Assembly: GCA_016290385.1 (NCBI GenBank)
Contig: JAEETO010000003.1
Coordinates: 1-64,000, forward strand
Direction of reading: 5' to 3'
DNA: 64,000 nucleotides
Source of the DNA: Bacteroidales bacterium
Lineage (GTDB): Bacteria > Bacteroidota > Bacteroidia > Bacteroidales > UBA932
Made by a program: the position numbers and the translations under genes. Shown here one piece after another: positions 1-64,000 of this stretch (position 1 is its first letter; every line of letters begins with the position of its first letter). The notes below the pieces were generated by a model. That model had not been told where the DNA came from. It did no database searches and saw nothing but the letters and a program-made list of their open reading frames with translations.

Positions 1-2587
1 GGGCCAGCCGGGCGGCGCGACGGGCTTCCTTGCGGGCCTGGCGTTCCGCTTTGCGGAGGGCGCGCTTCTCGGCGCGGGTCAGCTTTTCGCTGCGCACGAC
101 GGTTTCCGGCGACGCGATATCGACGGTTTCGGCCGGCTTTTCGCGGTCGATGACAGGCTGCTGGTTGTTTTCGACGATAGGCTTGGAGACCTCAACGACG
201 GTGGTGTCGAGATTCCGGGTCAAGCCCGGAATGACGGTCGTGTCGGGCATGACAGTAGTAGTGTCCGTCATGACACCGATGGTATCGACAATTGATCGTA
301 CACCAACGCTGTCGACCACAGGTTGTACAACTTCCTCATCGTCATGCCTGGCTACCCCGATTTTTCCGTCATTCCGGGTACCTATTTCGTCATTCCGGGC
401 ACCTATTTCGTCATTCCGGGCTTGACCCGGAATCTCCAGGGCGGCGATGGAGTCCAAAGCTGCGGCGCGGGCCAGCGAGTCGCGCTCGCGCTCACGGCGC
501 TGCAGCTCGGCCAGCTTGCGCGCATTGATCTGCTCGAAGAGCTCGTACATGTACCCGTCGAAGAACTTGTTCGTCTGCCGATAGAGCGGCTTTTTCAGAT
601 CCACGTACTTCGAGCGCTCCGACACCCGCATCTGACGGTCCGTGATGGAATCACGCCGGGATGGACGCTCGGCGGCACGCCACTCGAAACCCTTGAGCCG
701 CTGCTTCGACATTTCCAACTCACCCACCGGATAGGCGTCGCTCTTGATCGACTCCATGTACAGCAGCCGCTGCGCCGTGCCGTCTTTCAGCGCGGCAGTC
801 ATCGATTTGGCCTCCTTGAGGTTGATGGTCGTGACCACGTCTTCGTCCACCATATAGAAAATAGCCGTCACGCCGCCCAGCGCATCGAAACGATAGATCT
901 TGTTGTCGCGGAACCAGCCCAGCATCTCCGTGCTCTTGATCTGGTTGTAGTGGACGCTGTCCTGTTCGGAGATGATCCAGGCATCGGTGATCATGCTGCC
1001 ACGGTCGAAATTGCCGTTGCGGAAGAGCAGCTGCATGTCTTCGGCGGTGAGCTGGTTACGGACCTCGTTCCAGAGGATGGGGCGCCCGAAGAGCCGGGCG
1101 ATGGAGTCGAGTTCACAGAAAACCATGGAGTCGCATGCGGCCTGGACGTCACTGCGGTACATCTTCACATTGTGCCAGGCATGCACGTATCGTATCGGCG
1201 TCGTATCCAGCACCACGGTATCCTCCATCGCCATGACAGCGGTGCTGTCAGGCATGACGCCGATAGAATCGACCATCGGCTGTACACCAACGCTGTCAAC
1301 GATTGGTCGCACACCGATGCTGTCAACAATCGGCTGAGGACCATCGTCCTCGTCATTCCGGGCTTGACCCGGAATCTTAGGCAGCTTCGCGAGCGAATCC
1401 AATCTTGCCAGCGAATCCCTTTCCGCCTGTTGCTGTTGCTCCACCCATTCCGGCGGAAGCTTGCCCACGGCACGCAACTTCGCGATGCGCTCCTGCTCCC
1501 GCTGCTCGCCTTCCTCAGCCCGTTTCTTCGACAACGCATCGAACAGCATGTCATCGAGCCGCTGCGCCGCTTCCTTGACCTCCTTGTCGGGAATGTCGCA
1601 ACGCGGCACCGTGTACACGAAGAACGAGTCGGCCCGCGCAAAGAGCGTATCGACCACATGGTCCTCATTCTCACCGTAATAGATAATGGCCGGATCGCCC
1701 GTCAGCAGGCCCCGCTGCGAAAGCGAGTCCGTGGCCGGCAGATATTGCATGTGATCGCCCAGATAGACGCTCTTGTTGGTCGTGTCCAGCACCTGGGCGT
1801 TGCGCAGAAGGTCGACGGCGCCGTCCATCTGATGATAATATACTTCGTCGGCCCAGGCATCGTAGGAAGGGTCGAACATGAAGACATGGTTGGTGAAATA
1901 GACCAGCCGCGTCGGGCGGTCGTACCAGCCGGCGTCGGCCCGGAGGAAACCGTCGTCGCGCCACAGGTAGGTATTGCGGCCGAAATGCGCACGCTCCGTC
2001 TCGTTGAAATAGCGCAGCTGGTTGGTCTTGATCTCGATCGAGTCCATGTAGAGCTCCACCTGGTCCTCGAATGAGAAGAGCCCCTCCTTGCCGTCGTAGG
2101 TGCCTTTGCGGCTCTCGATCACGTTGCCGTCCTTGTCTTTCATCGACCCGCCGTACTCGAATACGGCCACGCTGTCCTTGGTGTTGTAGGACAGGCGTTC
2201 TGTGCGCAGCGTGTTGCCATCCTTGTCGAAAAGCTCCACCAGCGTGCCGCGGAACAGGGCCCGGCTTTCATCGATCCAGTAGATCATCTCCTCGCTCTTG
2301 AGCATGGTCTTGTCCTGGATGATCTGCACGTTGCCGAAGGCTTCGATGTAGCGGCTGTCCACGTTCCACGACGCGGAGTCGCACAGAAGATAAGTGTCGT
2401 TGTGGAGGAAACGGGCATGCCCCTTCACCAGGCGGTACTGGGTGCCGTACTGCTCATACTGCTCGGCCCGTTCGGCCTCAAGCAGGCGGAAGACGCTGTC
2501 TTGCGAAGCGGTCTGGCTGAAAAGCGGCGCGCTGCCGCCCAAAATGAGCAGCAGCACCGCCAGCAGCATCCGTCGTCCCGCCTTCAT
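1..2587 (-). CDS. OstA-like / LptA-family protein, partial (continues beyond window start)
   Basis: Minus-strand reading frame from ATG at 2587 (MKAGRRMLLAVLLLILGGSAPLFSQTASQDSVFRLLEAERAEQYEQYGTQYRLVKGHARFLHNDTYLLCDSASWNVDSRYIEAFGNVQI) stays open to the window edge, so it is absent from the ORF track. OstA-type 'hide/reveal step' pattern. Three nt after the surA stop. Confidence 0.85.
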   Translation of the reverse strand, partial: MKAGRRMLLAVLLLILGGSAPLFSQTASQDSVFRLLEAERAEQYEQYGTQYRLVKGHARFLHNDTYLLCDSASWNVDSRYIEAFGNVQIIQDKTMLKSEEMIYWIDESRALFRGTLVELFDKDGNTLRTERLSYNTKDSVAVFEYGGSMKDKDGNVIESRKGTYDGKEGLFSFEDQVELYMDSIEIKTNQLRYFNETERAHFGRNTYLWRDDGFLRADAGWYDRPTRLVYFTNHVFMFDPSYDAWADEVYYHQMDGAVDLLRNAQVLDTTNKSVYLGDHMQYLPATDSLSQRGLLTGDPAIIYYGENEDHVVDTLFARADSFFVYTVPRCDIPDKEVKEAAQRLDDMLFDALSKKRAEEGEQREQERIAKLRAVGKLPPEWVEQQQQAERDSLARLDSLAKLPKIPGQARNDEDDGPQPIVDSIGVRPIVDSVGVQPMVDSIGVMPDSTAVMAMEDTVVLDTTPIRYVHAWHNVKMYRSDVQAACDSMVFCELDSIARLFGRPILWNEVRNQLTAEDMQLLFRNGNFDRGSMITDAWIISEQDSVHYNQIKSTEMLGWFRDNKIYRFDALGGVTAIFYMVDEDVVTTINLKEAKSMTAALKDGTAQRLLYMESIKSDAYPVGELEMSKQRLKGFEWRAAERPSRRDSITDRQMRVSERSKYVDLKKPLYRQTNKFFDGYMYELFEQINARKLAELQRRERERDSLARAAALDSIAALEIPGQARNDEIGARNDEIGTRNDGKIGVARHDDEEVVQPVVDSVGVRSIVDTIGVMTDTTTVMPDTTVIPGLTRNLDTTVVEVSKPIVENNQQPVIDREKPAETVDIASPETVVRSEKLTRAEKRALRKAERQARKEARRAARLA

Positions 2588-2590
2588 GCG

Positions 2591-3946
2591 TTATTTCACC
2601 CAGCCTTTCCGTTCAAAATCGCAGCCCTGGAACATCGGATCGATGACGATGTAGGTACTCTTCTGTTTCTCGATGATGAAGTCCTCGATGGCTTTCATCG
2701 CATTCTTGTTGTTGACCTCGTCGATCAGGGTGCTGTAATCGTCCTGGTAGTTGGCCGTATGGGCCGGAAGGATTTTCTCCAGATAAAGAATCTTGTAGAT
2801 GGTATTGCCGTTACGGCCTTCGTTGTCGAGCGACTCGAAAGGCTCGGAGATGTCGCCCTCCTTCATGTTGCGCAGGACGTTGTAGTCGTTGGGCTTGAGC
2901 TGGTCTTTCTCGAAATACGAAGAACCGGTGTACTCGTCGGCCATCAGGCCGCCGTTGGTGGCGCTGTGGCGCTCCTCGGAGAACATGCGGGCGGCGTCGA
3001 AGAATGACAACGTGTCGCCGAGCACGAGGTTGCGGATGCTGTCGAGCTTGTGAAAGGCGCGCTCCCGGTCCTCGGAGGTGTACTGGGGCTTGATGAGGAT
3101 GTGACGGGCGTTGAACTTGTCGCCGTCGCGCTCGATGAGCTGGATGATATGGAATCCGTCGGGGGTCTCGACGACCTGCGACACCTGCCCCACCTTGAGC
3201 GACATGGCGGCATCGGAGAAGGCGGGCCAGAACACGGAACGCGAGGCCATGCCCAGTTCACCGCCCTTGTTCATGCTGCCGGGATCCTGCGAATAGAGGC
3301 GGGCCAGCGTCGAGAACTTCTCGCCATTGACGACGCGTTCGCGCAGGCCCACGAGGCGCTCCTTCACAGCCAGTTCCGCCGCTTCTCGGTCGGGATACAG
3401 GCCGATCTGGCGGATCCGGTACTTGGTGCTGACCATCGGCAGGTCTTCCACCGGAGTCTCCTCGCAATATTTCTTGATGTCGCGAGGCGTAAGTTTCGGG
3501 GTATTGGAGGCCACGTTGCGCTGCATCTCCTGGATGAGCGACTGGTCGGACATCACGGACCGCCACTCCTGGCGCAGCTTGTACAGGGGCTTGCCGAAAT
3601 ATTCCTCCATCTTCTGCTCGCCGCCCAGGGTCGTCATGACTTCGTTCATGCGCTGGTCGAGCATGGCCGACACCTGCGCATCGTTGACCGTCAGGGAGTC
3701 GAACTTGGCCTGGGTCAGGAAAAGTTTGGAAACGAGGAAATTTTCGAGGATTTCGCAGCGGGCGGTCTTGTCGACCACCAGGCCGCGGGCACGCATCATC
3801 TGTGCTTCCGATTCGATGTCCGAGAGCATCACGATGTCGTTGCCGATCAGGGCCACCGACTTGTCGATCACGCCGTCGTATTTCTGGGCGGCTGCCGGCG
3901 CCAGGCTCAGGATCAGGACCGTCACGGCCCAAACTATCTTATTCAT
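2591..3946 (-). CDS. SurA-like periplasmic peptidylprolyl isomerase, two parvulin domains
   Basis: Signal peptide MNKIVWAVTVLILSLAPAAAQ; two PpiC-type segments (KYRIRQIGLYP...GELGMASRSVFWPAFSDAAMSLKVGQVSQVVETPDGFHIIQLIERDGDKFNARHILIKPQ). Confidence 0.9.
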   Translation of the reverse strand: MNKIVWAVTVLILSLAPAAAQKYDGVIDKSVALIGNDIVMLSDIESEAQMMRARGLVVDKTARCEILENFLVSKLFLTQAKFDSLTVNDAQVSAMLDQRMNEVMTTLGGEQKMEEYFGKPLYKLRQEWRSVMSDQSLIQEMQRNVASNTPKLTPRDIKKYCEETPVEDLPMVSTKYRIRQIGLYPDREAAELAVKERLVGLRERVVNGEKFSTLARLYSQDPGSMNKGGELGMASRSVFWPAFSDAAMSLKVGQVSQVVETPDGFHIIQLIERDGDKFNARHILIKPQYTSEDRERAFHKLDSIRNLVLGDTLSFFDAARMFSEERHSATNGGLMADEYTGSSYFEKDQLKPNDYNVLRNMKEGDISEPFESLDNEGRNGNTIYKILYLEKILPAHTANYQDDYSTLIDEVNNKNAMKAIEDFIIEKQKSTYIVIDPMFQGCDFERKGWVK

Positions 3947-3997
3947 CATTGCTTTTTTTCTCACGGGTGAAAGGTAGAGCAACTCTCGCGCCAAACC

Positions 3998-5464
3998 CTA
4001 GCGCGTAGAGTAGTTCGGAGCTTCGCGCGTGATCGTCACGTCGTGCGGATGGCTTTCCACCATGCCGGCAGCTGTGATTTTCACGAACTTGGCTTCGCGC
4101 AGCGCGGCCAGGTCGGGCGCGCCGCAATAACCCATGCCGGCGCGCAGGCCGCCCACCAGCTGGTAGATCACCTCGGCGAGCGTTCCCTTGTACGGCACCT
4201 GGGCCACGATGCCCTCGGGCACGAGTTTCTTGATGTCTTCTTCCATGTCCTGGAAGTAGCGGTCCTTCGAGCCTTTCTGCATGGCTTCGAGCGAACCCAT
4301 GCCGCGGTAGGACTTGAACTTGCGGCCGTTGAGGATGATGGCCTCGCCGGGGGCTTCCTCCACGCCGGCGAAGAGCGAACCGGCCATGATGGTGCTGGCG
4401 CCGGCCGCCAGGGCCTTGACGATATCGCCCGAGTAGCGGATGCCGCCGTCGGCAATCACCGGGATGCCGCTGCCCTTGAGGGCTTCGGATGTGTTCATAA
4501 CGGCGGTCAACTGCGGCACGCCGATACCGGCGATGATGCGGGTGGTGCAGATGGAACCGGGGCCGATGCCCACTTTCACGGCGTCCACGCCGCATTCTTT
4601 TAGGGCGAGGGCCGCTTCGGCGGTGGCGATGTTGCCGGCCACGATCTGCAGGTCGGGGAAGGCGGCGCGGATCTTCTTGATGGTCTTGAGCACGCCCAGG
4701 CTGTGGCCGTGTGCCGTGTCGAGCACGACGGCATCGACCTGTGCACTCATCAGGCACTCCACGTCTTCGAGGCTGTGGGAATTGATGCCTACGGCGGCGG
4801 CGACGCGGAGACGGCCGAGGCTGTCTTTGCTGGCCTTCGGGTTGTCCTTGAGCTTGATGATGTCGCGATAGGTGATCAGGCCGGCCAGGCGTCCGTCGGC
4901 ATCGACCACGGGGAGTTTCTCTATGCGGTGCTTACGCAGCACTTCCGTGGCTTCGGGGATCGTGGTAGAAGGTCCGACGGTGATCAGGTGCTCGCTGGTC
5001 ATCACGTTCTTGATCGGGGTTTCGGGCTGCTCCTGAAAACGGAGGTCGCGGTTGGTGACGATGCCGATCAGGTGCCGGCCTGCGTCGACCACCGGGATGC
5101 CGCCAATGTGGTTCTGCGCCATCAGCCGCAGGGCGTCGCCCACGGTCGCATTGACGTCGATGGTCACCGGGTCGTAGATCATGCCGTTCTCGGCGCGTTT
5201 GACCTTGCGCACATGCTCCATCTGCATCTCGATCGGCATGTTCTTGTGGATCACGCCCATACCGCCCTCGCGGGCGATGGCGATGGCCAGGTTGGCATCG
5301 GTCACGGTATCCATGGCGGCCGAGACGATCGGCACCTGGAGCGGGATTTCGCGGGTAAAGCGGGTCTGGATGTCCACTTCACGGGGAAGGACTTCGGAAC
5401 GGGCAGGAATGAGCAGCACGTCGTCGTACGTCAGTCCCTCCATGATGATCTTGTCGGTATTCAT
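3998..5464 (-). CDS. guaB: IMP dehydrogenase
   Basis: [24 protein letters not shown]..., two CBS domains, catalytic loop [34 protein letters not shown]. Confidence 0.97.
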
Positions 5465-5490
5465 AAGGCGCAGAAACAGGTATATTTTGG

Positions 5491-5498
5491 CAAATATA
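5491..5498 (-). promoter_or_regulatory. Bacteroidota-type -7 box (TATATTTG) upstream of guaB
   Basis: Plus-strand CAAATATA reads as TATATTTG on minus, about 27 nt upstream of the guaB ATG; fits TAnnTTTG. Confidence 0.5.
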
Positions 5499-5530
5499 CG
5501 AATTATTCTGTCAACTTGAACAGTTCCGCC

Positions 5531-8500
5531 CTACTCGTATGTGACGGTCCAGCCGGCCGGGCAGATGGCGCCCCAGGTAGAATACCAGTTAACAGCATTC
5601 TGGATCGAAGTGTTCAGAATGATTACTCCATTGGACGCGACGCCATCGCACCAACCGCTCTCACCACTCTTTTGAAACACGTTGGCAATCCAGTTTGTTC
5701 CGAGCATCTTAATGTGGTTCAACTTACTGCAGCCAAAAAACATTCGCTGGTAGGCTCCGGTGACAAGCTTCGTAGCTGTGAGGTCAGGCGCGTACTCCAG
5801 GGATGTGCAGTTGTAGAACATGTTGCGGTAGCAGGTATTGCCCAAGTTCGTGGCCGGCAGGAACTGAGGACCACGCACCAATTCGGTGCAACTGTCGAAC
5901 ATCGACTTATATTCATCGGTACTGAGAGACTTCATCGGCAGCACAAGGTCGTATGCATCGATAAGACCCGTTTGCGCTTTGAAGAAATCTACAAACGTGT
6001 CTCCAGTTACCGTCTCGCCGTGCGTGGGATAATCGTCACCGACCATGAGCGAGGCAAAGTTCCCGCCCACTTTGAACCGACCTCCTGTGGCAGAGAACGC
6101 ACCGGTAACTTTCCATGTCTTTTTCGATGTCTTACTGCCGGCCTTGAAACTGACCTTCTGACCCGCAGTAAGAGGTATGGGTAAATTCTGGGTGTAAGAA
6201 GTCCATATCCCGTCATCAATCTTATATTGGAGTCCTTCGTAGTTCAGTTTGACGGTGCAATTATCAACGGCTTCGACCCAGAAGTGATTGTCAGGGACGA
6301 TATAAGGCTCAACGTTTTGGAAGGAAACGCTCGCCTTGTAACAATGTTCGTTATAGACCCAGATGGTCGTGGCACTTTGGACCTCAGTAGTCTTAAAGTA
6401 ACAGTAGAAAGTACGCACTTTCCCGTTTGTGGGCAGGTTCGCATATTCATTCCAGGTCAGTGTCCTGATGAAGTGAAAAGCGTCTGTATCTTTGAATTCA
6501 GCTTGGTCCGTAGCAATCGAAGGCCCAGAAACGACAGGCATATCCATATTCTTTGAGACGTCTGGACTGATGGTCATGGCCTCAGGCTCAACGATGAATT
6601 CCAACGGGAACATGGATTCCGGCAATTCCGAATTAATGGTTACCGCCAGGGTAACGGGCGTTCCTTCGACAGTAAAAACAGGGTCTGTACAAGTAAGCGT
6701 CAGCGGTATCTTGTTTTCGTAGGATTTCCAGCCCTTGTTGAAATACTCATTATAGACCCAGATGGTCGTGGCGTTAACGTCTCTGTTGGACTTAAAATAG
6801 CAGTGGAATGTTCGCTGCCCGTCGTCGTTCACATCAAGGCTCAAAAACTCATCCCATGTGAGTGTCCTGAGAAAGTAGAAAGCCGGGGTATCTTTAAAAG
6901 CTGATTCTGTCGTGGCTATCGAACGCCCGGAAACGACAGGCATATTGATATCTCTCCCTGTGTCCGGTGTCAGTGTCCGGGCCTCAGGCTCGACGATGAA
7001 TTCCAGCGGGAACATGGATTCCGGCAGTTCTTTAGGAATGTTTATACCTACGTCAATGGAAGTATTCGTGGTAAGTGGAACAGGATCGGTGCATGTGACC
7101 GTCAGGGGCTGCTTGTTCTGCAGCGTGATTTCCACCTCCCGGTACAGGCGCAGGTCCTGGGGGTTGCCGGGGTTGTGGCCGGTAATCTTGATCTTCTGGG
7201 TCTTGGTCACGTCCAGCGGTTCAACTGTGTTGAAACGAATGGTTCTGATTCCTTCCACACCGCCCACCGTGGCCGCCTCGGGAAAAAAGAAACCTCTTGT
7301 AGGAACACGGTTTTCGTTGTCGTCATAGAGGATGAGTATGTCGTCGGAACCGTCAGTCATGGGCTCCAATTCCACCCTCACGGCAACGGTGCTAGTATTA
7401 GGCACGTCCGAATTCACGCTGTTGAAAAAACGTGCATACAATTCATAGTAGCCTTCTTCCGCCGGACCACTGTAGGTCCTGGTCATGAAGGGCTCCACCA
7501 CGAGGCGGGTTGTGCCGTTGGAGATGTCGGAAAGATGACGCATGGAAACATCGGCCGATATGTCTTCCGCGCCCGAAGAATTGACGGCTGCATCAGGGGT
7601 GAGAACGCCTTCGGAGGATATTCTGTGCACCTGGATGTTATAGTAGAAATTCCTGTAAATGGGGTAGTACTTGTAGACAGTCTGGGTGCCTTCTGCCTTG
7701 GACTCCATCAGGTCGATGCGATAGTAGTACCAATTGTCGTCGTCTTCAAATTTACCGCATACTATGATGAACGTGGGGCCGATCTTGTCTGTAGGAACGC
7801 CGCGCTCATAGATGTAGAAGCCGCGCTCGGTGTCGTTCGGGTCGTAAAGGACGACTCGGCCTTCGCTGGTGGAAGGATCCTCGAACTCGGAAGCGGGAGG
7901 CACAAAGTCGTTCAGTGCGACGCCGGCCGGCATGTTGCCGAGGTAGTTGATGCTCTCTTCCAGCTGTTCGAAGCTGCTTTTTTCATAACCGCTGAGCCGA
8001 TAGCCGGAGGGCGGATTGAAATCAAAACGTTGCTCCGCAACTGGCTCGTTGCTACGGTACGGCACCACGGATCCCCTTTCAGGATAGAAAATCACAGCGT
8101 AGCTATGCAGCAGGAAATTGTCTGAGGCGTTGGTCACATGGATCTTGGCGAAGTTCCTGATGAGCGGGATGTACTGGAAAAAACCCTGGGTTTCATCGTC
8201 CGGAACATAGCACCCGTCCTGCTTCATCGGCTTCTGGGTGTTGGGGTCGATCTTGGCCTTGATGTGCGGCACGTACAGTTTTTGCCAATAGGCCTGCTTG
8301 TTGTTGTAGGACAGCAGTCCCGGAAGGTTCTGGTAGGAGTAGGAACCGGTGATCAGCTGGTTCTCGTCCACGTTGCCCAGGATATGGATGGTGCGACCGA
8401 AGTCGGATATTTCCAGCTGGACCTTGAATCGATACAGCGTGGTGTGCCTGTCTCCTCCGGAAAGGGGATAGTATTCCTGTGGAATTTCATAATCCGGAAT

Positions 8501-8785
8501 GCTATCCAACAGTGTAGCCTTCCTTATGTATTTAATGCTCTGGCTGCTGCCGCAGACGACCAGGTATATCTTGTCCGGGTCCAGGTAAGGCGTGCCGGTG
8601 ATGTTGCCGTCGCCGTCTTCCAGCGACTTGGTGGCAGGAAGCACGGGAATGTCTGGCACGGAGAAGGTGATGGTCACGGGAGCGCCTTCGAGAGAGCCAT
8701 CCACAGCCGAGCCACCCTGCTCAAGCTCAGCCATGCAGGACACCGTCATGAGGAGTGCGATAAAGTATACGATCAACTTTCTCAT
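5531..8785 (-). CDS. Fimbrillin-like / surface lipoprotein with duplicated Ig-like segments and a C-terminal MF..CTSL (BspA-type) region
   Basis: MRKLIVYFIALLMTVSCMAELEQGG lipobox; ATGA overlap with the upstream gene stop; C-terminal MFDSCTELVRGPQFLPATNLGNTCYRNMFYNCTSLEYAPDLTATKLVTGAYQRMFFGCSKL. Confidence 0.8.
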   Translation of the reverse strand: MRKLIVYFIALLMTVSCMAELEQGGSAVDGSLEGAPVTITFSVPDIPVLPATKSLEDGDGNITGTPYLDPDKIYLVVCGSSQSIKYIRKATLLDSIPDYEIPQEYYPLSGGDRHTTLYRFKVQLEISDFGRTIHILGNVDENQLITGSYSYQNLPGLLSYNNKQAYWQKLYVPHIKAKIDPNTQKPMKQDGCYVPDDETQGFFQYIPLIRNFAKIHVTNASDNFLLHSYAVIFYPERGSVVPYRSNEPVAEQRFDFNPPSGYRLSGYEKSSFEQLEESINYLGNMPAGVALNDFVPPASEFEDPSTSEGRVVLYDPNDTERGFYIYERGVPTDKIGPTFIIVCGKFEDDDNWYYYRIDLMESKAEGTQTVYKYYPIYRNFYYNIQVHRISSEGVLTPDAAVNSSGAEDISADVSMRHLSDISNGTTRLVVEPFMTRTYSGPAEEGYYELYARFFNSVNSDVPNTSTVAVRVELEPMTDGSDDILILYDDNENRVPTRGFFFPEAATVGGVEGIRTIRFNTVEPLDVTKTQKIKITGHNPGNPQDLRLYREVEITLQNKQPLTVTCTDPVPLTTNTSIDVGINIPKELPESMFPLEFIVEPEARTLTPDTGRDINMPVVSGRSIATTESAFKDTPAFYFLRTLTWDEFLSLDVNDDGQRTFHCYFKSNRDVNATTIWVYNEYFNKGWKSYENKIPLTLTCTDPVFTVEGTPVTLAVTINSELPESMFPLEFIVEPEAMTISPDVSKNMDMPVVSGPSIATDQAEFKDTDAFHFIRTLTWNEYANLPTNGKVRTFYCYFKTTEVQSATTIWVYNEHCYKASVSFQNVEPYIVPDNHFWVEAVDNCTVKLNYEGLQYKIDDGIWTSYTQNLPIPLTAGQKVSFKAGSKTSKKTWKVTGAFSATGGRFKVGGNFASLMVGDDYPTHGETVTGDTFVDFFKAQTGLIDAYDLVLPMKSLSTDEYKSMFDSCTELVRGPQFLPATNLGNTCYRNMFYNCTSLEYAPDLTATKLVTGAYQRMFFGCSKLNHIKMLGTNWIANVFQKSGESGWCDGVASNGVIILNTSIQNAVNWYSTWGAICPAGWTVTYE

Positions 8786-11376
8786 GGCTCTCTGTCTCCC
8801 CATACGAATTCCGTGCGCGGATTCCACTGCTCGTCGCCCCAGTACCAGGCGTCATAGACGCAGCGGAGGTACGCCATGTCGGCCGTACTACTTGTCACTG
8901 TGCCATTTGTTCTATTTACGTTCACGACACCGTTGGCAGACCAATACACTCCACTGAACATCGATTCAAAAACGCCTTTAGCCGAGAGTTGGGCGATAAA
9001 TTTTATTTCGCTCTTGGTCGGGATGCGCCACCTACCGCCCGGGAAGCCGTCTTCCTGATACCCGGCACAGCGCCATTTTGCCTGATTCGCGGTGATTGTT
9101 CCGAATTCAGTACCGCCCAGCTTGGTGGAAATTCTGTAAGCGGGAGCGAGCATGTTCTCCGTGCGGTCGGAATTTTCTGTGGGGCGATAATACATCAGTG
9201 GTCTGATCTCTCCTGTCAAGGCCAAATCTGTATTCACATCTCCGTTCACAACCCACGCGGAAGAGAAGTTGGACGCGCCACCAGTCCGGTCCGGAAGGAC
9301 TGCATCCCCGGCATCAGTGCCGTCGTTCACGAAACTGTACCCCAGCACAGGCACGGTCGTGTCGTAGCCGTCGATGCGGGGGTCGCCGATCACGAATTCG
9401 GAATTACTGGGAAGCACTGTCACGTTGATCCTGAATATGTCGCGACCGCCGCCCGTATACCATACGGTACGCCACTGATATTCACGCTTGTTATTGTCCG
9501 TGGAAAGTTTGTAATAGGGCTCCGAATTATTTCCTGTCCTGATGAAGCGCCCGTTGTCTATATAGACGTAGCCCCAGGGCTTGTTTAGCCAGGGCTTTTC
9601 AGAAGAAATGGGATAAAATGGTGTACCGTTGTTGTCGCTGGTGGCCCTGATCTCGCTGTCGGAATTCGGACAGGATTCGATATAGATACCCGGATACTGG
9701 ATGATGGTGATATGCTTCAGGTATTCGCTGTAGGGGTATACACCTTCAGTAAGGTCGTCGTGGACAATGTCAAACTCGATGGTGTAGGGAGAATAATCGA
9801 AGCCGTCCTCTGTGTATTTGTTCTGGAGGGTGTGGTTGAACTCGATAGTGGTGGATGTATTGGTAATCCACTCGGACGGTTCGTATGCAGGATCACCGTT
9901 CGGATCCTGATCTTGGCCGGTGTAGTCCAGATAATACGTTCCCGTGGACGTGTCTTTCCGCACCCATGCGTGGTACTTGGTGTTGTATTGATCGACCACC
10001 TCGCTTTCGTTTTCCTCCGTGATTACGCCGTAATACGGCCGGGTCGCCTTCTGTGAGCCATCGACTATCATGACGTCGTGGCTCGAAAGGAAAGGAATGC
10101 TCAGCGTAGTTAAATTGTTGAGCTCTTTCGGATTCGTGTCTACGGAAAGGTAACGCGCCTTGCTGATGACGGCATACTTGTCAATGGGAACGCTCTTGTT
10201 CTGCCAGTCCAGGATATAGCAAGTGGGTTGGATGATGGCCTGGCCCTCGTCCGTCTCCGAGCCCAGGATGGACACATCAATCTTGAGGTGGTACCAGTTG
10301 TTCCTTTCCAGGCTGGTGACGGGCAGGATGACCTTATAGTAGTACTTGCGCCTGTCGTAGGTATAGCCGTTGGCCTCCGTGCGGCGCCAGTCCATCTCCA
10401 GTTTGAGATACGGCTGCTTCTGGGGCTGGCTGTAATCCGGCCGGCCGGTAGACCACGCGACAGGATAGGAATACATCGGATAGGTATTGTAGTAAACCTT
10501 CTCCTCCGATCCAGAACCAACCGTAGTCGGGCTCAGGTATTCCACGCCGTTGTCCCTGACAAAGGGGCGCTTGCTTTCTTCGGCGTCATAGGAGAAAAAC
10601 TCAGGGCTTGTGTTTTCGGAACCGTTTATAGTTCCAAGCTTTACGTTCTTGGCCCCGTCCACCAGGTAGATGCGCATGGTGTGCAGGACCGGCGTCCATA
10701 CCTCGGCCGGGACGTCGGGGTCGTTGACATGTTTCAGCGTCACTTGCTCTTCAACAGAGATGGCCGTGGTCATCTTGGCGGCAAAACGACTTACATTTAT
10801 GGTTCCGCTCACGCTGATATCCGAGGACTCGTTATAGGTAACCACGGTTTTTCCGTCCATCAGGAAGCTGTCCTGAATGTAGTCGTTTTCAGATTCGGCA
10901 AAGTCGGTAATGATAGGGATGGCGGCCAGTTCCGAAAGGGATGTACCGTCCAGGGCGCCGCCGGGGGCCAGTTCACCGGGATAATTGACGACGGCATAGA
11001 CCGTAGCGCGCATATTGTTCGCTGCCGTAAAGATCTCCCGGGCTTTGACCCGTGTGATCACCAGGTTGAAAGTGGCCTCCCACCTCCCTTCGGTATAGTT
11101 GACCGGATCTTCCTCGGGGTCCACCCGATGGTGATAGACGGCATCGGCGTCACTGGCAGGGGCGTCTCCGGGATAGAAGAAGAAGTCGACGGACTTGATG
11201 AGATTCTCGTTGAACCGTGTCTCACCGTCTGCCGGTTCCGATTTGGTAAGGGCGGGATCTTCGCACCGGACGGTAAGCATCAGGCCGGAGTCGGCGATTT
11301 CAAGGCCGGGTTCGGTGAAACATCCTGCCATAAGGAGCAGGGGAAAAAGGATCAGAATATGGAACCACTTACTCAT
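8782..11376 (-). CDS. Fimbrillin (FimA/Mfa-like) lipoprotein with C-terminal FISUMP-like domain
   Basis: Lipobox MSKWFHILILFPLLLMAGCF; fimbrillin-like N-terminus; C-terminal GGRWRIPTKSEIKFIAQL...SGVYWSANG...AYLRCVYD. Confidence 0.75.
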   Translation of the reverse strand: MSKWFHILILFPLLLMAGCFTEPGLEIADSGLMLTVRCEDPALTKSEPADGETRFNENLIKSVDFFFYPGDAPASDADAVYHHRVDPEEDPVNYTEGRWEATFNLVITRVKAREIFTAANNMRATVYAVVNYPGELAPGGALDGTSLSELAAIPIITDFAESENDYIQDSFLMDGKTVVTYNESSDISVSGTINVSRFAAKMTTAISVEEQVTLKHVNDPDVPAEVWTPVLHTMRIYLVDGAKNVKLGTINGSENTSPEFFSYDAEESKRPFVRDNGVEYLSPTTVGSGSEEKVYYNTYPMYSYPVAWSTGRPDYSQPQKQPYLKLEMDWRRTEANGYTYDRRKYYYKVILPVTSLERNNWYHLKIDVSILGSETDEGQAIIQPTCYILDWQNKSVPIDKYAVISKARYLSVDTNPKELNNLTTLSIPFLSSHDVMIVDGSQKATRPYYGVITEENESEVVDQYNTKYHAWVRKDTSTGTYYLDYTGQDQDPNGDPAYEPSEWITNTSTTIEFNHTLQNKYTEDGFDYSPYTIEFDIVHDDLTEGVYPYSEYLKHITIIQYPGIYIESCPNSDSEIRATSDNNGTPFYPISSEKPWLNKPWGYVYIDNGRFIRTGNNSEPYYKLSTDNNKREYQWRTVWYTGGGRDIFRINVTVLPSNSEFVIGDPRIDGYDTTVPVLGYSFVNDGTDAGDAVLPDRTGGASNFSSAWVVNGDVNTDLALTGEIRPLMYYRPTENSDRTENMLAPAYRISTKLGGTEFGTITANQAKWRCAGYQEDGFPGGRWRIPTKSEIKFIAQLSAKGVFESMFSGVYWSANGVVNVNRTNGTVTSSTADMAYLRCVYDAWYWGDEQWNPRTEFVWGDREP

Positions 11377-13087
11377 CTCCGTTCCAATTCTTTTTGAGGA
11401 GGATCCTGTAATAGTCGATGGACTCGGAATCCAGGTCTATCCATCGCTCATTGTCGCCTATCTCGACGCAGAAATGGAGGTCAATGTAATTGCCTTCCAG
11501 TTCCGCATCCGTATGGGCGCCGGGATTGCAGGAGATTACGAATTCTATCTTGCAGTCCTCCGTCCTGCCGTCTTCCGGATGCTGGTAATTCGGGTAAATG
11601 ACCTGCTCCATGGGCGAGACATTGAAGATCCCGTCGACCTTGGTGTGTCCCTGGAGGGCGCCTGCAACAGGCACCACGTGCAGTTTCTGGCCCACCGGCG
11701 TGGCGATAAGGATATCGCCCTTGATGACATTGGGCTGACCGTCCAGTGTGTGCCAGAACTCAATGTCGTAGTATCCGCCCGGTTTCTGTATCTTGTTGTA
11801 TGTGGCCGGTTCGGTCTCAGGAATGGTGAAACGACGCACTACATTCACTATACTGGTACTGGTGGTGTAGTCCATATCGTATGTGCTCTTGTCCCAGGGA
11901 AGGACCACGATCTTGAATTGCAGGGTCTTTGTGGCCTCAGCAAAGTAGGCATAGAGTATCCAGGAGTGGTTGCGGGTGAGCACATTATCAGACGGCATGT
12001 AGAATGTGACGGTCTGGTCCTCATCCCCGGCATTGTAAAGGATGGTGCCGGAAATACACTTGTCGGTTTCCCGAATGTAGATGGGACCGATCTGGGAGGA
12101 TGTGCCAATGGCCGCATCGAGGCGGCTTTCGTATTCCCGGGCTGTTTCCAGCTCGTGACCGGAGCAGCGGAACAGCAGCGAGTCCGGATGCGCGGAGATG
12201 CTCAAGTCGCTGTTCTGTATAAGAGGTAAGATACCTTCTTCGGTTTCTTCTCCGGCAATTACTGTCGAGAGGGGGGTGTATCCGACAATTTCAAAAGGAT
12301 TATCGGTTGCACCATATTTGTGGTCGGTGAATAGCTTTTCAGACGCGGCAATCTGGCAGTCATGCCCCGCGGCCGTCCCACCGAACGTTATGCTTTTGAC
12401 CAAGCAGGCCGGGTTGCTCGCAACGGCGGGATCCGTGTCCGTGGCCGGAGTTCCCTGTTGGCAGAAGACGAAACGGATCTTGGATACGGCCCGGGTAAGG
12501 GTTACCTCGGAGACGTTGAGGACCGGATAGCCCCCGGCGACGGGAGCTGCTTTGCGCACCCCGGACATGGGAAGCCCGGCGTCGGGAACGGACATGGTAA
12601 GGGGGGTAGGGCCGAAAGCGGAACCGGTGATGACTGCGGCTTCGAGTTCAGCACGCACGGTCCCTTCCCCAAGGGAGGCATGGCCTGTCGATGCCGCATT
12701 GGCCAGGGCATATACGTCAACCCTGGCTTCGCTCTGACTCAGGAGGGCGAACATCTCCCGGCTCAGGGGCATTCCAAAACGGGTGATGGTGGAATGGGGA
12801 AGACCGGTGCTCGCAAGATCAGCGGCGTTAAAGCCTTTGTAACCGACAAGCTGTCCGTCGCTGGCTCCTCCGCTGATAAATACCCACAGTTGTAGAGAAT
12901 TGATGTTTTTCTCGCTGCTCAGGGCTCCTACCCTGCCCGTTTCGGCTTTGGTGGCCAGGATGTCGGGGATGTAGATACTGACCGACAACTCCGCAAGTTC
13001 CTCCTCTTCCGGATGATGACAGGAGATGACAGGCAATGCTGCCAGAAGCATCACCGTCATGCCTATGATATGTATCATCCTTTTCAT
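11369..13087 (-). CDS. Fimbrial (Mfa-like) subunit lipoprotein
   Basis: MKRMIHIIGMTVMLLAALPVISCHHPEEEELAELSVSIYIPDILATKAET...KNINSLQLWVF...VLNVSEVTLTRAVSKIRFVF; position in fimbrial operon. Confidence 0.75.
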   Translation of the reverse strand: MKRMIHIIGMTVMLLAALPVISCHHPEEEELAELSVSIYIPDILATKAETGRVGALSSEKNINSLQLWVFISGGASDGQLVGYKGFNAADLASTGLPHSTITRFGMPLSREMFALLSQSEARVDVYALANAASTGHASLGEGTVRAELEAAVITGSAFGPTPLTMSVPDAGLPMSGVRKAAPVAGGYPVLNVSEVTLTRAVSKIRFVFCQQGTPATDTDPAVASNPACLVKSITFGGTAAGHDCQIAASEKLFTDHKYGATDNPFEIVGYTPLSTVIAGEETEEGILPLIQNSDLSISAHPDSLLFRCSGHELETAREYESRLDAAIGTSSQIGPIYIRETDKCISGTILYNAGDEDQTVTFYMPSDNVLTRNHSWILYAYFAEATKTLQFKIVVLPWDKSTYDMDYTTSTSIVNVVRRFTIPETEPATYNKIQKPGGYYDIEFWHTLDGQPNVIKGDILIATPVGQKLHVVPVAGALQGHTKVDGIFNVSPMEQVIYPNYQHPEDGRTEDCKIEFVISCNPGAHTDAELEGNYIDLHFCVEIGDNERWIDLDSESIDYYRILLKKNWNGDE

Positions 13088-13098
13088 TTTCCTGTCCG

Positions 13099-14769
13099 TC
13101 AGTATGAAAGTTTGATTCCTCCGGGTTCAACCTGAATCCAGTCCATTTCTACGGTTACACCAATTTCCAACTGCGGGTCCCGAAGGTCGGGGACGGTGTT
13201 GTAGGCGTTGCCCAGTTTGAGCACTTTTACATAGACCGTGGTCTTACAATCGCGGGAGAACACGCTGTCGATAATTTCTCCATCAGGATTAGAGCCTTCC
13301 GAAGGCTTGAGTTCCCCGGCCAGGTAGAACTTGCATCCGGGCGGCACAGTGCCTTGCTGGCACTGGAAGGCAGACGAGGTGTTGTTCTGGAATTCCAGCG
13401 CAAAATGTACGGACTCGTCACTGGCTGTGGGAAGCACCAGCACCTGGGCATACTGCGACGTGTTGCCGAGGGTGATGCCACTCACAGTATTGTCATATAT
13501 AAACTGAAACTCGTCCAGGTCCGATGAAATGGGAGTGAAACTGTAGTCCACCTCCCTCTGCTCCCCGATGATGATGCCGGTCAGGGGGCATCCTGCCACC
13601 GCTGCAGTAGATGCATCCAGCGCTAAGAAGTGGAACTCCACAAGCCCGACGCCATATTGCATCTGGTCCACGATAGCGGCAGATCGGGTTGCAGAGGTAA
13701 CGGAAAAACCCTCCGTATAATGGGAAAGAATGTTGCCCCACGTGTAGTTCTGGGGATTATATTGTTGCGCGATATCGTCGGCCGAAGATGTCTTGATAGC
13801 GCTGTTGGCATAGTACCACAGGCTGGGTGGATAGCAGTACAGGGGCGTTGGTATGAGTGAGATGTTCACCCCGTTGAGGAGCTTTACGAACCTGTGTCCG
13901 TTCCACCACATTCCTACCGCTCCTTCCGGAATACCGTAGGTGGAAGGAAAGCCATTCGCCGCGGTGCGGGCTGTCTGAAGCGGGGTAAGGCGCTCCATAA
14001 TGGCGTTGATGGCATCCGGATTAGTGCCACTGTATAGGGAAAGTGCTCCGAGGATGTTCTGTTCGAAACGGTAAAGGGTCTGGTACGAACAGGCGGAAAT
14101 CTCATTCTCGGTAGTGAAAACATCCAGGAAGGCCAGGATATCCGCATCGTTCGACGCCTGGAGGGCTTCGACCACGCCATTGAGTGCCGCGATCAGGTTG
14201 TCAGCAGTCTGGCCGACGGCGCTTGCATCGGCCGTCTCAAGAATGGTTTCCAGGTTGAAGCTGATGTCTCCCGACATTTGCGGATTATCCAGTCCGGAAG
14301 GCGTCAAGACACCGTTTTTATGCTTCCCCTCCACGGTAGATACGGAACCGTTGTCCACCGCTTTTCCATATGCGAGCACCCGGTTCATGAATCGGGGAAG
14401 GATGGCTATGTTATACAGATGAGCGTTGTTGTTGGCCACGAGACCGGTTTTTCCGATCGCGGAATTCTGGATAACCACATTGCGGTCTCCCCACCTGGCG
14501 TTGCCGCCCGCTACAGGATTCGCCGACTCCGTCTTGAAAGGAATCACATATACCTGTTCGATCCCCCGGAAACCGGATCCGTCCTGGGTGATGACGGAAC
14601 TCATCTTGGTGGCCGGCCCCTCTGAAACATCCCCCGGCGACCTAAGCGACAGAGCCAGAGAGATGGCATTATACGAGTCCTCGGTCCCCTCCCATTCCAG
14701 CGGGCGCACACACCCGCTGGAAAGAAGGGCCGAAAGAGCCAACAGTATGAATGCCAATCTGACGTTCAT
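13099..14769 (-). CDS. Fimbrillin-like lipoprotein (paralog of 14785..16953)
   Basis: Lipobox LSSGC; shares IPEGA, YYANSAIKTS, QYGVGLVEF, LTGIIIGEQREVDYSF and ALEFQNN motifs with the neighbouring gene. Confidence 0.75.
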   Translation of the reverse strand: MNVRLAFILLALSALLSSGCVRPLEWEGTEDSYNAISLALSLRSPGDVSEGPATKMSSVITQDGSGFRGIEQVYVIPFKTESANPVAGGNARWGDRNVVIQNSAIGKTGLVANNNAHLYNIAILPRFMNRVLAYGKAVDNGSVSTVEGKHKNGVLTPSGLDNPQMSGDISFNLETILETADASAVGQTADNLIAALNGVVEALQASNDADILAFLDVFTTENEISACSYQTLYRFEQNILGALSLYSGTNPDAINAIMERLTPLQTARTAANGFPSTYGIPEGAVGMWWNGHRFVKLLNGVNISLIPTPLYCYPPSLWYYANSAIKTSSADDIAQQYNPQNYTWGNILSHYTEGFSVTSATRSAAIVDQMQYGVGLVEFHFLALDASTAAVAGCPLTGIIIGEQREVDYSFTPISSDLDEFQFIYDNTVSGITLGNTSQYAQVLVLPTASDESVHFALEFQNNTSSAFQCQQGTVPPGCKFYLAGELKPSEGSNPDGEIIDSVFSRDCKTTVYVKVLKLGNAYNTVPDLRDPQLEIGVTVEMDWIQVEPGGIKLSY

Positions 14770-14784
14770 GGAATGGGCCAGATG

Positions 14785-16953
14785 CTAAAGTCCGATGTTA
14801 TAAGTATAGCCGGTGTGCCATTTGAGGTCAACAGAGAGACCGAGCGACATCTGGGTACTGGAAAGGTTCGGTACGGTGACGTAAGCGTTCTTCAGGGACT
14901 CCTCTCCAAGCGTGAAGGTTGCGGAGGTCACGAAGTTCTGAATAAATACACGGTTGATCTTTTTGGAGTGGCCGGCGACTTTTCCGCTGGGCACAGCCTC
15001 ACTGTCGATGCCGTACACGGGAGGAATAGCGTATTTGCCGTCATCAGGCCACACCGGCAGATTGAGAACGGATGCGCTGGTAGCCGTAGCGACGGGAAGT
15101 TCTGCAATTAGGTAGAAGATGCCGTCCTTGGGTACAATGTTGTCCTTGCCCCAGAAAGGATCGCCTTCGTTCTTGAACTCAAGAGCGACCCTGACCGAGG
15201 ACTGAGCGTCATCACCAAGTGTCTTATTGTAATTGTCGAGGACCAGCGTGTAATTCTCGCTGCCGGTCGGCGTGGGGATGGTGCTGCTTGCGATGGCGTC
15301 ATCGTAAACCACATACGTAAACTCGCTGCCTGTCGTGACCTTGGGGAGGAACTGCCAGTCCACAGATTTGCACTGGCCACCGACGAGGACGCCGGTGAAT
15401 GTAAGGTGATGGTTGTCGGTTGGGATAAGGTTATCGTTGGCGTCGCCGGTCCTGGCAGACTTGTTATCCTTGAAGTTAGCCAGTCCGGAAGCAATGGCGA
15501 TCTTAGATTCCAGCAGGGCCACGCCATAGTTGATGTTGTTGCGCACCGCTATGCCACGGGTGTTGGACTGAACCCTGGAATTTATCTGCCAGCTATTGGC
15601 CGTCCATTTGTTGCCGGATGAGGTGTCGTCGTCCCAGGGATTAACGCCGTTGGGGTAATCGGCAGTGGTGACATCCTTGTTTGTGGTGCGTATAGGGGAA
15701 TTAACGTAGTATGCGAGTTCAGCAGGGTAGAGGTAATTGTTGGGATTGAACTCATTACCGGGGTTTGCAAGAGCCTGGTTAGGATCCAAATACTCAAACT
15801 TTCCGGTGGTAGCAACATAATTTAACTGGGCTGCACCTTCAGGAATAAGGAATTGGGTATGAGGGAAACCGGCAACGTCGGTCACGCCGGAGAACTTGGC
15901 GTCCCAGGCAGCTGCATCAGCAATACCCGTCGAGGCACTATTGGCGATGACATTTGCTTTGATGCTGCTGAGGCCCTGATACTCCATCGCATCTGTGAAG
16001 TAGCGCCCCTTGCGCTGCATGATCTCGTCAGCGAGACGGCAGGCGTTAGCTTCTAAATTACTGGTAGGATTTGCGCCTTGAACCGTCTTGACGACATCGA
16101 TGAGGGAAGTCATCATACTCTTGACCGCAGCCGAAGATCCGGCACGGTACTCACCGCTCTCAATCGCGGTGAAGGTTGAATAGGCAGCACCGAGGATTTC
16201 CTCGAGACCGGACAAGCTCGGGCGCAACGTAGGATCGTCATATTTGGCACCAAGGTCTTTCCAGGAAAGGGCGGGAAGGCCTGTATACTGGGTCTTGGGA
16301 TCAGCGGGATCTCCCGGAGCGGTATATGTCTCCGAGGCGGGCATGTCAGGGATACTGGAGGATATGATACGGTTGAGAATGAAAACCAACAGGTCTCCGG
16401 TATGCTTGTAATTGGTCTCATTCTCGAGCCTCTGAATGAGGTCGAAATGCGAGGCGGAAGGTGTCGAGGAAACATTGTAGCTCATCCTGCCGGTAGCGCT
16501 GCCAGGGGTGGCGTTGATAGCCTTGCCATAGAAGAGAATAGCATCCACGTCAACGGGGACGTTAAGCTGGACGATACGATTGGAGCTTGCGGTTGCGTTG
16601 GTTCCGGCGTTGATAGAGCCGTTGGAAAAAAGTGTGCCAAGCTCAAAGTCGCGATCTGTGGCTAAATCGGATTTGAGAATGAAAGGCTCAACGGAAAAGT
16701 CAGTTTTGCTCATGCCGGTCTTGAAAGCCATGACATGGGCATTGTCAATACCGAGAAAGTTATTTGCCCTCTGCACATTGGTGGATGTCATCTTGGTCTG
16801 CGGAGAACCTGTATTGACACTCAGGACGAACTGGGTGGTCACCTCTTTGGTCTCGGGGTTGAAATTGGGATTCACTTCGATGGACTCCGTGCAGGACACG
16901 GCCCCAAAAAGCAAGATGAATCCCAACAGGGGAATAAATGATTTTGTTCTCAT
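14785..16953 (-). CDS. Fimbrillin-like lipoprotein, probable structural pilin
   Basis: Lipobox LFGAVSC; TKMTSTNVQRANNFLGIDNAHVMAFKT; TGVLVGGQCKSVDWQFLP; ALEFKNEG. Confidence 0.75.
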   Translation of the reverse strand: MRTKSFIPLLGFILLFGAVSCTESIEVNPNFNPETKEVTTQFVLSVNTGSPQTKMTSTNVQRANNFLGIDNAHVMAFKTGMSKTDFSVEPFILKSDLATDRDFELGTLFSNGSINAGTNATASSNRIVQLNVPVDVDAILFYGKAINATPGSATGRMSYNVSSTPSASHFDLIQRLENETNYKHTGDLLVFILNRIISSSIPDMPASETYTAPGDPADPKTQYTGLPALSWKDLGAKYDDPTLRPSLSGLEEILGAAYSTFTAIESGEYRAGSSAAVKSMMTSLIDVVKTVQGANPTSNLEANACRLADEIMQRKGRYFTDAMEYQGLSSIKANVIANSASTGIADAAAWDAKFSGVTDVAGFPHTQFLIPEGAAQLNYVATTGKFEYLDPNQALANPGNEFNPNNYLYPAELAYYVNSPIRTTNKDVTTADYPNGVNPWDDDTSSGNKWTANSWQINSRVQSNTRGIAVRNNINYGVALLESKIAIASGLANFKDNKSARTGDANDNLIPTDNHHLTFTGVLVGGQCKSVDWQFLPKVTTGSEFTYVVYDDAIASSTIPTPTGSENYTLVLDNYNKTLGDDAQSSVRVALEFKNEGDPFWGKDNIVPKDGIFYLIAELPVATATSASVLNLPVWPDDGKYAIPPVYGIDSEAVPSGKVAGHSKKINRVFIQNFVTSATFTLGEESLKNAYVTVPNLSSTQMSLGLSVDLKWHTGYTYNIGL

Positions 16954-17015
16954 GATAGTGTGAGTTTTAAATGATTAATTGTTGTTTGTATAATATAAAT
17001 ATTGTTTTTGTTTTG

Positions 17016-18185
17016 TCATAATTCGGTATTATAACCCATTCCTTGCTGCCAGTTCAACTGCACGCTCACGCCCACCACGGTCGAATCATTGGCGGGTTCG
17101 GGCGGTTCGGGCGGTTCGGGCGGGAAGTCAGGGCCGCCGGGGTCGGGGTTATAGGGTTTGTGTTCGGGCGTACCCGTGAAACTGCCGTTGGCGGTGAGCC
17201 AGCCTTTGACGATCAGCAGATGGCCTGCCTGCAGGGGCTTGCCGATATAGATTTCGTTGCGGGTGACCGTGTTGTCCGGCATGGTCACATAGAGGTAGAT
17301 GGTCCAGATTTTCGGATAGGTTCCGATGACTTCATCGCTCACGTTCGGGCTGGGGAAGCCTACGCCGCAGACCATGAGCGGAACTTTTTTCCAGCGGGTC
17401 CAGAAGGCGTCGTACACCCAGGTTTCCGTTTCAGAGGAAACATCCTGGTCGCTGCCCATGAAAGGCATGATATCGATTTCGTCGGTTCCGATGAGAGTCT
17501 TGTTGTCGAAAGCAAACGCGCTGTCGAGGATCTTGAAGGAGTCGGCAAATCCGCCATAATCGGCACGGATGCTCTTCACGTCGCAGGAGTCGCGATTGAT
17601 GATCAGGGCGGCGGCGGCATTGACCATCTGGAACTCTACATCGTAGTGCTGGTCTTCCCTGTCGCGCACCGTCAGGCGCTTGCGGGCGCTGAAAAAAGCG
17701 GTAGGCTGCGTGGGAAGTTGTTCTTTCTTTTTCTGGACCAGCCTGAGAATGTCGAAATTGCCCTCCGCTCCTTCCAGCGTGACGTCGGGCACGGCCGACA
17801 CGTTGGCGGAACCGGCCATGCGGTAGTCGGAGGCAGCAAGCCGGATCTCGAATTCACGCTGGCCTGCATCCATGATTTCATGCTGCTCATGCGTCATCTT
17901 GCCGCGCCTGCGCTGGTCGTAGAAGTACATATCTACTTCATGGACGGAGCTCACGAAGACATGTTCCAGATATTTTTCAAGGGCTGCCCGGACGGGCCGG
18001 TCGTGTTCCGTGCCGATTTTATCGTCCATCTCCTGTTCCTTGTTGCTCTTTAGGTTGAGCGAACAGGTCAGCGTGATCTCTTCCGGGCAGTCATCGATCT
18101 TTTCGTCGATGAGGCCGCAGCCCGGCAGGGACGTCATGACCATCAGGTCTAGCGAGAATATCGTCAACAACTGCCTCAATTTCAT
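17016..18185 (-). CDS. FimB/Mfa2-type fimbrial anchor lipoprotein
   Basis: MKLRQLLTIFSLDLMVMTSLPGCGLIDEKIDDCPEEITLTCSLNL; ATGA overlap with the DUF3575 gene; C-terminal PPEPPEPPEP linker. Confidence 0.75.
   Translation of the reverse strand: MKLRQLLTIFSLDLMVMTSLPGCGLIDEKIDDCPEEITLTCSLNLKSNKEQEMDDKIGTEHDRPVRAALEKYLEHVFVSSVHEVDMYFYDQRRRGKMTHEQHEIMDAGQREFEIRLAASDYRMAGSANVSAVPDVTLEGAEGNFDILRLVQKKKEQLPTQPTAFFSARKRLTVRDREDQHYDVEFQMVNAAAALIINRDSCDVKSIRADYGGFADSFKILDSAFAFDNKTLIGTDEIDIMPFMGSDQDVSSETETWVYDAFWTRWKKVPLMVCGVGFPSPNVSDEVIGTYPKIWTIYLYVTMPDNTVTRNEIYIGKPLQAGHLLIVKGWLTANGSFTGTPEHKPYNPDPGGPDFPPEPPEPPEPANDSTVVGVSVQLNWQQGMGYNTEL
17094..17123. repeat. Short tandem repeat (GGTTCGGGC)n encoding a PPEPPEPPEP linker
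   Basis: ggcgggttcgggcggttcgggcggttcgggcggg. Confidence 0.8.
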
Positions 18186-18943
18186 CGCTCCTCCCCCTTT
18201 TCTTTCTTGTTGAATGTATAGACGATGTTCACGCCGATCTTCGGCAGGAGCGCGACGCCGCTGCGCGGGCCGATCTGCCGGCCGCAACTGGGGCATTCAT
18301 AGGCCATGTCGCTGTACCAGCCGGCGGAAAGGCCCAGTTCGGCCTCGATCCGCCAGTGACGGCTGAGCGGATAAGCGTAGCCATAGAACAAGCCGGCGCC
18401 CAGCAGGTCGCCCTGCACGCGCTGGTCGTTCAGGACCGGATAGAGGTTGAACGGAAGCTTGAGGGCCCCCAGGTTGTAGTGGATGTACAGCAGGTCCGCC
18501 CCGAAATAGTGACCTTGGCTGACAGCCTTGGGATAGTAACGGAATTCCGGGACCAGAGCTAGGTGGCGCCACTTGCTCAGGTTGGACGGGGTGTTATCCC
18601 AGATGAGGAAACGGTCCCAGGACTTGAAACCGAAGATGCCGCCGATGCTGGCATGACGGCCCAAGGCGATTTCCATCGAAAGGTTCATTGCCCCGATGGC
18701 ATCGTAAGCGATGTTGTTGCGCAGGGCAAAGGCGGCCGCAGGGTTATTGTTGCGATAGACCGGTTTCGTCTCCTGCTGGGGAAGGGTCATCAGGGAGTCG
18801 GCCAACACGCGCTCGGCCCGGGCTGCAGGAGTATCCTGCGCAAAGGAATAGGTTGCGGCGAAAGGGTTGAAGAAAAAGCCTATGATCGTCACAAATATTA
18901 CCTTGCGGAACAGCGTCGGTGCTATGTCGGGCAGCCAGTTCAT
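18182..18943 (-). CDS. DUF3575 domain-containing protein, first gene of the fimbrial operon
   Basis: ALRNNIAYDAIGAMNLSMEIALGRHASIGGIFGFKSWD...ALVPEFRYYPKAVSQGHYFGADLLYIHYN...HWRIEAELGLSAGWYSDMAYECPSCG. Confidence 0.85.
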   Translation of the reverse strand: MNWLPDIAPTLFRKVIFVTIIGFFFNPFAATYSFAQDTPAARAERVLADSLMTLPQQETKPVYRNNNPAAAFALRNNIAYDAIGAMNLSMEIALGRHASIGGIFGFKSWDRFLIWDNTPSNLSKWRHLALVPEFRYYPKAVSQGHYFGADLLYIHYNLGALKLPFNLYPVLNDQRVQGDLLGAGLFYGYAYPLSRHWRIEAELGLSAGWYSDMAYECPSCGRQIGPRSGVALLPKIGVNIVYTFNKKEKGEER

Positions 18944-18978
18944 TCCTTTCTTCCAAGGGCTAATACCTCATATTCTTA

Positions 18979-18986
18979 CAAATGTA
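18979..18986 (-). promoter_or_regulatory. -7 box (TACATTTG) upstream of the fimbrial operon
   Basis: Plus-strand CAAATGTA reads as TACATTTG on minus, about 36 nt upstream of the DUF3575 ATG. Confidence 0.5.
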
Positions 18987-19126
18987 CTAAAAAAGTGCGA
19001 CTTTTCCACATTTTATGAACCTAAGTTTATGAAAAATAAACCCCCTGATCGTTTTTGGAACGATCTTTACAGAATTTGTAATAATTTTGACAGTTTCGAA
19101 ACGGAAAGTTTCGGTACTGGTGCGAG

Positions 19127-20152
19127 TTACAGCCAGCGGCGGAGCTCTTCGATGTGTTCGAGCGGGGTGGCCCAGCTGGTGGCAAAACGGACGGCGGTGT
19201 GGTCAGGGTCGACGCGGTCCCACAGGTCGTAGGCGACGTGTTCGGCGAGGGGCTTTAGTTTCTTGTTTTCCAGCACGACGAACTGCTGATTCGTAGGAGA
19301 GTCGATGAAGAAGGTGCAGCCCTTTTCTTTCAGCATGGCTTTCAACCGCATGGCCATATCGATGGCGTGGCGGCTGATCTGAAAGTAGAGATCGTCGGTG
19401 AAAAGGGTGTCGAACTGGATACCGAGCAGGCGCCCCTTGGCCATCATGGCGCCGTGCTGCTTGGTGATGGTATAAAAATGTCTGGGCGCGTTGGCGCGGG
19501 GAAAGACTACCGCTTCGCCGCAGAAGCAGCCTACCTTCGTGCCGCCGATGTAGAACACGTCGCATAGGCGCGCGAGTTCGGGCAGCGTCAGGTCGCAAGC
19601 CGGGCTGGCGAGGCCGTAGCCCAGCCGGGCGCCGTCGATGAACAGCGGCAGCTTGTAGCTGTGGGCGATACCGGCGATTTCTTCGAGCTCCTGCTTCGTG
19701 TAGATCGTGCCGTATTCCGTGGGGAAAGAGATATAGACCATCCCGGGGAAGACCATGTGCTCGTAGTTCGGGTCGGTGGTGGCAGCCTCCAGGTATTCGC
19801 GCAGTTCCGTCGGATCGATCTTGCCCTGGTGGCCGGGGATGGTCAGCACCTTGTGGCCCGTGTATTCCACGGCGCCGGCCTCATGGACGCCGATATGGCC
19901 CGTCTCCGCAGAGACCACGCCTTCGTAGTCCTGCAGCATCGCCGCAATCACGGTCGAGTTGGTCTGCGTGCCGCCCACCAGGAAGAATACTTCCGCCTCT
20001 GGTGCTTCGCACGCCGCGCGGATCTTCGCTTTCGCGCTCTCGCAGTAATGGTCCACGCCGTAGCCCGGCAATTGTTCCAGATTCGTGGCCATCAGGCGCT
20101 CCAGAATTTTCGGATGCGCCCCTTCGCTATAATCGCAAGTAAAAGATATCAT
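19127..20152 (-). CDS. Low-specificity L-threonine aldolase (beta-eliminating lyase family)
   Basis: MISFTCDYSEGAHPKILERL...VFFLVGGTQTNSTVIAAML...GHIGVHEAGAVEYTGHKVL...LPLFIDGARLGYGLAS...FYIGGTKVGCFCGEAVVF. Confidence 0.9.
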   Translation of the reverse strand: MISFTCDYSEGAHPKILERLMATNLEQLPGYGVDHYCESAKAKIRAACEAPEAEVFFLVGGTQTNSTVIAAMLQDYEGVVSAETGHIGVHEAGAVEYTGHKVLTIPGHQGKIDPTELREYLEAATTDPNYEHMVFPGMVYISFPTEYGTIYTKQELEEIAGIAHSYKLPLFIDGARLGYGLASPACDLTLPELARLCDVFYIGGTKVGCFCGEAVVFPRANAPRHFYTITKQHGAMMAKGRLLGIQFDTLFTDDLYFQISRHAIDMAMRLKAMLKEKGCTFFIDSPTNQQFVVLENKKLKPLAEHVAYDLWDRVDPDHTAVRFATSWATPLEHIEELRRWL

Positions 20153-20168
20153 TAGTTATTGCTTATTT

Positions 20169-20271
20169 CGTCACCCCGGACCCCGATCCGGGGTCTGAGA
20201 TTCCGGGTCAAGCCCGGAATGACGGGAAGATCAAGCCCGGAATGACGGGAAGATCAAGCCCGGAATGACGG
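20169..20271. repeat. Palindromic repeat array (CCGGGTCAAGCCCGGAATGACGG family), directly downstream of the tricorn-like gene
   Basis: caccccggaccccgatccggggtctgagattccgggtcaagcccggaatgacgggaagatcaagcccggaatgacgggaagatcaagcccggaatgacgg. Confidence 0.9.
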
Positions 20272-20275
20272 ATTA

Positions 20276-23200
20276 TTATTTCATGCCTGCAAGCATTTCG
20301 CGGACGGCGGCTTCGAGCTGCTTGTCTTCGCCGCGGAGGCGGGAGGCCGGGTCATTGTCGACGCGGACGTCAGGTTCGATTTGCAGGTTCTCCATGTAGC
20401 GCTGCTTTTCGGGAATCCAGCCGCCCACTTCGGGGATGCCGAAGACCATCTGCGGATGGATGAGCGTCTCCCACCACACGGCGGTCATCGTGCCAGGGAC
20501 CGGCATGCCGATGAGCTTGCCCAGACCCAGCGTCTGGTAGGCGAAGGGGAAGCCCGACGCGTCAGAATAGCAGTCCTCGCACATCAGCACGCAGGAAGGC
20601 TTGTTCCATTTGTTGTAGGGCTCAGTGCCGATATACTGGCCACGCGGACGCCATTCCGCATAGGCCTTGCCGCCCAGGAGCGTGACCAGGTCGTCGTGGA
20701 GCCAGCCGCCGCCGTTGTGGCGGATGTCGACAATCAGCGCCTCGCAAGTGCGGTATTTGCCAAGGGCCTTGGAATACACTTCGCGGAAGGACGGCGAGTC
20801 CATGTCCTGCACGTGTACATAGCCCACGCGGCCGCCCGAAAGCCGCTCCACCATCTCCTCGCGCTGGCGTACCCAACGGCGGTAGAGCAGCGCGCTTTCG
20901 TTGGCCACTGGCTTGACGATCAGGTCTTCGTCCTTGCCGCCTTTGCGCACCGTCACCAGGATTTTCTTGCCTGCCTTCCCGGCCAGGAGCGGGAACCAGT
21001 TCTCGCCCGGAGCAATGGTGTGGCCGTCGATGGCCATGATCAGGTCGCCGGCTTTGATCTGGCTGTCGGCCAGATCCAGCACGCCGCCCGGAAGCACTTC
21101 TGCGATACGGAGGCCTTCGCCGGCGTAGGCGAGGTCGTAGATCACGCCGAGCCGGCCGAGCGTTTCACCGCCGGAAGGGCGGTAGCGGGCGCCCGTGTGC
21201 GAGCCGTTGAGTTCGCCCAGCATCTCGGACAGCATCTCCTGGAAGTCGAAATAGTTGTCGATATAGGGCAGGAACTGCGCGTAGTTCTCACGGTAGTATT
21301 CCCAGTCGGTGCCATGCAGGTTCGGATCGTAGAATTTCTCCTTCACCTGCTTCCACACGTGCGAGAACATGTATTCGCGCTCGGCCTTCGGCTTGAACTC
21401 GAATTCGCCGCTCAGATTGATCTGCTTGGTCTGGCCGCCGGCCAGCGTAACCTTGGTGATGCCGCGTCCCGTCAGGACGTAGATAACGCTGCCGTCGGAC
21501 GAAGGGGTGATGCGGCCGCTGACGCCACGGGCCAGCACCTTCACGCTTCCTTCGCGCAGGTCTTTTTCGCAGAGGCCCATGCCGCTTTCTAGCGGTGTCA
21601 CGTAATAGAGCTTACGGCCGTCTTTCGAGAGATAATGGTCTCCGTAAGGTGCGGAGGCGCTGGTCAGGCGCCGGACGCGGGCTTCACGCCCTTCGAGGGT
21701 CAGCTCCAGTTTCTTGGGCTTCTCCTGGGCCAGGGAATCTTTCTTCTCTTCTTTGGCCAGTTGCTTCTCGCTCTTGCCGCTGAGCAGTTTCTCGATCTCC
21801 TCGTCTTCCTTGTCCTGTGCGAACTTGCTCATCTCCTTGCCGTCGAAGAACATGATGTAGATGTCGCTGTGCGCGCCCCAGCTGCCATGGCTGCGGTAAC
21901 CGTTCTTGTCGGTTTCCCAGGTCATGGCCTTGCCGCCGAGGGCCCAGCGGAAGCTGGCGTCGCCGTAGCCGCTCTCGGTCAAGTCGGTTATCTTGCCGGT
22001 AGAGACTTCGATCAGGGCGATGTCGACATTGTTCCAGCCGCCGTTGGCCATATATTCGGTCAGCAGGTATTCGCTGTCGGGGCTCCAGGCGAAGGACTGG
22101 TCGCCGTCGCGGTACGAGTAGTTGGCGCCTTTGAGCAGGGACTTGACGGCGCCGCCTTTCGTGGGACGGACCACGAGTTCCGTGCGGTCGCGCAGGTAGG
22201 CCACCCATTTGCCGTCGGGCGAGACTTCCGGCTGGAAGCTGGTGACGCCGGGTTCGGAGAAGAATTCCTCCTTCGTCTTGACGGCGTAGGTGAAGAGTTT
22301 GTCGTTCTTTTCGGTCAGGACGGTGCGCCAGATGCCCCAGCAGCCGTTCCTTTCAGCGGCATAATAGAGTTCGCGGCCATCCTTCGAGAAGCTGACGCCG
22401 CGCTCCTGTTCGGGGGTGTTGGTGATGCGGCGAGTCGTGCTGTAGTCCGTGGCCGTCACGAAGACGTCACCACGGTAAACGAAGGCTATCTCCTTCCCGT
22501 CAGGCGAGACGGCCATCGCCGTGATGCCACTGTTGAAATTGAGCTTCACCATGTCGCGTTCGTTCTCGTCGCGTACGACGGTGATCTCGAGCTTGCGGGG
22601 CTGCTGGCCCTCCTTCAGGGTATACAGGTCGCCGTTCTGGGAATAGGCCAAGGTGCCGTTGTTCGCTACGGAGACATAGCGCACGGGGTCCTTCTCGTAG
22701 CGGGTCAGCTGCGTGGCTTTGGCCGGGTTGCTGACGCTGCTGCGGAAGAGGTTGATGGTCTTGCCACCCTGCTCGCTCAGGTAGTAGAACGTGTCGCCGT
22801 CGGCGGCCCAGACGGGCTGTCGGTTCTCGCATTCCTGCCGGGTAAGCTGCGTGAAATTGCCGTCCTTGCACAGCCAGATGTCGCGGGTGACGGAAGAAGT
22901 ATGGTGCTTGCGGAACGGGTCTTCGTAGCCTTTGTAGTCTTCATAGAGAATGGCGCCGTCAGGCCGGACGCTCATCTCCGACATGGTGATCGAGCTCAGC
23001 AGGGCCGGGCGGTTCCTGGTCGGCTGATCGCCGTCGGGCGAGACGGCCCAGACCTGGGCGTCGCCCGGGAAGCCGTCGAACTGCACATCGGGTTGCAGGC
23101 TGGCCGTGAAGGCGATGCGCCCGTCAGGCAGCACGGCCTTCGGCGTCTCGTTGCCGGGATAGTTGGTAATGCGTTTCGGCTTGCCGCCTTCGGCCGGCAT

Positions 23201-23503
23201 GAGGAAGATGTCCTTGCTTCCTTCACGGAAAGAGCTGAAGAACAGTTGTTTGCCGTCGGGCGTCCAGACGGGGTCGGAGTCGTAGGCGCTGTTGGTGGTC
23301 AGCTGCTGGGCCCGGCCGCCCGTCACGGGCACGACATAGATGTCGCCCTTGTACGAGAAAGCGATCTGGGTTCCGTCGGGAGAAATGGCGTTCTTGCGCA
23401 GCCAGCGCGCCGTCTCCTGCGCATTCAACGTCGGCGCCGTTGCGGCGCACATCATCAGCAGCATTCCCGCTGCCAAAAAAGCAAAGGAAATCGTCCTTTT
23501 CAT
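20276..23503 (-). CDS. Tricorn protease-like S41 family peptidase
   Basis: N-terminal TolB/WD40-like propeller repeats (DGTQIAFSYKGDIYVVPVTGGRAQQLTTN...), PDZ segment (LGVIYDLAYAGEGLRIAEVLPGG), S41 catalytic region (VDIRHNGGGWLHDDLV...CEDCYSDASGFPFAYQTLGLGKLIGMPVPGTMTAVWWE). Confidence 0.92.
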   Translation of the reverse strand: MKRTISFAFLAAGMLLMMCAATAPTLNAQETARWLRKNAISPDGTQIAFSYKGDIYVVPVTGGRAQQLTTNSAYDSDPVWTPDGKQLFFSSFREGSKDIFLMPAEGGKPKRITNYPGNETPKAVLPDGRIAFTASLQPDVQFDGFPGDAQVWAVSPDGDQPTRNRPALLSSITMSEMSVRPDGAILYEDYKGYEDPFRKHHTSSVTRDIWLCKDGNFTQLTRQECENRQPVWAADGDTFYYLSEQGGKTINLFRSSVSNPAKATQLTRYEKDPVRYVSVANNGTLAYSQNGDLYTLKEGQQPRKLEITVVRDENERDMVKLNFNSGITAMAVSPDGKEIAFVYRGDVFVTATDYSTTRRITNTPEQERGVSFSKDGRELYYAAERNGCWGIWRTVLTEKNDKLFTYAVKTKEEFFSEPGVTSFQPEVSPDGKWVAYLRDRTELVVRPTKGGAVKSLLKGANYSYRDGDQSFAWSPDSEYLLTEYMANGGWNNVDIALIEVSTGKITDLTESGYGDASFRWALGGKAMTWETDKNGYRSHGSWGAHSDIYIMFFDGKEMSKFAQDKEDEEIEKLLSGKSEKQLAKEEKKDSLAQEKPKKLELTLEGREARVRRLTSASAPYGDHYLSKDGRKLYYVTPLESGMGLCEKDLREGSVKVLARGVSGRITPSSDGSVIYVLTGRGITKVTLAGGQTKQINLSGEFEFKPKAEREYMFSHVWKQVKEKFYDPNLHGTDWEYYRENYAQFLPYIDNYFDFQEMLSEMLGELNGSHTGARYRPSGGETLGRLGVIYDLAYAGEGLRIAEVLPGGVLDLADSQIKAGDLIMAIDGHTIAPGENWFPLLAGKAGKKILVTVRKGGKDEDLIVKPVANESALLYRRWVRQREEMVERLSGGRVGYVHVQDMDSPSFREVYSKALGKYRTCEALIVDIRHNGGGWLHDDLVTLLGGKAYAEWRPRGQYIGTEPYNKWNKPSCVLMCEDCYSDASGFPFAYQTLGLGKLIGMPVPGTMTAVWWETLIHPQMVFGIPEVGGWIPEKQRYMENLQIEPDVRVDNDPASRLRGEDKQLEAAVREMLAGMK

Positions 23504-23607
23504 GTTTATTCTGGTATTATTCGTTTCTTTCCGTTTGATTGTGGAAAGTTACGAATATTTTCCGGCTCTGCCAAGCCGCTCTTCCCTCAAAGTGTGACAC
23601 GAAAAAA

Positions 23608-23629
23608 GGCCACCTGTTTCCAGATGGCC
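23608..23629 (-). terminator. Intrinsic terminator downstream of the 46-aa ORF
   Basis: GGCCAcCTG-tttc-CAGaTGGCC stem followed on minus by TTTTTT. Confidence 0.65.
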
Positions 23630-23655
23630 CTATCGGATGGCGGAAGATTGTGGCT

Positions 23656-23796
23656 CTATTCTTCAGTATTCCAGTCCTTCAGAATATAGCCTTTCACCCA
23701 TTTTGGCCCCTCTTTTCGAGGAACTTTCTTTGCTTGATCCTCGCTGATTGTAATGCGGACGGATCTTTCACATACATTGATAACTATCTTATTCAT
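23656..23796 (-). CDS. Small 46-aa ORF, hypothetical
   Basis: Manual translation: MNKIVINVCERSVRITISEDQAKKVPRKEGPKWVKGYILKDWNTEE*. Bounded on both sides by terminator-like hairpins. Confidence 0.5.
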   Translation of the reverse strand: MNKIVINVCERSVRITISEDQAKKVPRKEGPKWVKGYILKDWNTEE

Positions 23797-23862
23797 ACGA
23801 ATTTAAAAATGTGCGAAATGTAAAGACCGTTGATTCAAGTAGCGCATCCGATTTATCAAAAA

Positions 23863-23888
23863 AAGCACCTATCTGGAAATAGGTGCTT
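23863..23888 (-). terminator. Intrinsic terminator-like hairpin
   Basis: Perfect 10-bp stem AAGCACCTAT-ctggaa-ATAGGTGCTT with T7 following on minus. Confidence 0.7.
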
Positions 23889-24038
23889 AAAATAGTTATC
23901 AGTGAGTGTGAAATCTCACATCATTCGTATGATGCTGCGAAGTTACAACGTTTTTTTCAGACTCAAGCCGCAAAAAAGCAATTTATGTAGATTTTCTATT
24001 GCCACACCTGGCGATTCTCTTTTTGTTGCATCACCCCT

Positions 24039-24078
24039 CAGCGACACAGACGGGAAGGATCAACTGTCTGTGTCGCTG
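24039..24078. repeat. Perfect 13-bp inverted repeat (CAGCGACACAGAC...GTCTGTGTCGCTG)
   Basis: Arms 24039-24051 and 24066-24078. Confidence 0.9.
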
Positions 24079-24149
24079 GAGGGAAATGAGCTGATGACGT
24101 TTGTCATCGTAGCGGTTAAGCGGAGCTTGTTGGGGTAGGTCCTGCTACG

Positions 24150-24254
24150 TTTTGGGGTAGGTCGAACGGAATGGTCGGGACCTATCCCTCAAATAAGCTT
24201 CGCAGAGCATCGGGCGGTGTAGGTGTCAACCCATTTGTTCGACCTACCCCAAAA
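24150..24254. repeat. Perfect 18-bp inverted repeat (TTTTGGGGTAGGTCGAAC...GTTCGACCTACCCCAAAA)
   Basis: Arms 24150-24167 and 24237-24254, with 69 nt between them. Confidence 0.92.
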
Positions 24255-24313
24255 TACATCGACACCTATCCCGCCTGAGGGTTCCAAAAAAGAGGTTATC
24301 TCCCGCCAGGGCT

Positions 24314-24340
24314 GCGGCGAGATAAAGAAGGTCTCGCCGC
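24314..24340. repeat. Perfect 9-bp hairpin (GCGGCGAGA...TCTCGCCGC)
   Basis: gcggcgagataaagaaggtctcgccgc. Confidence 0.85.
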
Positions 24341-24499
24341 GCCTCCAGCAAAAGAACCTAGCGGTCGATGAGTACAGTCCCTTCGCCGTAGTGCTTTCAA
24401 CCTAAAACGCTACGGCGTCCCTCCCTAGCGACACAAGCCGCCAGCCCGCCAAAGTGTGACACGCGAAACGCTAAGGAATGCGCAACAACAAATCTTTCC

Positions 24500-24535
24500 G
24501 TGGAACGACCCCATGTAATGAGGGAGTCGTTCCAC
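24500..24535. repeat. Perfect 10-bp inverted repeat (GTGGAACGAC...GTCGTTCCAC)
   Basis: gtggaacgaccccatgtaatgagggagtcgttccac. Confidence 0.85.
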
Positions 24536-24615
24536 CGCCAAAGTGGCCACAGAGCTCAAAACTCAATCTGCGGTGTCACAGTTTGGCGGACAAGGGTAGA
24601 GGGACACGGAACGGA

Positions 24616-26409
24616 CTACAGGAAATACCGCAGGCCGAAGAGGAGGGTGAGATACCCGGCCGAGCCGGGCATGAAGGAAATGACAGAGCTAGGCAGGATA
24701 AGGGAGGGCGCGCCGAAAAGGGAAGAGACGGGCGCGCCGGAGGTGGCGTAGCGGCAGTAGCCGGTGAGCTGGATGGTGTGGGTGCGGCCGGCGGCCTGGA
24801 AGAAGATGTCCTGGCTGAGGCGGGCCTCAATGGCATTCGTCCATGAAAGGGAGGCCGGCGACTGGTTGTCGACGACGCTGCCGCCATCATAGAGTACGGA
24901 CAGTGTCGTAGCCAGATGGCCAAGGTATTCTCCCCGGAAAGAAAAGCCGCCGAGGACGCGGTCGCGGACGCTGCCGTCGCTGCGCGTATAGGACGCCAGC
25001 ACCCAGGCACTATTGGCGAACGGCCGCTCGAGCCGTGCCGTGAGCGCATAGTGACTGTCAAGGACGTTGCGCGTGGAGATATAGAAGGGTCTGCGCCAGG
25101 ACTGGCCGTAGATTCCTTCGAAGGTCAGCTTGAAGGCAAGCGGCAGCCGCATGTCGAAAGCGGCCAGATTCTTCCAGATAGTACCCTCGCCACGCCGTCC
25201 GTAGACCGCCGTACCGGCGCGCAGCACCAGCCTGCCGTCACCCATCATGTCGTAGTACATGCTCACGCGCGGAGAGAAAGCAAAGGGGATAGAAAAACGG
25301 ACGCCCGCCAGCAAGGTGAGACGGCGTCCAAGACGGATGGCATCCTGCACATAGATGTCGCCATGCGTCGAGGTCGAATCGGCCAGCATGAAGTTCTGGT
25401 ACGAGAACTGGACGCCGGCCAGCATCCGGTGCCGGCCCGTGACGTAGGTAAAATCGTCGGAAGCAAGAAGCTGACGGGAATCGCCGGTCTTATACCATCC
25501 TGCCTGAAATCGCATCGACAGTTGCTCGGCCAGCGAAGAGGTAAGGCCCGCCGCAATCCAGCTTTCACCAGTGCTGCCGATATAACCGTCAGACCCTATG
25601 GCCAGCCGGCCGCCGGAGAGATCGAGCCGGAAGCTTTCGTTCAGGCGCGCATCCAGCCGGGCGGCGCCAGAAAGTGCATCCATGCCGCTGCGGCCAGGCG
25701 TGGCACCATATTGCAGACCGCCGAAAAGCTGATAGTCCTGACTCCCGAGCGGAGTGGCTATGTTCAAGCCGCCAATTCCGTAATTACGAATTTCCTTCGC
25801 GGCCGGAGCATCCAGTGAACTGGAAGAAAAAAAGTCAGGCCATTCGCTGTGGCCATAGAAGCCATACGCCGAGCCGTGGAAACGGTTGCTGCCGACAGGC
25901 GCAATCCACTGCTGGGAAGCCCCGGCCAGCGGAGACTCCTGCCGCACGTCGAAAGCAACCGGCGTATAGATGCGCTGGCTGACCAGGTCGTAACCCAGCG
26001 GTGATACCGGCACCGCTCCCCCACCCAGCTCCGGACCGAGGCGCAGCGACGTAGCGGCCTCGTCGACATGGACATACGAAGTCTTCGCCTCCAGATCGGC
26101 GTCGACCACGGTGTTCTGCCCGGCATAGGTAAAGACATTGCGGGCGGTCAGCGGATCGTAGCCGAAGTAATGGATACGCAGCGTATAAGGTCCGCCCGGC
26201 AGCACGTCAACCAGCTGCCACCAGCCGCCGCGACCTGTCGTGGCGTAATACTGGGCATTGGTCTGCTGGTGGATGGCCACCACGGTCACGCCCTCGATGG
26301 GACCGTTTTCATCGGTAACACGGCCGCCGAGACTGGCCGTCCCGGTCTGCGCCGCCACTGGCAGCGTTGCCAGCAGAAAAAGTATGATGGTAAAGAATCG
26401 TCTGATCAT
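24616..26409 (-). CDS. TonB-receptor-like outer-membrane barrel with carboxypeptidase-regulatory-like N-domain, apparently lacking the plug
   Basis: MIRRFFTIILFLLATLPVAAQTGTASLGGRVTDENGPIEGVTVVAIHQQTNAQYYATTGRGGWWQLVDVLPGGPYTLRIHYFGYDPL; resembles the N-terminus of the adjacent Oar-like receptors but is about 600 aa. Confidence 0.75.
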   Translation of the reverse strand: MIRRFFTIILFLLATLPVAAQTGTASLGGRVTDENGPIEGVTVVAIHQQTNAQYYATTGRGGWWQLVDVLPGGPYTLRIHYFGYDPLTARNVFTYAGQNTVVDADLEAKTSYVHVDEAATSLRLGPELGGGAVPVSPLGYDLVSQRIYTPVAFDVRQESPLAGASQQWIAPVGSNRFHGSAYGFYGHSEWPDFFSSSSLDAPAAKEIRNYGIGGLNIATPLGSQDYQLFGGLQYGATPGRSGMDALSGAARLDARLNESFRLDLSGGRLAIGSDGYIGSTGESWIAAGLTSSLAEQLSMRFQAGWYKTGDSRQLLASDDFTYVTGRHRMLAGVQFSYQNFMLADSTSTHGDIYVQDAIRLGRRLTLLAGVRFSIPFAFSPRVSMYYDMMGDGRLVLRAGTAVYGRRGEGTIWKNLAAFDMRLPLAFKLTFEGIYGQSWRRPFYISTRNVLDSHYALTARLERPFANSAWVLASYTRSDGSVRDRVLGGFSFRGEYLGHLATTLSVLYDGGSVVDNQSPASLSWTNAIEARLSQDIFFQAAGRTHTIQLTGYCRYATSGAPVSSLFGAPSLILPSSVISFMPGSAGYLTLLFGLRYFL

Positions 26410-26456
26410 GATATTGCAAAGATACACATTTTCGGCGGACCTTCGGCGGCGGACAA

Positions 26457-26483
26457 AAAACAAGGGCGGCCCGAAGGTCGCCC
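26457..26483 (-). terminator. Intrinsic terminator downstream of the second Oar-like receptor
   Basis: Minus strand AGGGCGACCTTCGGGCCGCCCTTGTTTTTTG. Confidence 0.65.
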
Positions 26484-26490
26484 TGTGTGA

Positions 26491-26604
26491 GATTCCGGGT
26501 CAAGCCCGGAATGACGTGTGGTCGAGCCCGGAATGACGTGTGGTCAAGCCCGGAATGACGTGTGGTCGAGCCCAGAATGACGTGAAGTCAAGTCCGGCAT
26601 GACG
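26491..26604. repeat. Palindromic repeat array with locus-specific tandem units (CAAGCCCGGAATGACGTGTGGT)
   Basis: gattccgggtcaagcccggaatgacgtgtggtcgagcccggaatgacgtgtggtcaagcccggaatgacgtgtggtcgagcccagaatgacg. Confidence 0.9.
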
Positions 26605-26634
26605 TCCCGCGCCAGATGGCGCTGGCGGAAGCCA

Positions 26635-29600
26635 TTAGTTGAAATAGTACTTCAGACCGAAGAGGAGCTGCCAGCATTCCGTGGGGCTCTTGTAGACCTT
26701 GTTCCAGGTCTCGGTCGGATAGGCGCCGTCGACTTTGTTCATCGAGTAGACCGGGACACCGCCATCGACATGGTCGAGCTTCAGCACGGCATTGGAATAG
26801 GTGCCGTTGGAAGTGGTGTAGCAGGACCAGCGGGTCACACCCCAGTTGGAGTTGAACAGGTTGCCGATGTTGTCGATGGAGACGCTCAGCTGGAAGTTGT
26901 GTTTGGTCTTGCCGATCTTGAAGGCGAAGTCCTCGGCGATGCGGGCGTCGAAGCGGTGCGTCCAGGGAGCCGGTGCGGAGTAAGCCTCAGCATACTGGCC
27001 CTTGTGGTTGCTCAGATACTTGTCCTGCTCGAGGAATGCCCAGAAGGCATTCTTGTCGGCGTCGCTGACGAAGCGGAGCTCTTCTTTCGAAGCCGGGATG
27101 TACATCATGTCGGAGGCGATGCCGTCACCGTTCATGTCGTTGGAGTAGACATAGCTGTAGCTGCCGGCGGTGTAGCCGCTGTAGTAGAGGCTCAGGTGCA
27201 GGCCGTTGCCACCGAACACCTTGAAAGGAAGGAAGTAGCTGACGTTGGCGATCAACTTGTCAGGCACCACATACTGCGAGCACTGCAGGGTCGCACGGTT
27301 CGGGCCGTCCACCGTGTAAAGGTTGGTGTAGGCGCTGGTGGCGTTGGAACCCGGCATGCCGGAGATCTCCTTGTTGACGGTGTGCGTATAGGCCATCATC
27401 AGGTCGAGGTACTTGACCGGGGTGGCCTTCAGGGTCACGTTGGCGATCCAGCCATAGCCCTGGTTGGTGTTGGTCAGCACGTAGGCGGCATCTGCGCTGC
27501 CATACTTGTAGTCGCTCAGCGTACGGTAGTTGATGCGGTTGTCGTTGCCGGAGAAACGACCGCCCTTCGCGACAGCGGCGTCGTTGATGTTCCAGTCGAC
27601 GAGACGGACACCGTGGATGGTCTTGTTGAAGATACCTTCAGCGGTGATGGAGAACGGGAAGGACGTCGGGAAGTTGTAGTCCACGGCGATGGAGCTCTTC
27701 CAGACCTGCGGCATCTTGAAGTTGCGGTCGACACCGTTGATGGTCTTCTGCATGTTGCCTTCCGAAGCGGAGATCGTACGTTTCAGACCGAGGGCGTCCT
27801 TGATCTTGTCGGTATCGGTCATCATCTTGCCACCGGCCATCAGTTTGTCGAGGGCGGCGGCCACTTCGTCGCTGTACACCACCTGGCCGTTCTTCAGCTG
27901 GCTGGAGTAAACAGCCTGGTTGAGGATCATACCGGAGTTGGTCGGCATGTTGGTGAAGAACACCAGCGGGAGACGGCCCTGGAACAGGCCGGTACCACCG
28001 CGGACGGTGAGGCTCTTGTCTCCCAGGACATCCCAGTTGAAGCCGACGCGCGGGTTCACCTGGACAGTGGTCTTCGGCCAGAGGCCCGTATCAACGGTGT
28101 TGGAACCCATCTTGTAGTTCAGGATGGCATTGTTGGTGATCAGGTCGGAGTTGTCGTAGATGATGGTATCGAAACGGACACCGTAGTTCAGCTTGAAGCG
28201 GTCGGTGACGTTCCAGTCATCCTGGGCATACACACCGAGCTGGTTGTAGTTGATCTGTGCGGTTTCCGGCGAGTTGTCATAAGCATAGTAGAGGCAGAAG
28301 CTCAACGGGCGGGAGCCGTTGAGGAAGTCGTCGACACTGGCGAAACGGTAGTAACCCGTACCGTTGCGGATGTAGGAGTTGTCCGCGAACATGTGCTCGT
28401 AGTTGATACCGGCGGTAATCTTGTGCGAACCGGCGTAGTAGGTGAAGTTGTCGGTCACGTTCCAGACCTTGTTGGTCACACCGTTCTTATAGGTGAACAG
28501 CTCATAACCGAACGAGGTGGCCGGCTTGAAGTTGCCGCTCGACAGATCCCAGTTGTCCATGATGTCGACGTGCGGGAAGATGTCGGAGTTCGAGCCGCGC
28601 TGGTCGTTGATGAACGAGTAGGTGGCGATCAGCTGGTTGGCAGCCTTCTCACCGAAACGGCTGTTGAGCTCGGCAGCGAACGAGGTCACGTTGTTCTGCT
28701 GGCTGTACATGTTGTTGGAGAACGGCTGGGCCTGGTCGCTGGCACGGTTGAAGCTCTTGTTACGGTACTTGTCATCGCAGGAGTTGCCGTTGGGGGCGTA
28801 CCAGGTCAGGTTCTTCGTATGGTTGAAGCGGAAAGCAAGCTTGTGGTTCTGGTTGATGTTCCAGTCGATGCGGGCCAGGATCTTCATGTTCGAGGTGCCG
28901 CCCGGGAAGTTGTCGTAGGAACCCGGATTGTAACCGTAGTCATTGACCAGTTTTTTCTTCACGGCCTCCAACTGATCCTTGGAAATACCCTTGCCGATGC
29001 CGTTGGTCTTGATGGCCTGGCCCGGCTGGTCGTTCAACTCGAAGTTGGCGAAGAAGAAGAGCTTGTTCTTGACGATCGGACCGCCGAATGTGGCGCCGAT
29101 GGTGCGGATGAGCTCAGGATCGCGGTCGCCGAGGTCTTCACCGGCGACCTTGTTGCCACGCAGCTTTTCGTTGTGATAGTAACCGTAAACCGTGCCCTTG
29201 AAGGTGTTGGTACCGGACTTCGTGATGGCGTTGATGCCGCCGCCCACGAAGTTGCTCTGGCGTACGTCGAACGGAGCAACCACGAGCTGTATCTCCTCGA
29301 TGGCGTCGAGCGAGATCGGCGTACCGCCGCCCGGCAGGTTGGAGCTCAGACCGAAGTTGTTGTTGAAGTTCGCACCGTCAACGGTGAAGTTGGTGGAACG
29401 GCCGTCGCTGCCGGCGAAGCTCATGCCGTTGGCATACGGGGAGAGCTTGGTGATGGCGGCGATGCTGCGGCTGGAGTTCGGCAGCTCCATCATCTCGCGG
29501 TTGGAGACGTTGGTGGAGGCACCGGTCTTCTCCGTGCCGAATTTGGTGGCAGAAGCCACGACCACCACTTCCTGCAGGTTCTCTGCATTGTCTTCGAGAA

Positions 29601-29922
29601 CCACGTCACGCGTCAGCGTTTCACTCAGCTTGAGGGTAATGTCCTGATAAACAACAGTCTTGTAACCCAGCAGCTGATATGTGACTTCATACGGGCCACC
29701 CGGGCGCATACCCTGGATGGTGTAACGGCCCTCGTTGTTGGAGAGGGCGAAATACTGGGTACCCGAAGGGGTGTGGACGGCGACGACAGCGACACCGGGA
29801 ACGGCGCCCTGCACATCGGTGATCTTGCCGCTCAGGGAGGAAGTCGTCATCTGCGCGTTCAGCGAAAGGGAGACGAACAGCCCGAGAGCTGCGAGAACGA
29901 AAAGCTTAAATGCTTGTTTCAT
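26635..29922 (-). CDS. Oar-like TonB-dependent outer-membrane receptor
   Basis: CarboxypepD_reg-like N-domain (SGKITDVQGAVPGVAVVAVHTPSGTQYFALSNNEGRYTIQGMRPGGPYEV), plug (NFTVDGANFNNNFGLSSNLPGGGTPISLDAIEEIQLVVAPFDVRQSNFVGGGINAITKSGTNTFKGTVYGYYHN), C-terminal aromatic LKYYFN. Confidence 0.92.
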   Translation of the reverse strand: MKQAFKLFVLAALGLFVSLSLNAQMTTSSLSGKITDVQGAVPGVAVVAVHTPSGTQYFALSNNEGRYTIQGMRPGGPYEVTYQLLGYKTVVYQDITLKLSETLTRDVVLEDNAENLQEVVVVASATKFGTEKTGASTNVSNREMMELPNSSRSIAAITKLSPYANGMSFAGSDGRSTNFTVDGANFNNNFGLSSNLPGGGTPISLDAIEEIQLVVAPFDVRQSNFVGGGINAITKSGTNTFKGTVYGYYHNEKLRGNKVAGEDLGDRDPELIRTIGATFGGPIVKNKLFFFANFELNDQPGQAIKTNGIGKGISKDQLEAVKKKLVNDYGYNPGSYDNFPGGTSNMKILARIDWNINQNHKLAFRFNHTKNLTWYAPNGNSCDDKYRNKSFNRASDQAQPFSNNMYSQQNNVTSFAAELNSRFGEKAANQLIATYSFINDQRGSNSDIFPHVDIMDNWDLSSGNFKPATSFGYELFTYKNGVTNKVWNVTDNFTYYAGSHKITAGINYEHMFADNSYIRNGTGYYRFASVDDFLNGSRPLSFCLYYAYDNSPETAQINYNQLGVYAQDDWNVTDRFKLNYGVRFDTIIYDNSDLITNNAILNYKMGSNTVDTGLWPKTTVQVNPRVGFNWDVLGDKSLTVRGGTGLFQGRLPLVFFTNMPTNSGMILNQAVYSSQLKNGQVVYSDEVAAALDKLMAGGKMMTDTDKIKDALGLKRTISASEGNMQKTINGVDRNFKMPQVWKSSIAVDYNFPTSFPFSITAEGIFNKTIHGVRLVDWNINDAAVAKGGRFSGNDNRINYRTLSDYKYGSADAAYVLTNTNQGYGWIANVTLKATPVKYLDLMMAYTHTVNKEISGMPGSNATSAYTNLYTVDGPNRATLQCSQYVVPDKLIANVSYFLPFKVFGGNGLHLSLYYSGYTAGSYSYVYSNDMNGDGIASDMMYIPASKEELRFVSDADKNAFWAFLEQDKYLSNHKGQYAEAYSAPAPWTHRFDARIAEDFAFKIGKTKHNFQLSVSIDNIGNLFNSNWGVTRWSCYTTSNGTYSNAVLKLDHVDGGVPVYSMNKVDGAYPTETWNKVYKSPTECWQLLFGLKYYFN

Positions 29923-30000
29923 AGATATTTAGGTTGTTTTGTGGATTTTCTTTCCGGCGCAAAGGTAGAAAACCCCGACGGGATATGCAAGGAGTTTTAA

Positions 30001-30029
30001 CAAAAAAGGGCGGCCCGAAAGCCGCCCTT
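30001..30029 (-). terminator. Intrinsic terminator downstream of the OB-fold lipoprotein gene
   Basis: Minus strand AAGGGCGGCTTTCGGGCCGCCCTTTTTTG. Confidence 0.7.
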
Positions 30030-30030
30030 G

Positions 30031-30092
30031 AGATGCCGGGTCAAGCCCGGCATGACGATTGTCACGTCACCCCGGGCTTGACCCGGGGTCTG
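30031..30092. repeat. Palindromic repeat pair (ATGCCGGGTCAAGCCCGGCATGACG and GTCACCCCGGGCTTGACCCGGGGTCTG)
   Basis: Read directly between the 30098 stop and the terminator at 30001-30029. Confidence 0.9.
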
Positions 30093-30097
30093 GAATA

Positions 30098-31585
30098 CTA
30101 GTCCGCCGGAGTGTGGCTGAAATAGAAGCCGCCGTTGACCTGCGGAGTACCCTTGTAGGTGCTCTTCGGGCCGATGACCGTCAGGATGTCACCCACCTTG
30201 AGGCCCTTGGCCGCGACGACACCCTTGCGGGCATCACCCGTGGCACCCCAACCCGGGTAGCAGCCATAGACATACAGGCGGTTGCCTTCGCTGTCCTTCA
30301 GGTAGATGTTGCCATAGGCTTCGTTGGCAATCTCATCGATGATGCCGGAGACCATGTAGTATTCGGTCTTGGAATCTTCCTTGCTGATGAATTCAGGGAT
30401 GGTAACGGGATCCACCAGGTCCACGATCACTTCGATGTGTCCTTCGACCATCTGCGGGGAATCCTTGTAGGCGCCGCGTTTGCCCACGACAGTGACGATG
30501 TCACCCGGCTCAAATGAGGAGTCGAAATTGTCTGCCCGGTAGACCAGCGTCTCGCCAGACCAGTCGGAGATATAGAAGCTCTTGCCTTGTTTGTCGCTGG
30601 GATACAGGCGGGTAATAATACCGGTAAGGCGGTACTGCGTGTTGCCCACCGGTGCTGCGAGGAACTCTGCCACGGAGCACTCGATGATGGCGCCCTTCTG
30701 GGTGAGGGTCTGCTGGCAGGTGTAGTCCTTCTTGCCGTCGGTGGTGCGGAAGGTGATCGTGCAGTCACGGTCGCCGCCTTCGTTGGGATCAGCGAAGAAA
30801 ACAATGGTGTTGCCGGCAAGGGCGCTGATGGAGAGCCAGTCGGGCAGGCCTTCCACATAGACACCGGTACCTTTATTGTTGAGACTTACTCTGAACTCGC
30901 CACCTGCGACCGGGAGGATCGCATCTTCCGGATCGGTTCCGGCAATCTTGATGAGCGATTTGTTGACATTGATGACCTGGGCGTCGACAAGTTCGACCGT
31001 ACCGTTGTAGGTGGTCTTCGGGCCCTGGACGGTCACCTCGTCACCGACTTCGATGCCGAAGCTGCTCCAGGCGTAGTTGCCGGCGGAGTTCACCGTACCA
31101 TAGATATAGATCTCGCCGGTGTCATCCTTGAGATACCAGTTGCCGTAGTTCGTATTGGCGATGGACGTGCAGATACCCGTGACCATGTATGTCTTGCTGT
31201 CGGGACCGGCGATCACCTCGGCGCAGGTAGCGGGAGAGACAACGGCCAGGCCCTGGATGACATTGATGTTCTGCTTTTTGCTGCCACAGGAAATCGCCAC
31301 TTCGGCGGTACGGCCGTCGAGGGTCTTGGATGCGGAGAAAGTAACGTTGGTCGATCCGGCGGAACCGGAGGCCGGCGAAATGGTAAGCCATTCGGGGCAG
31401 GTCGGAATGCTCCAGCTTTCCGTCGCTTCGACGGTGATGGTGGTAGAGCCGCCGTCCATGTTGATGGCCACGTAGGAAGAGGAGACCTTCACTTCGTCGA
31501 GATAGTGGTCGGGCTCAATCTGGTTGCAACCGGCTGCAAGGGCCAGGATGGCGACCAGCGAAACAAGGATATTCTTGATTTTCAT
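30098..31585 (-). CDS. BACON + OB-fold repeat surface lipoprotein
   Basis: Lipobox ALAAGC; BACON-like VSSSYVAINMDGGSTTITVEATESWSI; repeated OB-like blocks YMVTGICTSIANTNYGNWYLKDDTGEIYIYG... / YRLTGIITRLYPSDKQGKSFYISDWSGETLVYR... / YMVSGIIDEIANEAYGNIYLKDSEGNRLYVYG. Confidence 0.8.
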   Translation of the reverse strand: MKIKNILVSLVAILALAAGCNQIEPDHYLDEVKVSSSYVAINMDGGSTTITVEATESWSIPTCPEWLTISPASGSAGSTNVTFSASKTLDGRTAEVAISCGSKKQNINVIQGLAVVSPATCAEVIAGPDSKTYMVTGICTSIANTNYGNWYLKDDTGEIYIYGTVNSAGNYAWSSFGIEVGDEVTVQGPKTTYNGTVELVDAQVINVNKSLIKIAGTDPEDAILPVAGGEFRVSLNNKGTGVYVEGLPDWLSISALAGNTIVFFADPNEGGDRDCTITFRTTDGKKDYTCQQTLTQKGAIIECSVAEFLAAPVGNTQYRLTGIITRLYPSDKQGKSFYISDWSGETLVYRADNFDSSFEPGDIVTVVGKRGAYKDSPQMVEGHIEVIVDLVDPVTIPEFISKEDSKTEYYMVSGIIDEIANEAYGNIYLKDSEGNRLYVYGCYPGWGATGDARKGVVAAKGLKVGDILTVIGPKSTYKGTPQVNGGFYFSHTPAD

Positions 31586-31600
31586 ATTGCAGTCTCTTTA

Positions 31601-34600
31601 TTAGTTGAACAGATATTTGATACCCACGGAAGCATACCAGCACTGTCCGAGACCATGGCTCGGAACCCAGAGAGCGGTGTCGCCGCTGATGGAAGCCGGC
31701 GTGGAGAAGGTTGCATAACCGTCGGCGTCGACGCCTTCATACTTGAGGATGCGGGCATCGGAACCGATGGCAGGATTGAGGTACTTGCTCACGCCCCAGC
31801 TGGAGTTGAACAGGTTGAGGACGTTCTTCAGGTCGAGGCAGAGCTGCAGGGTATTGGTGTTCTTGCCGCACTTGATGGTGAAGTCGTGCTTGTAGCCGAA
31901 GTCCAGGCGGTGTACCCAGGGGCTGTAGAGGCTGTAGCCTTCTGCATATTGGCCCTGGTGGCTCCGCAGGTACTTCTCATTGTGGACGAAGTCCATGAAA
32001 CGGGTCTGGTCGCTGGCCGAGACGAAACGGAACTGGCGGCTGGAAACCTCCTCATCGGTCGGGATGTAGAGGGCGTCGTAGTTGTAACCGTCGCTGTTCA
32101 TGTCGTTCGACAGCATGTAGGAGTAGTTGGAACCACCGCGCCATGCCTCATAGATGAAGCTGTAGTGGTTGCCGGCCTTGTCGTGGTGCGTGAGGGATGC
32201 GACCACACGGTCAGGCGTCACATACTGCGAGTTGTGGAGCTTGATGTAGTTCGGGCCCTCGTTGGTCGGCACATAGGTGAAGGCCGACTCGGCGGCGGAA
32301 CCCGGCATGCCGGTGATTTCCTTGCTCACGGTGTGCGTGTAGGCGGCACTGAAGCTCAGGCTCTTGATCGGCTGCATCCTGATTTCGGCGCTGGCGCTCC
32401 AGCCATAACCCTTGTCCGTGTTCTCCAGGACGAAAGCCTTGGTGGCGTAGCGGAAGCCGGCAGGATAGATCGGACGGTTGTCGGCGCCGTTGAAGCGGGC
32501 GAAACCGGCCACGTTGCTCATGCTCCAGTCGGAGATGGCCACGGCGTTGATGGTCTTGTTGAAGATACCCTCTGCCGAGAAGGTGAACGGGAAGGAAGTC
32601 GGGAAGCTGAAGTCGAAGGCCAGCGAGCTCTTCCAGACCTGCGGCATCTTGAACTTCGGATCCACACCGTTGACGGCGGAAGGTTTTGTACCGTCTTCCG
32701 GTTTCACCGTGCTCGGATAGCCGAGGGAGATGAGTTTCTGGTAGAGGGCGTCGATCGTAGCCTTGCCGTTGGAGTCGGTCACCAGGCCGCCGTCGAAGAC
32801 GTTCATCGAGAAGCCCCTGGCTGCGGCATTCTTGGCATTGATCTGTGCCTGGTACTGCACCATACCGCTGTTGGTCGGCATGTTGGTGAAGAACACGAGC
32901 GGCAGACGGCCGGAGAAGAGGCCCGTACCGCCACGGATCTTGAAGCTCTTGTCGCCGAAGACATCCCAGCTGAAGCCCACGCGCGGCGAGAAGGTCACGC
33001 TCGAGTTCGGCCAGCGGCCGGTGTCGATGTGCTGCTCCGTATAGTTATACTTCTTGGGATAGTAGGCGATGTCCTTGATGGCGTTGTTGGTCATCAGGTC
33101 GCCGTTGTCGAAGAACAGGCCGTCGATACGCAGGCCATAGGTCAGTTTGAAGCGGTCGTTGACGTTCCATTCGTCCTGGGCATAGATGCCGGCCTTGTGG
33201 AACTGGACGCGGGCGGCCGGATACTGCTCACCGTCGTAACCGTAGGTCAAGCAGACGACCTCAGGGACACGGCCGTTGAGGAAGTCGTCGAGGGTCTTGT
33301 AGCGGTAGTAACCGGAACCGTTGCGCATGTACTGGTTGTCAGCCATCTGGTATTCGTAGCTGATGCCGCCGGTGATCTTGTGGCTGCCCTTGTACCAGGT
33401 GATGTCGTCCTTGACATTGGCCACGGTGTTGTGCACGGCGTTGTTCCAGGTAAACAGCTCATAGCCGAGGGCCATGTAGTTGTTGGAGCTGGTGTCGTCG
33501 AGGATATCGATGAACGGGAACTCCTCGGAGTTGGTGCCGCGGACATCGTCGAGCTTGGAGAAGGTGGCCAGGAACTGGTTCGACAGGTTGTCGGACAGGC
33601 GGCTGTTCAAGTCGAGAGACCAGGTGCTGACGATGTTCTTCATGGAGTACATCGCGTTGGCGAAGGACATGGAATACTGCGACATACGGGAGCCGGACAT
33701 ACGCGTGCCACCGTCCATGGAGCTGCCGTTCGGCGAGTTCCACACGTTGTTCTGCGTGTAGTTGTAACGGAGGGCGAGCTTATGCTTGTTGCTGATGTTC
33801 CAGTCGAGGCGGGCCAGGATCTTCATGTTCTTCTCATTGGCCGGGAAATCGGTGTAGGAACCCGTGTCATAGCCGTATTTGCTCTTCACGTAGTCCGACA
33901 CGCGCTGCAGGTCGGAGAGTTTCGTACGGGAGATGAAGTTGTCGGGGTCGGCCACGCCGTTCGTGGAACCCTGCCAGCGGTTGACGATGGTCGGAATCTT
34001 GGAAAATTCACCGTTGACGAAGAAGAAGAGCTTGTTCTTCACGATCGGGCCACCCAGGGTGAGGCCGTAGGTGGTCGAACGGTCCTTGGCGCGGGCGCCG
34101 GCGATCTGCTCGCCTTCTACCGTGTCACCGCGGAGGTTCTCGTTACGGTGATAGACATAGGCGCTTCCGCGGAAGGTATTCGTACCGGACTTCGTGATGG
34201 CGTTCACGCCGCCGCCGATGAAGTTGGTCTGGCGGACGTCAAACGGGGAGATCACGACCTGGAGTTCCTCGATGGCATCGATGGAGATCGGGTTGCCGCC
34301 GCCGGGAAGGTTGGAGCTAAGACCGAAGTTGTTGTTGAAGTTGGCACCGTCCACCGTGAAGTTGGCCAGACGGCCGTCGCTGCCGGCGAAGCTCATGCCG
34401 TTGCCGCCGTACGGCGACAGGCGGGTCACGTCGGTGATGGAGCGGCTGACACTCGGGAGTTCGGTGATCTGCCGGTTGGAGATGTTGGTCGCGGCACCTG
34501 TCTTCTCGTTGGAGAACTTGGATGCGGCGGATGCGACCACGAGGGCTTCGGAGAGGTTCTGCGCAGCCGTCCGCAGGCGCACGTTCTGCTGATAGGTCTC

Positions 34601-34903
34601 GGCCAGGGCGAGCGTGATGTCAGGAATCACGAGCGTCTGGCAGCCGATCAGGGAGTAGGTCACTTCGTACGGACCACCGGGGCGCATACCCTGGATGGCA
34701 TAACGACCCTCTTCGTTGGCCACAGCATAATACTGTGTCCCGGAAGGGGTGTGGACCGCGATGATGGTCGCACCGACCAGCGGCTCGCCGCCTTCATCGA
34801 CGATCTGTCCGGCGAGGGCCGAGGTGGTCACCTGGGCCTGGGCCGAAAACACCATCATCAGGAAGGCTGCTGCAGCCAGGAAACATTTGAATGTTTTTTT
34901 CAT
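31601..34903 (-). CDS. Oar-like TonB-dependent outer-membrane receptor (paralog of 26635..29922)
   Basis: Same architecture as 26635..29922; NFTVDGANFNNNFGLSSNLPGGGNPISIDAIEELQVVISPFDVRQTNFIGGGVNAITKSGTNTFRGSAYVYHRNE; C-terminal GIKYLFN. Confidence 0.92.
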   Translation of the reverse strand: MKKTFKCFLAAAAFLMMVFSAQAQVTTSALAGQIVDEGGEPLVGATIIAVHTPSGTQYYAVANEEGRYAIQGMRPGGPYEVTYSLIGCQTLVIPDITLALAETYQQNVRLRTAAQNLSEALVVASAASKFSNEKTGAATNISNRQITELPSVSRSITDVTRLSPYGGNGMSFAGSDGRLANFTVDGANFNNNFGLSSNLPGGGNPISIDAIEELQVVISPFDVRQTNFIGGGVNAITKSGTNTFRGSAYVYHRNENLRGDTVEGEQIAGARAKDRSTTYGLTLGGPIVKNKLFFFVNGEFSKIPTIVNRWQGSTNGVADPDNFISRTKLSDLQRVSDYVKSKYGYDTGSYTDFPANEKNMKILARLDWNISNKHKLALRYNYTQNNVWNSPNGSSMDGGTRMSGSRMSQYSMSFANAMYSMKNIVSTWSLDLNSRLSDNLSNQFLATFSKLDDVRGTNSEEFPFIDILDDTSSNNYMALGYELFTWNNAVHNTVANVKDDITWYKGSHKITGGISYEYQMADNQYMRNGSGYYRYKTLDDFLNGRVPEVVCLTYGYDGEQYPAARVQFHKAGIYAQDEWNVNDRFKLTYGLRIDGLFFDNGDLMTNNAIKDIAYYPKKYNYTEQHIDTGRWPNSSVTFSPRVGFSWDVFGDKSFKIRGGTGLFSGRLPLVFFTNMPTNSGMVQYQAQINAKNAAARGFSMNVFDGGLVTDSNGKATIDALYQKLISLGYPSTVKPEDGTKPSAVNGVDPKFKMPQVWKSSLAFDFSFPTSFPFTFSAEGIFNKTINAVAISDWSMSNVAGFARFNGADNRPIYPAGFRYATKAFVLENTDKGYGWSASAEIRMQPIKSLSFSAAYTHTVSKEITGMPGSAAESAFTYVPTNEGPNYIKLHNSQYVTPDRVVASLTHHDKAGNHYSFIYEAWRGGSNYSYMLSNDMNSDGYNYDALYIPTDEEVSSRQFRFVSASDQTRFMDFVHNEKYLRSHQGQYAEGYSLYSPWVHRLDFGYKHDFTIKCGKNTNTLQLCLDLKNVLNLFNSSWGVSKYLNPAIGSDARILKYEGVDADGYATFSTPASISGDTALWVPSHGLGQCWYASVGIKYLFN

Positions 34904-34994
34904 AAATGATGTTTGGTTAATGATTGATATAGTAAATAGTTATTTTGTTGTTTCTAATGAGATTGTGCTCGCTTTGCTGCGCATTCCCTTCGGG

Positions 34995-35019
34995 ATTCCG
35001 GGTCAAGCCCGGAATGACG
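34995..35019. repeat. Single palindromic repeat copy directly after the nuclease stop codon
   Basis: attccgggtcaagcccggaatgacgt. Confidence 0.85.
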
Positions 35020-35023
35020 TATT

Positions 35024-37093
35024 CTATAATCCCCATGCGCCGGCATCGAATTTTGATTCTGCTTCTTTTTCGTATTCGTCTTTCAGGTTGTGGAAGAAAT
35101 TGAAGCCCGTACGCTTCTCCAGTTCCGCCACGGAACAGGCTTCGTTCTTGCTGATGGTCTGGCTGCCGTAACTGCGGTTCTCCAGCCAGAAGCCGATGGC
35201 CGAGTAGCCGCCGTTGGCGGATCCGGCCTTGTACTTGAGGACAGCCTTGAAATAGGCTTTCGGCACGGCCACGGGCTTGCCCACGGCATCGTTGGTATAT
35301 TGGATCGCCTCCCCTTCTTCGGTACGGAGCACGCAGCCTGTCACGACGTAGACCGTGTCGGACGAGGAGATCTGGTTGCGGACCAGTTCCTCGAGTTTCT
35401 CCCAGATGCCCTGGTTGAGGTTCTGGTTCTGTGGTGTTATGTTGGTATAATAGAATGTCTGCTCGTTGGCGGCGACGGTACACAGGCGGTCGGCCGAAGG
35501 AAGCTGGTGGCCGCGGTCCCAGCCGGCATAGCTGCGGGACACGTCACCCTGGTAGCGGCGCGGCACCAGCGGGTCGTAATCCCATTTGTCGGTGCGCGAA
35601 ACCCCGCGGGTCATGCCGCTGTAGAGCGGATAGGCCACCCAGAGCGCCACGCGGTTGTCCAGGTCGTACCAGAAGGAATAGTTGCGCACGTTATAATCTT
35701 TGTAGACCATGTCGTGGCTGAAGTAAGCCTTCCCTTCCGCCGCCTGGATGAAGGGCAGCTCAAGCCAGGAGGCCACGGGACTCGGCACCACGGCTTCCAG
35801 CGGCTGCTGGTCGATCGTGAAGGTCAGCGTGTTGGGCGTGACGGAGGCTTCCGTCGCGAACGTGATCACGGCCTGGCGGCCTTCCGAGGTACTCGGATTT
35901 TCGGTATAGCTAATGACGACGTTGCCGCCGGTCGTGCCGGAAGAAGGCGTCACGGTGAATGCGTCGCTTGAAGACTTGGCCGTCCACGGAACGTTGGCGG
36001 AGACGGTCAGGGTGAGCGAACCGGCGTCACCGCTGACGGAGGCTTCGGTCTTGGCCAGGGAGAAATATGGATCACTCGCGAAGCGCGGGCCGGTCAGGCC
36101 GGCGAAGTCGGCTTTCTCCGAGACGACCATCTGGATGCGCCCGGCATATTTGCCGGCGATACCTTTGAGCGTGCCGCTGCCGGTGGGGACGGGATCGTCC
36201 TTGAACACGGCATATTGGGAGGTGAACAGGTCGAAGCTGCCGCCATCCTTGCCTTCGAAAGTCACCGAGCCTTTGTTCCCGGCCGCATAGAACGACTGGC
36301 CGACGAAAGTATCTTTCAGCTGCACGTCGGACACGGCCACGTACATCGATTCGAATTTTCCGCTCAGCAGCTCTTCGATGGTGATCTGCCGGGGCGTGGG
36401 CGTCGTCTCGCCAAGGTAATCCACATTGCTCAGCGACAGATTCTTCACCTGGATGGCACCGTCCGAATAGACGGAAAGGATCTGGTTCTGCAAGTGGACG
36501 CGCACTTTATGTCCGCGGGCGAAAGTCTTGTTGTCGCCGTCACAGTAAAGCATCAGACCGGCCTCGCCGTCGGAGATGATGATGGTCTTGGCGGAACTGT
36601 AGTTGTTCAGGCCGCCGTCGGTATCGCGGCGATAGTCGCTGATGACGATTCCTTCAATAAGGATGTCTTCCTTGATCGTATAATCCTTACCCGGATACAG
36701 GGCGCGGATTTCGCTGATGGTCTTGGTCACGGACGCGGGCTTCACATACATCTGCTGCGAGACGCTGACTTTCTTCTGGTCGTCGACAGACTCGACGGTA
36801 ATCGAACCCGTGCGCGCGTCGGCAGCGTTGGTGGAAACGGTGACCGTCACCGTACCGGTGCCGCTACCCGAGGAGGGAGTGACACGGATCCAGGATTCGG
36901 AAGTACGCGCATACCACATTCCCTTGCAATTCACCGCGAAGGTTGCCGAGCCTCCTTCGGCCGTAAATTCCAGAGAGGAAGGAGCTACCGAGACCGTCAG
37001 TTTCTCGGGTGCCGGTTCGGGCTGCGGCTTCTCGCACGACGCCAGGACCAGGGCCAGTCCGGCAAAAAGAAATAATAGGCGAAGGGCTTTCAT
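35024..37093 (-). CDS. Lipoprotein with BACON-like and DUF5689/OB-like domains and a C-terminal DNA/RNA non-specific endonuclease
   Basis: Lipobox LVLASC; nuclease signature WDRGHQLPSADRLCTVAANEQTFYYTNITPQNQNLNQGIWEKLE. Confidence 0.85.
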   Translation of the reverse strand: MKALRLLFLFAGLALVLASCEKPQPEPAPEKLTVSVAPSSLEFTAEGGSATFAVNCKGMWYARTSESWIRVTPSSGSGTGTVTVTVSTNAADARTGSITVESVDDQKKVSVSQQMYVKPASVTKTISEIRALYPGKDYTIKEDILIEGIVISDYRRDTDGGLNNYSSAKTIIISDGEAGLMLYCDGDNKTFARGHKVRVHLQNQILSVYSDGAIQVKNLSLSNVDYLGETTPTPRQITIEELLSGKFESMYVAVSDVQLKDTFVGQSFYAAGNKGSVTFEGKDGGSFDLFTSQYAVFKDDPVPTGSGTLKGIAGKYAGRIQMVVSEKADFAGLTGPRFASDPYFSLAKTEASVSGDAGSLTLTVSANVPWTAKSSSDAFTVTPSSGTTGGNVVISYTENPSTSEGRQAVITFATEASVTPNTLTFTIDQQPLEAVVPSPVASWLELPFIQAAEGKAYFSHDMVYKDYNVRNYSFWYDLDNRVALWVAYPLYSGMTRGVSRTDKWDYDPLVPRRYQGDVSRSYAGWDRGHQLPSADRLCTVAANEQTFYYTNITPQNQNLNQGIWEKLEELVRNQISSSDTVYVVTGCVLRTEEGEAIQYTNDAVGKPVAVPKAYFKAVLKYKAGSANGGYSAIGFWLENRSYGSQTISKNEACSVAELEKRTGFNFFHNLKDEYEKEAESKFDAGAWGL

Positions 37094-37131
37094 CAGGACA
37101 TAAAGTCTAACCTGCAAATTTACCAATAATT

Positions 37132-37162
37132 TTTGTTTCCCGCAATTAATATCCTACCTTTG
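37132..37162 (+). promoter_or_regulatory. Bacteroidota-type promoter for metK (TTTG-N19-TACCTTTG)
   Basis: TTTG at 37132-37135, TACCTTTG at 37155-37162; matches the TTTG/TAnnTTTG consensus. Confidence 0.7.
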
Positions 37163-37174
37163 CGGCCTAAAACC

Positions 37175-37222
37175 AAGTGGATGGATTTGACTGCTTGCCA
37201 ACCACTCTAAAAAAGGCTAAAA
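37175..37222 (+). ncRNA. SAM-II/SAM-V-like riboswitch aptamer in the metK leader
   Basis: AGTGGATGGATTTGACTGCTTGCCAACCACTCTAAAAAAGGCTAAA: P1 AGTGG/CCACT, GATTTnACnGnTTGC loop and A-rich GCTAAA 3' segment typical of the SAM-II H-type pseudoknot. Confidence 0.72.
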
Positions 37223-37224
37223 TT

Positions 37225-38466
<1,242 letters not shown>

Positions 38467-38826
38467 GCGCAAGGCTTTCCGGACCGGCTTTTCGAGACCG
38501 GGTACATACACATCGTAGCTGACGCGGGCGGAAGCAGCGTCCTCGTCGAGTTCGATGGTAACGATTTTGAAAGAGGTCTGTTCAACGGCCTCTTTTATTT
38601 TTTGTGCCAGGTCGGCGGACAGGGATTCCTGGTCTTCGGCTCCCTGTGCGACCAGGGCGGCGAAGCGCGGCGTGCATAAGGAGGCAGCGGCGGCGTAATC
38701 CGCTGCATAATAGGCCTTCAGAAAGGATTCAGCCGCGGCTTCGACTTGCTTCTCGGGACGCTGGCAGGCGGCCAGAGCCAGCAGGGTCACGACGCAGAGC
38801 GCAAAGGACAGATACTTTTTCATGGC

Positions 38827-41340
38827 TTACAGGTCCAATTCAACTACGGTGATGCCCGCGCCTCCCTGCTGCACCGCCTCATCGCGAAACGAAGCCACGG
38901 AAGGGACGGTCTTGAGGTACTTGCGGATCTCTTCGCGGAGCACGCCGTTGCCCTTGCCATGCAGGATCTTGACCTGTCCCACGCCCACCATCGTGGCATC
39001 GTCGATGAAGTGCATGACGATGTCGAGGGCGTCGGCCAGGCGCTGGCCCCGGATGTCGATCGTGGGCTTGAATTCGAGCTTGCGGCGGCTGATCGATTCG
39101 CTGTCGTAGTGGATGACCGGACGGAAAGTGCTGCGGGTCTGCTCCTTGTATTGCTGGTTGGAGATCTTTTCAACTTTGCCGGGGGCGATCTTCGAGATGA
39201 TGCTTCCGACCGACACGGAGATATATTTGGCGGCGATCTGCGTGACTTCGCCCACCATGTTGTTGTCTTTCAAACGAACTTTATCACCCACCTGCAACGG
39301 CGTTTTATCTGCTCTGTCCGTTACTCCCGGCTTGCCATCCTTGCCGTCATGCCGGGCTTGACCCGGCATCTCGCCCCGCCGCTCCTTACGCACCCGCTCC
39401 CGCTCTTTCCGCTCCGTGATCTTCTGCATCTTCCGCTCAATGGCGGCGTCGTTCTCGCTGGGCTTCTCTTCCTTGAGGGTTTCCTTGAATTTCGTGAGTT
39501 TCTCACGCGCCAGGCGGGTCTTGTCGCGCTCGGCCTGGGCCTCGCGGATCTCGCGAATGGTGCGTTCTACCTGCTTGTTGGCCTCGGACACAATGTCGGC
39601 GGCTTCGGCACGGGCCTCGTCGAGCATGCGCTTCTTGAGCGCCTTGACGTCTTCGAGCTCTTTCTGGTATCTGTCGGTGAGGCTCTCCAGGGTCTTGTCG
39701 GTACTCTTGATGCGGGCGAGTTTCTCGTCGAGGACGCGGCGGCTGCGGGCGATCTGGCGAAGGTTGCGCTCGATGTTGACGAATTCGCTGCCGGCCCGTT
39801 GCTCGGCATCCTTGACCACGTCGGCGGGCAGACCCATCTTCCGGGCCAGTTCAAAGGCGAAGGAATTGCCGGGCATGCCCTGCTGGAGCTGGAACAGGGG
39901 CTTGATGGCGGCGCCGTCGAAAAGCATGGCGCCGTTGACCACGCCGGTACTCTTGTCCGCGTAGAGCTTGAGGTTGGTGTAATGGGTGGTGATCACGCCG
40001 TAGGCGCCCAGGTCGTCGAGCCGTGCGAGCACGGCTTCGGCGATCGCGCCGCCTGCGGCGGGCTCGGTGCCGCTGCCAAATTCGTCGATCAGCACGAGGG
40101 AATGCTCGGTGGCATGCGTCAGGATCTCCCGCATGTTCTGCAGGTGTGAGCTGTAGGTGCTCAGGTCGTTTTCGAGCGACTGGTCGTCGCCGATGTCGAT
40201 GAAGATGCTGTCGAAAATCAGCATTTCGCTCACTTCCGAGGTGGGGATGAGCATGCCCCACTGGAACATGTACTGCAGCAGGCCCACCGTCTTGAGACAC
40301 ACCGACTTGCCGCCAGCGTTCGGGCCGGAGATCAGCAGGATGTGCTTCTCGCGGCTGAGCGAGAGGGTCAACGGCACAATCTCTTTTTTCTCGCGCCGGA
40401 GCGAGGCTTCCAGCAGCGGATGGCGGGCGCGGCGCAGGTTCATCTCGCCGTTGTCCGACAGCACGGGCATGCCGGCGATCATGTCGAGGGCCACCAGTGC
40501 CTTGGCGCGGATGAAGTCGATCTCGCCGATATATTCGGAGGCGGCGATCAAGCCGCCGAGGTATGGCCGGAGAAATTCGGTGAAGACGAAGAGGATTCGG
40601 GCGATCTCGCGCTGTTCGTCGAACTGGAGTTCGCGGATCTGGTTGCCCAATTCCACGATTTCGAAAGGTTCGACGAAAGCGGTCTTGCCACTGGCCGACT
40701 CGTCGTACACGATGCCGGGCAATTTCTTCTTGCTTCCGGCTGCCACGGGAATCAGCACCCGTCCGTCGCGGACCACCACTTCGGCGTCGGCCTCGACCAG
40801 GCCTTCGCCCTTGGCATTGCCCAGGATGGCATTGATGCGACGCGACACCTGTCCCTCCTTGGAACGGAGGGTGCGGCGGATCTCGGCGAGTTCGGGCGAT
40901 GCGTTGTCGCGCACTTCGCCGTTTCGGTCGAGGATGGCTTCGATGCGGCGGCTGATTTCCGGATCGTAGCTGACCGATGCGGAGATCTGCCGGAGCATGG
41001 GATAGAGGTCGTCCTTGCAGTCGCGGAAAAAGGCCAGGATGCGGCGCAGGGTATCAAGGCTGGTGCGCAGGGCGCGCAGCGACGGGAGGTCGATGCTGGT
41101 ATTTTCGGCCTGAATCGGCAGCAGGAATTCCTTGGTGTCGAGATAGCCGCCGGCCGGGAAACTGTCTTCAAACAGGCAGATGAGCCGCATCTCGTCGGTC
41201 AGGCGGAGCCGGAACATGATTTCGTCGGGGTCGCGCGACATCTGTTCGGCGGCAACTTTCCGACGGGCATATTCTGTAACGGCTTTGGCGGCGATCCTGT
41301 CCCGCACCTTGTCGAATCCGATTTTCTGTTCGAGTACCAT
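38827..41340 (-). CDS. mutS2: MutS2 family endonuclease/ATPase carrying an in-frame palindromic repeat
   Basis: Walker A SGPNAGGKSVCLKTVGL, Walker B SLVLIDEFGSGTEP, TTHYTNLKLYAD, C-terminal SMR domain (TIDIRGQRLADALDIVMHFIDDATMVGVGQVKILHGKGNGVLREEIRKYL). Confidence 0.95.
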   Translation of the reverse strand: MVLEQKIGFDKVRDRIAAKAVTEYARRKVAAEQMSRDPDEIMFRLRLTDEMRLICLFEDSFPAGGYLDTKEFLLPIQAENTSIDLPSLRALRTSLDTLRRILAFFRDCKDDLYPMLRQISASVSYDPEISRRIEAILDRNGEVRDNASPELAEIRRTLRSKEGQVSRRINAILGNAKGEGLVEADAEVVVRDGRVLIPVAAGSKKKLPGIVYDESASGKTAFVEPFEIVELGNQIRELQFDEQREIARILFVFTEFLRPYLGGLIAASEYIGEIDFIRAKALVALDMIAGMPVLSDNGEMNLRRARHPLLEASLRREKKEIVPLTLSLSREKHILLISGPNAGGKSVCLKTVGLLQYMFQWGMLIPTSEVSEMLIFDSIFIDIGDDQSLENDLSTYSSHLQNMREILTHATEHSLVLIDEFGSGTEPAAGGAIAEAVLARLDDLGAYGVITTHYTNLKLYADKSTGVVNGAMLFDGAAIKPLFQLQQGMPGNSFAFELARKMGLPADVVKDAEQRAGSEFVNIERNLRQIARSRRVLDEKLARIKSTDKTLESLTDRYQKELEDVKALKKRMLDEARAEAADIVSEANKQVERTIREIREAQAERDKTRLAREKLTKFKETLKEEKPSENDAAIERKMQKITERKERERVRKERRGEMPGQARHDGKDGKPGVTDRADKTPLQVGDKVRLKDNNMVGEVTQIAAKYISVSVGSIISKIAPGKVEKISNQQYKEQTRSTFRPVIHYDSESISRRKLEFKPTIDIRGQRLADALDIVMHFIDDATMVGVGQVKILHGKGNGVLREEIRKYLKTVPSVASFRDEAVQQGGAGITVVELDL
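39345..39371. repeat. Palindromic repeat copy inside mutS2
   Basis: gtcatgccgggcttgacccggcatctc; translates as MPGQARHD. Confidence 0.88.
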
Positions 41341-41355
41341 GGGCGGGACGAAGGC

Positions 41356-42138
41356 TTATTTATAGGATTCCTCGATGGCCAGTCGCAATTCCGTGATACT
41401 GCCCATCGTCTTGATCTGTCCTTCCTGGACGAAGGAGATATGGCCGGTTTCTTCCGAGACCACGATGACCGAGGCGTCGCTGACTTCGGAGATGCCGATG
41501 GCGGCGCGGTGGCGCATGCCGTAATGGGCGGGGATATCCTGCCGCTGCGTGATGGGCAGCGTGCAGCGGGCCGCCAGGATACGGTTCACGGAGAGAACCA
41601 TGGCTCCGTCGTGGAGAGGGGAATTCTTGAAAAATATGTTCTCGATGAGGCGACGGCTGATGCGGGCGTCGATCTCGTCGCCCGTATCGATGATATCGCC
41701 CAGGGCCGATCCGTGCCGGAGGACGATCAGGGCGCCGGTGCGGGTCTCGGCCATCTGGCTGCATGCGGCCGTCAGTTCTTCGAGTTCGGCGGGCTGCATG
41801 CCGGCCGATCGGGTCTGGCGGAACAATTTGCTGAAGATGCCTTTCTGGGCGGCGGCCGAGGTACTGGAGCTGATGCGCAGCAGGAAGCGCCGGATCTCCG
41901 GCTGGAAGATCACCAGCAGGGCTACGACGCCCACGCCCAGCACCTGTCCCAGGATGAACGACAGCAGCTTCATGCCCAGCGCGCGCGACGCAATCCAGAC
42001 GACATAGAGCAGCAGGATTCCCAGGAAGATATTGACCGCCGACGTCCCTCGTACCACCCGGATCAGCCAATAGATCAGCAACCCGACCATAATCACGTCG
42101 AGCACGTCAATCCACGATATATCTATGAAATCGAACAT
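41356..42138 (-). CDS. cdaA: Diadenylate cyclase (CdaA/DacA type)
   Basis: Three N-terminal TM helices; LHDGAMVLSV and MRHRAAIGISE motifs. Confidence 0.95.
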   Translation of the reverse strand: MFDFIDISWIDVLDVIMVGLLIYWLIRVVRGTSAVNIFLGILLLYVVWIASRALGMKLLSFILGQVLGVGVVALLVIFQPEIRRFLLRISSSTSAAAQKGIFSKLFRQTRSAGMQPAELEELTAACSQMAETRTGALIVLRHGSALGDIIDTGDEIDARISRRLIENIFFKNSPLHDGAMVLSVNRILAARCTLPITQRQDIPAHYGMRHRAAIGISEVSDASVIVVSEETGHISFVQEGQIKTMGSITELRLAIEESYK

Positions 42139-42172
42139 ATTCGAACAAAGATAGTAAATATTTCGAATATCT

Positions 42173-42230
42173 CGTCATTCCGGACTTGATCCGGAATCTC
42201 TCCCCCTCACCACGGGCTTGACACGAAGTC
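42173..42230. repeat. Palindromic repeat copies between cdaA and comF (one diverged)
   Basis: ctcgtcattccggacttgatccggaatctc...cacgggcttgacacgaagtct. Confidence 0.75.
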
Positions 42231-42236
42231 TTTACA

Positions 42237-42965
42237 TTATTGCCCGGCGTAAGCCAGAGTCGCACAACTTATTTCAAAGTTAGCGGCGAGGAGCGGTGTG
42301 GCGCAGGCGGCGAGGGTGGAGCCGGTGGTCAGGGTGTCGTCGATGAGCAGGATATGACGGATGCCCTGCTGCTGCAGGTCAGCGGCGCAGCGCAGATCGA
42401 CCGCAAAGGCACCTTGTACGTTCTTCGTTTTGGCAGCACCATGCAACTTCGTCTGTGTCTTCGTGTTTCTTCGCCGCCGGAGCAGTTTCGTCTCGACAGG
42501 CAGCCCCATCGCCTGCGCCACGCCCCGGGCAATCAGTTCGGCCTGATTGTAGCCGCGTTTCCAACGGCGCAGCGGATGCAGCGGCACGGGAACGACGGCC
42601 TGGCAGCCCCGGAACATCCGGCTCGCTGCCATCTGCCTGCCCAGCAGTTCGCCCATACGGACGGCCAGCTGCCGTCGGTTGCCGTATTTGATACCATAGA
42701 GGATGCTCCTGTAGTCACTTTCCGTCCGGAAAAAGAACAGCGAAGCCGCATCCTGAACCTCGAAGCGCCGCGCCAGCCGCTCGAACGCCGCATTCTGCAC
42801 GATGTCCCACTGGTACGTCATCGGCAATCCTTCCAGGCAAGCCGCACAGACATCCCATTCGTCTTCAGCCAGAAACTTTTTGCAAACCACGCATTTCCGC
42901 GGAAAAAACAATTCCCGCAGCCCCCGGATGCTCGATGATAACTGATGAATCAATCCGTCGCACAT
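42237..42965 (-). CDS. ComF family phosphoribosyltransferase-like protein
   Basis: Cys motif CVVCKKFLAEDEWDVCAACLEGLP; VVPVPLHPLRRWKRGYNQAELIARGVA; ILLIDDTLTTGSTL. Confidence 0.93.
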   Translation of the reverse strand: MCDGLIHQLSSSIRGLRELFFPRKCVVCKKFLAEDEWDVCAACLEGLPMTYQWDIVQNAAFERLARRFEVQDAASLFFFRTESDYRSILYGIKYGNRRQLAVRMGELLGRQMAASRMFRGCQAVVPVPLHPLRRWKRGYNQAELIARGVAQAMGLPVETKLLRRRRNTKTQTKLHGAAKTKNVQGAFAVDLRCAADLQQQGIRHILLIDDTLTTGSTLAACATPLLAANFEISCATLAYAGQ

Positions 42966-43023
42966 ATCGCCCGCCTCGAAGATTTGAAGGCAAGATAGGA
43001 AATAATGCGTAATTTTGCAAGGT

Positions 43024-43467
43024 ATGATCGACCAACGGATTGTAGATTTTATCGGGGAGCACCATGTGCTGACGGTGGCGTGCGTGTCGCCGGAAGACGG
43101 GCCGTGGTGTGCGAATGCTTTCTATGTATTTGACGAACAGGAAGAAGGCTTTATCATCACTTCGGAAGAGAAGACGCGGCACGCACAGTTGTTTCTGGAG
43201 AATCCGCGGGTTGCCGGCTCCGTCGTGCTGGAGACCGAACAGGTCGGCAAGATCCAGGGACTGCAGTTCACGGGTACCGTCGGCCGTTGCGACGGCGGCC
43301 TCTTCGACCGCTGCCGTCTGAAATATCTCAAGCGCTTTCCCTACGCCGTCTTCAAAGGCGGCGAAGTCTGGCTCATCACCCTCGACACCCTCAAATACAC
43401 CGACAACCGGCTGGGCTTCGGCAAGAAACTGCTATGGCACAGAGATTCCGGGTCAAGCCCGGAATGA
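43024..43467 (+). CDS. YhbP/UPF0306-like pyridoxamine 5'-phosphate oxidase-fold protein; C-terminus encoded by a repeat
   Basis: MIDQRIVDFIGEHHVLTVACVSPEDGPWCANAFYVFDEQEEGFIITSEEKTRHAQLF...; -7 box TAATTTTG at 43010-43017; ends HRDSGSSPE*. Confidence 0.82.
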   Translation: MIDQRIVDFIGEHHVLTVACVSPEDGPWCANAFYVFDEQEEGFIITSEEKTRHAQLFLENPRVAGSVVLETEQVGKIQGLQFTGTVGRCDGGLFDRCRLKYLKRFPYAVFKGGEVWLITLDTLKYTDNRLGFGKKLLWHRDSGSSPE

Positions 43468-43528
43468 CGAGGGATCAAGCCCGGAATGACGTTTTTTATC
43501 GTCACCCCGGACCTGATCCGGGGTCTGA
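43444..43528. repeat. Palindromic repeat array at the convergent 3' ends
   Basis: gattccgggtcaagcccggaatgacgagggatcaagcccggaatgacgttttttatcgtcaccccggacctgatccggggtctga. Confidence 0.9.
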
Positions 43529-43530
43529 GT

Positions 43531-45501
43531 TTACTGAAGCATTTCTGATAATAGTGCGTCCATATGGGCATAGTCGCGGAGGAGCCAGAGGACATAGCGG
43601 ATGTCAACGCAGATGCAGCGGTTCATGGCGTCGACGAAATAGGTGTCGCCGGCCAGCGACTCCTTGTTGCCGTCGAAGGCCAGGCCGATCAGTTCACCTT
43701 TGGCGTTGAGCACCGGCGAACCCGAGTTACCGCCCGTGATATCGTTGTCCGTCAGGAAATTGACGGGAATCTCCGGGTTGCTCTGCAACAGCTCCCGGAA
43801 GTCCGGTTTCAGCGTGAATTCGTAGTCATCGGGGTTGAATTTCTCCAGGATGCCTGCCGTCCGTGTGCGGGAGGCCAGCGACACCGCGTCGCGCGGCTCG
43901 ATGGGTCGCACCTTGCCGTAAGTGATGCGCATGGTGGAGTTCGCATCAGGATACATCGGCTGCTTCTTGGCCAGCTTCATCTGATAAACCGCGTCTTTGA
44001 ATTCTTTCTCCAGGGAACTCTTGCTCACGCCTGCCTCGATTTCATCGCGTTTCTCGTTGAACTGCACGATCTTGCACGAAGTGAGCGCATCGTGGATGTG
44101 CCCGTCGAACACCTCGTTGAGCATGGCATCGACATCCCCGCCGAAGCGGTCATAGAGACCACGCAGATAGTCTCCCCAATAGTCACGGCGCACATATTTG
44201 AAGAACTGGTTGAGCGAATAGCGCAACAGGTCGCGCTCCACCCGCATGTCGAGCGACGCCAACTCCTTGGCCGCCATCACCGTATCACCCCGCTGCAAGG
44301 CATTGGAATAGCGGTGCAGGTTGGTGCCGCGCACCAGCGTCTCCTGAAAATAGACGATCTGCTGGTTGATGCCCGCCACATCTTCGTATTTCTGGCCCAG
44401 ACGGTAGATCAGGTTGGAATTGCCCAGCCATTTCTGGAGCTGCTGCTCCTCGGTCCGCTTCGCGTCGACCACGCCGAAACGGTTGTAGCAATAGATCTCA
44501 CCTTCGCGAATCTCCTGCACGTTGCTCAGGCTGAAATAACGGTCGGCATATTTGAGGCGGACGGCCACGTCCTCGTTCATCCATTTGTCCATGATCTTCA
44601 TCTGGTCGAGCCGGAACTGCGCCTGGATGGGATTCTGGATCTGCAGGATCTCCTCGACGGCATAGGAAGACGCATAGCGGTTGGTCCGTCCGGGATAGCC
44701 GATGACCATGGTGAAATCTCCGTCCTTGATTCCGGCCTGTGAGATCTTCAGGATCTTTCGGGGATGCATCGGCACGTTTTCGGGCGCGTATTCCGCCGGC
44801 GAACCGTCGGGCGCCGTATAGATGCGGTAGATGGCAAAATCTCCCTTATGCTGCGGCCACTCCCAGTTGTCGGTGTCGCCGCCGAACGACGCGACGCTCA
44901 CCGGCGGCGCCGCTACCAGCCGCACGTCGCGATACACCTGATAGAGCGCCATGTAAAACTTGTTGCCATTGTAGTACGACGAGCAGATGAGTTCACCCTG
45001 GCCTTCGTAGATCTTGCCGTACTTCTCTTCGACCTGACGATATACCCGCCGCATGGCCATGGGCTTGTGCGCGACGTCGAACTCCTGGCGCAAGGCCTGG
45101 ACTTCGTCGGTCACGTCCCATATCTTCTTGAGGAAATAGATGGCCTGCCCCTTGACGGGAAGTTCCTCATCGCGCCGCATGGCCCAGAAACCGTCTTCCA
45201 GATAGTTGTGGCCCAGGGTGCTCAAGGCGTGGATGTCGCTGTAGGCACAGTGATGGTTGGTGATCATCAGGCCGTCGTTCGAGATCATGCTGCCGGTGCA
45301 GCCGAAAGCGAGGGCCACCACGGCGTCGGAGAGGCTTTCCTGCTCCTCATCGTAGAGCACCTTGGCGTCGAGCTTGAGGCCGGCCGCCTTCATCCGCTTC
45401 TCCAGGGCGCGGTCGATGGTGTTGATCATCCACATGCCTTCGTCGGCGAAGGCCGTTGCGGCGCACAACGTCAGCGCTGCCGCCAGTATCCATTTTTTCA
45501 T
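43531..45501 (-). CDS. S46 family dipeptidyl-peptidase (DPP7/DPP11 family)
   Basis: DEGMWMINTIDRALEKRMKAAGLKLDAKVLYDEEQESLSDAVVALAFGCTGSMISNDGLMITNHHCAYSDI; catalytic TGGNSGSPVLNAKGELIGLAFDGN. Confidence 0.95.
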   Translation of the reverse strand: MKKWILAAALTLCAATAFADEGMWMINTIDRALEKRMKAAGLKLDAKVLYDEEQESLSDAVVALAFGCTGSMISNDGLMITNHHCAYSDIHALSTLGHNYLEDGFWAMRRDEELPVKGQAIYFLKKIWDVTDEVQALRQEFDVAHKPMAMRRVYRQVEEKYGKIYEGQGELICSSYYNGNKFYMALYQVYRDVRLVAAPPVSVASFGGDTDNWEWPQHKGDFAIYRIYTAPDGSPAEYAPENVPMHPRKILKISQAGIKDGDFTMVIGYPGRTNRYASSYAVEEILQIQNPIQAQFRLDQMKIMDKWMNEDVAVRLKYADRYFSLSNVQEIREGEIYCYNRFGVVDAKRTEEQQLQKWLGNSNLIYRLGQKYEDVAGINQQIVYFQETLVRGTNLHRYSNALQRGDTVMAAKELASLDMRVERDLLRYSLNQFFKYVRRDYWGDYLRGLYDRFGGDVDAMLNEVFDGHIHDALTSCKIVQFNEKRDEIEAGVSKSSLEKEFKDAVYQMKLAKKQPMYPDANSTMRITYGKVRPIEPRDAVSLASRTRTAGILEKFNPDDYEFTLKPDFRELLQSNPEIPVNFLTDNDITGGNSGSPVLNAKGELIGLAFDGNKESLAGDTYFVDAMNRCICVDIRYVLWLLRDYAHMDALLSEMLQ

Positions 45502-45542
45502 CTGCAATGTAAGCATTTAATTATCAACGTTTTATATAAACT

Positions 45543-45567
45543 CACCCCTTTCTCTGAAAAGGGGGTG
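45543..45567 (-). terminator. Terminator-like hairpin between the DUF6850-like gene and the S46 peptidase gene
   Basis: CACCCCTTT-ctctg-AAAAGGGGGTG. Confidence 0.5.
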
Positions 45568-45619
45568 ATTTTCCATAATCACCTATGTATCAGCTGCGTA
45601 CATTGCAGCGAAAGAGCGG

Positions 45620-47035
45620 TTAAAAAATAAAGCCGAGCGTCAGCGAGGCGGCGTGGCGCGTGCCGTCGTCATCGAGGCGGGTCGAGGACTCGATGCTGTA
45701 GTGCGCCTGCACATAGCAGCGGCCGCTGGCCGAAGACCATTTCAGGTCCAACGCACCCAGATAGTTGTTCCCTTCCCAATAGTCCCACTGCCTCAGCAAC
45801 GGCTCCTTCAACTGCCATTTCGTTACATCACTGTACGTATCATAATCCATAGCGTAACCGAGCATCGGCGTCAGCCTGACAGGACCCAGGGGAATCGATA
45901 CGCCCAGCGTTGTAGTGAACGTATGATAGCGCTGGACGAAGTGCTGCGGATATTCGGTATAGGTGTGCTCAAAGCCCAGGTTGGAAAGCCCCACCAGCAT
46001 CTGCCATGACGTACCGAAAGTATAGCGCACTTTCTCGAGATGCGACCGCCGCCAATAGCAGAACACCGGGTCGCCGTAGGTCACCCAGACGCGGATGCGC
46101 GAAGCAGGATCGAGTTCCTGCCGCTGGAGGGGACGGAAACCCTGCATCGTCGAATAAGTAAAGGAGGCCTCAACGACATGCGCCGGCCCGAACGACAGCG
46201 ACAGCTCGTCTTCCCAGGTCCAGGAACGCGTCGTACCGAACTGCTGGTTGTTGTAGCCGACTTCGGTCTGCGCACTCTGCTGCCAGGAAGCCCGCAAATC
46301 GTTGTGCAGGGCGGTCCGGCCGGCCGACCAGTCGAACTGGAAGCCGCCGAAGTAACGGTTGTTCTCCTTGAAGCGACGGTTCTCCGCGCTCGCATAGCCG
46401 CTGCCATGAACGACCCAGAGGCCATAGACATCGAAGAGTATATGCTCCACGCTCGATGAAATCTGCGTGTACTCCACCCGCTCCGTCGTGCGCTCGTAGC
46501 CCAGATTCAGGCCCAGGCCGACACCGCCGGTCCGCCAATGGACACCTGGCGACACCCGGAAATCCATGAACGTATTCTTGTTGCGCAGGTCTTTGTGCTT
46601 GGCCATCAGCGCCACGTCGTAGGACAGGTCCAGGCCAAGCGACCAGTGATCGCCGAGCGGCAGGCCCGCGCCCGCCTCCATCGCGTAGCGCTCCAGCGAG
46701 AGATTTCCCGGAATCGAGTCGGCCAGCATGAAAGGTGTCTCCAAAGGGTTGATCCAGCCGCGCCAGGTACTGCCCGTCGCGTATTCATAACCGTAACCGA
46801 AATGCCCGTACAGGCTCACCTTGCCCAACTTCTGCCGCGAAGAAGCATCGAGCGTCCCCTGCAGCGCAGAAGCCGGCATGTAGACATCCCGCAGCCGCCC
46901 CGTCTCGCCGCTCACGCCCAGCGACACATCCACATACGACGTATCCGTCAGCACCAGCCTTGCCGCATTCCTTTCCTGCGCCCCCGTGGCCAGACTCAGC
47001 ATCATCAGTAGTACTATGATAGCCAGTTTCTTCAT
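45620..47035 (-). CDS. DUF6850-like outer-membrane beta-barrel protein
   Basis: Signal peptide MKKLAIIVLLMMLSLATGAQ; barrel-like alternation and C-terminal F (HAASLTLGFIF); TGA/ATG overlap with the DUF4876-like gene. Confidence 0.65.
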   Translation of the reverse strand: MKKLAIIVLLMMLSLATGAQERNAARLVLTDTSYVDVSLGVSGETGRLRDVYMPASALQGTLDASSRQKLGKVSLYGHFGYGYEYATGSTWRGWINPLETPFMLADSIPGNLSLERYAMEAGAGLPLGDHWSLGLDLSYDVALMAKHKDLRNKNTFMDFRVSPGVHWRTGGVGLGLNLGYERTTERVEYTQISSSVEHILFDVYGLWVVHGSGYASAENRRFKENNRYFGGFQFDWSAGRTALHNDLRASWQQSAQTEVGYNNQQFGTTRSWTWEDELSLSFGPAHVVEASFTYSTMQGFRPLQRQELDPASRIRVWVTYGDPVFCYWRRSHLEKVRYTFGTSWQMLVGLSNLGFEHTYTEYPQHFVQRYHTFTTTLGVSIPLGPVRLTPMLGYAMDYDTYSDVTKWQLKEPLLRQWDYWEGNNYLGALDLKWSSASGRCYVQAHYSIESSTRLDDDGTRHAASLTLGFIF

Positions 47036-48231
47036 CGCAGTCTCGGTTGAGGATCGCTGTCGGGAATGAAATCAGCATCCGAATTGTTCGTATCCATGAA
47101 AACTTCGATTCCCTGATCGTGGAAATCAAGCTTGCGCGTCACGCACTTGCCCGAATAGTGCCCCGAACGCATCCAAACATACGACGCGTCCACCGTGCCC
47201 GGCAACCGTTTGATCGCGCCAGCCGGCGAATCGACACATTCCACACCATCGAGAATCCAGTCCTTCGCAATGTGCCAGTACTTCGTGCCCGAACTCTTTC
47301 CCGGCTCGAATCCCTCCCAGATATCCGCCTGCGCCTGCCAAGCCGTCACACCCATCGAAGGACGGAACACCACGATCGCCGGACTATGGATTGACAGCGC
47401 CCAGGCATTGCCCTGGCCTGTCATGTAAAGCACCATCGGCACCACCCCCGCCGCAATCTCATGCCGTGAAAGCGTCTCCGACCAGCAGCCGAAATGCGCC
47501 CGGTTCAACTGCAGCGCCGACGTGGCCCGCCCACGGTGGTCCACCGCCGCGATGCACGCCACCACCGCCGACTCGCCCGGCGCCAAAGGATAGGTGTGCC
47601 CGTCGCCCGGGAACATCCAGAACATCTGCGCGATCGGAATCGTGTCACGCCCAGCCCAGGCATTGTTGCCCGTCGTCGAATTGTAAGGATAAATCGCTGC
47701 CAGGCACAGCGAATCAAGATAGACGGTCTGCCCGCCCGGACCCGCGTTGTTGTAGATCTCGATATACGTGTCTTTCGTATAATTGGCCCCTTCCAGCGTC
47801 GAAGACCCGTGGAAATAGGCCTCCCGGATGATCACCGGATTGGGGACCACCACGTTGAGCAGAATCTCCAGCAGCGGCTCGCGCGCCTGTCCCTGCGCAT
47901 CGATCAGACTGGTTCCCGTCAGCAGGAACTCCTCGCTCGCCCCGTTGACGGCGATGCGGGTGCTCGTAAACCAACCCGCCGCCATCACATCGTATTTCCC
48001 GGGCTGCACCTCGAAATGCACCCGGCCCGAAGCGTCCGGATGCTTGATGTAGCCGAAGTCGGCGTTCTTGTTCTGCAGCCGCACCTCGAGTTGCGTGAGG
48101 TCGATGGTCACCGGCTCATCCGGACGCAGCACCAGCTGCACGTCCACCGCCGCCACGCAGGGCGCCTCGCGGTAGCAAGCAGGAGTCGCCAGCAACACGC
48201 AGAAACCAACTATCAAGGCAATTCGTCTCAT
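47032..48231 (-). CDS. DUF4876-like lipoprotein
   Basis: MRRIALIVGFCVLLATPACYREAPC lipobox; EAYFHGSSTLEGANYTKDTYIEIYNNAGPGGQTVYLDSLCLA. Confidence 0.75.
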   Translation of the reverse strand: MRRIALIVGFCVLLATPACYREAPCVAAVDVQLVLRPDEPVTIDLTQLEVRLQNKNADFGYIKHPDASGRVHFEVQPGKYDVMAAGWFTSTRIAVNGASEEFLLTGTSLIDAQGQAREPLLEILLNVVVPNPVIIREAYFHGSSTLEGANYTKDTYIEIYNNAGPGGQTVYLDSLCLAAIYPYNSTTGNNAWAGRDTIPIAQMFWMFPGDGHTYPLAPGESAVVACIAAVDHRGRATSALQLNRAHFGCWSETLSRHEIAAGVVPMVLYMTGQGNAWALSIHSPAIVVFRPSMGVTAWQAQADIWEGFEPGKSSGTKYWHIAKDWILDGVECVDSPAGAIKRLPGTVDASYVWMRSGHYSGKCVTRKLDFHDQGIEVFMDTNNSDADFIPDSDPQPRLR

Positions 48232-48234
48232 AGG

Positions 48235-51105
48235 CTAACGGATGGATATTTTGACTTCCGCGCCGAAATAAAGCGGCGTGTTGCGGTCGTTCGGATACTG
48301 GGTGACGGTATTGCGGACACGGCCCCGCAGGTTCAGGAAGTTGTTGGCGTAGAACGAAACAGTCGCCCATTTGCCAATCTCCTTCGACAGGCGGATGTTC
48401 AGCATCCCGTAAAAAGGATAGCCCTGCCGGACGTAGTATGTATCTGTGTTGGTGGTCAGGATGAGATTGCGGTACTGCGGATCCTGCGCCATCTCGTCGG
48501 TAAACGGCTGGAAGCGGCCGGCACGGTCCATGATGTACAGCGGGCAGACCTTCCAGGTTCCGGCCTCCGGATCGTAGACCGCCATGTCCCTGCCCTCGAA
48601 ATTGCAGATATTGCGGGAACTCTCGAAGAAAACCATCTGCGCGGTGAGCGTCACCACCATGGCCAGTTGCGGAATGTGCGTGATGAAACGCACGTTGGTG
48701 TTGAAACGGTCCTTGACCGACCCGTTCGAAGTCGTGGAGGAACCGCCGTAGATGCCGACCCAGGGATAGCTTCGCCCGTTGGAGGTGCCGGCATAGAGCC
48801 GCTGTGTGTAAGAAGTGCTGCGTGATTCGATGTGCATCCAGGCACCGCTTACGTTGACAGACGTTTCGATGGCTGGAATCTTGGCCATGTCGAGCGTGAA
48901 TTCCACTCCCCACTTGTCGGTGGCGATGTCGTTGGCAGGGCGCGACAGCGAGAGGAAGGTGGTGTCGGTGATGACGGGCAGCGGCTGGCCGTCCATCTTC
49001 ACGCTGCCGATCTGCCATTGGAGATCCGCCCCGGAAGGCAGCACGACCTGCGAAGGCGCGCCATTCTTCCAGGTGTAGCCATAACGACTGTAGACCATCG
49101 GCGTGTATTCCGTGACAAAGCCATACCCGTCGCGCATCTGTTCGAAGAAGCCCACCAGCGAGCCGCTCACGCGTCCGGCGTCGAATTCAAGGCCCGCCTC
49201 ACTATTGCGGCTCCGCTGCAGCTTGAGCGAAGGATTGGTGGTCTCGGCCCGCTGGGTGGTCACCACCGCGAGGCCGAAATTGTTGGCATCGAAGTCGTTG
49301 TAGTAGAACGACACCATGTCCTTGTAGGCCGGCTCGGGATAAAGATAGATCATCGACGGCATTTTGGAAGTCAGGCCCCAGCCGCCGCGCAGCACCAGCT
49401 GCCGCAAGCCCGAACTGCGTTTGACCAGCGTATAGCGCGCATTCACGCGGGGTTCGATGCCGAAAAAGGCACCCGTGTTGATGCCCGAGGCCAAGATGGT
49501 GTTGAAGCGGGCGCCAGCCTGAATTTCGAGCAGCGTGCCGCCGATGGGAAACTTGAGATTGTCTTCCACATAACCCGTGAGCGCATGCAGGAAGGGGATG
49601 TCACGATAGGAGCGCTCCCTGAAAGCGGTAGCGGAACCCGGTGAAGGCGGCATCGTCGGATCGAAGACCTTGCCCCGGCCGACGTTGCCCTGACTCTTCC
49701 ACTCGAAACCGGCGAGCACCTTATTTGTCACTGCGCCGTACTTTCCCGTCTGGTGCGCAGTCAGCTTGGCCTGCGCATCGATCGGCCGGCCATAGACCTT
49801 CACGTCGGAATAATACTGGGCGGGCGTGAAAAAGGCTTCGTTCTCGCCGTCGTACATGGCCGTTGATGTAGGCGTGCGACCAGCGGAACCCTGATACACC
49901 CGGCTGCGGGAGAACTGGTCGGTGATGCTGCCGGCCACGAGATACTCCAGGTTGGTGATCCAGGGCTTGTTGAGAATCCAGCGGCCGTTCACACCCAGAC
50001 GAAGGCCGCGGTCGCGCGACTGTGAAAGCTCGTCCAGGTCGAGATCAGGATCGCTGGCATTGGTGGCATTCGACCAGTTGCCGCGCAGCTTGGCGTTGAC
50101 CGTGAACCGGCCGCGGAAATTTCCCGACCAGCCGGCCTGGAAATTTACCCGGTTGTAAGCCGAAGAAGGCGTGCGCACGTCACTGGCTGCATGCGCATAG
50201 TCGGCGTCGAAGTTGATCACGCCGCCTTTTTCTCCCAGCGAATAACCTTTGCCAAAGGATATCTGCTTGAGCTGCGGATCGGCCTTGAGGCGGATTTCCC
50301 ACGGCGTCACGCCCGCCTTGGTCTTGACCACCACGGCGCCCGAAGTGAGGTCGCCATAGACCACCGACGGAATGCCGCGGATCACCTCGACCGATTCGAT
50401 GTTGTCGGTCGAAATCTGGCGGGAGTCCACGCCACCGCCAGCCGTTGAAGCCACATTGCTTTCCCCGCCGCCCATCGCCGTTCCCGTCGAGAGCATCTGC
50501 AGGTTGGCATCGTTCGAGAACGAGGCGCCGTCCACGATCAGCGCCGTGCCTGCCACGTTGGCGGCGTTCGTGCCGATGTCGCGGATGGAAAGGGTTCCCA
50601 CCTGTGTCAGAGAAGGATTCTCTGTGACGCTGCCGGGCAGCAGCTGCATCACGTCACGCAGGCTGGAGGGCTGGATATGCTCCAGCGTCTGCTTGGAAAT
50701 CTTCGATGCCGTGGTCATCTCGCCGCCTTCCTTGGCGGTGACCACCACTTCGTCGAGCGTCAGGCTCGAAATGGCCAGCTCCACTTTCAGGCGGGAGATA
50801 TTGCCTTTGACTTCCAGGGGCAACTTCAGCGTCTTGTACCCCAGAAGATCGAATTCGAGCTCATGCTTGCCGGCCGGCACGGCTGCCAGTTCAAAGCGGC
50901 CGTCGGCATCGGTCACGGCCCAAAGCCCCAACTCGCGGATGACGACCGAGGCCATGACCACCGGCTCGCCGGAGCCGCGCTCGACCACCGTCCCGGCCAC
51001 TTTGAACCGGGACGGCGTCTGGGCGGGGGACATAGTGAAACTGCCTGCCACCAAAGTGGCAAGCAGCAGCACGAAGCGGACGGCCTTGTTATAGCGTCCG
51101 CACAT
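48235..51105 (-). CDS. TonB-dependent outer-membrane receptor
   Basis: CarboxypepD_reg N-domain; plug (TLEHIQPSSLRDVMQLLPGSVTENPSLTQVGTLSIRDIGTNAANVAGTALIVDGASFSND...IESVEVIRGIPSVVYGDLTSGAVVVKTKAG); barrel. Confidence 0.93.
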   Translation of the reverse strand: MCGRYNKAVRFVLLLATLVAGSFTMSPAQTPSRFKVAGTVVERGSGEPVVMASVVIRELGLWAVTDADGRFELAAVPAGKHELEFDLLGYKTLKLPLEVKGNISRLKVELAISSLTLDEVVVTAKEGGEMTTASKISKQTLEHIQPSSLRDVMQLLPGSVTENPSLTQVGTLSIRDIGTNAANVAGTALIVDGASFSNDANLQMLSTGTAMGGGESNVASTAGGGVDSRQISTDNIESVEVIRGIPSVVYGDLTSGAVVVKTKAGVTPWEIRLKADPQLKQISFGKGYSLGEKGGVINFDADYAHAASDVRTPSSAYNRVNFQAGWSGNFRGRFTVNAKLRGNWSNATNASDPDLDLDELSQSRDRGLRLGVNGRWILNKPWITNLEYLVAGSITDQFSRSRVYQGSAGRTPTSTAMYDGENEAFFTPAQYYSDVKVYGRPIDAQAKLTAHQTGKYGAVTNKVLAGFEWKSQGNVGRGKVFDPTMPPSPGSATAFRERSYRDIPFLHALTGYVEDNLKFPIGGTLLEIQAGARFNTILASGINTGAFFGIEPRVNARYTLVKRSSGLRQLVLRGGWGLTSKMPSMIYLYPEPAYKDMVSFYYNDFDANNFGLAVVTTQRAETTNPSLKLQRSRNSEAGLEFDAGRVSGSLVGFFEQMRDGYGFVTEYTPMVYSRYGYTWKNGAPSQVVLPSGADLQWQIGSVKMDGQPLPVITDTTFLSLSRPANDIATDKWGVEFTLDMAKIPAIETSVNVSGAWMHIESRSTSYTQRLYAGTSNGRSYPWVGIYGGSSTTSNGSVKDRFNTNVRFITHIPQLAMVVTLTAQMVFFESSRNICNFEGRDMAVYDPEAGTWKVCPLYIMDRAGRFQPFTDEMAQDPQYRNLILTTNTDTYYVRQGYPFYGMLNIRLSKEIGKWATVSFYANNFLNLRGRVRNTVTQYPNDRNTPLYFGAEVKISIR

Positions 51106-51108
51106 GGT

Positions 51109-52470
51109 TTAGTTGTTGTCCTTGACGCAACGCAGCGAAGCCGCCGAACGGAAACCGACGTTGGAGCCGTTGCAGGTATACTCTGCCTCCGTGGCCTTGT
51201 TGGTCATGGGCATGAATCCGGTAAACATGACATTCTTGATGCCGCTTCCCGGATCGTCTTTCGTATTGTAAGTGATGGATGCGAAGCTCGAACCGCAATA
51301 GAAACCCGAAGCCAGCCACTCATAGCCCTTCAGCGCGCCCATCAGCGTACCGGTGGTCTTGGTCAAGTCGTTGATCGTGACGGCGCCCCAGGGATGCATG
51401 TTGAAGCCATCCGCATTGAGCATGGCGATGGAACCATTGGCTCCGTCATAATAGGGAGCCTCAGGATTGGTCGCTGCTCCCACGCTCTTGCCAACCAGGC
51501 TGACGATATCGGCTTTGGTCGGGACATGCCAGCCTTCCGGGCAGATACCTTGTCTGCCTTCCACGGCCTTTGCCTTCTCTTCCGTTGTAATGTCTCCCAA
51601 ACTCAGGCCCAGTGCCACCTCGCTCTGATAGAGATAGCCGCGTTCCTTGATGTCTGCGGAAGATGTCGAGAAAACAGCTGCACCGTTTTCATAAACCAGC
51701 GGATAATAAATGCCTGCGAGCACATTTCCGGCATCGGATGAGGGAGTCCTGCCGTTGGGAACATACCGGAGGTTTTCGGTCATCCACCATTTGCCGTCCT
51801 TCATCTTTTTCACCTTGTAGGTCTCTCCGGCATATACAAGGATGCCGCCGGCCTGGACGACGACAGCCGAGACGTCGACGCCACCTGCGGCAGTCTTGCA
51901 GGAGAGCTGGAAATAGAGGTCGCGGTCTTCCAGGCCCGGGTTGACAGGAACCGTCACCTCGACGGCCGTCGTGCCGGCGTCGCCGCCAGATACGTTAAAT
52001 TCGACGTCACCCACGCAGAACATCGTCCAGGGAGCGTTGGCCGTCACCGTCATCTTGATGACTCCGCCCGAGGCAGAAACTTTCTCGCCATCGGCATTGA
52101 CGATCTCGTCGATCTTGATCGAAGCGCTGCCGGCCGGGCAGAGCTGGCTGATCGAGACGGTCTGACGGGCCGTTTCGCCACGGCTGGTGCAGACGACGCT
52201 GACGCTCGCGCTCTGGAAAGAGGCGGTGGTGTTGGGCTTGACCGTAATGGTGAAATAGCCGTTTCCGGTACCGGAGGAAGGAGAAACGCTGACGATGCCG
52301 CTGTTGTCGGGAGTGACGTCCCAGACATTGTTGGCGGTTACCTCGATGGACTGGGAACCGCCCGCTTCGCTGAATTCAAGGGCGGTCTTGCTGAGCGAGA
52401 GGACCGGAGCCGGTTCGCAGGCCGCAAAAAGGAAAAGGCCTGCCGCTAAGATTACAATAAACTTTTTCAT
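51109..52470 (-). CDS. Lipoprotein with two BACON-like domains and a FISUMP domain
   Basis: Lipobox LFLFAAC; LSKTALEFSEAGGSQSIEVTANNVWDV; VKKMKDGKWWMTENLRYVPNG...GICPEGWHVPTKADIVSLVG...SNVGFRSAASLRCVKDN. Confidence 0.85.
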   Translation of the reverse strand: MKKFIVILAAGLFLFAACEPAPVLSLSKTALEFSEAGGSQSIEVTANNVWDVTPDNSGIVSVSPSSGTGNGYFTITVKPNTTASFQSASVSVVCTSRGETARQTVSISQLCPAGSASIKIDEIVNADGEKVSASGGVIKMTVTANAPWTMFCVGDVEFNVSGGDAGTTAVEVTVPVNPGLEDRDLYFQLSCKTAAGGVDVSAVVVQAGGILVYAGETYKVKKMKDGKWWMTENLRYVPNGRTPSSDAGNVLAGIYYPLVYENGAAVFSTSSADIKERGYLYQSEVALGLSLGDITTEEKAKAVEGRQGICPEGWHVPTKADIVSLVGKSVGAATNPEAPYYDGANGSIAMLNADGFNMHPWGAVTINDLTKTTGTLMGALKGYEWLASGFYCGSSFASITYNTKDDPGSGIKNVMFTGFMPMTNKATEAEYTCNGSNVGFRSAASLRCVKDNN

Positions 52471-52492
52471 ATGCAGTGCTTTAATTATATCA

Positions 52493-53107
52493 TCAACCCT
52501 CCTGGATCACTGTCAGTGTGACACTGACTCCGGGATGTGTCTGCAACTGGAGTTGTACCTTGAACGTCCGCGCCAGACCCTCGTCGTTGGCAGGAATGTC
52601 CAGCGTAACAGTCGTGGTATTGGGGCCGCCGCTGAGCGGTTCTGCCTGGAAATCCACACCGCCATCGACCTTCACCAGCGACCAGACTTCGTTGGAATTG
52701 ACGGAGAAGCGCACCTTGCCGCCCTCGGAGCCGATGGTCTTGACATCTTCATCCTCACAGAAAATGAAGGGATAGCAGTCCTGCGTCACCACGACGTTGG
52801 AGTTGCGGGAAAGATCGCCGTAGGTGGAGATGAACTTGAGGCGGATGGCCTTGGTATATCTTTCCGTGTTCGGGGCCACTACCACATGGACGGACGTGGT
52901 ATAATCGCCGGATGACGGGGTAACCGTCACGGCATCGTCGGAAACTTCGCAGGTCCAGCTGCCATTGGTAAAGATCACGTCGTCGAATTCGCCGCCGTCG
53001 GGGCCGAATTCAAAAGTGGACACGTCGGGCGTGACATAGAAATTGGTATCCTGGTCGCAGGACACTGCCATCAGGCAGAGGAACACAAGTAGCAGATAAC
53101 GTTTCAT
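52493..53107 (-). CDS. BACON-like lipoprotein
   Basis: MKRYLLLVFLCLMAVSCDQDTNFYVTPDVSTFEFGPDGGEFDDVIFTNGSWTCEVSDDAVTVTPSSGD; TAATTTTG -7 box just upstream. Confidence 0.8.
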   Translation of the reverse strand: MKRYLLLVFLCLMAVSCDQDTNFYVTPDVSTFEFGPDGGEFDDVIFTNGSWTCEVSDDAVTVTPSSGDYTTSVHVVVAPNTERYTKAIRLKFISTYGDLSRNSNVVVTQDCYPFIFCEDEDVKTIGSEGGKVRFSVNSNEVWSLVKVDGGVDFQAEPLSGGPNTTTVTLDIPANDEGLARTFKVQLQLQTHPGVSVTLTVIQEG

Positions 53108-53152
53108 ACTGCAAAATTATCATTTTTTTTTCATACCTTCGCATCCCAAACA

Positions 53153-53536
53153 ATGAGGATGGCACACAAACTTCCGGCTTTTCTGGTCAGCGTCTTTCTG
53201 GTGCTGACCGCCGCGGCCCAGTTCACGGGCTGCGAGAAATACGTGCTGCCCGACATCAGCCTTTCGCCCGACACCCTCTATTTTCGTGCCGGAGCCGATT
53301 CGGCCGACATCCAGCTCCACACCAATGTCATCACCGCGCCGGAGCAGGACGACGACGCCCACTGGATCTCCGCCTGGCCCGAATGGTTCGACGCCGACAG
53401 CCCCGTGACGATCTATGTCAAAGAAAATACCGATTCGACATCGCGAATCGGTATCCTCTATTTCAGGTCGGAAGCTGTAGAAAAGAAGCTGGTCGTCATC
53501 CAGGAAGGATTAGATTCCGGGTCAAGCCCGGAATGA
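53153..53536 (+). CDS. Small BACON-like lipoprotein; C-terminus encoded by a repeat
   Basis: LVLTAAAQFTGCEKYVLPDISLSPDTLYFRAGADSADIQLHTNV...KKLVVIQEGLDSGSSPE*. Confidence 0.75.
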   Translation: MRMAHKLPAFLVSVFLVLTAAAQFTGCEKYVLPDISLSPDTLYFRAGADSADIQLHTNVITAPEQDDDAHWISAWPEWFDADSPVTIYVKENTDSTSRIGILYFRSEAVEKKLVVIQEGLDSGSSPE

Positions 53537-53556
53537 CGAGGGGTGTCACCCCGGGG
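53513..53556. repeat. Palindromic repeat copy spanning the stop codon of 53153..53536
   Basis: gattccgggtcaagcccggaatgacgaggggtgtcaccccgggg. Confidence 0.88.
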
Positions 53557-53557
53557 T

Positions 53558-55216
53558 TTATTTCTTTACTTCCATGACGTTACCGTGGTCTTTGACCACG
53601 CCGCGGAGCCAGCGTTCCCGGAACTTGGGATGAATGGGTGATTCCGGAATGGGCTTGCCGGAACCGTTGGACTGGAAGGTGCCGTCCGGATTCTGGCGCT
53701 TGACATTGCCGTCCATGTATTTCACCAGCAGATAGTTGCCCAAATCCGTCCATTTGTCGAACAGATACTGCGAGCGGTGCTGGCACCATTCCGTGAACAT
53801 GCGCCTGGCCTGGCTTTCATTGCCGTTCTCCACCATCTTGAGCGCCCGTGCATCCAGGGTTTTCACCATTTCGACATTCTCGTTTTCATACTCGTCGATG
53901 GCCGCGCGGATCTCGGGTTGCACCCGGTCGTAGAACAGATAGGCGAACTGCGCCACTCGGTTGAAAAGCCAGAAGGCCGAGGTCGGACTGTATTCGAGCA
54001 TCGAGCCGTTGCCCTCACGGAAGCATTCGGGGACATCGTTAATATTGGTATAGATGGGTGTCAGGGCGCTGAAGGCGGCATCGTCCACTGCGAACCAGAG
54101 CAGGCCGCCCACTACGTCGGGCAACCAGCTGCGGGCCTGGCCCAGATACCAGAAACCGGTCTGCTGCGTGGCAATCGAACGCTCGAACAGGTATTCCTTG
54201 CCGTCAAGCTCAAAACTCATGGGACGCCAGCGATAGGGCGTACGGCTCACGCCAGCACCCAGGTCCTCGCTGAAATCGAGGGGCGTGCCTTCATAATGGT
54301 CACGCATCACGTCGGCCAGGGCCTTGACGGTCACTTTCTGCGCGGGCTTGACATAGAGCGGCATCTTGTTGGCGGGATTCTCTCCCAGGGCGAAATCGAG
54401 ATACTTGTCTGCGTCGAAATTGGCACCACCCAGCAGGCGGAAAGCCGACCACACGCGCGCCTCGCAGCCGCGGAGCGCACCCCAGTCGGCCGGGCAGTAG
54501 GCATCGCAGAAGCTGAATTCTGCATCGCTGCCCGTAAAGAAACCCTTCTCCCGGGCAAACGAGATCACGTCGGGCGCGTAGAGGCAGTTTTCCGGATCGT
54601 TGAGCGGAAAATGATGGATGCGGCTCTGGTTGGCATGCGCGCAGATCATGCCGTCGGGGATGCGGACCGCTACCCAGACAGCGCCTTTCTGCTCACCTGT
54701 GCCCACGATCTCGAAGATCCAGCACTCGTCCTTGTCTGCAATCGAAAAACTCTCACCCTCAGAGCAATAGCCGTAGGTCTGCACGAGCTCGTCGATGATT
54801 TTGATTGCCTCGCGGGCCGTGCGGGCGCGCTGCAGCGTGATGTAGATCAACGAACCGTAGTCGATGATGCCGTCCTTGTTCTCCAGGCCCGGGCGGCCGC
54901 CGAAGGTGGTCTCCATGATGATAAGCTGGTGCTCGTTCATGTTGCCCACGGTCTGGTATGTGTGGGGCACCTGGGCGATCTTGCCACGGTAAAAGCCGCT
55001 GTCCCAGTCATATACGTCGAGCAGCGACCCGGCCGGATGATTGGCGGCGGGACGAAAATAAAGCTCTCCGAAAAGCTGGTGGGAATCGGCGGCGTAGGTT
55101 ACCATGCAGGAACCATCGGCGGAGGCTCCCTTGGTTACGATGACGTTGGTGCAGGCGTCTGCCGCGGGGTGCGAGAAGAGCAGCACGCAGGCGGCAAGGG
55201 CGAGGATTCGTTTCAT
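53558..55216 (-). CDS. C69 family dipeptidase (PepD-like)
   Basis: Signal peptide ending ADA then catalytic-type C: ADACTNVIVTKGASADGSCMVTYAADSHQLFGELYF; ENKDGIIDYGSLIYITLQRARTAREAI; GESFSIADKDECWIFEIVG. Confidence 0.95.
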   Translation of the reverse strand: MKRILALAACVLLFSHPAADACTNVIVTKGASADGSCMVTYAADSHQLFGELYFRPAANHPAGSLLDVYDWDSGFYRGKIAQVPHTYQTVGNMNEHQLIIMETTFGGRPGLENKDGIIDYGSLIYITLQRARTAREAIKIIDELVQTYGYCSEGESFSIADKDECWIFEIVGTGEQKGAVWVAVRIPDGMICAHANQSRIHHFPLNDPENCLYAPDVISFAREKGFFTGSDAEFSFCDAYCPADWGALRGCEARVWSAFRLLGGANFDADKYLDFALGENPANKMPLYVKPAQKVTVKALADVMRDHYEGTPLDFSEDLGAGVSRTPYRWRPMSFELDGKEYLFERSIATQQTGFWYLGQARSWLPDVVGGLLWFAVDDAAFSALTPIYTNINDVPECFREGNGSMLEYSPTSAFWLFNRVAQFAYLFYDRVQPEIRAAIDEYENENVEMVKTLDARALKMVENGNESQARRMFTEWCQHRSQYLFDKWTDLGNYLLVKYMDGNVKRQNPDGTFQSNGSGKPIPESPIHPKFRERWLRGVVKDHGNVMEVKK

Positions 55217-55278
55217 TCTGTCAGGATTTTGGTCTGGTTTTGTTCCACGAAGATAAAAAAATCACTTATCTTTGCCAA

Positions 55279-55695
55279 ATGAACCGTATTCTTCCCATCC
55301 TCCTTTTTGCAGCGACGCTGCTGCTGGGCGCCCCGGTCGCACTGGCGCAGGAACCGCAGCAGCCCGATATCGACGAAGTCATCGCCAAGCAGATCGATAA
55401 CCTGACCCGCACCTTCAAGCTCGACGAAGTGCAGGTGTTCTACGTCGATTCGATCCTGCAATACAACTTCCACGCGCTGAACGACGAATTCGAAGAAACC
55501 CGGAAAGGCGGTGCCAGCAACGCCGAAACCTTCCAGGCTATCTCCGACAAATGGATGGATGCCACCGACCAGGCCTTCGAGCGCGTCTTCACGGAAGAGC
55601 AGTGGAAGAAATACATGAAGTCGACTTACGGCAAGGAGAAAATGCGCCGCGACAAACGGATGAGCGAACGCAATCCTTCCGCATCACAGAAATAA
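55279..55695 (+). CDS. Small exported protein, hypothetical
   Basis: Signal peptide MNRILPILLFAATLLLGAPVALAQ; -7 box TATCTTTG at 55267-55274; 3' end antisense to the HAD gene. Confidence 0.75.
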   Translation: MNRILPILLFAATLLLGAPVALAQEPQQPDIDEVIAKQIDNLTRTFKLDEVQVFYVDSILQYNFHALNDEFEETRKGGASNAETFQAISDKWMDATDQAFERVFTEEQWKKYMKSTYGKEKMRRDKRMSERNPSASQK

Positions 55696-56279
55696 TAGTT
55701 TGCAGGGATTCCCTGCATCCCCCGGTTTTTCCAGTCAGCCAGCGCGAAATCGCATCCTGCGGCATGTCCGCACTGGTAGTCGTGCATCGTGTCGCCGATG
55801 TAGAGCGTCGTGGCCGCTTTCGCGCCCGTTTTGGCGAAATACGCCAGCATCGGGTCGGGGAAAGGCTTGTGGCGCACGGAGTCGGCCGCACACACGACGG
55901 CGTCGAAACGCGGCAGAAGCTGGGCCAGATGCGGGTCGTATTCCAGTTCGAACTGGGAGCGGGACGTGACCACGCCGGTCCGCACGCCTCTTTCTTTCAG
56001 CGCATCGAGCGTCTCCTCCACCCCGGGGAACGGCGTCACCAGGTACATCAGTTCCTGGAAATGCTCCTCCCAGACTTCGGCGAAACGGTCTTTGTTGGAG
56101 TAGCCCAGCGTCGCGGAGGCCTTGGCGCTCGGAATCCCGAAAAAGTTGTAGGCCTCGTCGTAGCTCACTTCGCGGCCGGTCAGTTCGCGGATGGTCTGCA
56201 TGAGCGAGAGCACGCCCGTGCGCTCGGTATCGAGCAGCGTGCCGTCGATGTCGAACACGAAGTCGGTGTAGGCTTTCAT
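55626..56279 (-). CDS. HAD superfamily hydrolase (phosphoglycolate phosphatase-like)
   Basis: FVFDIDGTLLDTERT...GVRTGVVTSRS...KPFPDPMLAYFAKTG...TLYIGDTMHDYQCGHAAGCDFALADW. Confidence 0.93.
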   Translation of the reverse strand: MKAYTDFVFDIDGTLLDTERTGVLSLMQTIRELTGREVSYDEAYNFFGIPSAKASATLGYSNKDRFAEVWEEHFQELMYLVTPFPGVEETLDALKERGVRTGVVTSRSQFELEYDPHLAQLLPRFDAVVCAADSVRHKPFPDPMLAYFAKTGAKAATTLYIGDTMHDYQCGHAAGCDFALADWKNRGMQGIPANYYFCDAEGLRSLIRLSRRIFSLP

Positions 56280-57241
56280 CGCTTGTCGATCTTGATGAGC
56301 ACCGGCAGGTGGTCGCTGTAACCGTTGTCGAAGGTGTTGCCGTAATAGCTGCGGCGCGGGGCCCCTTTGCGGAGCATGAAATTGCGGCTGAAGATCTCAC
56401 CGTAGTGGTTTTTGCCGTCGATGCGGCAGATGCGGAAGCCCTTGAGCCCGGAATAGGAGGGCAGCATGTTGTTCGAGACGATGATGTTGTCGTAGAGCAC
56501 CCAGCGGTGGTTGTGGATACTGGTCCCCTTCCCTTCGTCGGAGAGTTTCCAGAACGGATTGAAATACTCCCCGTCCGGCACGTTGAAAATGTTCTTGTGC
56601 GCCCGGAGCAGCATGGCAAGCGATTCGTCGGAAGGATTGTCGTTCATGTCGCCCAGGATCACGACCTTGATGTCGGGATAGTCGCGGCGCATGGCGGCGG
56701 CATGGTCGCGCAATGTCTCGGCGCCGGCCCGCCGGAAACCTTCGGAGGCGGCGACGCCGGTCCGGCGCGACAGGAAATGGCAGATGTAGAAGGCGAACAT
56801 CTCGCCGTCGAGGGAGCCCCAGGCCGACAGGATGTCACGGCCGATGTACTCCCGCCCGCTGCGCAGTACCAGCTTCAGCGGCTCGCAGCCCATGAGCGTA
56901 AATTTGTCGGGGCGATAGAGCATGCCGACCTCCACGCCGCGGGCGTCGTTCGATTCGAAATGGATGCATTTGTAGTGAGCACCTGTCATCCGTTTCTGCG
57001 CCACCAGGTCCTGCAGGACCTTGAGGTTCTCGACTTCCGACACGCCGGCCACTACCGGGAAACCGTTGTGGGCCGAGGCGACAGCCGAGAAGATTTCGCT
57101 CAGGTTCTCGAGTTTCTTGAGGTACTTGTCGCGGGTCCAGCGCCGGTCGCCCATCGGGGTGTACGCGTCGTCATCGGTCTGGGGATCGTCTATGGTATCA
57201 TAGAGATTCTCGAGATTGTAGAACATCAAGGTATAAGCCAT
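56276..57241 (-). CDS. Endonuclease/exonuclease/phosphatase family protein
   Basis: MFYNLENLYDTIDDP...VVAGVSEVENLKVLQDL...VVILGDMNDNPSDESL...YGNTFDNGYSDHLPVLIKI; ATGA overlap with the HAD gene. Confidence 0.93.
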   Translation of the reverse strand: MAYTLMFYNLENLYDTIDDPQTDDDAYTPMGDRRWTRDKYLKKLENLSEIFSAVASAHNGFPVVAGVSEVENLKVLQDLVAQKRMTGAHYKCIHFESNDARGVEVGMLYRPDKFTLMGCEPLKLVLRSGREYIGRDILSAWGSLDGEMFAFYICHFLSRRTGVAASEGFRRAGAETLRDHAAAMRRDYPDIKVVILGDMNDNPSDESLAMLLRAHKNIFNVPDGEYFNPFWKLSDEGKGTSIHNHRWVLYDNIIVSNNMLPSYSGLKGFRICRIDGKNHYGEIFSRNFMLRKGAPRRSYYGNTFDNGYSDHLPVLIKIDKR

Positions 57242-57245
57242 ACCA

Positions 57246-57253
57246 CAAATATA
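57246..57253 (-). promoter_or_regulatory. -7 box (TATATTTG) for the endonuclease/HAD transcription unit
   Basis: Plus-strand CAAATATA immediately upstream of the ATG at 57241. Confidence 0.4.
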
Positions 57254-57320
57254 AGAAAAATCTGGGATAATTCGTGCAGTTTTGCTATCTTAGCGATTTA
57301 TTATATTGGATGATTCCGGC

Positions 57321-58634
57321 ATGAAAAAAATATACGAAAACAATTTCTGGTACTATGTGCTTCGGTATCTTACCGATGCCTTTTTCCGGGGTTGTTTCAA
57401 GCGCTTGCAGTATGTCGGTCGCAAGAACGTTCCGAAAGACGGCGCCGTGATCCTGGCACCCAACCACTGCAACGCCCTGATGGATGCTTTCGGCGTCCTG
57501 GACATGGACCACAGCCACAAGGTATTCGTGGCCCGCGCCGACATTTTCCAGAACCCGATTGTCAAGAAGTTCCTCACTTTCTTGAAGATTATGCCCATCC
57601 ACCGGGTGCGCGACGGTTTCCGCAGCGTGCTGAGCAGTGACGAAACCACAGAAAAATGCATCGAGGTACTCAACAATCAGGTGCCTTTCTGCATCTTGCC
57701 AGAAGGAACGCACCGCTCGATGCACAGCCTGCTCCCGTTGGGTAAAGGCTTGTCGCGCATTGCCTGTGGCGCAGCCAGGACGATCACGGACGGACGGCAC
57801 GTGTACATCGTGCCCATCGGACTGGAATACGGCGACTATTTCCGCCTGCGGTCAAGCCTGCTGGTATCCATGGGACAGGCCATCGACGTGACGGAACTGA
57901 TCGCCGCCCACCCGGAAATGAACGAGCCCCAGCTGCTCAATCTGATCCGCGAACTGACGGCCGACAGCCTGAAGCAGCAGATTGTCTACCTCCCGGATGA
58001 CGGCGACTACGAAGCCGTCTGGGAGCTGGCGAAACTCATGAGCGGCAACATTTCCGAATACCGGCTGCAGGAACGCAAGGCAGCCAACCGTGCAGCCGTG
58101 GAACAACTGGAACGGCTCCGCGAACAGAAGCCGGACAAGGCCCGGACGCTCTTTGAAAAGGCCGTAGCCTGGAAGCAGGCACGGCAGGAAGCCAAAGTAA
58201 GCCTCCACGCCGCCCGCACCCGCCACCCGCTGGGCGCAGCGCTGTGGCGGACGGTCAAGATGCTCCTGGCCCTTCCCTTCGGGCTGGCCTTCACGCTGGT
58301 CTCCGTCCTGGCCTGGGGCGGCGGCGAATGGCTTGCCGGACGCACGGATGACCCTTCTTTCCGCAACTCGCTCCGCTTCGGCGTCGTGACGATCGTGTGG
58401 ACCATCCTGCTGATCGTCGCCGCGGTGGTGCTGTTCTGTACGGTCAGATGGTACTGGGCCCTGGCGGCGCTTGTGCTGCTGATGCCGGCCCCCTTCCTGG
58501 CCTATGAGTGGTTCGAGCAGCTGCGGCGGCTGGCCTCCTCCTGGCGCTACCTGTGCAACAGCCGCCTGCGCCGCCAGAAGCAGGTTTTGATGGATGAACT
58601 GAATGAAGATTTGGAAACAAATAAAAAACAATGA
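57321..58634 (+). CDS. 1-acyl-sn-glycerol-3-phosphate acyltransferase (LPLAT family)
   Basis: VILAPNHCNALMDAF (NHCNALMD variant of NHxxxxD), FCILPEGTHRSMHSLLPLGKGLSRIA; two C-terminal TM helices. Confidence 0.92.
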   Translation: MKKIYENNFWYYVLRYLTDAFFRGCFKRLQYVGRKNVPKDGAVILAPNHCNALMDAFGVLDMDHSHKVFVARADIFQNPIVKKFLTFLKIMPIHRVRDGFRSVLSSDETTEKCIEVLNNQVPFCILPEGTHRSMHSLLPLGKGLSRIACGAARTITDGRHVYIVPIGLEYGDYFRLRSSLLVSMGQAIDVTELIAAHPEMNEPQLLNLIRELTADSLKQQIVYLPDDGDYEAVWELAKLMSGNISEYRLQERKAANRAAVEQLERLREQKPDKARTLFEKAVAWKQARQEAKVSLHAARTRHPLGAALWRTVKMLLALPFGLAFTLVSVLAWGGGEWLAGRTDDPSFRNSLRFGVVTIVWTILLIVAAVVLFCTVRWYWALAALVLLMPAPFLAYEWFEQLRRLASSWRYLCNSRLRRQKQVLMDELNEDLETNKKQ

Positions 58635-58638
58635 TAGC

Positions 58639-59907
58639 ATGAAAAAACTTTTTGTTCTGCTGGTCGCCCTGACCATGGTCGCCGGGGCGTCGGCCCAACA
58701 GAAGAAAGCCGTCGAGAAGACAGGGTTCTCGTTCGGCGGTTTTCCGATTGTGGCTTTCGACCAGGACAAGGGCCTGCAGCTCGGCGCTCTGGCCAACATC
58801 TATGATTTCGGCAAAAGCGGCTGGTATCCCAACCCCCGGCAGCAGCTGTATCTGGAAGCTTCCTGGTTTACCAAGGGCTCGCAGCTCTACACGCTGAGCT
58901 ATGACAACCGTTTCCTGATTCCGGGCGTACGCTTTTCCTTCGCCGCCCAGTTCTACAATGAAAAAGCGCTGGACTTCTACGGCTTCAACGGCTACGAATC
59001 GTACTTCGATGCCGATCTGAACACAAAAGGATTCTACAAGATGGGCCGGAAGCTCCCTTACGGCAAGCTCGACTTTACAGGAAAGATCGTCGGCAACCTT
59101 TACTGGAAATTCGGCTATCACTTCAAGTATTTCATCCTGAATGAGTTCGAAAACGACAACACGAAGACCCTGCCTTACGAGAAAACGCTCTTCTCCTGGT
59201 ACAAGGACCTGGGCATGATCGCCCCCGACGAGCACAACGGTGGCATGTCCAGCGCCTGGCGCGCCGGCCTGTGCTTCGACAACCGCGACGTGGAGAACGC
59301 CCCGACCCGCGGCGTCTGGGCCGACGCCTTCATGGAATGGGCACCCAAGTGGATGGGCACCAACAAGCCCTACGGCCGTTACTACGCCGTGATGCGGCAG
59401 TATATCCCCTTCATGAAGAATGGCAACCTGGTCTTCGCCTACCGTGCCAGCGTACAGGGCTTCATCGGCAATCCGGCTTTCTACATGCTGCCTTTCGAGT
59501 CGATCCTGGGACCCGGCTATGACCGCGACGGTTTCGGCGGCTACCGCACCATCCGCGGCATCATGCGCAACCGCATCCAGGGCAAGGCCATCTGCTATTT
59601 CAATACCGAGCTCCGCTGGCGTTTCGCCACGGTCACCGTCCTCAAGCAAGAGCTGACCTTCGGCGCCAACGCCTTCTTCGACGGTGGCCGGGTGCTGCAG
59701 AACTACAGCTTCACCGAACCCAAGTCGGGCTATCCTGATTTTCTCACCCAAAAGGGAGTTGAGAAATTCCACCTGGCAGCCGGCGGCGGCCTGCGCTTCA
59801 TCCTCAACAAGAACTTCATCATCGCCGTCGACTACGGCCGTGCCTTCAACAAGCAGGATAACGGCAAGGGCGGTTCCCTCTACATCAATACCGGATATCT
59901 CTTCTGA
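58639..59907 (+). CDS. BamA/TamA-like (Omp85-type) outer-membrane barrel protein
   Basis: Signal peptide MKKLFVLLVALTMVAGASA; GVWADAFMEWAPKWMGTNKPYGRYYAVMRQYIPF...GPGYDRDGFGGYRTIRGIMRNRIQGKAICYFNTELRWRF...GLRFILNKNFIIAVDYGRAFN. Confidence 0.85.
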   Translation: MKKLFVLLVALTMVAGASAQQKKAVEKTGFSFGGFPIVAFDQDKGLQLGALANIYDFGKSGWYPNPRQQLYLEASWFTKGSQLYTLSYDNRFLIPGVRFSFAAQFYNEKALDFYGFNGYESYFDADLNTKGFYKMGRKLPYGKLDFTGKIVGNLYWKFGYHFKYFILNEFENDNTKTLPYEKTLFSWYKDLGMIAPDEHNGGMSSAWRAGLCFDNRDVENAPTRGVWADAFMEWAPKWMGTNKPYGRYYAVMRQYIPFMKNGNLVFAYRASVQGFIGNPAFYMLPFESILGPGYDRDGFGGYRTIRGIMRNRIQGKAICYFNTELRWRFATVTVLKQELTFGANAFFDGGRVLQNYSFTEPKSGYPDFLTQKGVEKFHLAAGGGLRFILNKNFIIAVDYGRAFNKQDNGKGGSLYINTGYLF

Positions 59908-61370
59908 TGCCTATGAAAAAATTCCTCTGTTCCCTGCTCGTGGTGGCGGCCGGCCTTCTTTCGACAGCCTGCCACGACGAGATTATCCAGAAACTCGACG
60001 AGCTGGAAGACCGCACCGACGAGCTGCTGCTCATGTGCAACCAGCTGAACGAGAATCTGGGCACCCTGCAGAACCTGGTGGAAGTCATCCAGCGGCAGGA
60101 CATGATCACCGGCATCACGGAGATCCGCTCAGGCAACACGGTGACGGGTTACCGCGTGAATTTCGTGCAGCACGAACCCATCACCATCTACAATGGTTCC
60201 GACGGCAAGAAGCCGCTGGTCGCCAGCCGGCAGGACCCCGACAACCGGAACTACTACTGGACGGTCCAGTATGGCGACGATGACTGGGACTGGCTGTACG
60301 CCCCTGACGGCACCAGGATGCTCGCCGTCGGCGTGCTGCCCTATGTCACAATCCGCAACGGGATGTTCGTTTTCTCGACCGACGGCACGAACTGGATCGA
60401 ACTCGGCAAGGCCGACGGCGAAGACGGCGACCAGATGTTCAAGAGCATCGACACCTCCAATGCCAATTACGTGATCATCACCCTCACCACGGGTGAGGTT
60501 TTCAAGATCCCCACCTACAGTGCTTTCCTGGCGCTCAAGTACGAGTACGACAAGGCCAATGAATCGGTGGACGCACAGGTGGAGATCATACGCGCCACGC
60601 AGGAAAAACTGACCTGGATCACTTCCATCGATCCCATTCTGGATGGCACTGACACCACGGGCCTGACTGTATCCCTGTCGAACGGCAAGCAATTCAGCAT
60701 CCACGACTGGACCACGACGCTGAGCCCCGCCATCTTCGTCAAGCGCGACACCGACGGCCACCTGTACTGGGCCTACACCATCGGGCTGTCCCCGGAGACC
60801 TGGGTCCTCACGCCCGAAGGAAAGAAAGTCCCCGCCGAGACCGGTTCCGTAGAAACCCCGCTGGTTTCCGTGACCCGCGACACCGACGGCCAGTATTACT
60901 GGGTGGTCATTACCCGGGACAGCACCGAGTTCCTGCGCTCTAAGGTCGCCGGCGACTGGCAACCCCGCGCCATCGATTCGGTCCAGCGGATCTTCCTGTC
61001 GGTCGACAACTATGCCGACTCCCTGGTCCTCGTGCTCAAGGACAGCACCCGTTTCGTCCTGCCCAAGCAATACAGCGTCACTTTCTCCGATGCCGACGGA
61101 AAACCCATCAACGGGAATATCTCCATGAAAGGCAAGACGGAGACCGTGGTCCGCTACCAGGCCAGCGGCAACAATCCTTCACTGTCCCTGCTCACGCAGG
61201 GAGGACTCAGCGCTTCGCCTTCGAAACTGGAAAACGGCGATCCCTGTTTTGTGGTCAAGACCGATTATGGTTTTTCTGCTGCAACAGCCAAGATCGTCGC
61301 GGTGTTCACCTTCCCGGAGGACGTCTCACCCGTCACCATTGTCAAAACCTTCACCGTCTCAAAGGAGTAA
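59907..61370 (+). CDS. DUF4988 (PL29 N-terminal-like) lipoprotein, paralog 1
   Basis: Lipobox LLSTAC; coiled coil LDELEDRTDELLLMCNQLNENLGTLQNLVEVIQ; INGxDGxxP-type blocks (ITIYNGSDGKKPLVASRQDPDNRNYYWTVQYGDDDWDWLYAPDG). Confidence 0.85.
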   Translation: MPMKKFLCSLLVVAAGLLSTACHDEIIQKLDELEDRTDELLLMCNQLNENLGTLQNLVEVIQRQDMITGITEIRSGNTVTGYRVNFVQHEPITIYNGSDGKKPLVASRQDPDNRNYYWTVQYGDDDWDWLYAPDGTRMLAVGVLPYVTIRNGMFVFSTDGTNWIELGKADGEDGDQMFKSIDTSNANYVIITLTTGEVFKIPTYSAFLALKYEYDKANESVDAQVEIIRATQEKLTWITSIDPILDGTDTTGLTVSLSNGKQFSIHDWTTTLSPAIFVKRDTDGHLYWAYTIGLSPETWVLTPEGKKVPAETGSVETPLVSVTRDTDGQYYWVVITRDSTEFLRSKVAGDWQPRAIDSVQRIFLSVDNYADSLVLVLKDSTRFVLPKQYSVTFSDADGKPINGNISMKGKTETVVRYQASGNNPSLSLLTQGGLSASPSKLENGDPCFVVKTDYGFSAATAKIVAVFTFPEDVSPVTIVKTFTVSKE

Positions 61371-61373
61371 GCC

Positions 61374-62849
61374 ATGATGAAACACAAATCTCTCTTCTCT
61401 CTCCTCCTGCTGGCGGTGCTGCTGTGCGGCTGCCATACGCAGATCGATTCCGACATCAGGGTCCTGGAACGGCGCATCGAAAAACTCGAACAGCGCTGCA
61501 ATGAAATGAGCACGACGCTGAGCGGCATCCGGACCATGCTCGACAACCTGAACCAATACGACTTCATCACCGACATCAAGCCTTTCTATACCAACGGGGC
61601 CGTAGCCGGCTATACCATCAGTTTCACCCACTCCGATCCCATCGTGCTCTACAACGGAACCGATGCCGAAACGCCGATCCTGGGCGTGAAGAAAGGAGAA
61701 GACGGGATCTGGTACTGGTCGGTCCGCTATCCTTCGCAGTCCGAAGATACGTTCATCACCGACAATTTCGGTGTCCGTATCCGGACTGATGCCGGATCCC
61801 CGCTCATCAAGATCGAGAACGGCCACTGGATGGTCTCCTATGACAACGGCGATGTCTGGCGCGACCTGGGCCGAGCCACCGGTGAAGACGGCGCCTCGTT
61901 CTTCTCCAGCGTAGAGAACAAAGGCGACTACATCCAGTTCAACCTGCTCAACGGAACCACGATCCAGGCCCCGACCTGGGCCGCTTTTGAAAAGCTGCAG
62001 GAGAATTGCCGCAAGACCAACGAGAACGTGGCATCGCTTACCTCGCTGGTGAAGCAGCTTACGGAAAAAGTATATGTCCAGAACATCTTCCCGATCCTGG
62101 ACAAACGCGACACCATCGGTTTCAGCCTCCGGCTATCCAATGGCAAGACCTATTCCTTCTACAACGGCCAGGGCACGAACGTGCCGGTCATCGGCGCCCG
62201 CACGGCAAGCGGCAGCGCCGATCCGGACGCCCTGTACTGGACCATCCGTTACGGGAACGATCCCGTCCAGTGGATCCTGGATGAAAACGGCAATAAGATC
62301 CAGGCAAACGCCCCCGAAGGCAAGACCCCGAAGATCTCGCTCCAGCAAGTGAAGGGAGACCCGACCTGGTACTGGGCCGTCGCCTATGGAGACGGCGCCC
62401 CGGCCTTCCTTCTATACAAGGGAGCCAAGGTCGCGGCCAGCGTCGTGGTTCCGGAAACCGTGGTCCAGAAGGTCGTACAAGTCACCGACGACATGGTCCG
62501 CATCACCATTGCAGAAGGCCTGAGCGCGGAGGTTCCGCTACCACATGCCATCCAGGTCAAATTAACCTCACCTGTCGTCCGTGACACCCTGGTCATCGGA
62601 TCGGGACAGACGCTCAGCTTCCGTTGCATCATTGAAGGGGCCGACGAGAAGACAGATTTGCTTCCGGTCTGCGATGAATATTTCTACGCCACTGCAACGA
62701 CAACAACGAGCGACCATTCGGACTGGAAGATTTCCGTCACGGCGCCGACGCCTTTCAAGGCCCCGTCCAGTTCCAAACTCAATCTACTGATCTCCAACGG
62801 ATACGGACAGATGAAAACCGTTGTCTTGAACCTGCAGCCCAAAGAATAA
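61374..62849 (+). CDS. DUF4988 lipoprotein, paralog 2
   Basis: Lipobox LLCGC; IRVLERRIEKLEQRCNEMSTTLSGIRTMLDNLNQYDFITDI; IVLYNGTDAETPILGVKKGEDGIWYWSVRY. Confidence 0.85.
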   Translation: MMKHKSLFSLLLLAVLLCGCHTQIDSDIRVLERRIEKLEQRCNEMSTTLSGIRTMLDNLNQYDFITDIKPFYTNGAVAGYTISFTHSDPIVLYNGTDAETPILGVKKGEDGIWYWSVRYPSQSEDTFITDNFGVRIRTDAGSPLIKIENGHWMVSYDNGDVWRDLGRATGEDGASFFSSVENKGDYIQFNLLNGTTIQAPTWAAFEKLQENCRKTNENVASLTSLVKQLTEKVYVQNIFPILDKRDTIGFSLRLSNGKTYSFYNGQGTNVPVIGARTASGSADPDALYWTIRYGNDPVQWILDENGNKIQANAPEGKTPKISLQQVKGDPTWYWAVAYGDGAPAFLLYKGAKVAASVVVPETVVQKVVQVTDDMVRITIAEGLSAEVPLPHAIQVKLTSPVVRDTLVIGSGQTLSFRCIIEGADEKTDLLPVCDEYFYATATTTTSDHSDWKISVTAPTPFKAPSSSKLNLLISNGYGQMKTVVLNLQPKE

Positions 62850-62862
62850 GGAGGATACGACC

Positions 62863-64000
62863 ATGAAAAGAACATTTCTGACTGTCTGCATTCTGCTGTC
62901 CACCCTCCTGCTGGGAGGCTGCCATGAAGATATCGAGCGGCGCATCAACGCCCTGAAAGAAGATGTCTCGACCATCGAACAACGCCTGGCTACGCTCAAC
63001 GAAGGGATCCGCAGCCTTTCATCGCTGGTGGAAGCCCTGGAGCAGAACGAACACATCACCAGCATCTCGCCCTGGACCGTCGGCAGCTGGAGCGGTTACT
63101 ATGTGACCTTTACCAGCGGCACCGTCCTGTCGCTGCGCAACGGTATCGACGGCGTCGCTCCCATCGTCGGCGTCAACTACAACGAAACCTTCAACGCCTA
63201 CTACTGGACCATCCAGATGGGCCCGTCGGGTACCGTGAACTGGATGACCACCAGCACCGGCCAAAGGGTCCGCGCCACGAGCATCGTGCCGGAACTCAAG
63301 ATCGAAGACGGCGTCTGGTGGTACAGTTTCGACGGCAGTTCCTGGGTCAAGGCCGGCTGGGGTCCCGCACAGGGAGAAAGCGGCTCATCGGTGTTCTCGA
63401 GCATCGATACTTCCGATCCCTACTATGTGACCTTCACGCTCTCGAACCGTACCAGCTTCAAGATTCCGACGCAAAAGGCCATCGACGAACTGAATGCCCA
63501 GTGCAACTCGCTCAACAAGTCGATTGAGGGCTATTCCCGGCTGGTCAACGAGATTCCTTCGTCCACCTTCGTCAAATCCGTATCGGAATTCGAGGAAGAA
63601 GGGACCAGCGGCATCCGCATCACCCTGGAAGACGGGCAGGTGCTCACCATCCGCAACGGCTATGACAACCGGGACTCCGTGCTGCTGAGTGCCCGGAAAT
63701 ATACGGACGGCAAATCCTACTGGGTCTATCGCAGCCATTCGGACCAGGAATATCAATGGCTCCGCTATGAGGGCAAGATGATCTGTGTCTCCTATGAAGA
63801 CATCACGCCCCATATCGGCATCACCGAATCGATGGGACAGCTCTATTTCACCGTTACCATCGGCGACGGAAAGACGGAGTTGATGCGCGATGCGAAAGGT
63901 AACCCCGTATGTGCCACCGGCAAGCTGGTCGAAGACTTCTTCAAGGCCGCCGATTTCTCGGATTCGCGCCAGGTGGTCCTGACCCTGTCGGACGGAACCC
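62863..64000 (+). CDS. DUF4988 lipoprotein, paralog 3 (partial, continues beyond window)
   Basis: ATG at 62863: MKRTFLTVCILLSTLLLGGCHEDIERRINALKEDVSTIEQRLATLNEGIRSLSSLVEALEQNEHITSI...; open to the window end, so absent from the ORF track. Confidence 0.88.
   Translation, partial: MKRTFLTVCILLSTLLLGGCHEDIERRINALKEDVSTIEQRLATLNEGIRSLSSLVEALEQNEHITSISPWTVGSWSGYYVTFTSGTVLSLRNGIDGVAPIVGVNYNETFNAYYWTIQMGPSGTVNWMTTSTGQRVRATSIVPELKIEDGVWWYSFDGSSWVKAGWGPAQGESGSSVFSSIDTSDPYYVTFTLSNRTSFKIPTQKAIDELNAQCNSLNKSIEGYSRLVNEIPSSTFVKSVSEFEEEGTSGIRITLEDGQVLTIRNGYDNRDSVLLSARKYTDGKSYWVYRSHSDQEYQWLRYEGKMICVSYEDITPHIGITESMGQLYFTVTIGDGKTELMRDAKGNPVCATGKLVEDFFKAADFSDSRQVVLTLSDGT

Follow-up and report, generated by a model that had tools for sequence, protein, structure and literature searches.

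The spacer of about 1 kb between a TonB-like and a tricorn-like gene of a Bacteroidales bacterium is most probably (probability about 0.8) a mosaic of repeats linked to RAYT-type transposases, together with a separate minus-strand small-gene unit carrying a repressing leader. The window, which is the whole stretch of DNA analyzed, is 64,000 nucleotides long, and all coordinates without another source refer to it. The spacer is composed of several pieces that are unrelated to one another and differ in their relatives. When the region was compared by BLAST with its own assembly (2.36 Mb, 83.5% complete), the stretch at about 24129-24280 matched about a dozen other places, and other stretches matched separately. 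These separate matches indicate pieces with differing relatives. The relatives compared in this study are draft genomes.

Palindromic repeats that are dispersed in uncultured, largely rumen Bacteroidales form a mosaic in the right part (24029-24592). At least two of these repeats, probably three, belong to different RAYT-type transposases of this bacterial group. The AT-rich left part (23602-23990, minus strand) is, judged by sequence, a separate conserved unit with a 46-codon gene. A first-pass annotation had described the region as a single non-coding island and would have given it up if relatives showed no conservation. Conservation was found; the island dissolved into unrelated pieces, and the ORF at 23796-23656 (minus strand) is conserved in relatives. 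The same annotation had proposed a non-autonomous or decayed mobile element. Such elements do make up the right-hand 560 bp, where there are at least four of them, all different, instead of one. The features are as follows.

23581-23601, no strand: solitary left terminal repeat of element B, CCCTCAAAGTGTGACACG, aligning to the same stretch of genome G001 as the B left end at 24443
23604-23631, minus strand: terminator T1 (GGCCATCTGGAAACAGGTGGCC followed by T6), stem kept in relatives with an A-U to G-C exchange
23656-23796, minus strand: 46-codon ORF with stop, MNKIVINVCERSVRITISEDQAKKVPRKEGPKWVKGYILKDWNTEE, intact in four copies from three genomes
23766-23802, minus strand: ORF start region complementary to the leader, with O1 at 23793-23802 (start codon) and O2 at 23766-23791
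23863-23888, minus strand: leader terminator T2 (AAGCACCTATTTCCAGATAGGTGCTT followed by T5), stem kept with a C-G to U-A exchange in copy G052b
23888-23935, minus strand: predicted leader, running from about the transcription start as far as T2; its antisense segments are L1 at 23923-23932 and L2 at 23888-23913
23938-23981, minus strand: promoter-like boxes (TTGC ... TAACTTCG), the most conserved stretch of the unit upstream of the leader in the alignment
24035-24090, no strand: element D, hairpin CAGCGACACAGAC-N14-GTCTGTGTCGCTG
24132-24272, no strand: element A, GGGGTAGGTC boxes at +24132, +24154, -24179, +~24216, -24241 and -~24263
24293-24372, no strand: element C, decayed right half, GGTTATCTCCCGCCAGGGCTGCGGCGAGA...TCTCGCCGC...
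24415-24435, no strand: half copy of the left arm of D, a direct repeat
24443-24592, no strand: element B, with inverted ends of 17-20 bp (TGTCCGCCAA.CTGTGACAC type) and a central hairpin, GTGGAACGACCCC, at 24500-24535

All five hairpins of the first-pass annotation (23863-23888, 24039-24078, 24150-24254, 24314-24340, and 24500-24535) were recovered, the first of them as a terminator-like stem on the minus strand. The region holds 5 terminator-like sites against 1.2 expected, and single-strand folding is far better than in shuffles (z -3.9 for 24128-24280 and z -5.4 for 24438-24596). These many stable hairpins are what would be expected if the whole region were one large structured RNA. However, no Rfam family reached threshold in the region, relaxed thresholds likewise gave nothing credible, and the pieces differ in relatives and distribution. 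One structured RNA is contradicted by the mosaic and is extremely improbable. The RNA proposal stands in part on the left, where a leader RNA is complementary to the start of the small ORF and this is kept through compensatory change. The hairpin at 24381-24417 (CTTCGCCGTAG...CTACGGCG) is without known relatives. Elsewhere in the window, at 37171-37230 (plus strand), a SAM-II riboswitch was found at 52.3 bits, which exceeds the Rfam gathering score.

Element A and its linked RAYT

The unit of element A is the 10-bp box GGGGTAGGTC. The core at 24154-24250 is 97 bp long and is ordered as box (+), 15 nt, box (-), 27 nt, box (+), 15 nt, box (-). Extra boxes follow outward of the core in 22-bp steps and face the core. 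In its own genome, nine A cores with perfect outer boxes were found in nine contigs, each exactly 97 bp, and a reversed control pattern gave none. GGGRTAGGTC boxes were counted 51 times, against 11 for the control. The cores lie outside predicted genes, and their neighbouring genes are unrelated. At least about 30 further cores of 93-98 bp were found in Bacteroidales MAGs, mostly ruminant, in a scan of one genome per species. The search pattern fixed the outer boxes and left the inner boxes free; the inner boxes are nearly invariant although the search did not constrain them, and the filler is variable. Pattern matches in Halomonas/Vreelandella, Nocardioides, an acidimicrobial MAG and the MAG L081 look unrelated to A and were set aside.

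A structured RNA with a conserved long hairpin was also considered for element A. It was dropped because covariation in the filler stem was not above shuffles (pairing 58.9% versus 58.6% in shuffled letters); the filler pairs no better than column composition predicts, which likewise counts against a structured RNA across the region. In A, only the boxes and their spacing are conserved, and the long hairpin is without support.

In three MAGs, an A core and the 3' end of a similar gene of ~880 aa are 8 bp apart (L088 1273-1368, L102 5114-5209, and L109 152-247). The boxes of these three cores are identical while their filler is partly diverged, which suggests an old insertion with the boxes kept conserved. 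At L106 7147-7300, the A boxes continue past the core as a tandem array (GACCTACCCCGAAGG...).

A profile was built from five A-adjacent RAYTs, and relatives were found in 40 of 149 genomes. All five RAYTs scoring above 500 bits have A boxes at the same spacing alongside, mostly just upstream. They come from five genomes and two genera: this genome, G003, G015, G042, and G096, the last belonging to another genus of the family. Beside the 25 lower-scoring RAYTs no A array was present, and two of these 25 had a single imperfect box. The A arrays are ~20-300 bp from the RAYT gene in all six sampled members of the clade. A tree of 46 RAYTs places the six A-linked sequences together in a single clade (support 100/99). 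A-type spacing with any motif was not found in the sister RAYT clades. In G008, an A array lies next to a RAYT of another, D-like clade (L150 9657-10736, minus strand, boxes 148-256 bp off); this array may be a chance neighbour or may reflect a switched specificity. The RAYT gene of the A clade in the own assembly is cut by the end of contig C35, and another fragment ends contig C82.

The A-linked RAYT gave 14.2 bits or no match against Pfam Y1_Tnp, for which the cut-off is 23. The residues H68, H70, and Y128, that is, the HUH motif and one catalytic tyrosine, are invariant in 38 RAYTs. An AlphaFold model made from 38 sequences had a mean pLDDT of 90.4. When the model was searched with Foldseek, the sole PDB match below E 0.001 was 4er8 (E 2.6e-4, TM for the target 0.65), namely E. 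coli TnpA-REP in complex with a REP hairpin, and ISDra2 and IS608 TnpA came next. A sequence-only profile search of the PDB with this RAYT gave no match; a wider profile search gave weak matches only, with 4er8 leading. The model places the A-linked RAYT-type enzyme closest to E. coli TnpA-REP in fold, though Pfam misses it. RAYT (REP-associated HUH tyrosine transposase) enzymes are single-tyrosine endonucleases and kin of the IS200 transposases; they recognise REP-type repeats, which are short palindromes, in the form of single-stranded hairpins and spread them through the genome.

The repeats could instead be binding sites of a host DNA-binding protein, such as a nucleoid organiser or a regulator, with the proximity to RAYTs being incidental. 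Boxes at fixed spacing, outer boxes phased by 22 bp and variable filler are the expectation for a protein-binding array, and the filler of A is free of covariation. However, the A boxes track one RAYT clade over five genomes and two genera (5/5 versus 0/25), and in the same genomes other RAYTs are flanked by palindromes that are their own and unrelated to A, which makes the host-protein explanation quite unlikely. The protein-binding locus of the first-pass annotation fits the A boxes if these are read as putative transposase recognition sites, as the RAYT-linked reading does.

Element A agrees with REPINs, which are known (PMC3116915), in having inverted copies of a short motif at a fixed distance, dispersed between genes. 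A canonical REP has an unpaired GT[AG]G foot 5' of a short-loop hairpin. The GTAG of the A box sits inside a complementary, paired box, and 15 nt separate the paired boxes. Element A is not a canonical REP because its GTAG is no unpaired foot.

Elements B, C, and D and the direct repeat

The filler of element B has unconserved letters and a fixed length. Two more B copies with the same inner distance of 142 bp were found on contig C101 of the own assembly, and the B hairpin occurs in only 3 of 61 genomes. Inverted copies of CCGCCAAA.TGTGACAC, which the first-pass annotation had placed around 24447 and 24575, are present at 24446-24462 (plus) and 24573-24589 (minus); with up to two mismatches, the window contains 3 such copies against 0.03 expected. 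In G001, B-type elements lie on both sides of a RAYT gene, and in G004 one B adjoins the orthologous RAYT. These two B-linked RAYTs are 71% identical. Ten other RAYTs that belong to the same larger clade lack the B motif.

The B-linked RAYT of G004 is located between an OmpA-like gene and a second gene. On contig C101 of the own assembly, the counterparts of these two neighbours have only a solo B between them. No orthologue of the B-linked RAYT was found in the own, 83.5%-complete assembly; the nearest RAYT, on contig C152, is 50% identical. At the hydrophobic position of the HUH motif, the B-linked RAYTs read HPH and the D-linked RAYT reads HHH (L141 6244-7152, minus; L142 1686-2768, plus; L273 10533-11492, minus).

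Element D is dispersed in at least six relatives. In G049, D hairpins lie on both sides of a RAYT, named RAYT_D, as they do at the corresponding locus of G052, and the RAYT_D clade is distinct from those of A and B. D hairpins are also present in the tricorn/TonB spacer of G004, G042, and G048. At L155, L156, and L157 (G048, G004, and G042), the TonB-like gene beside the tricorn gene has an orientation opposite to that in the window and in G001.

Intact copies of element C (GGGTTATC...GATAACCC) were found seven times or so in G007 and once each in G015 and G016. A partial similarity of 69 bp to C was seen on contig C154 of the own assembly, upstream of a RAYT, and is only suggestive of a link. 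Element C is palindromic and dispersed like A, B, and D, but a RAYT belonging to it was not found.

The own genome has about eleven RAYT-type genes or fragments. The upstream and downstream flanks were alike above the 99% cross-pair threshold at 31 of 61 RAYT loci, and identical hairpin stems were present on both sides at 7 of 62 loci against 1 of 3782 cross pairs. These counts indicate that RAYTs here commonly carry a private flanking palindrome. Three RAYTs of ~306 aa form a separate clade (L130, L119, and L131, on own contigs C29, C101, and C62), and those on C29 and C101 have hairpins with their own stem sequence on both sides.

The repeats are dispersed, have a fixed architecture and are adjacent to particular RAYT clades, and the RAYT fold and conserved catalytic residues were seen as well. 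From these sequence features, the cutting, copying, and recognition of A, B, and D by RAYTs are most likely. Each RAYT most likely nicks and rejoins the hairpin-forming element that belongs to it, which would seed solo copies in intergenic DNA, and this spacer would be a landing site used several times by different RAYT systems.

The 14-bp direct repeat reported at 23588-23601 and 24450-24463 is present and extends to a 35-nt repeat, 77% alike; by its sequence, it is the terminal repeat of B. In G001, the tricorn/TonB spacer is 252 bp long and has a single B without the other ~860 bp. Both copies of the direct repeat in the window align to the left end of this single B. Either the ~860 bp entered beside a B end, or G001 may have lost ~860 bp between the repeats. 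A simple insertion of the 860 bp was the first reading, and it was made uncertain by the conserved gene order in G049 and G052. The empty site in G001 and the bracketing repeats are as expected of a MITE or an insertion sequence comprising the whole 860-bp stretch, and a deletion in G001 would look alike. Because the unit is conserved in G049 and G052, G001 may rather have lost at least this part.

The stretch at 23602-24449 has also been weighed as one composite mobile element inserted in the B left end, with the direct repeat of ~30 bp as its target duplication. The single B of G001 without the ~860 bp and the direct repeats of 30-35 bp that bracket the stretch are consistent with such an element. 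However, G049 and G052 keep the small unit in this gene order but have no A, B, or C near it, which indicates that the unit predates the mosaic or moved separately. A deletion between the direct repeats in G001 would leave the same pattern, and the two repeat copies are only 77% alike. One composite element is unlikely.

Taken as a mosaic, one spacer can gather elements of several RAYT systems. This group of uncultured Bacteroidales has many diverged RAYTs; one genome holds several of them, Pfam misses most, and each is commonly accompanied by a palindrome of its own. How RAYTs recognise their repeats and spread them could be studied in the natural set that these diverged RAYT/element pairs provide.

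The small-gene unit on the minus strand

The small unit was found in 3 of 61 genomes, in four copies, and has a GC content of 39% against 58% for the window. G049 and G052 match it at 74-78% over ~385 bp, and G052 has two tandem copies. In both genomes, the order of TonB-like gene, unit, and tricorn gene is that of the window, and the RAYT_D gene lies between the unit and the tricorn gene. The alignment gives the following layout: a conserved promoter-like stretch, a variable leader of ~80 nt, terminator T2, a conserved GATGCGCTACTT, the ORF, and terminator T1. The boxes at 23938-23981 (minus strand) are presumably promoter-like and of Bacteroidota type.

The ORF protein of the other copies is 57-65% identical to that of the window, with a pN/pS of about 0.5, and the 46-aa peptide is charged. 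The protein was not found in viral contigs or in phage or plasmid collections; a weak match was found in G004.

Every copy shows complementarity between the leader and the ORF start codon, and this complementarity survives sequence change, with only three distinct leader types among the copies. Cognate duplexes of leader and ORF start were calculated as -30.4, -30.1, -34.4, and -30.2 kcal/mol, against -13 to -22 for non-cognate pairs. L2 pairs with codons 2-11 (cognate -30.2, -21.0, and -24.0; others -7.9 to -16.8). L1 pairs with the start codon by 9-14 perfect pairs (shuffles, p 0.003 or less), and in G052b the L1-O1 pair has wholly different letters on both sides. By their positions in the sequence, L1-O1 and L2-O2 cross; the two pairings could coexist only as a pseudoknot and would otherwise be alternatives.

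Transcription of the unit would start near 23935, and the leader would usually end at T2. The leader, in cis or as a released RNA of ~80 nt, would hold translation of the ORF down. It most likely represses the ORF because its two segments complement the start codon and the first codons. Transcription and repression are likely as described, going by sequence. The unit could possibly have a new kind of self-antisense leader, in which transcription from one promoter stops early and the resulting short RNA pairs with the ORF downstream at its start codon. Its tandem paralogues would then be matched leader-ORF sets that pair poorly with each other, like orthogonal RNA-regulated, possibly toxin-antitoxin-like modules. 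This classification is tentative.

The main rival for the small unit is an inverted repeat whose arms recombination keeps alike, through template switching or an invertible segment that would flip T2; the complementarity would then be no RNA regulator. The 26-bp arms enclose a one-directional terminator, and such arms can correct each other. However, two complementary pairs are conserved in swapped order, one of them over the start codon, which a single invertible repeat does not predict. The recombining repeat is a doubtful explanation, and repression by the leader is preferred. Bench experiments can address this small gene and its co-varying, self-complementary leader directly.

Comparison with known systems

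In type I toxin-antitoxin (TA) loci, a small RNA is complementary to the start of a small ORF; in type III loci, an RNA, a terminator, and an ORF are expressed from one promoter. With type I, the unit shares an RNA complementary to the translation start of a small ORF. The antitoxin RNA of type I has its own promoter, whereas the leader and ORF of the unit are on one strand behind one promoter-like site; the peptide is also charged and not hydrophobic, and it is not known to be toxic. With type III, the unit shares the RNA, terminator, and ORF behind one promoter, but it is without tandem RNA repeats. The tandem paralogues of G052, with their matched RNA-ORF pairs, are a further likeness to TA loci.

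The E. coli REP/TnpA-REP system and REPINs (PMC3116915, PMC8266576, 4er8) are, like A, dispersed intergenic palindromes tied to a single-tyrosine HUH gene. The elements of REPINs are in inverted pairs, as in A, and TnpA-REP is the best structural match of the A enzyme. In contrast to E. coli REP, where an unpaired foot precedes a short-loop hairpin, the A box has its GTAG inside a paired stem, the core has four boxes plus outer boxes phased by 22 bp, and there are only about ten copies per genome. Unlike E. coli TnpA-REP, the A enzyme falls below the Pfam cut-off.

RAYTs with non-canonical flanking repeats are known in outline in Bacteroidetes (PMC6006769, subclasses 2.4 and 2.6; PMC3733652, TIRtrons). 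The elements of TnpA-REP subclass 2.4 of Bacteroidetes are of the "double foot" kind: GT[AG]G stands at one end, and the opposite end carries its complement (PMC6006769), a layout like that of A. Compared with subclasses 2.4 and 2.6, the enzymes here are mostly too diverged for PF01797. TIRYT genes, or TIRtrons, are RAYT-like genes with long terminal inverted repeats, some of which are self-complementary and dispersed (PMC3733652). Element B is similar to these but differs by its central hairpin, its filler of fixed length, and ends that do not match the GGGGWSAS motif. The BrickBuilt MITE of Porphyromonas gingivalis (PMC4596501) is likewise a short inverted-repeat element of Bacteroidales that holds a tandem repeat, whereas the 22-bp units of A are outside the palindromic core.

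No description of the A architecture, with its fixed 97-bp core and outer boxes phased by 22 bp, was found in the literature consulted. As far as this literature shows, this architecture, the Pfam-invisible enzymes tied to A, the stacking of repeats from several systems in one spacer, and the small unit are new in comparison with these systems.
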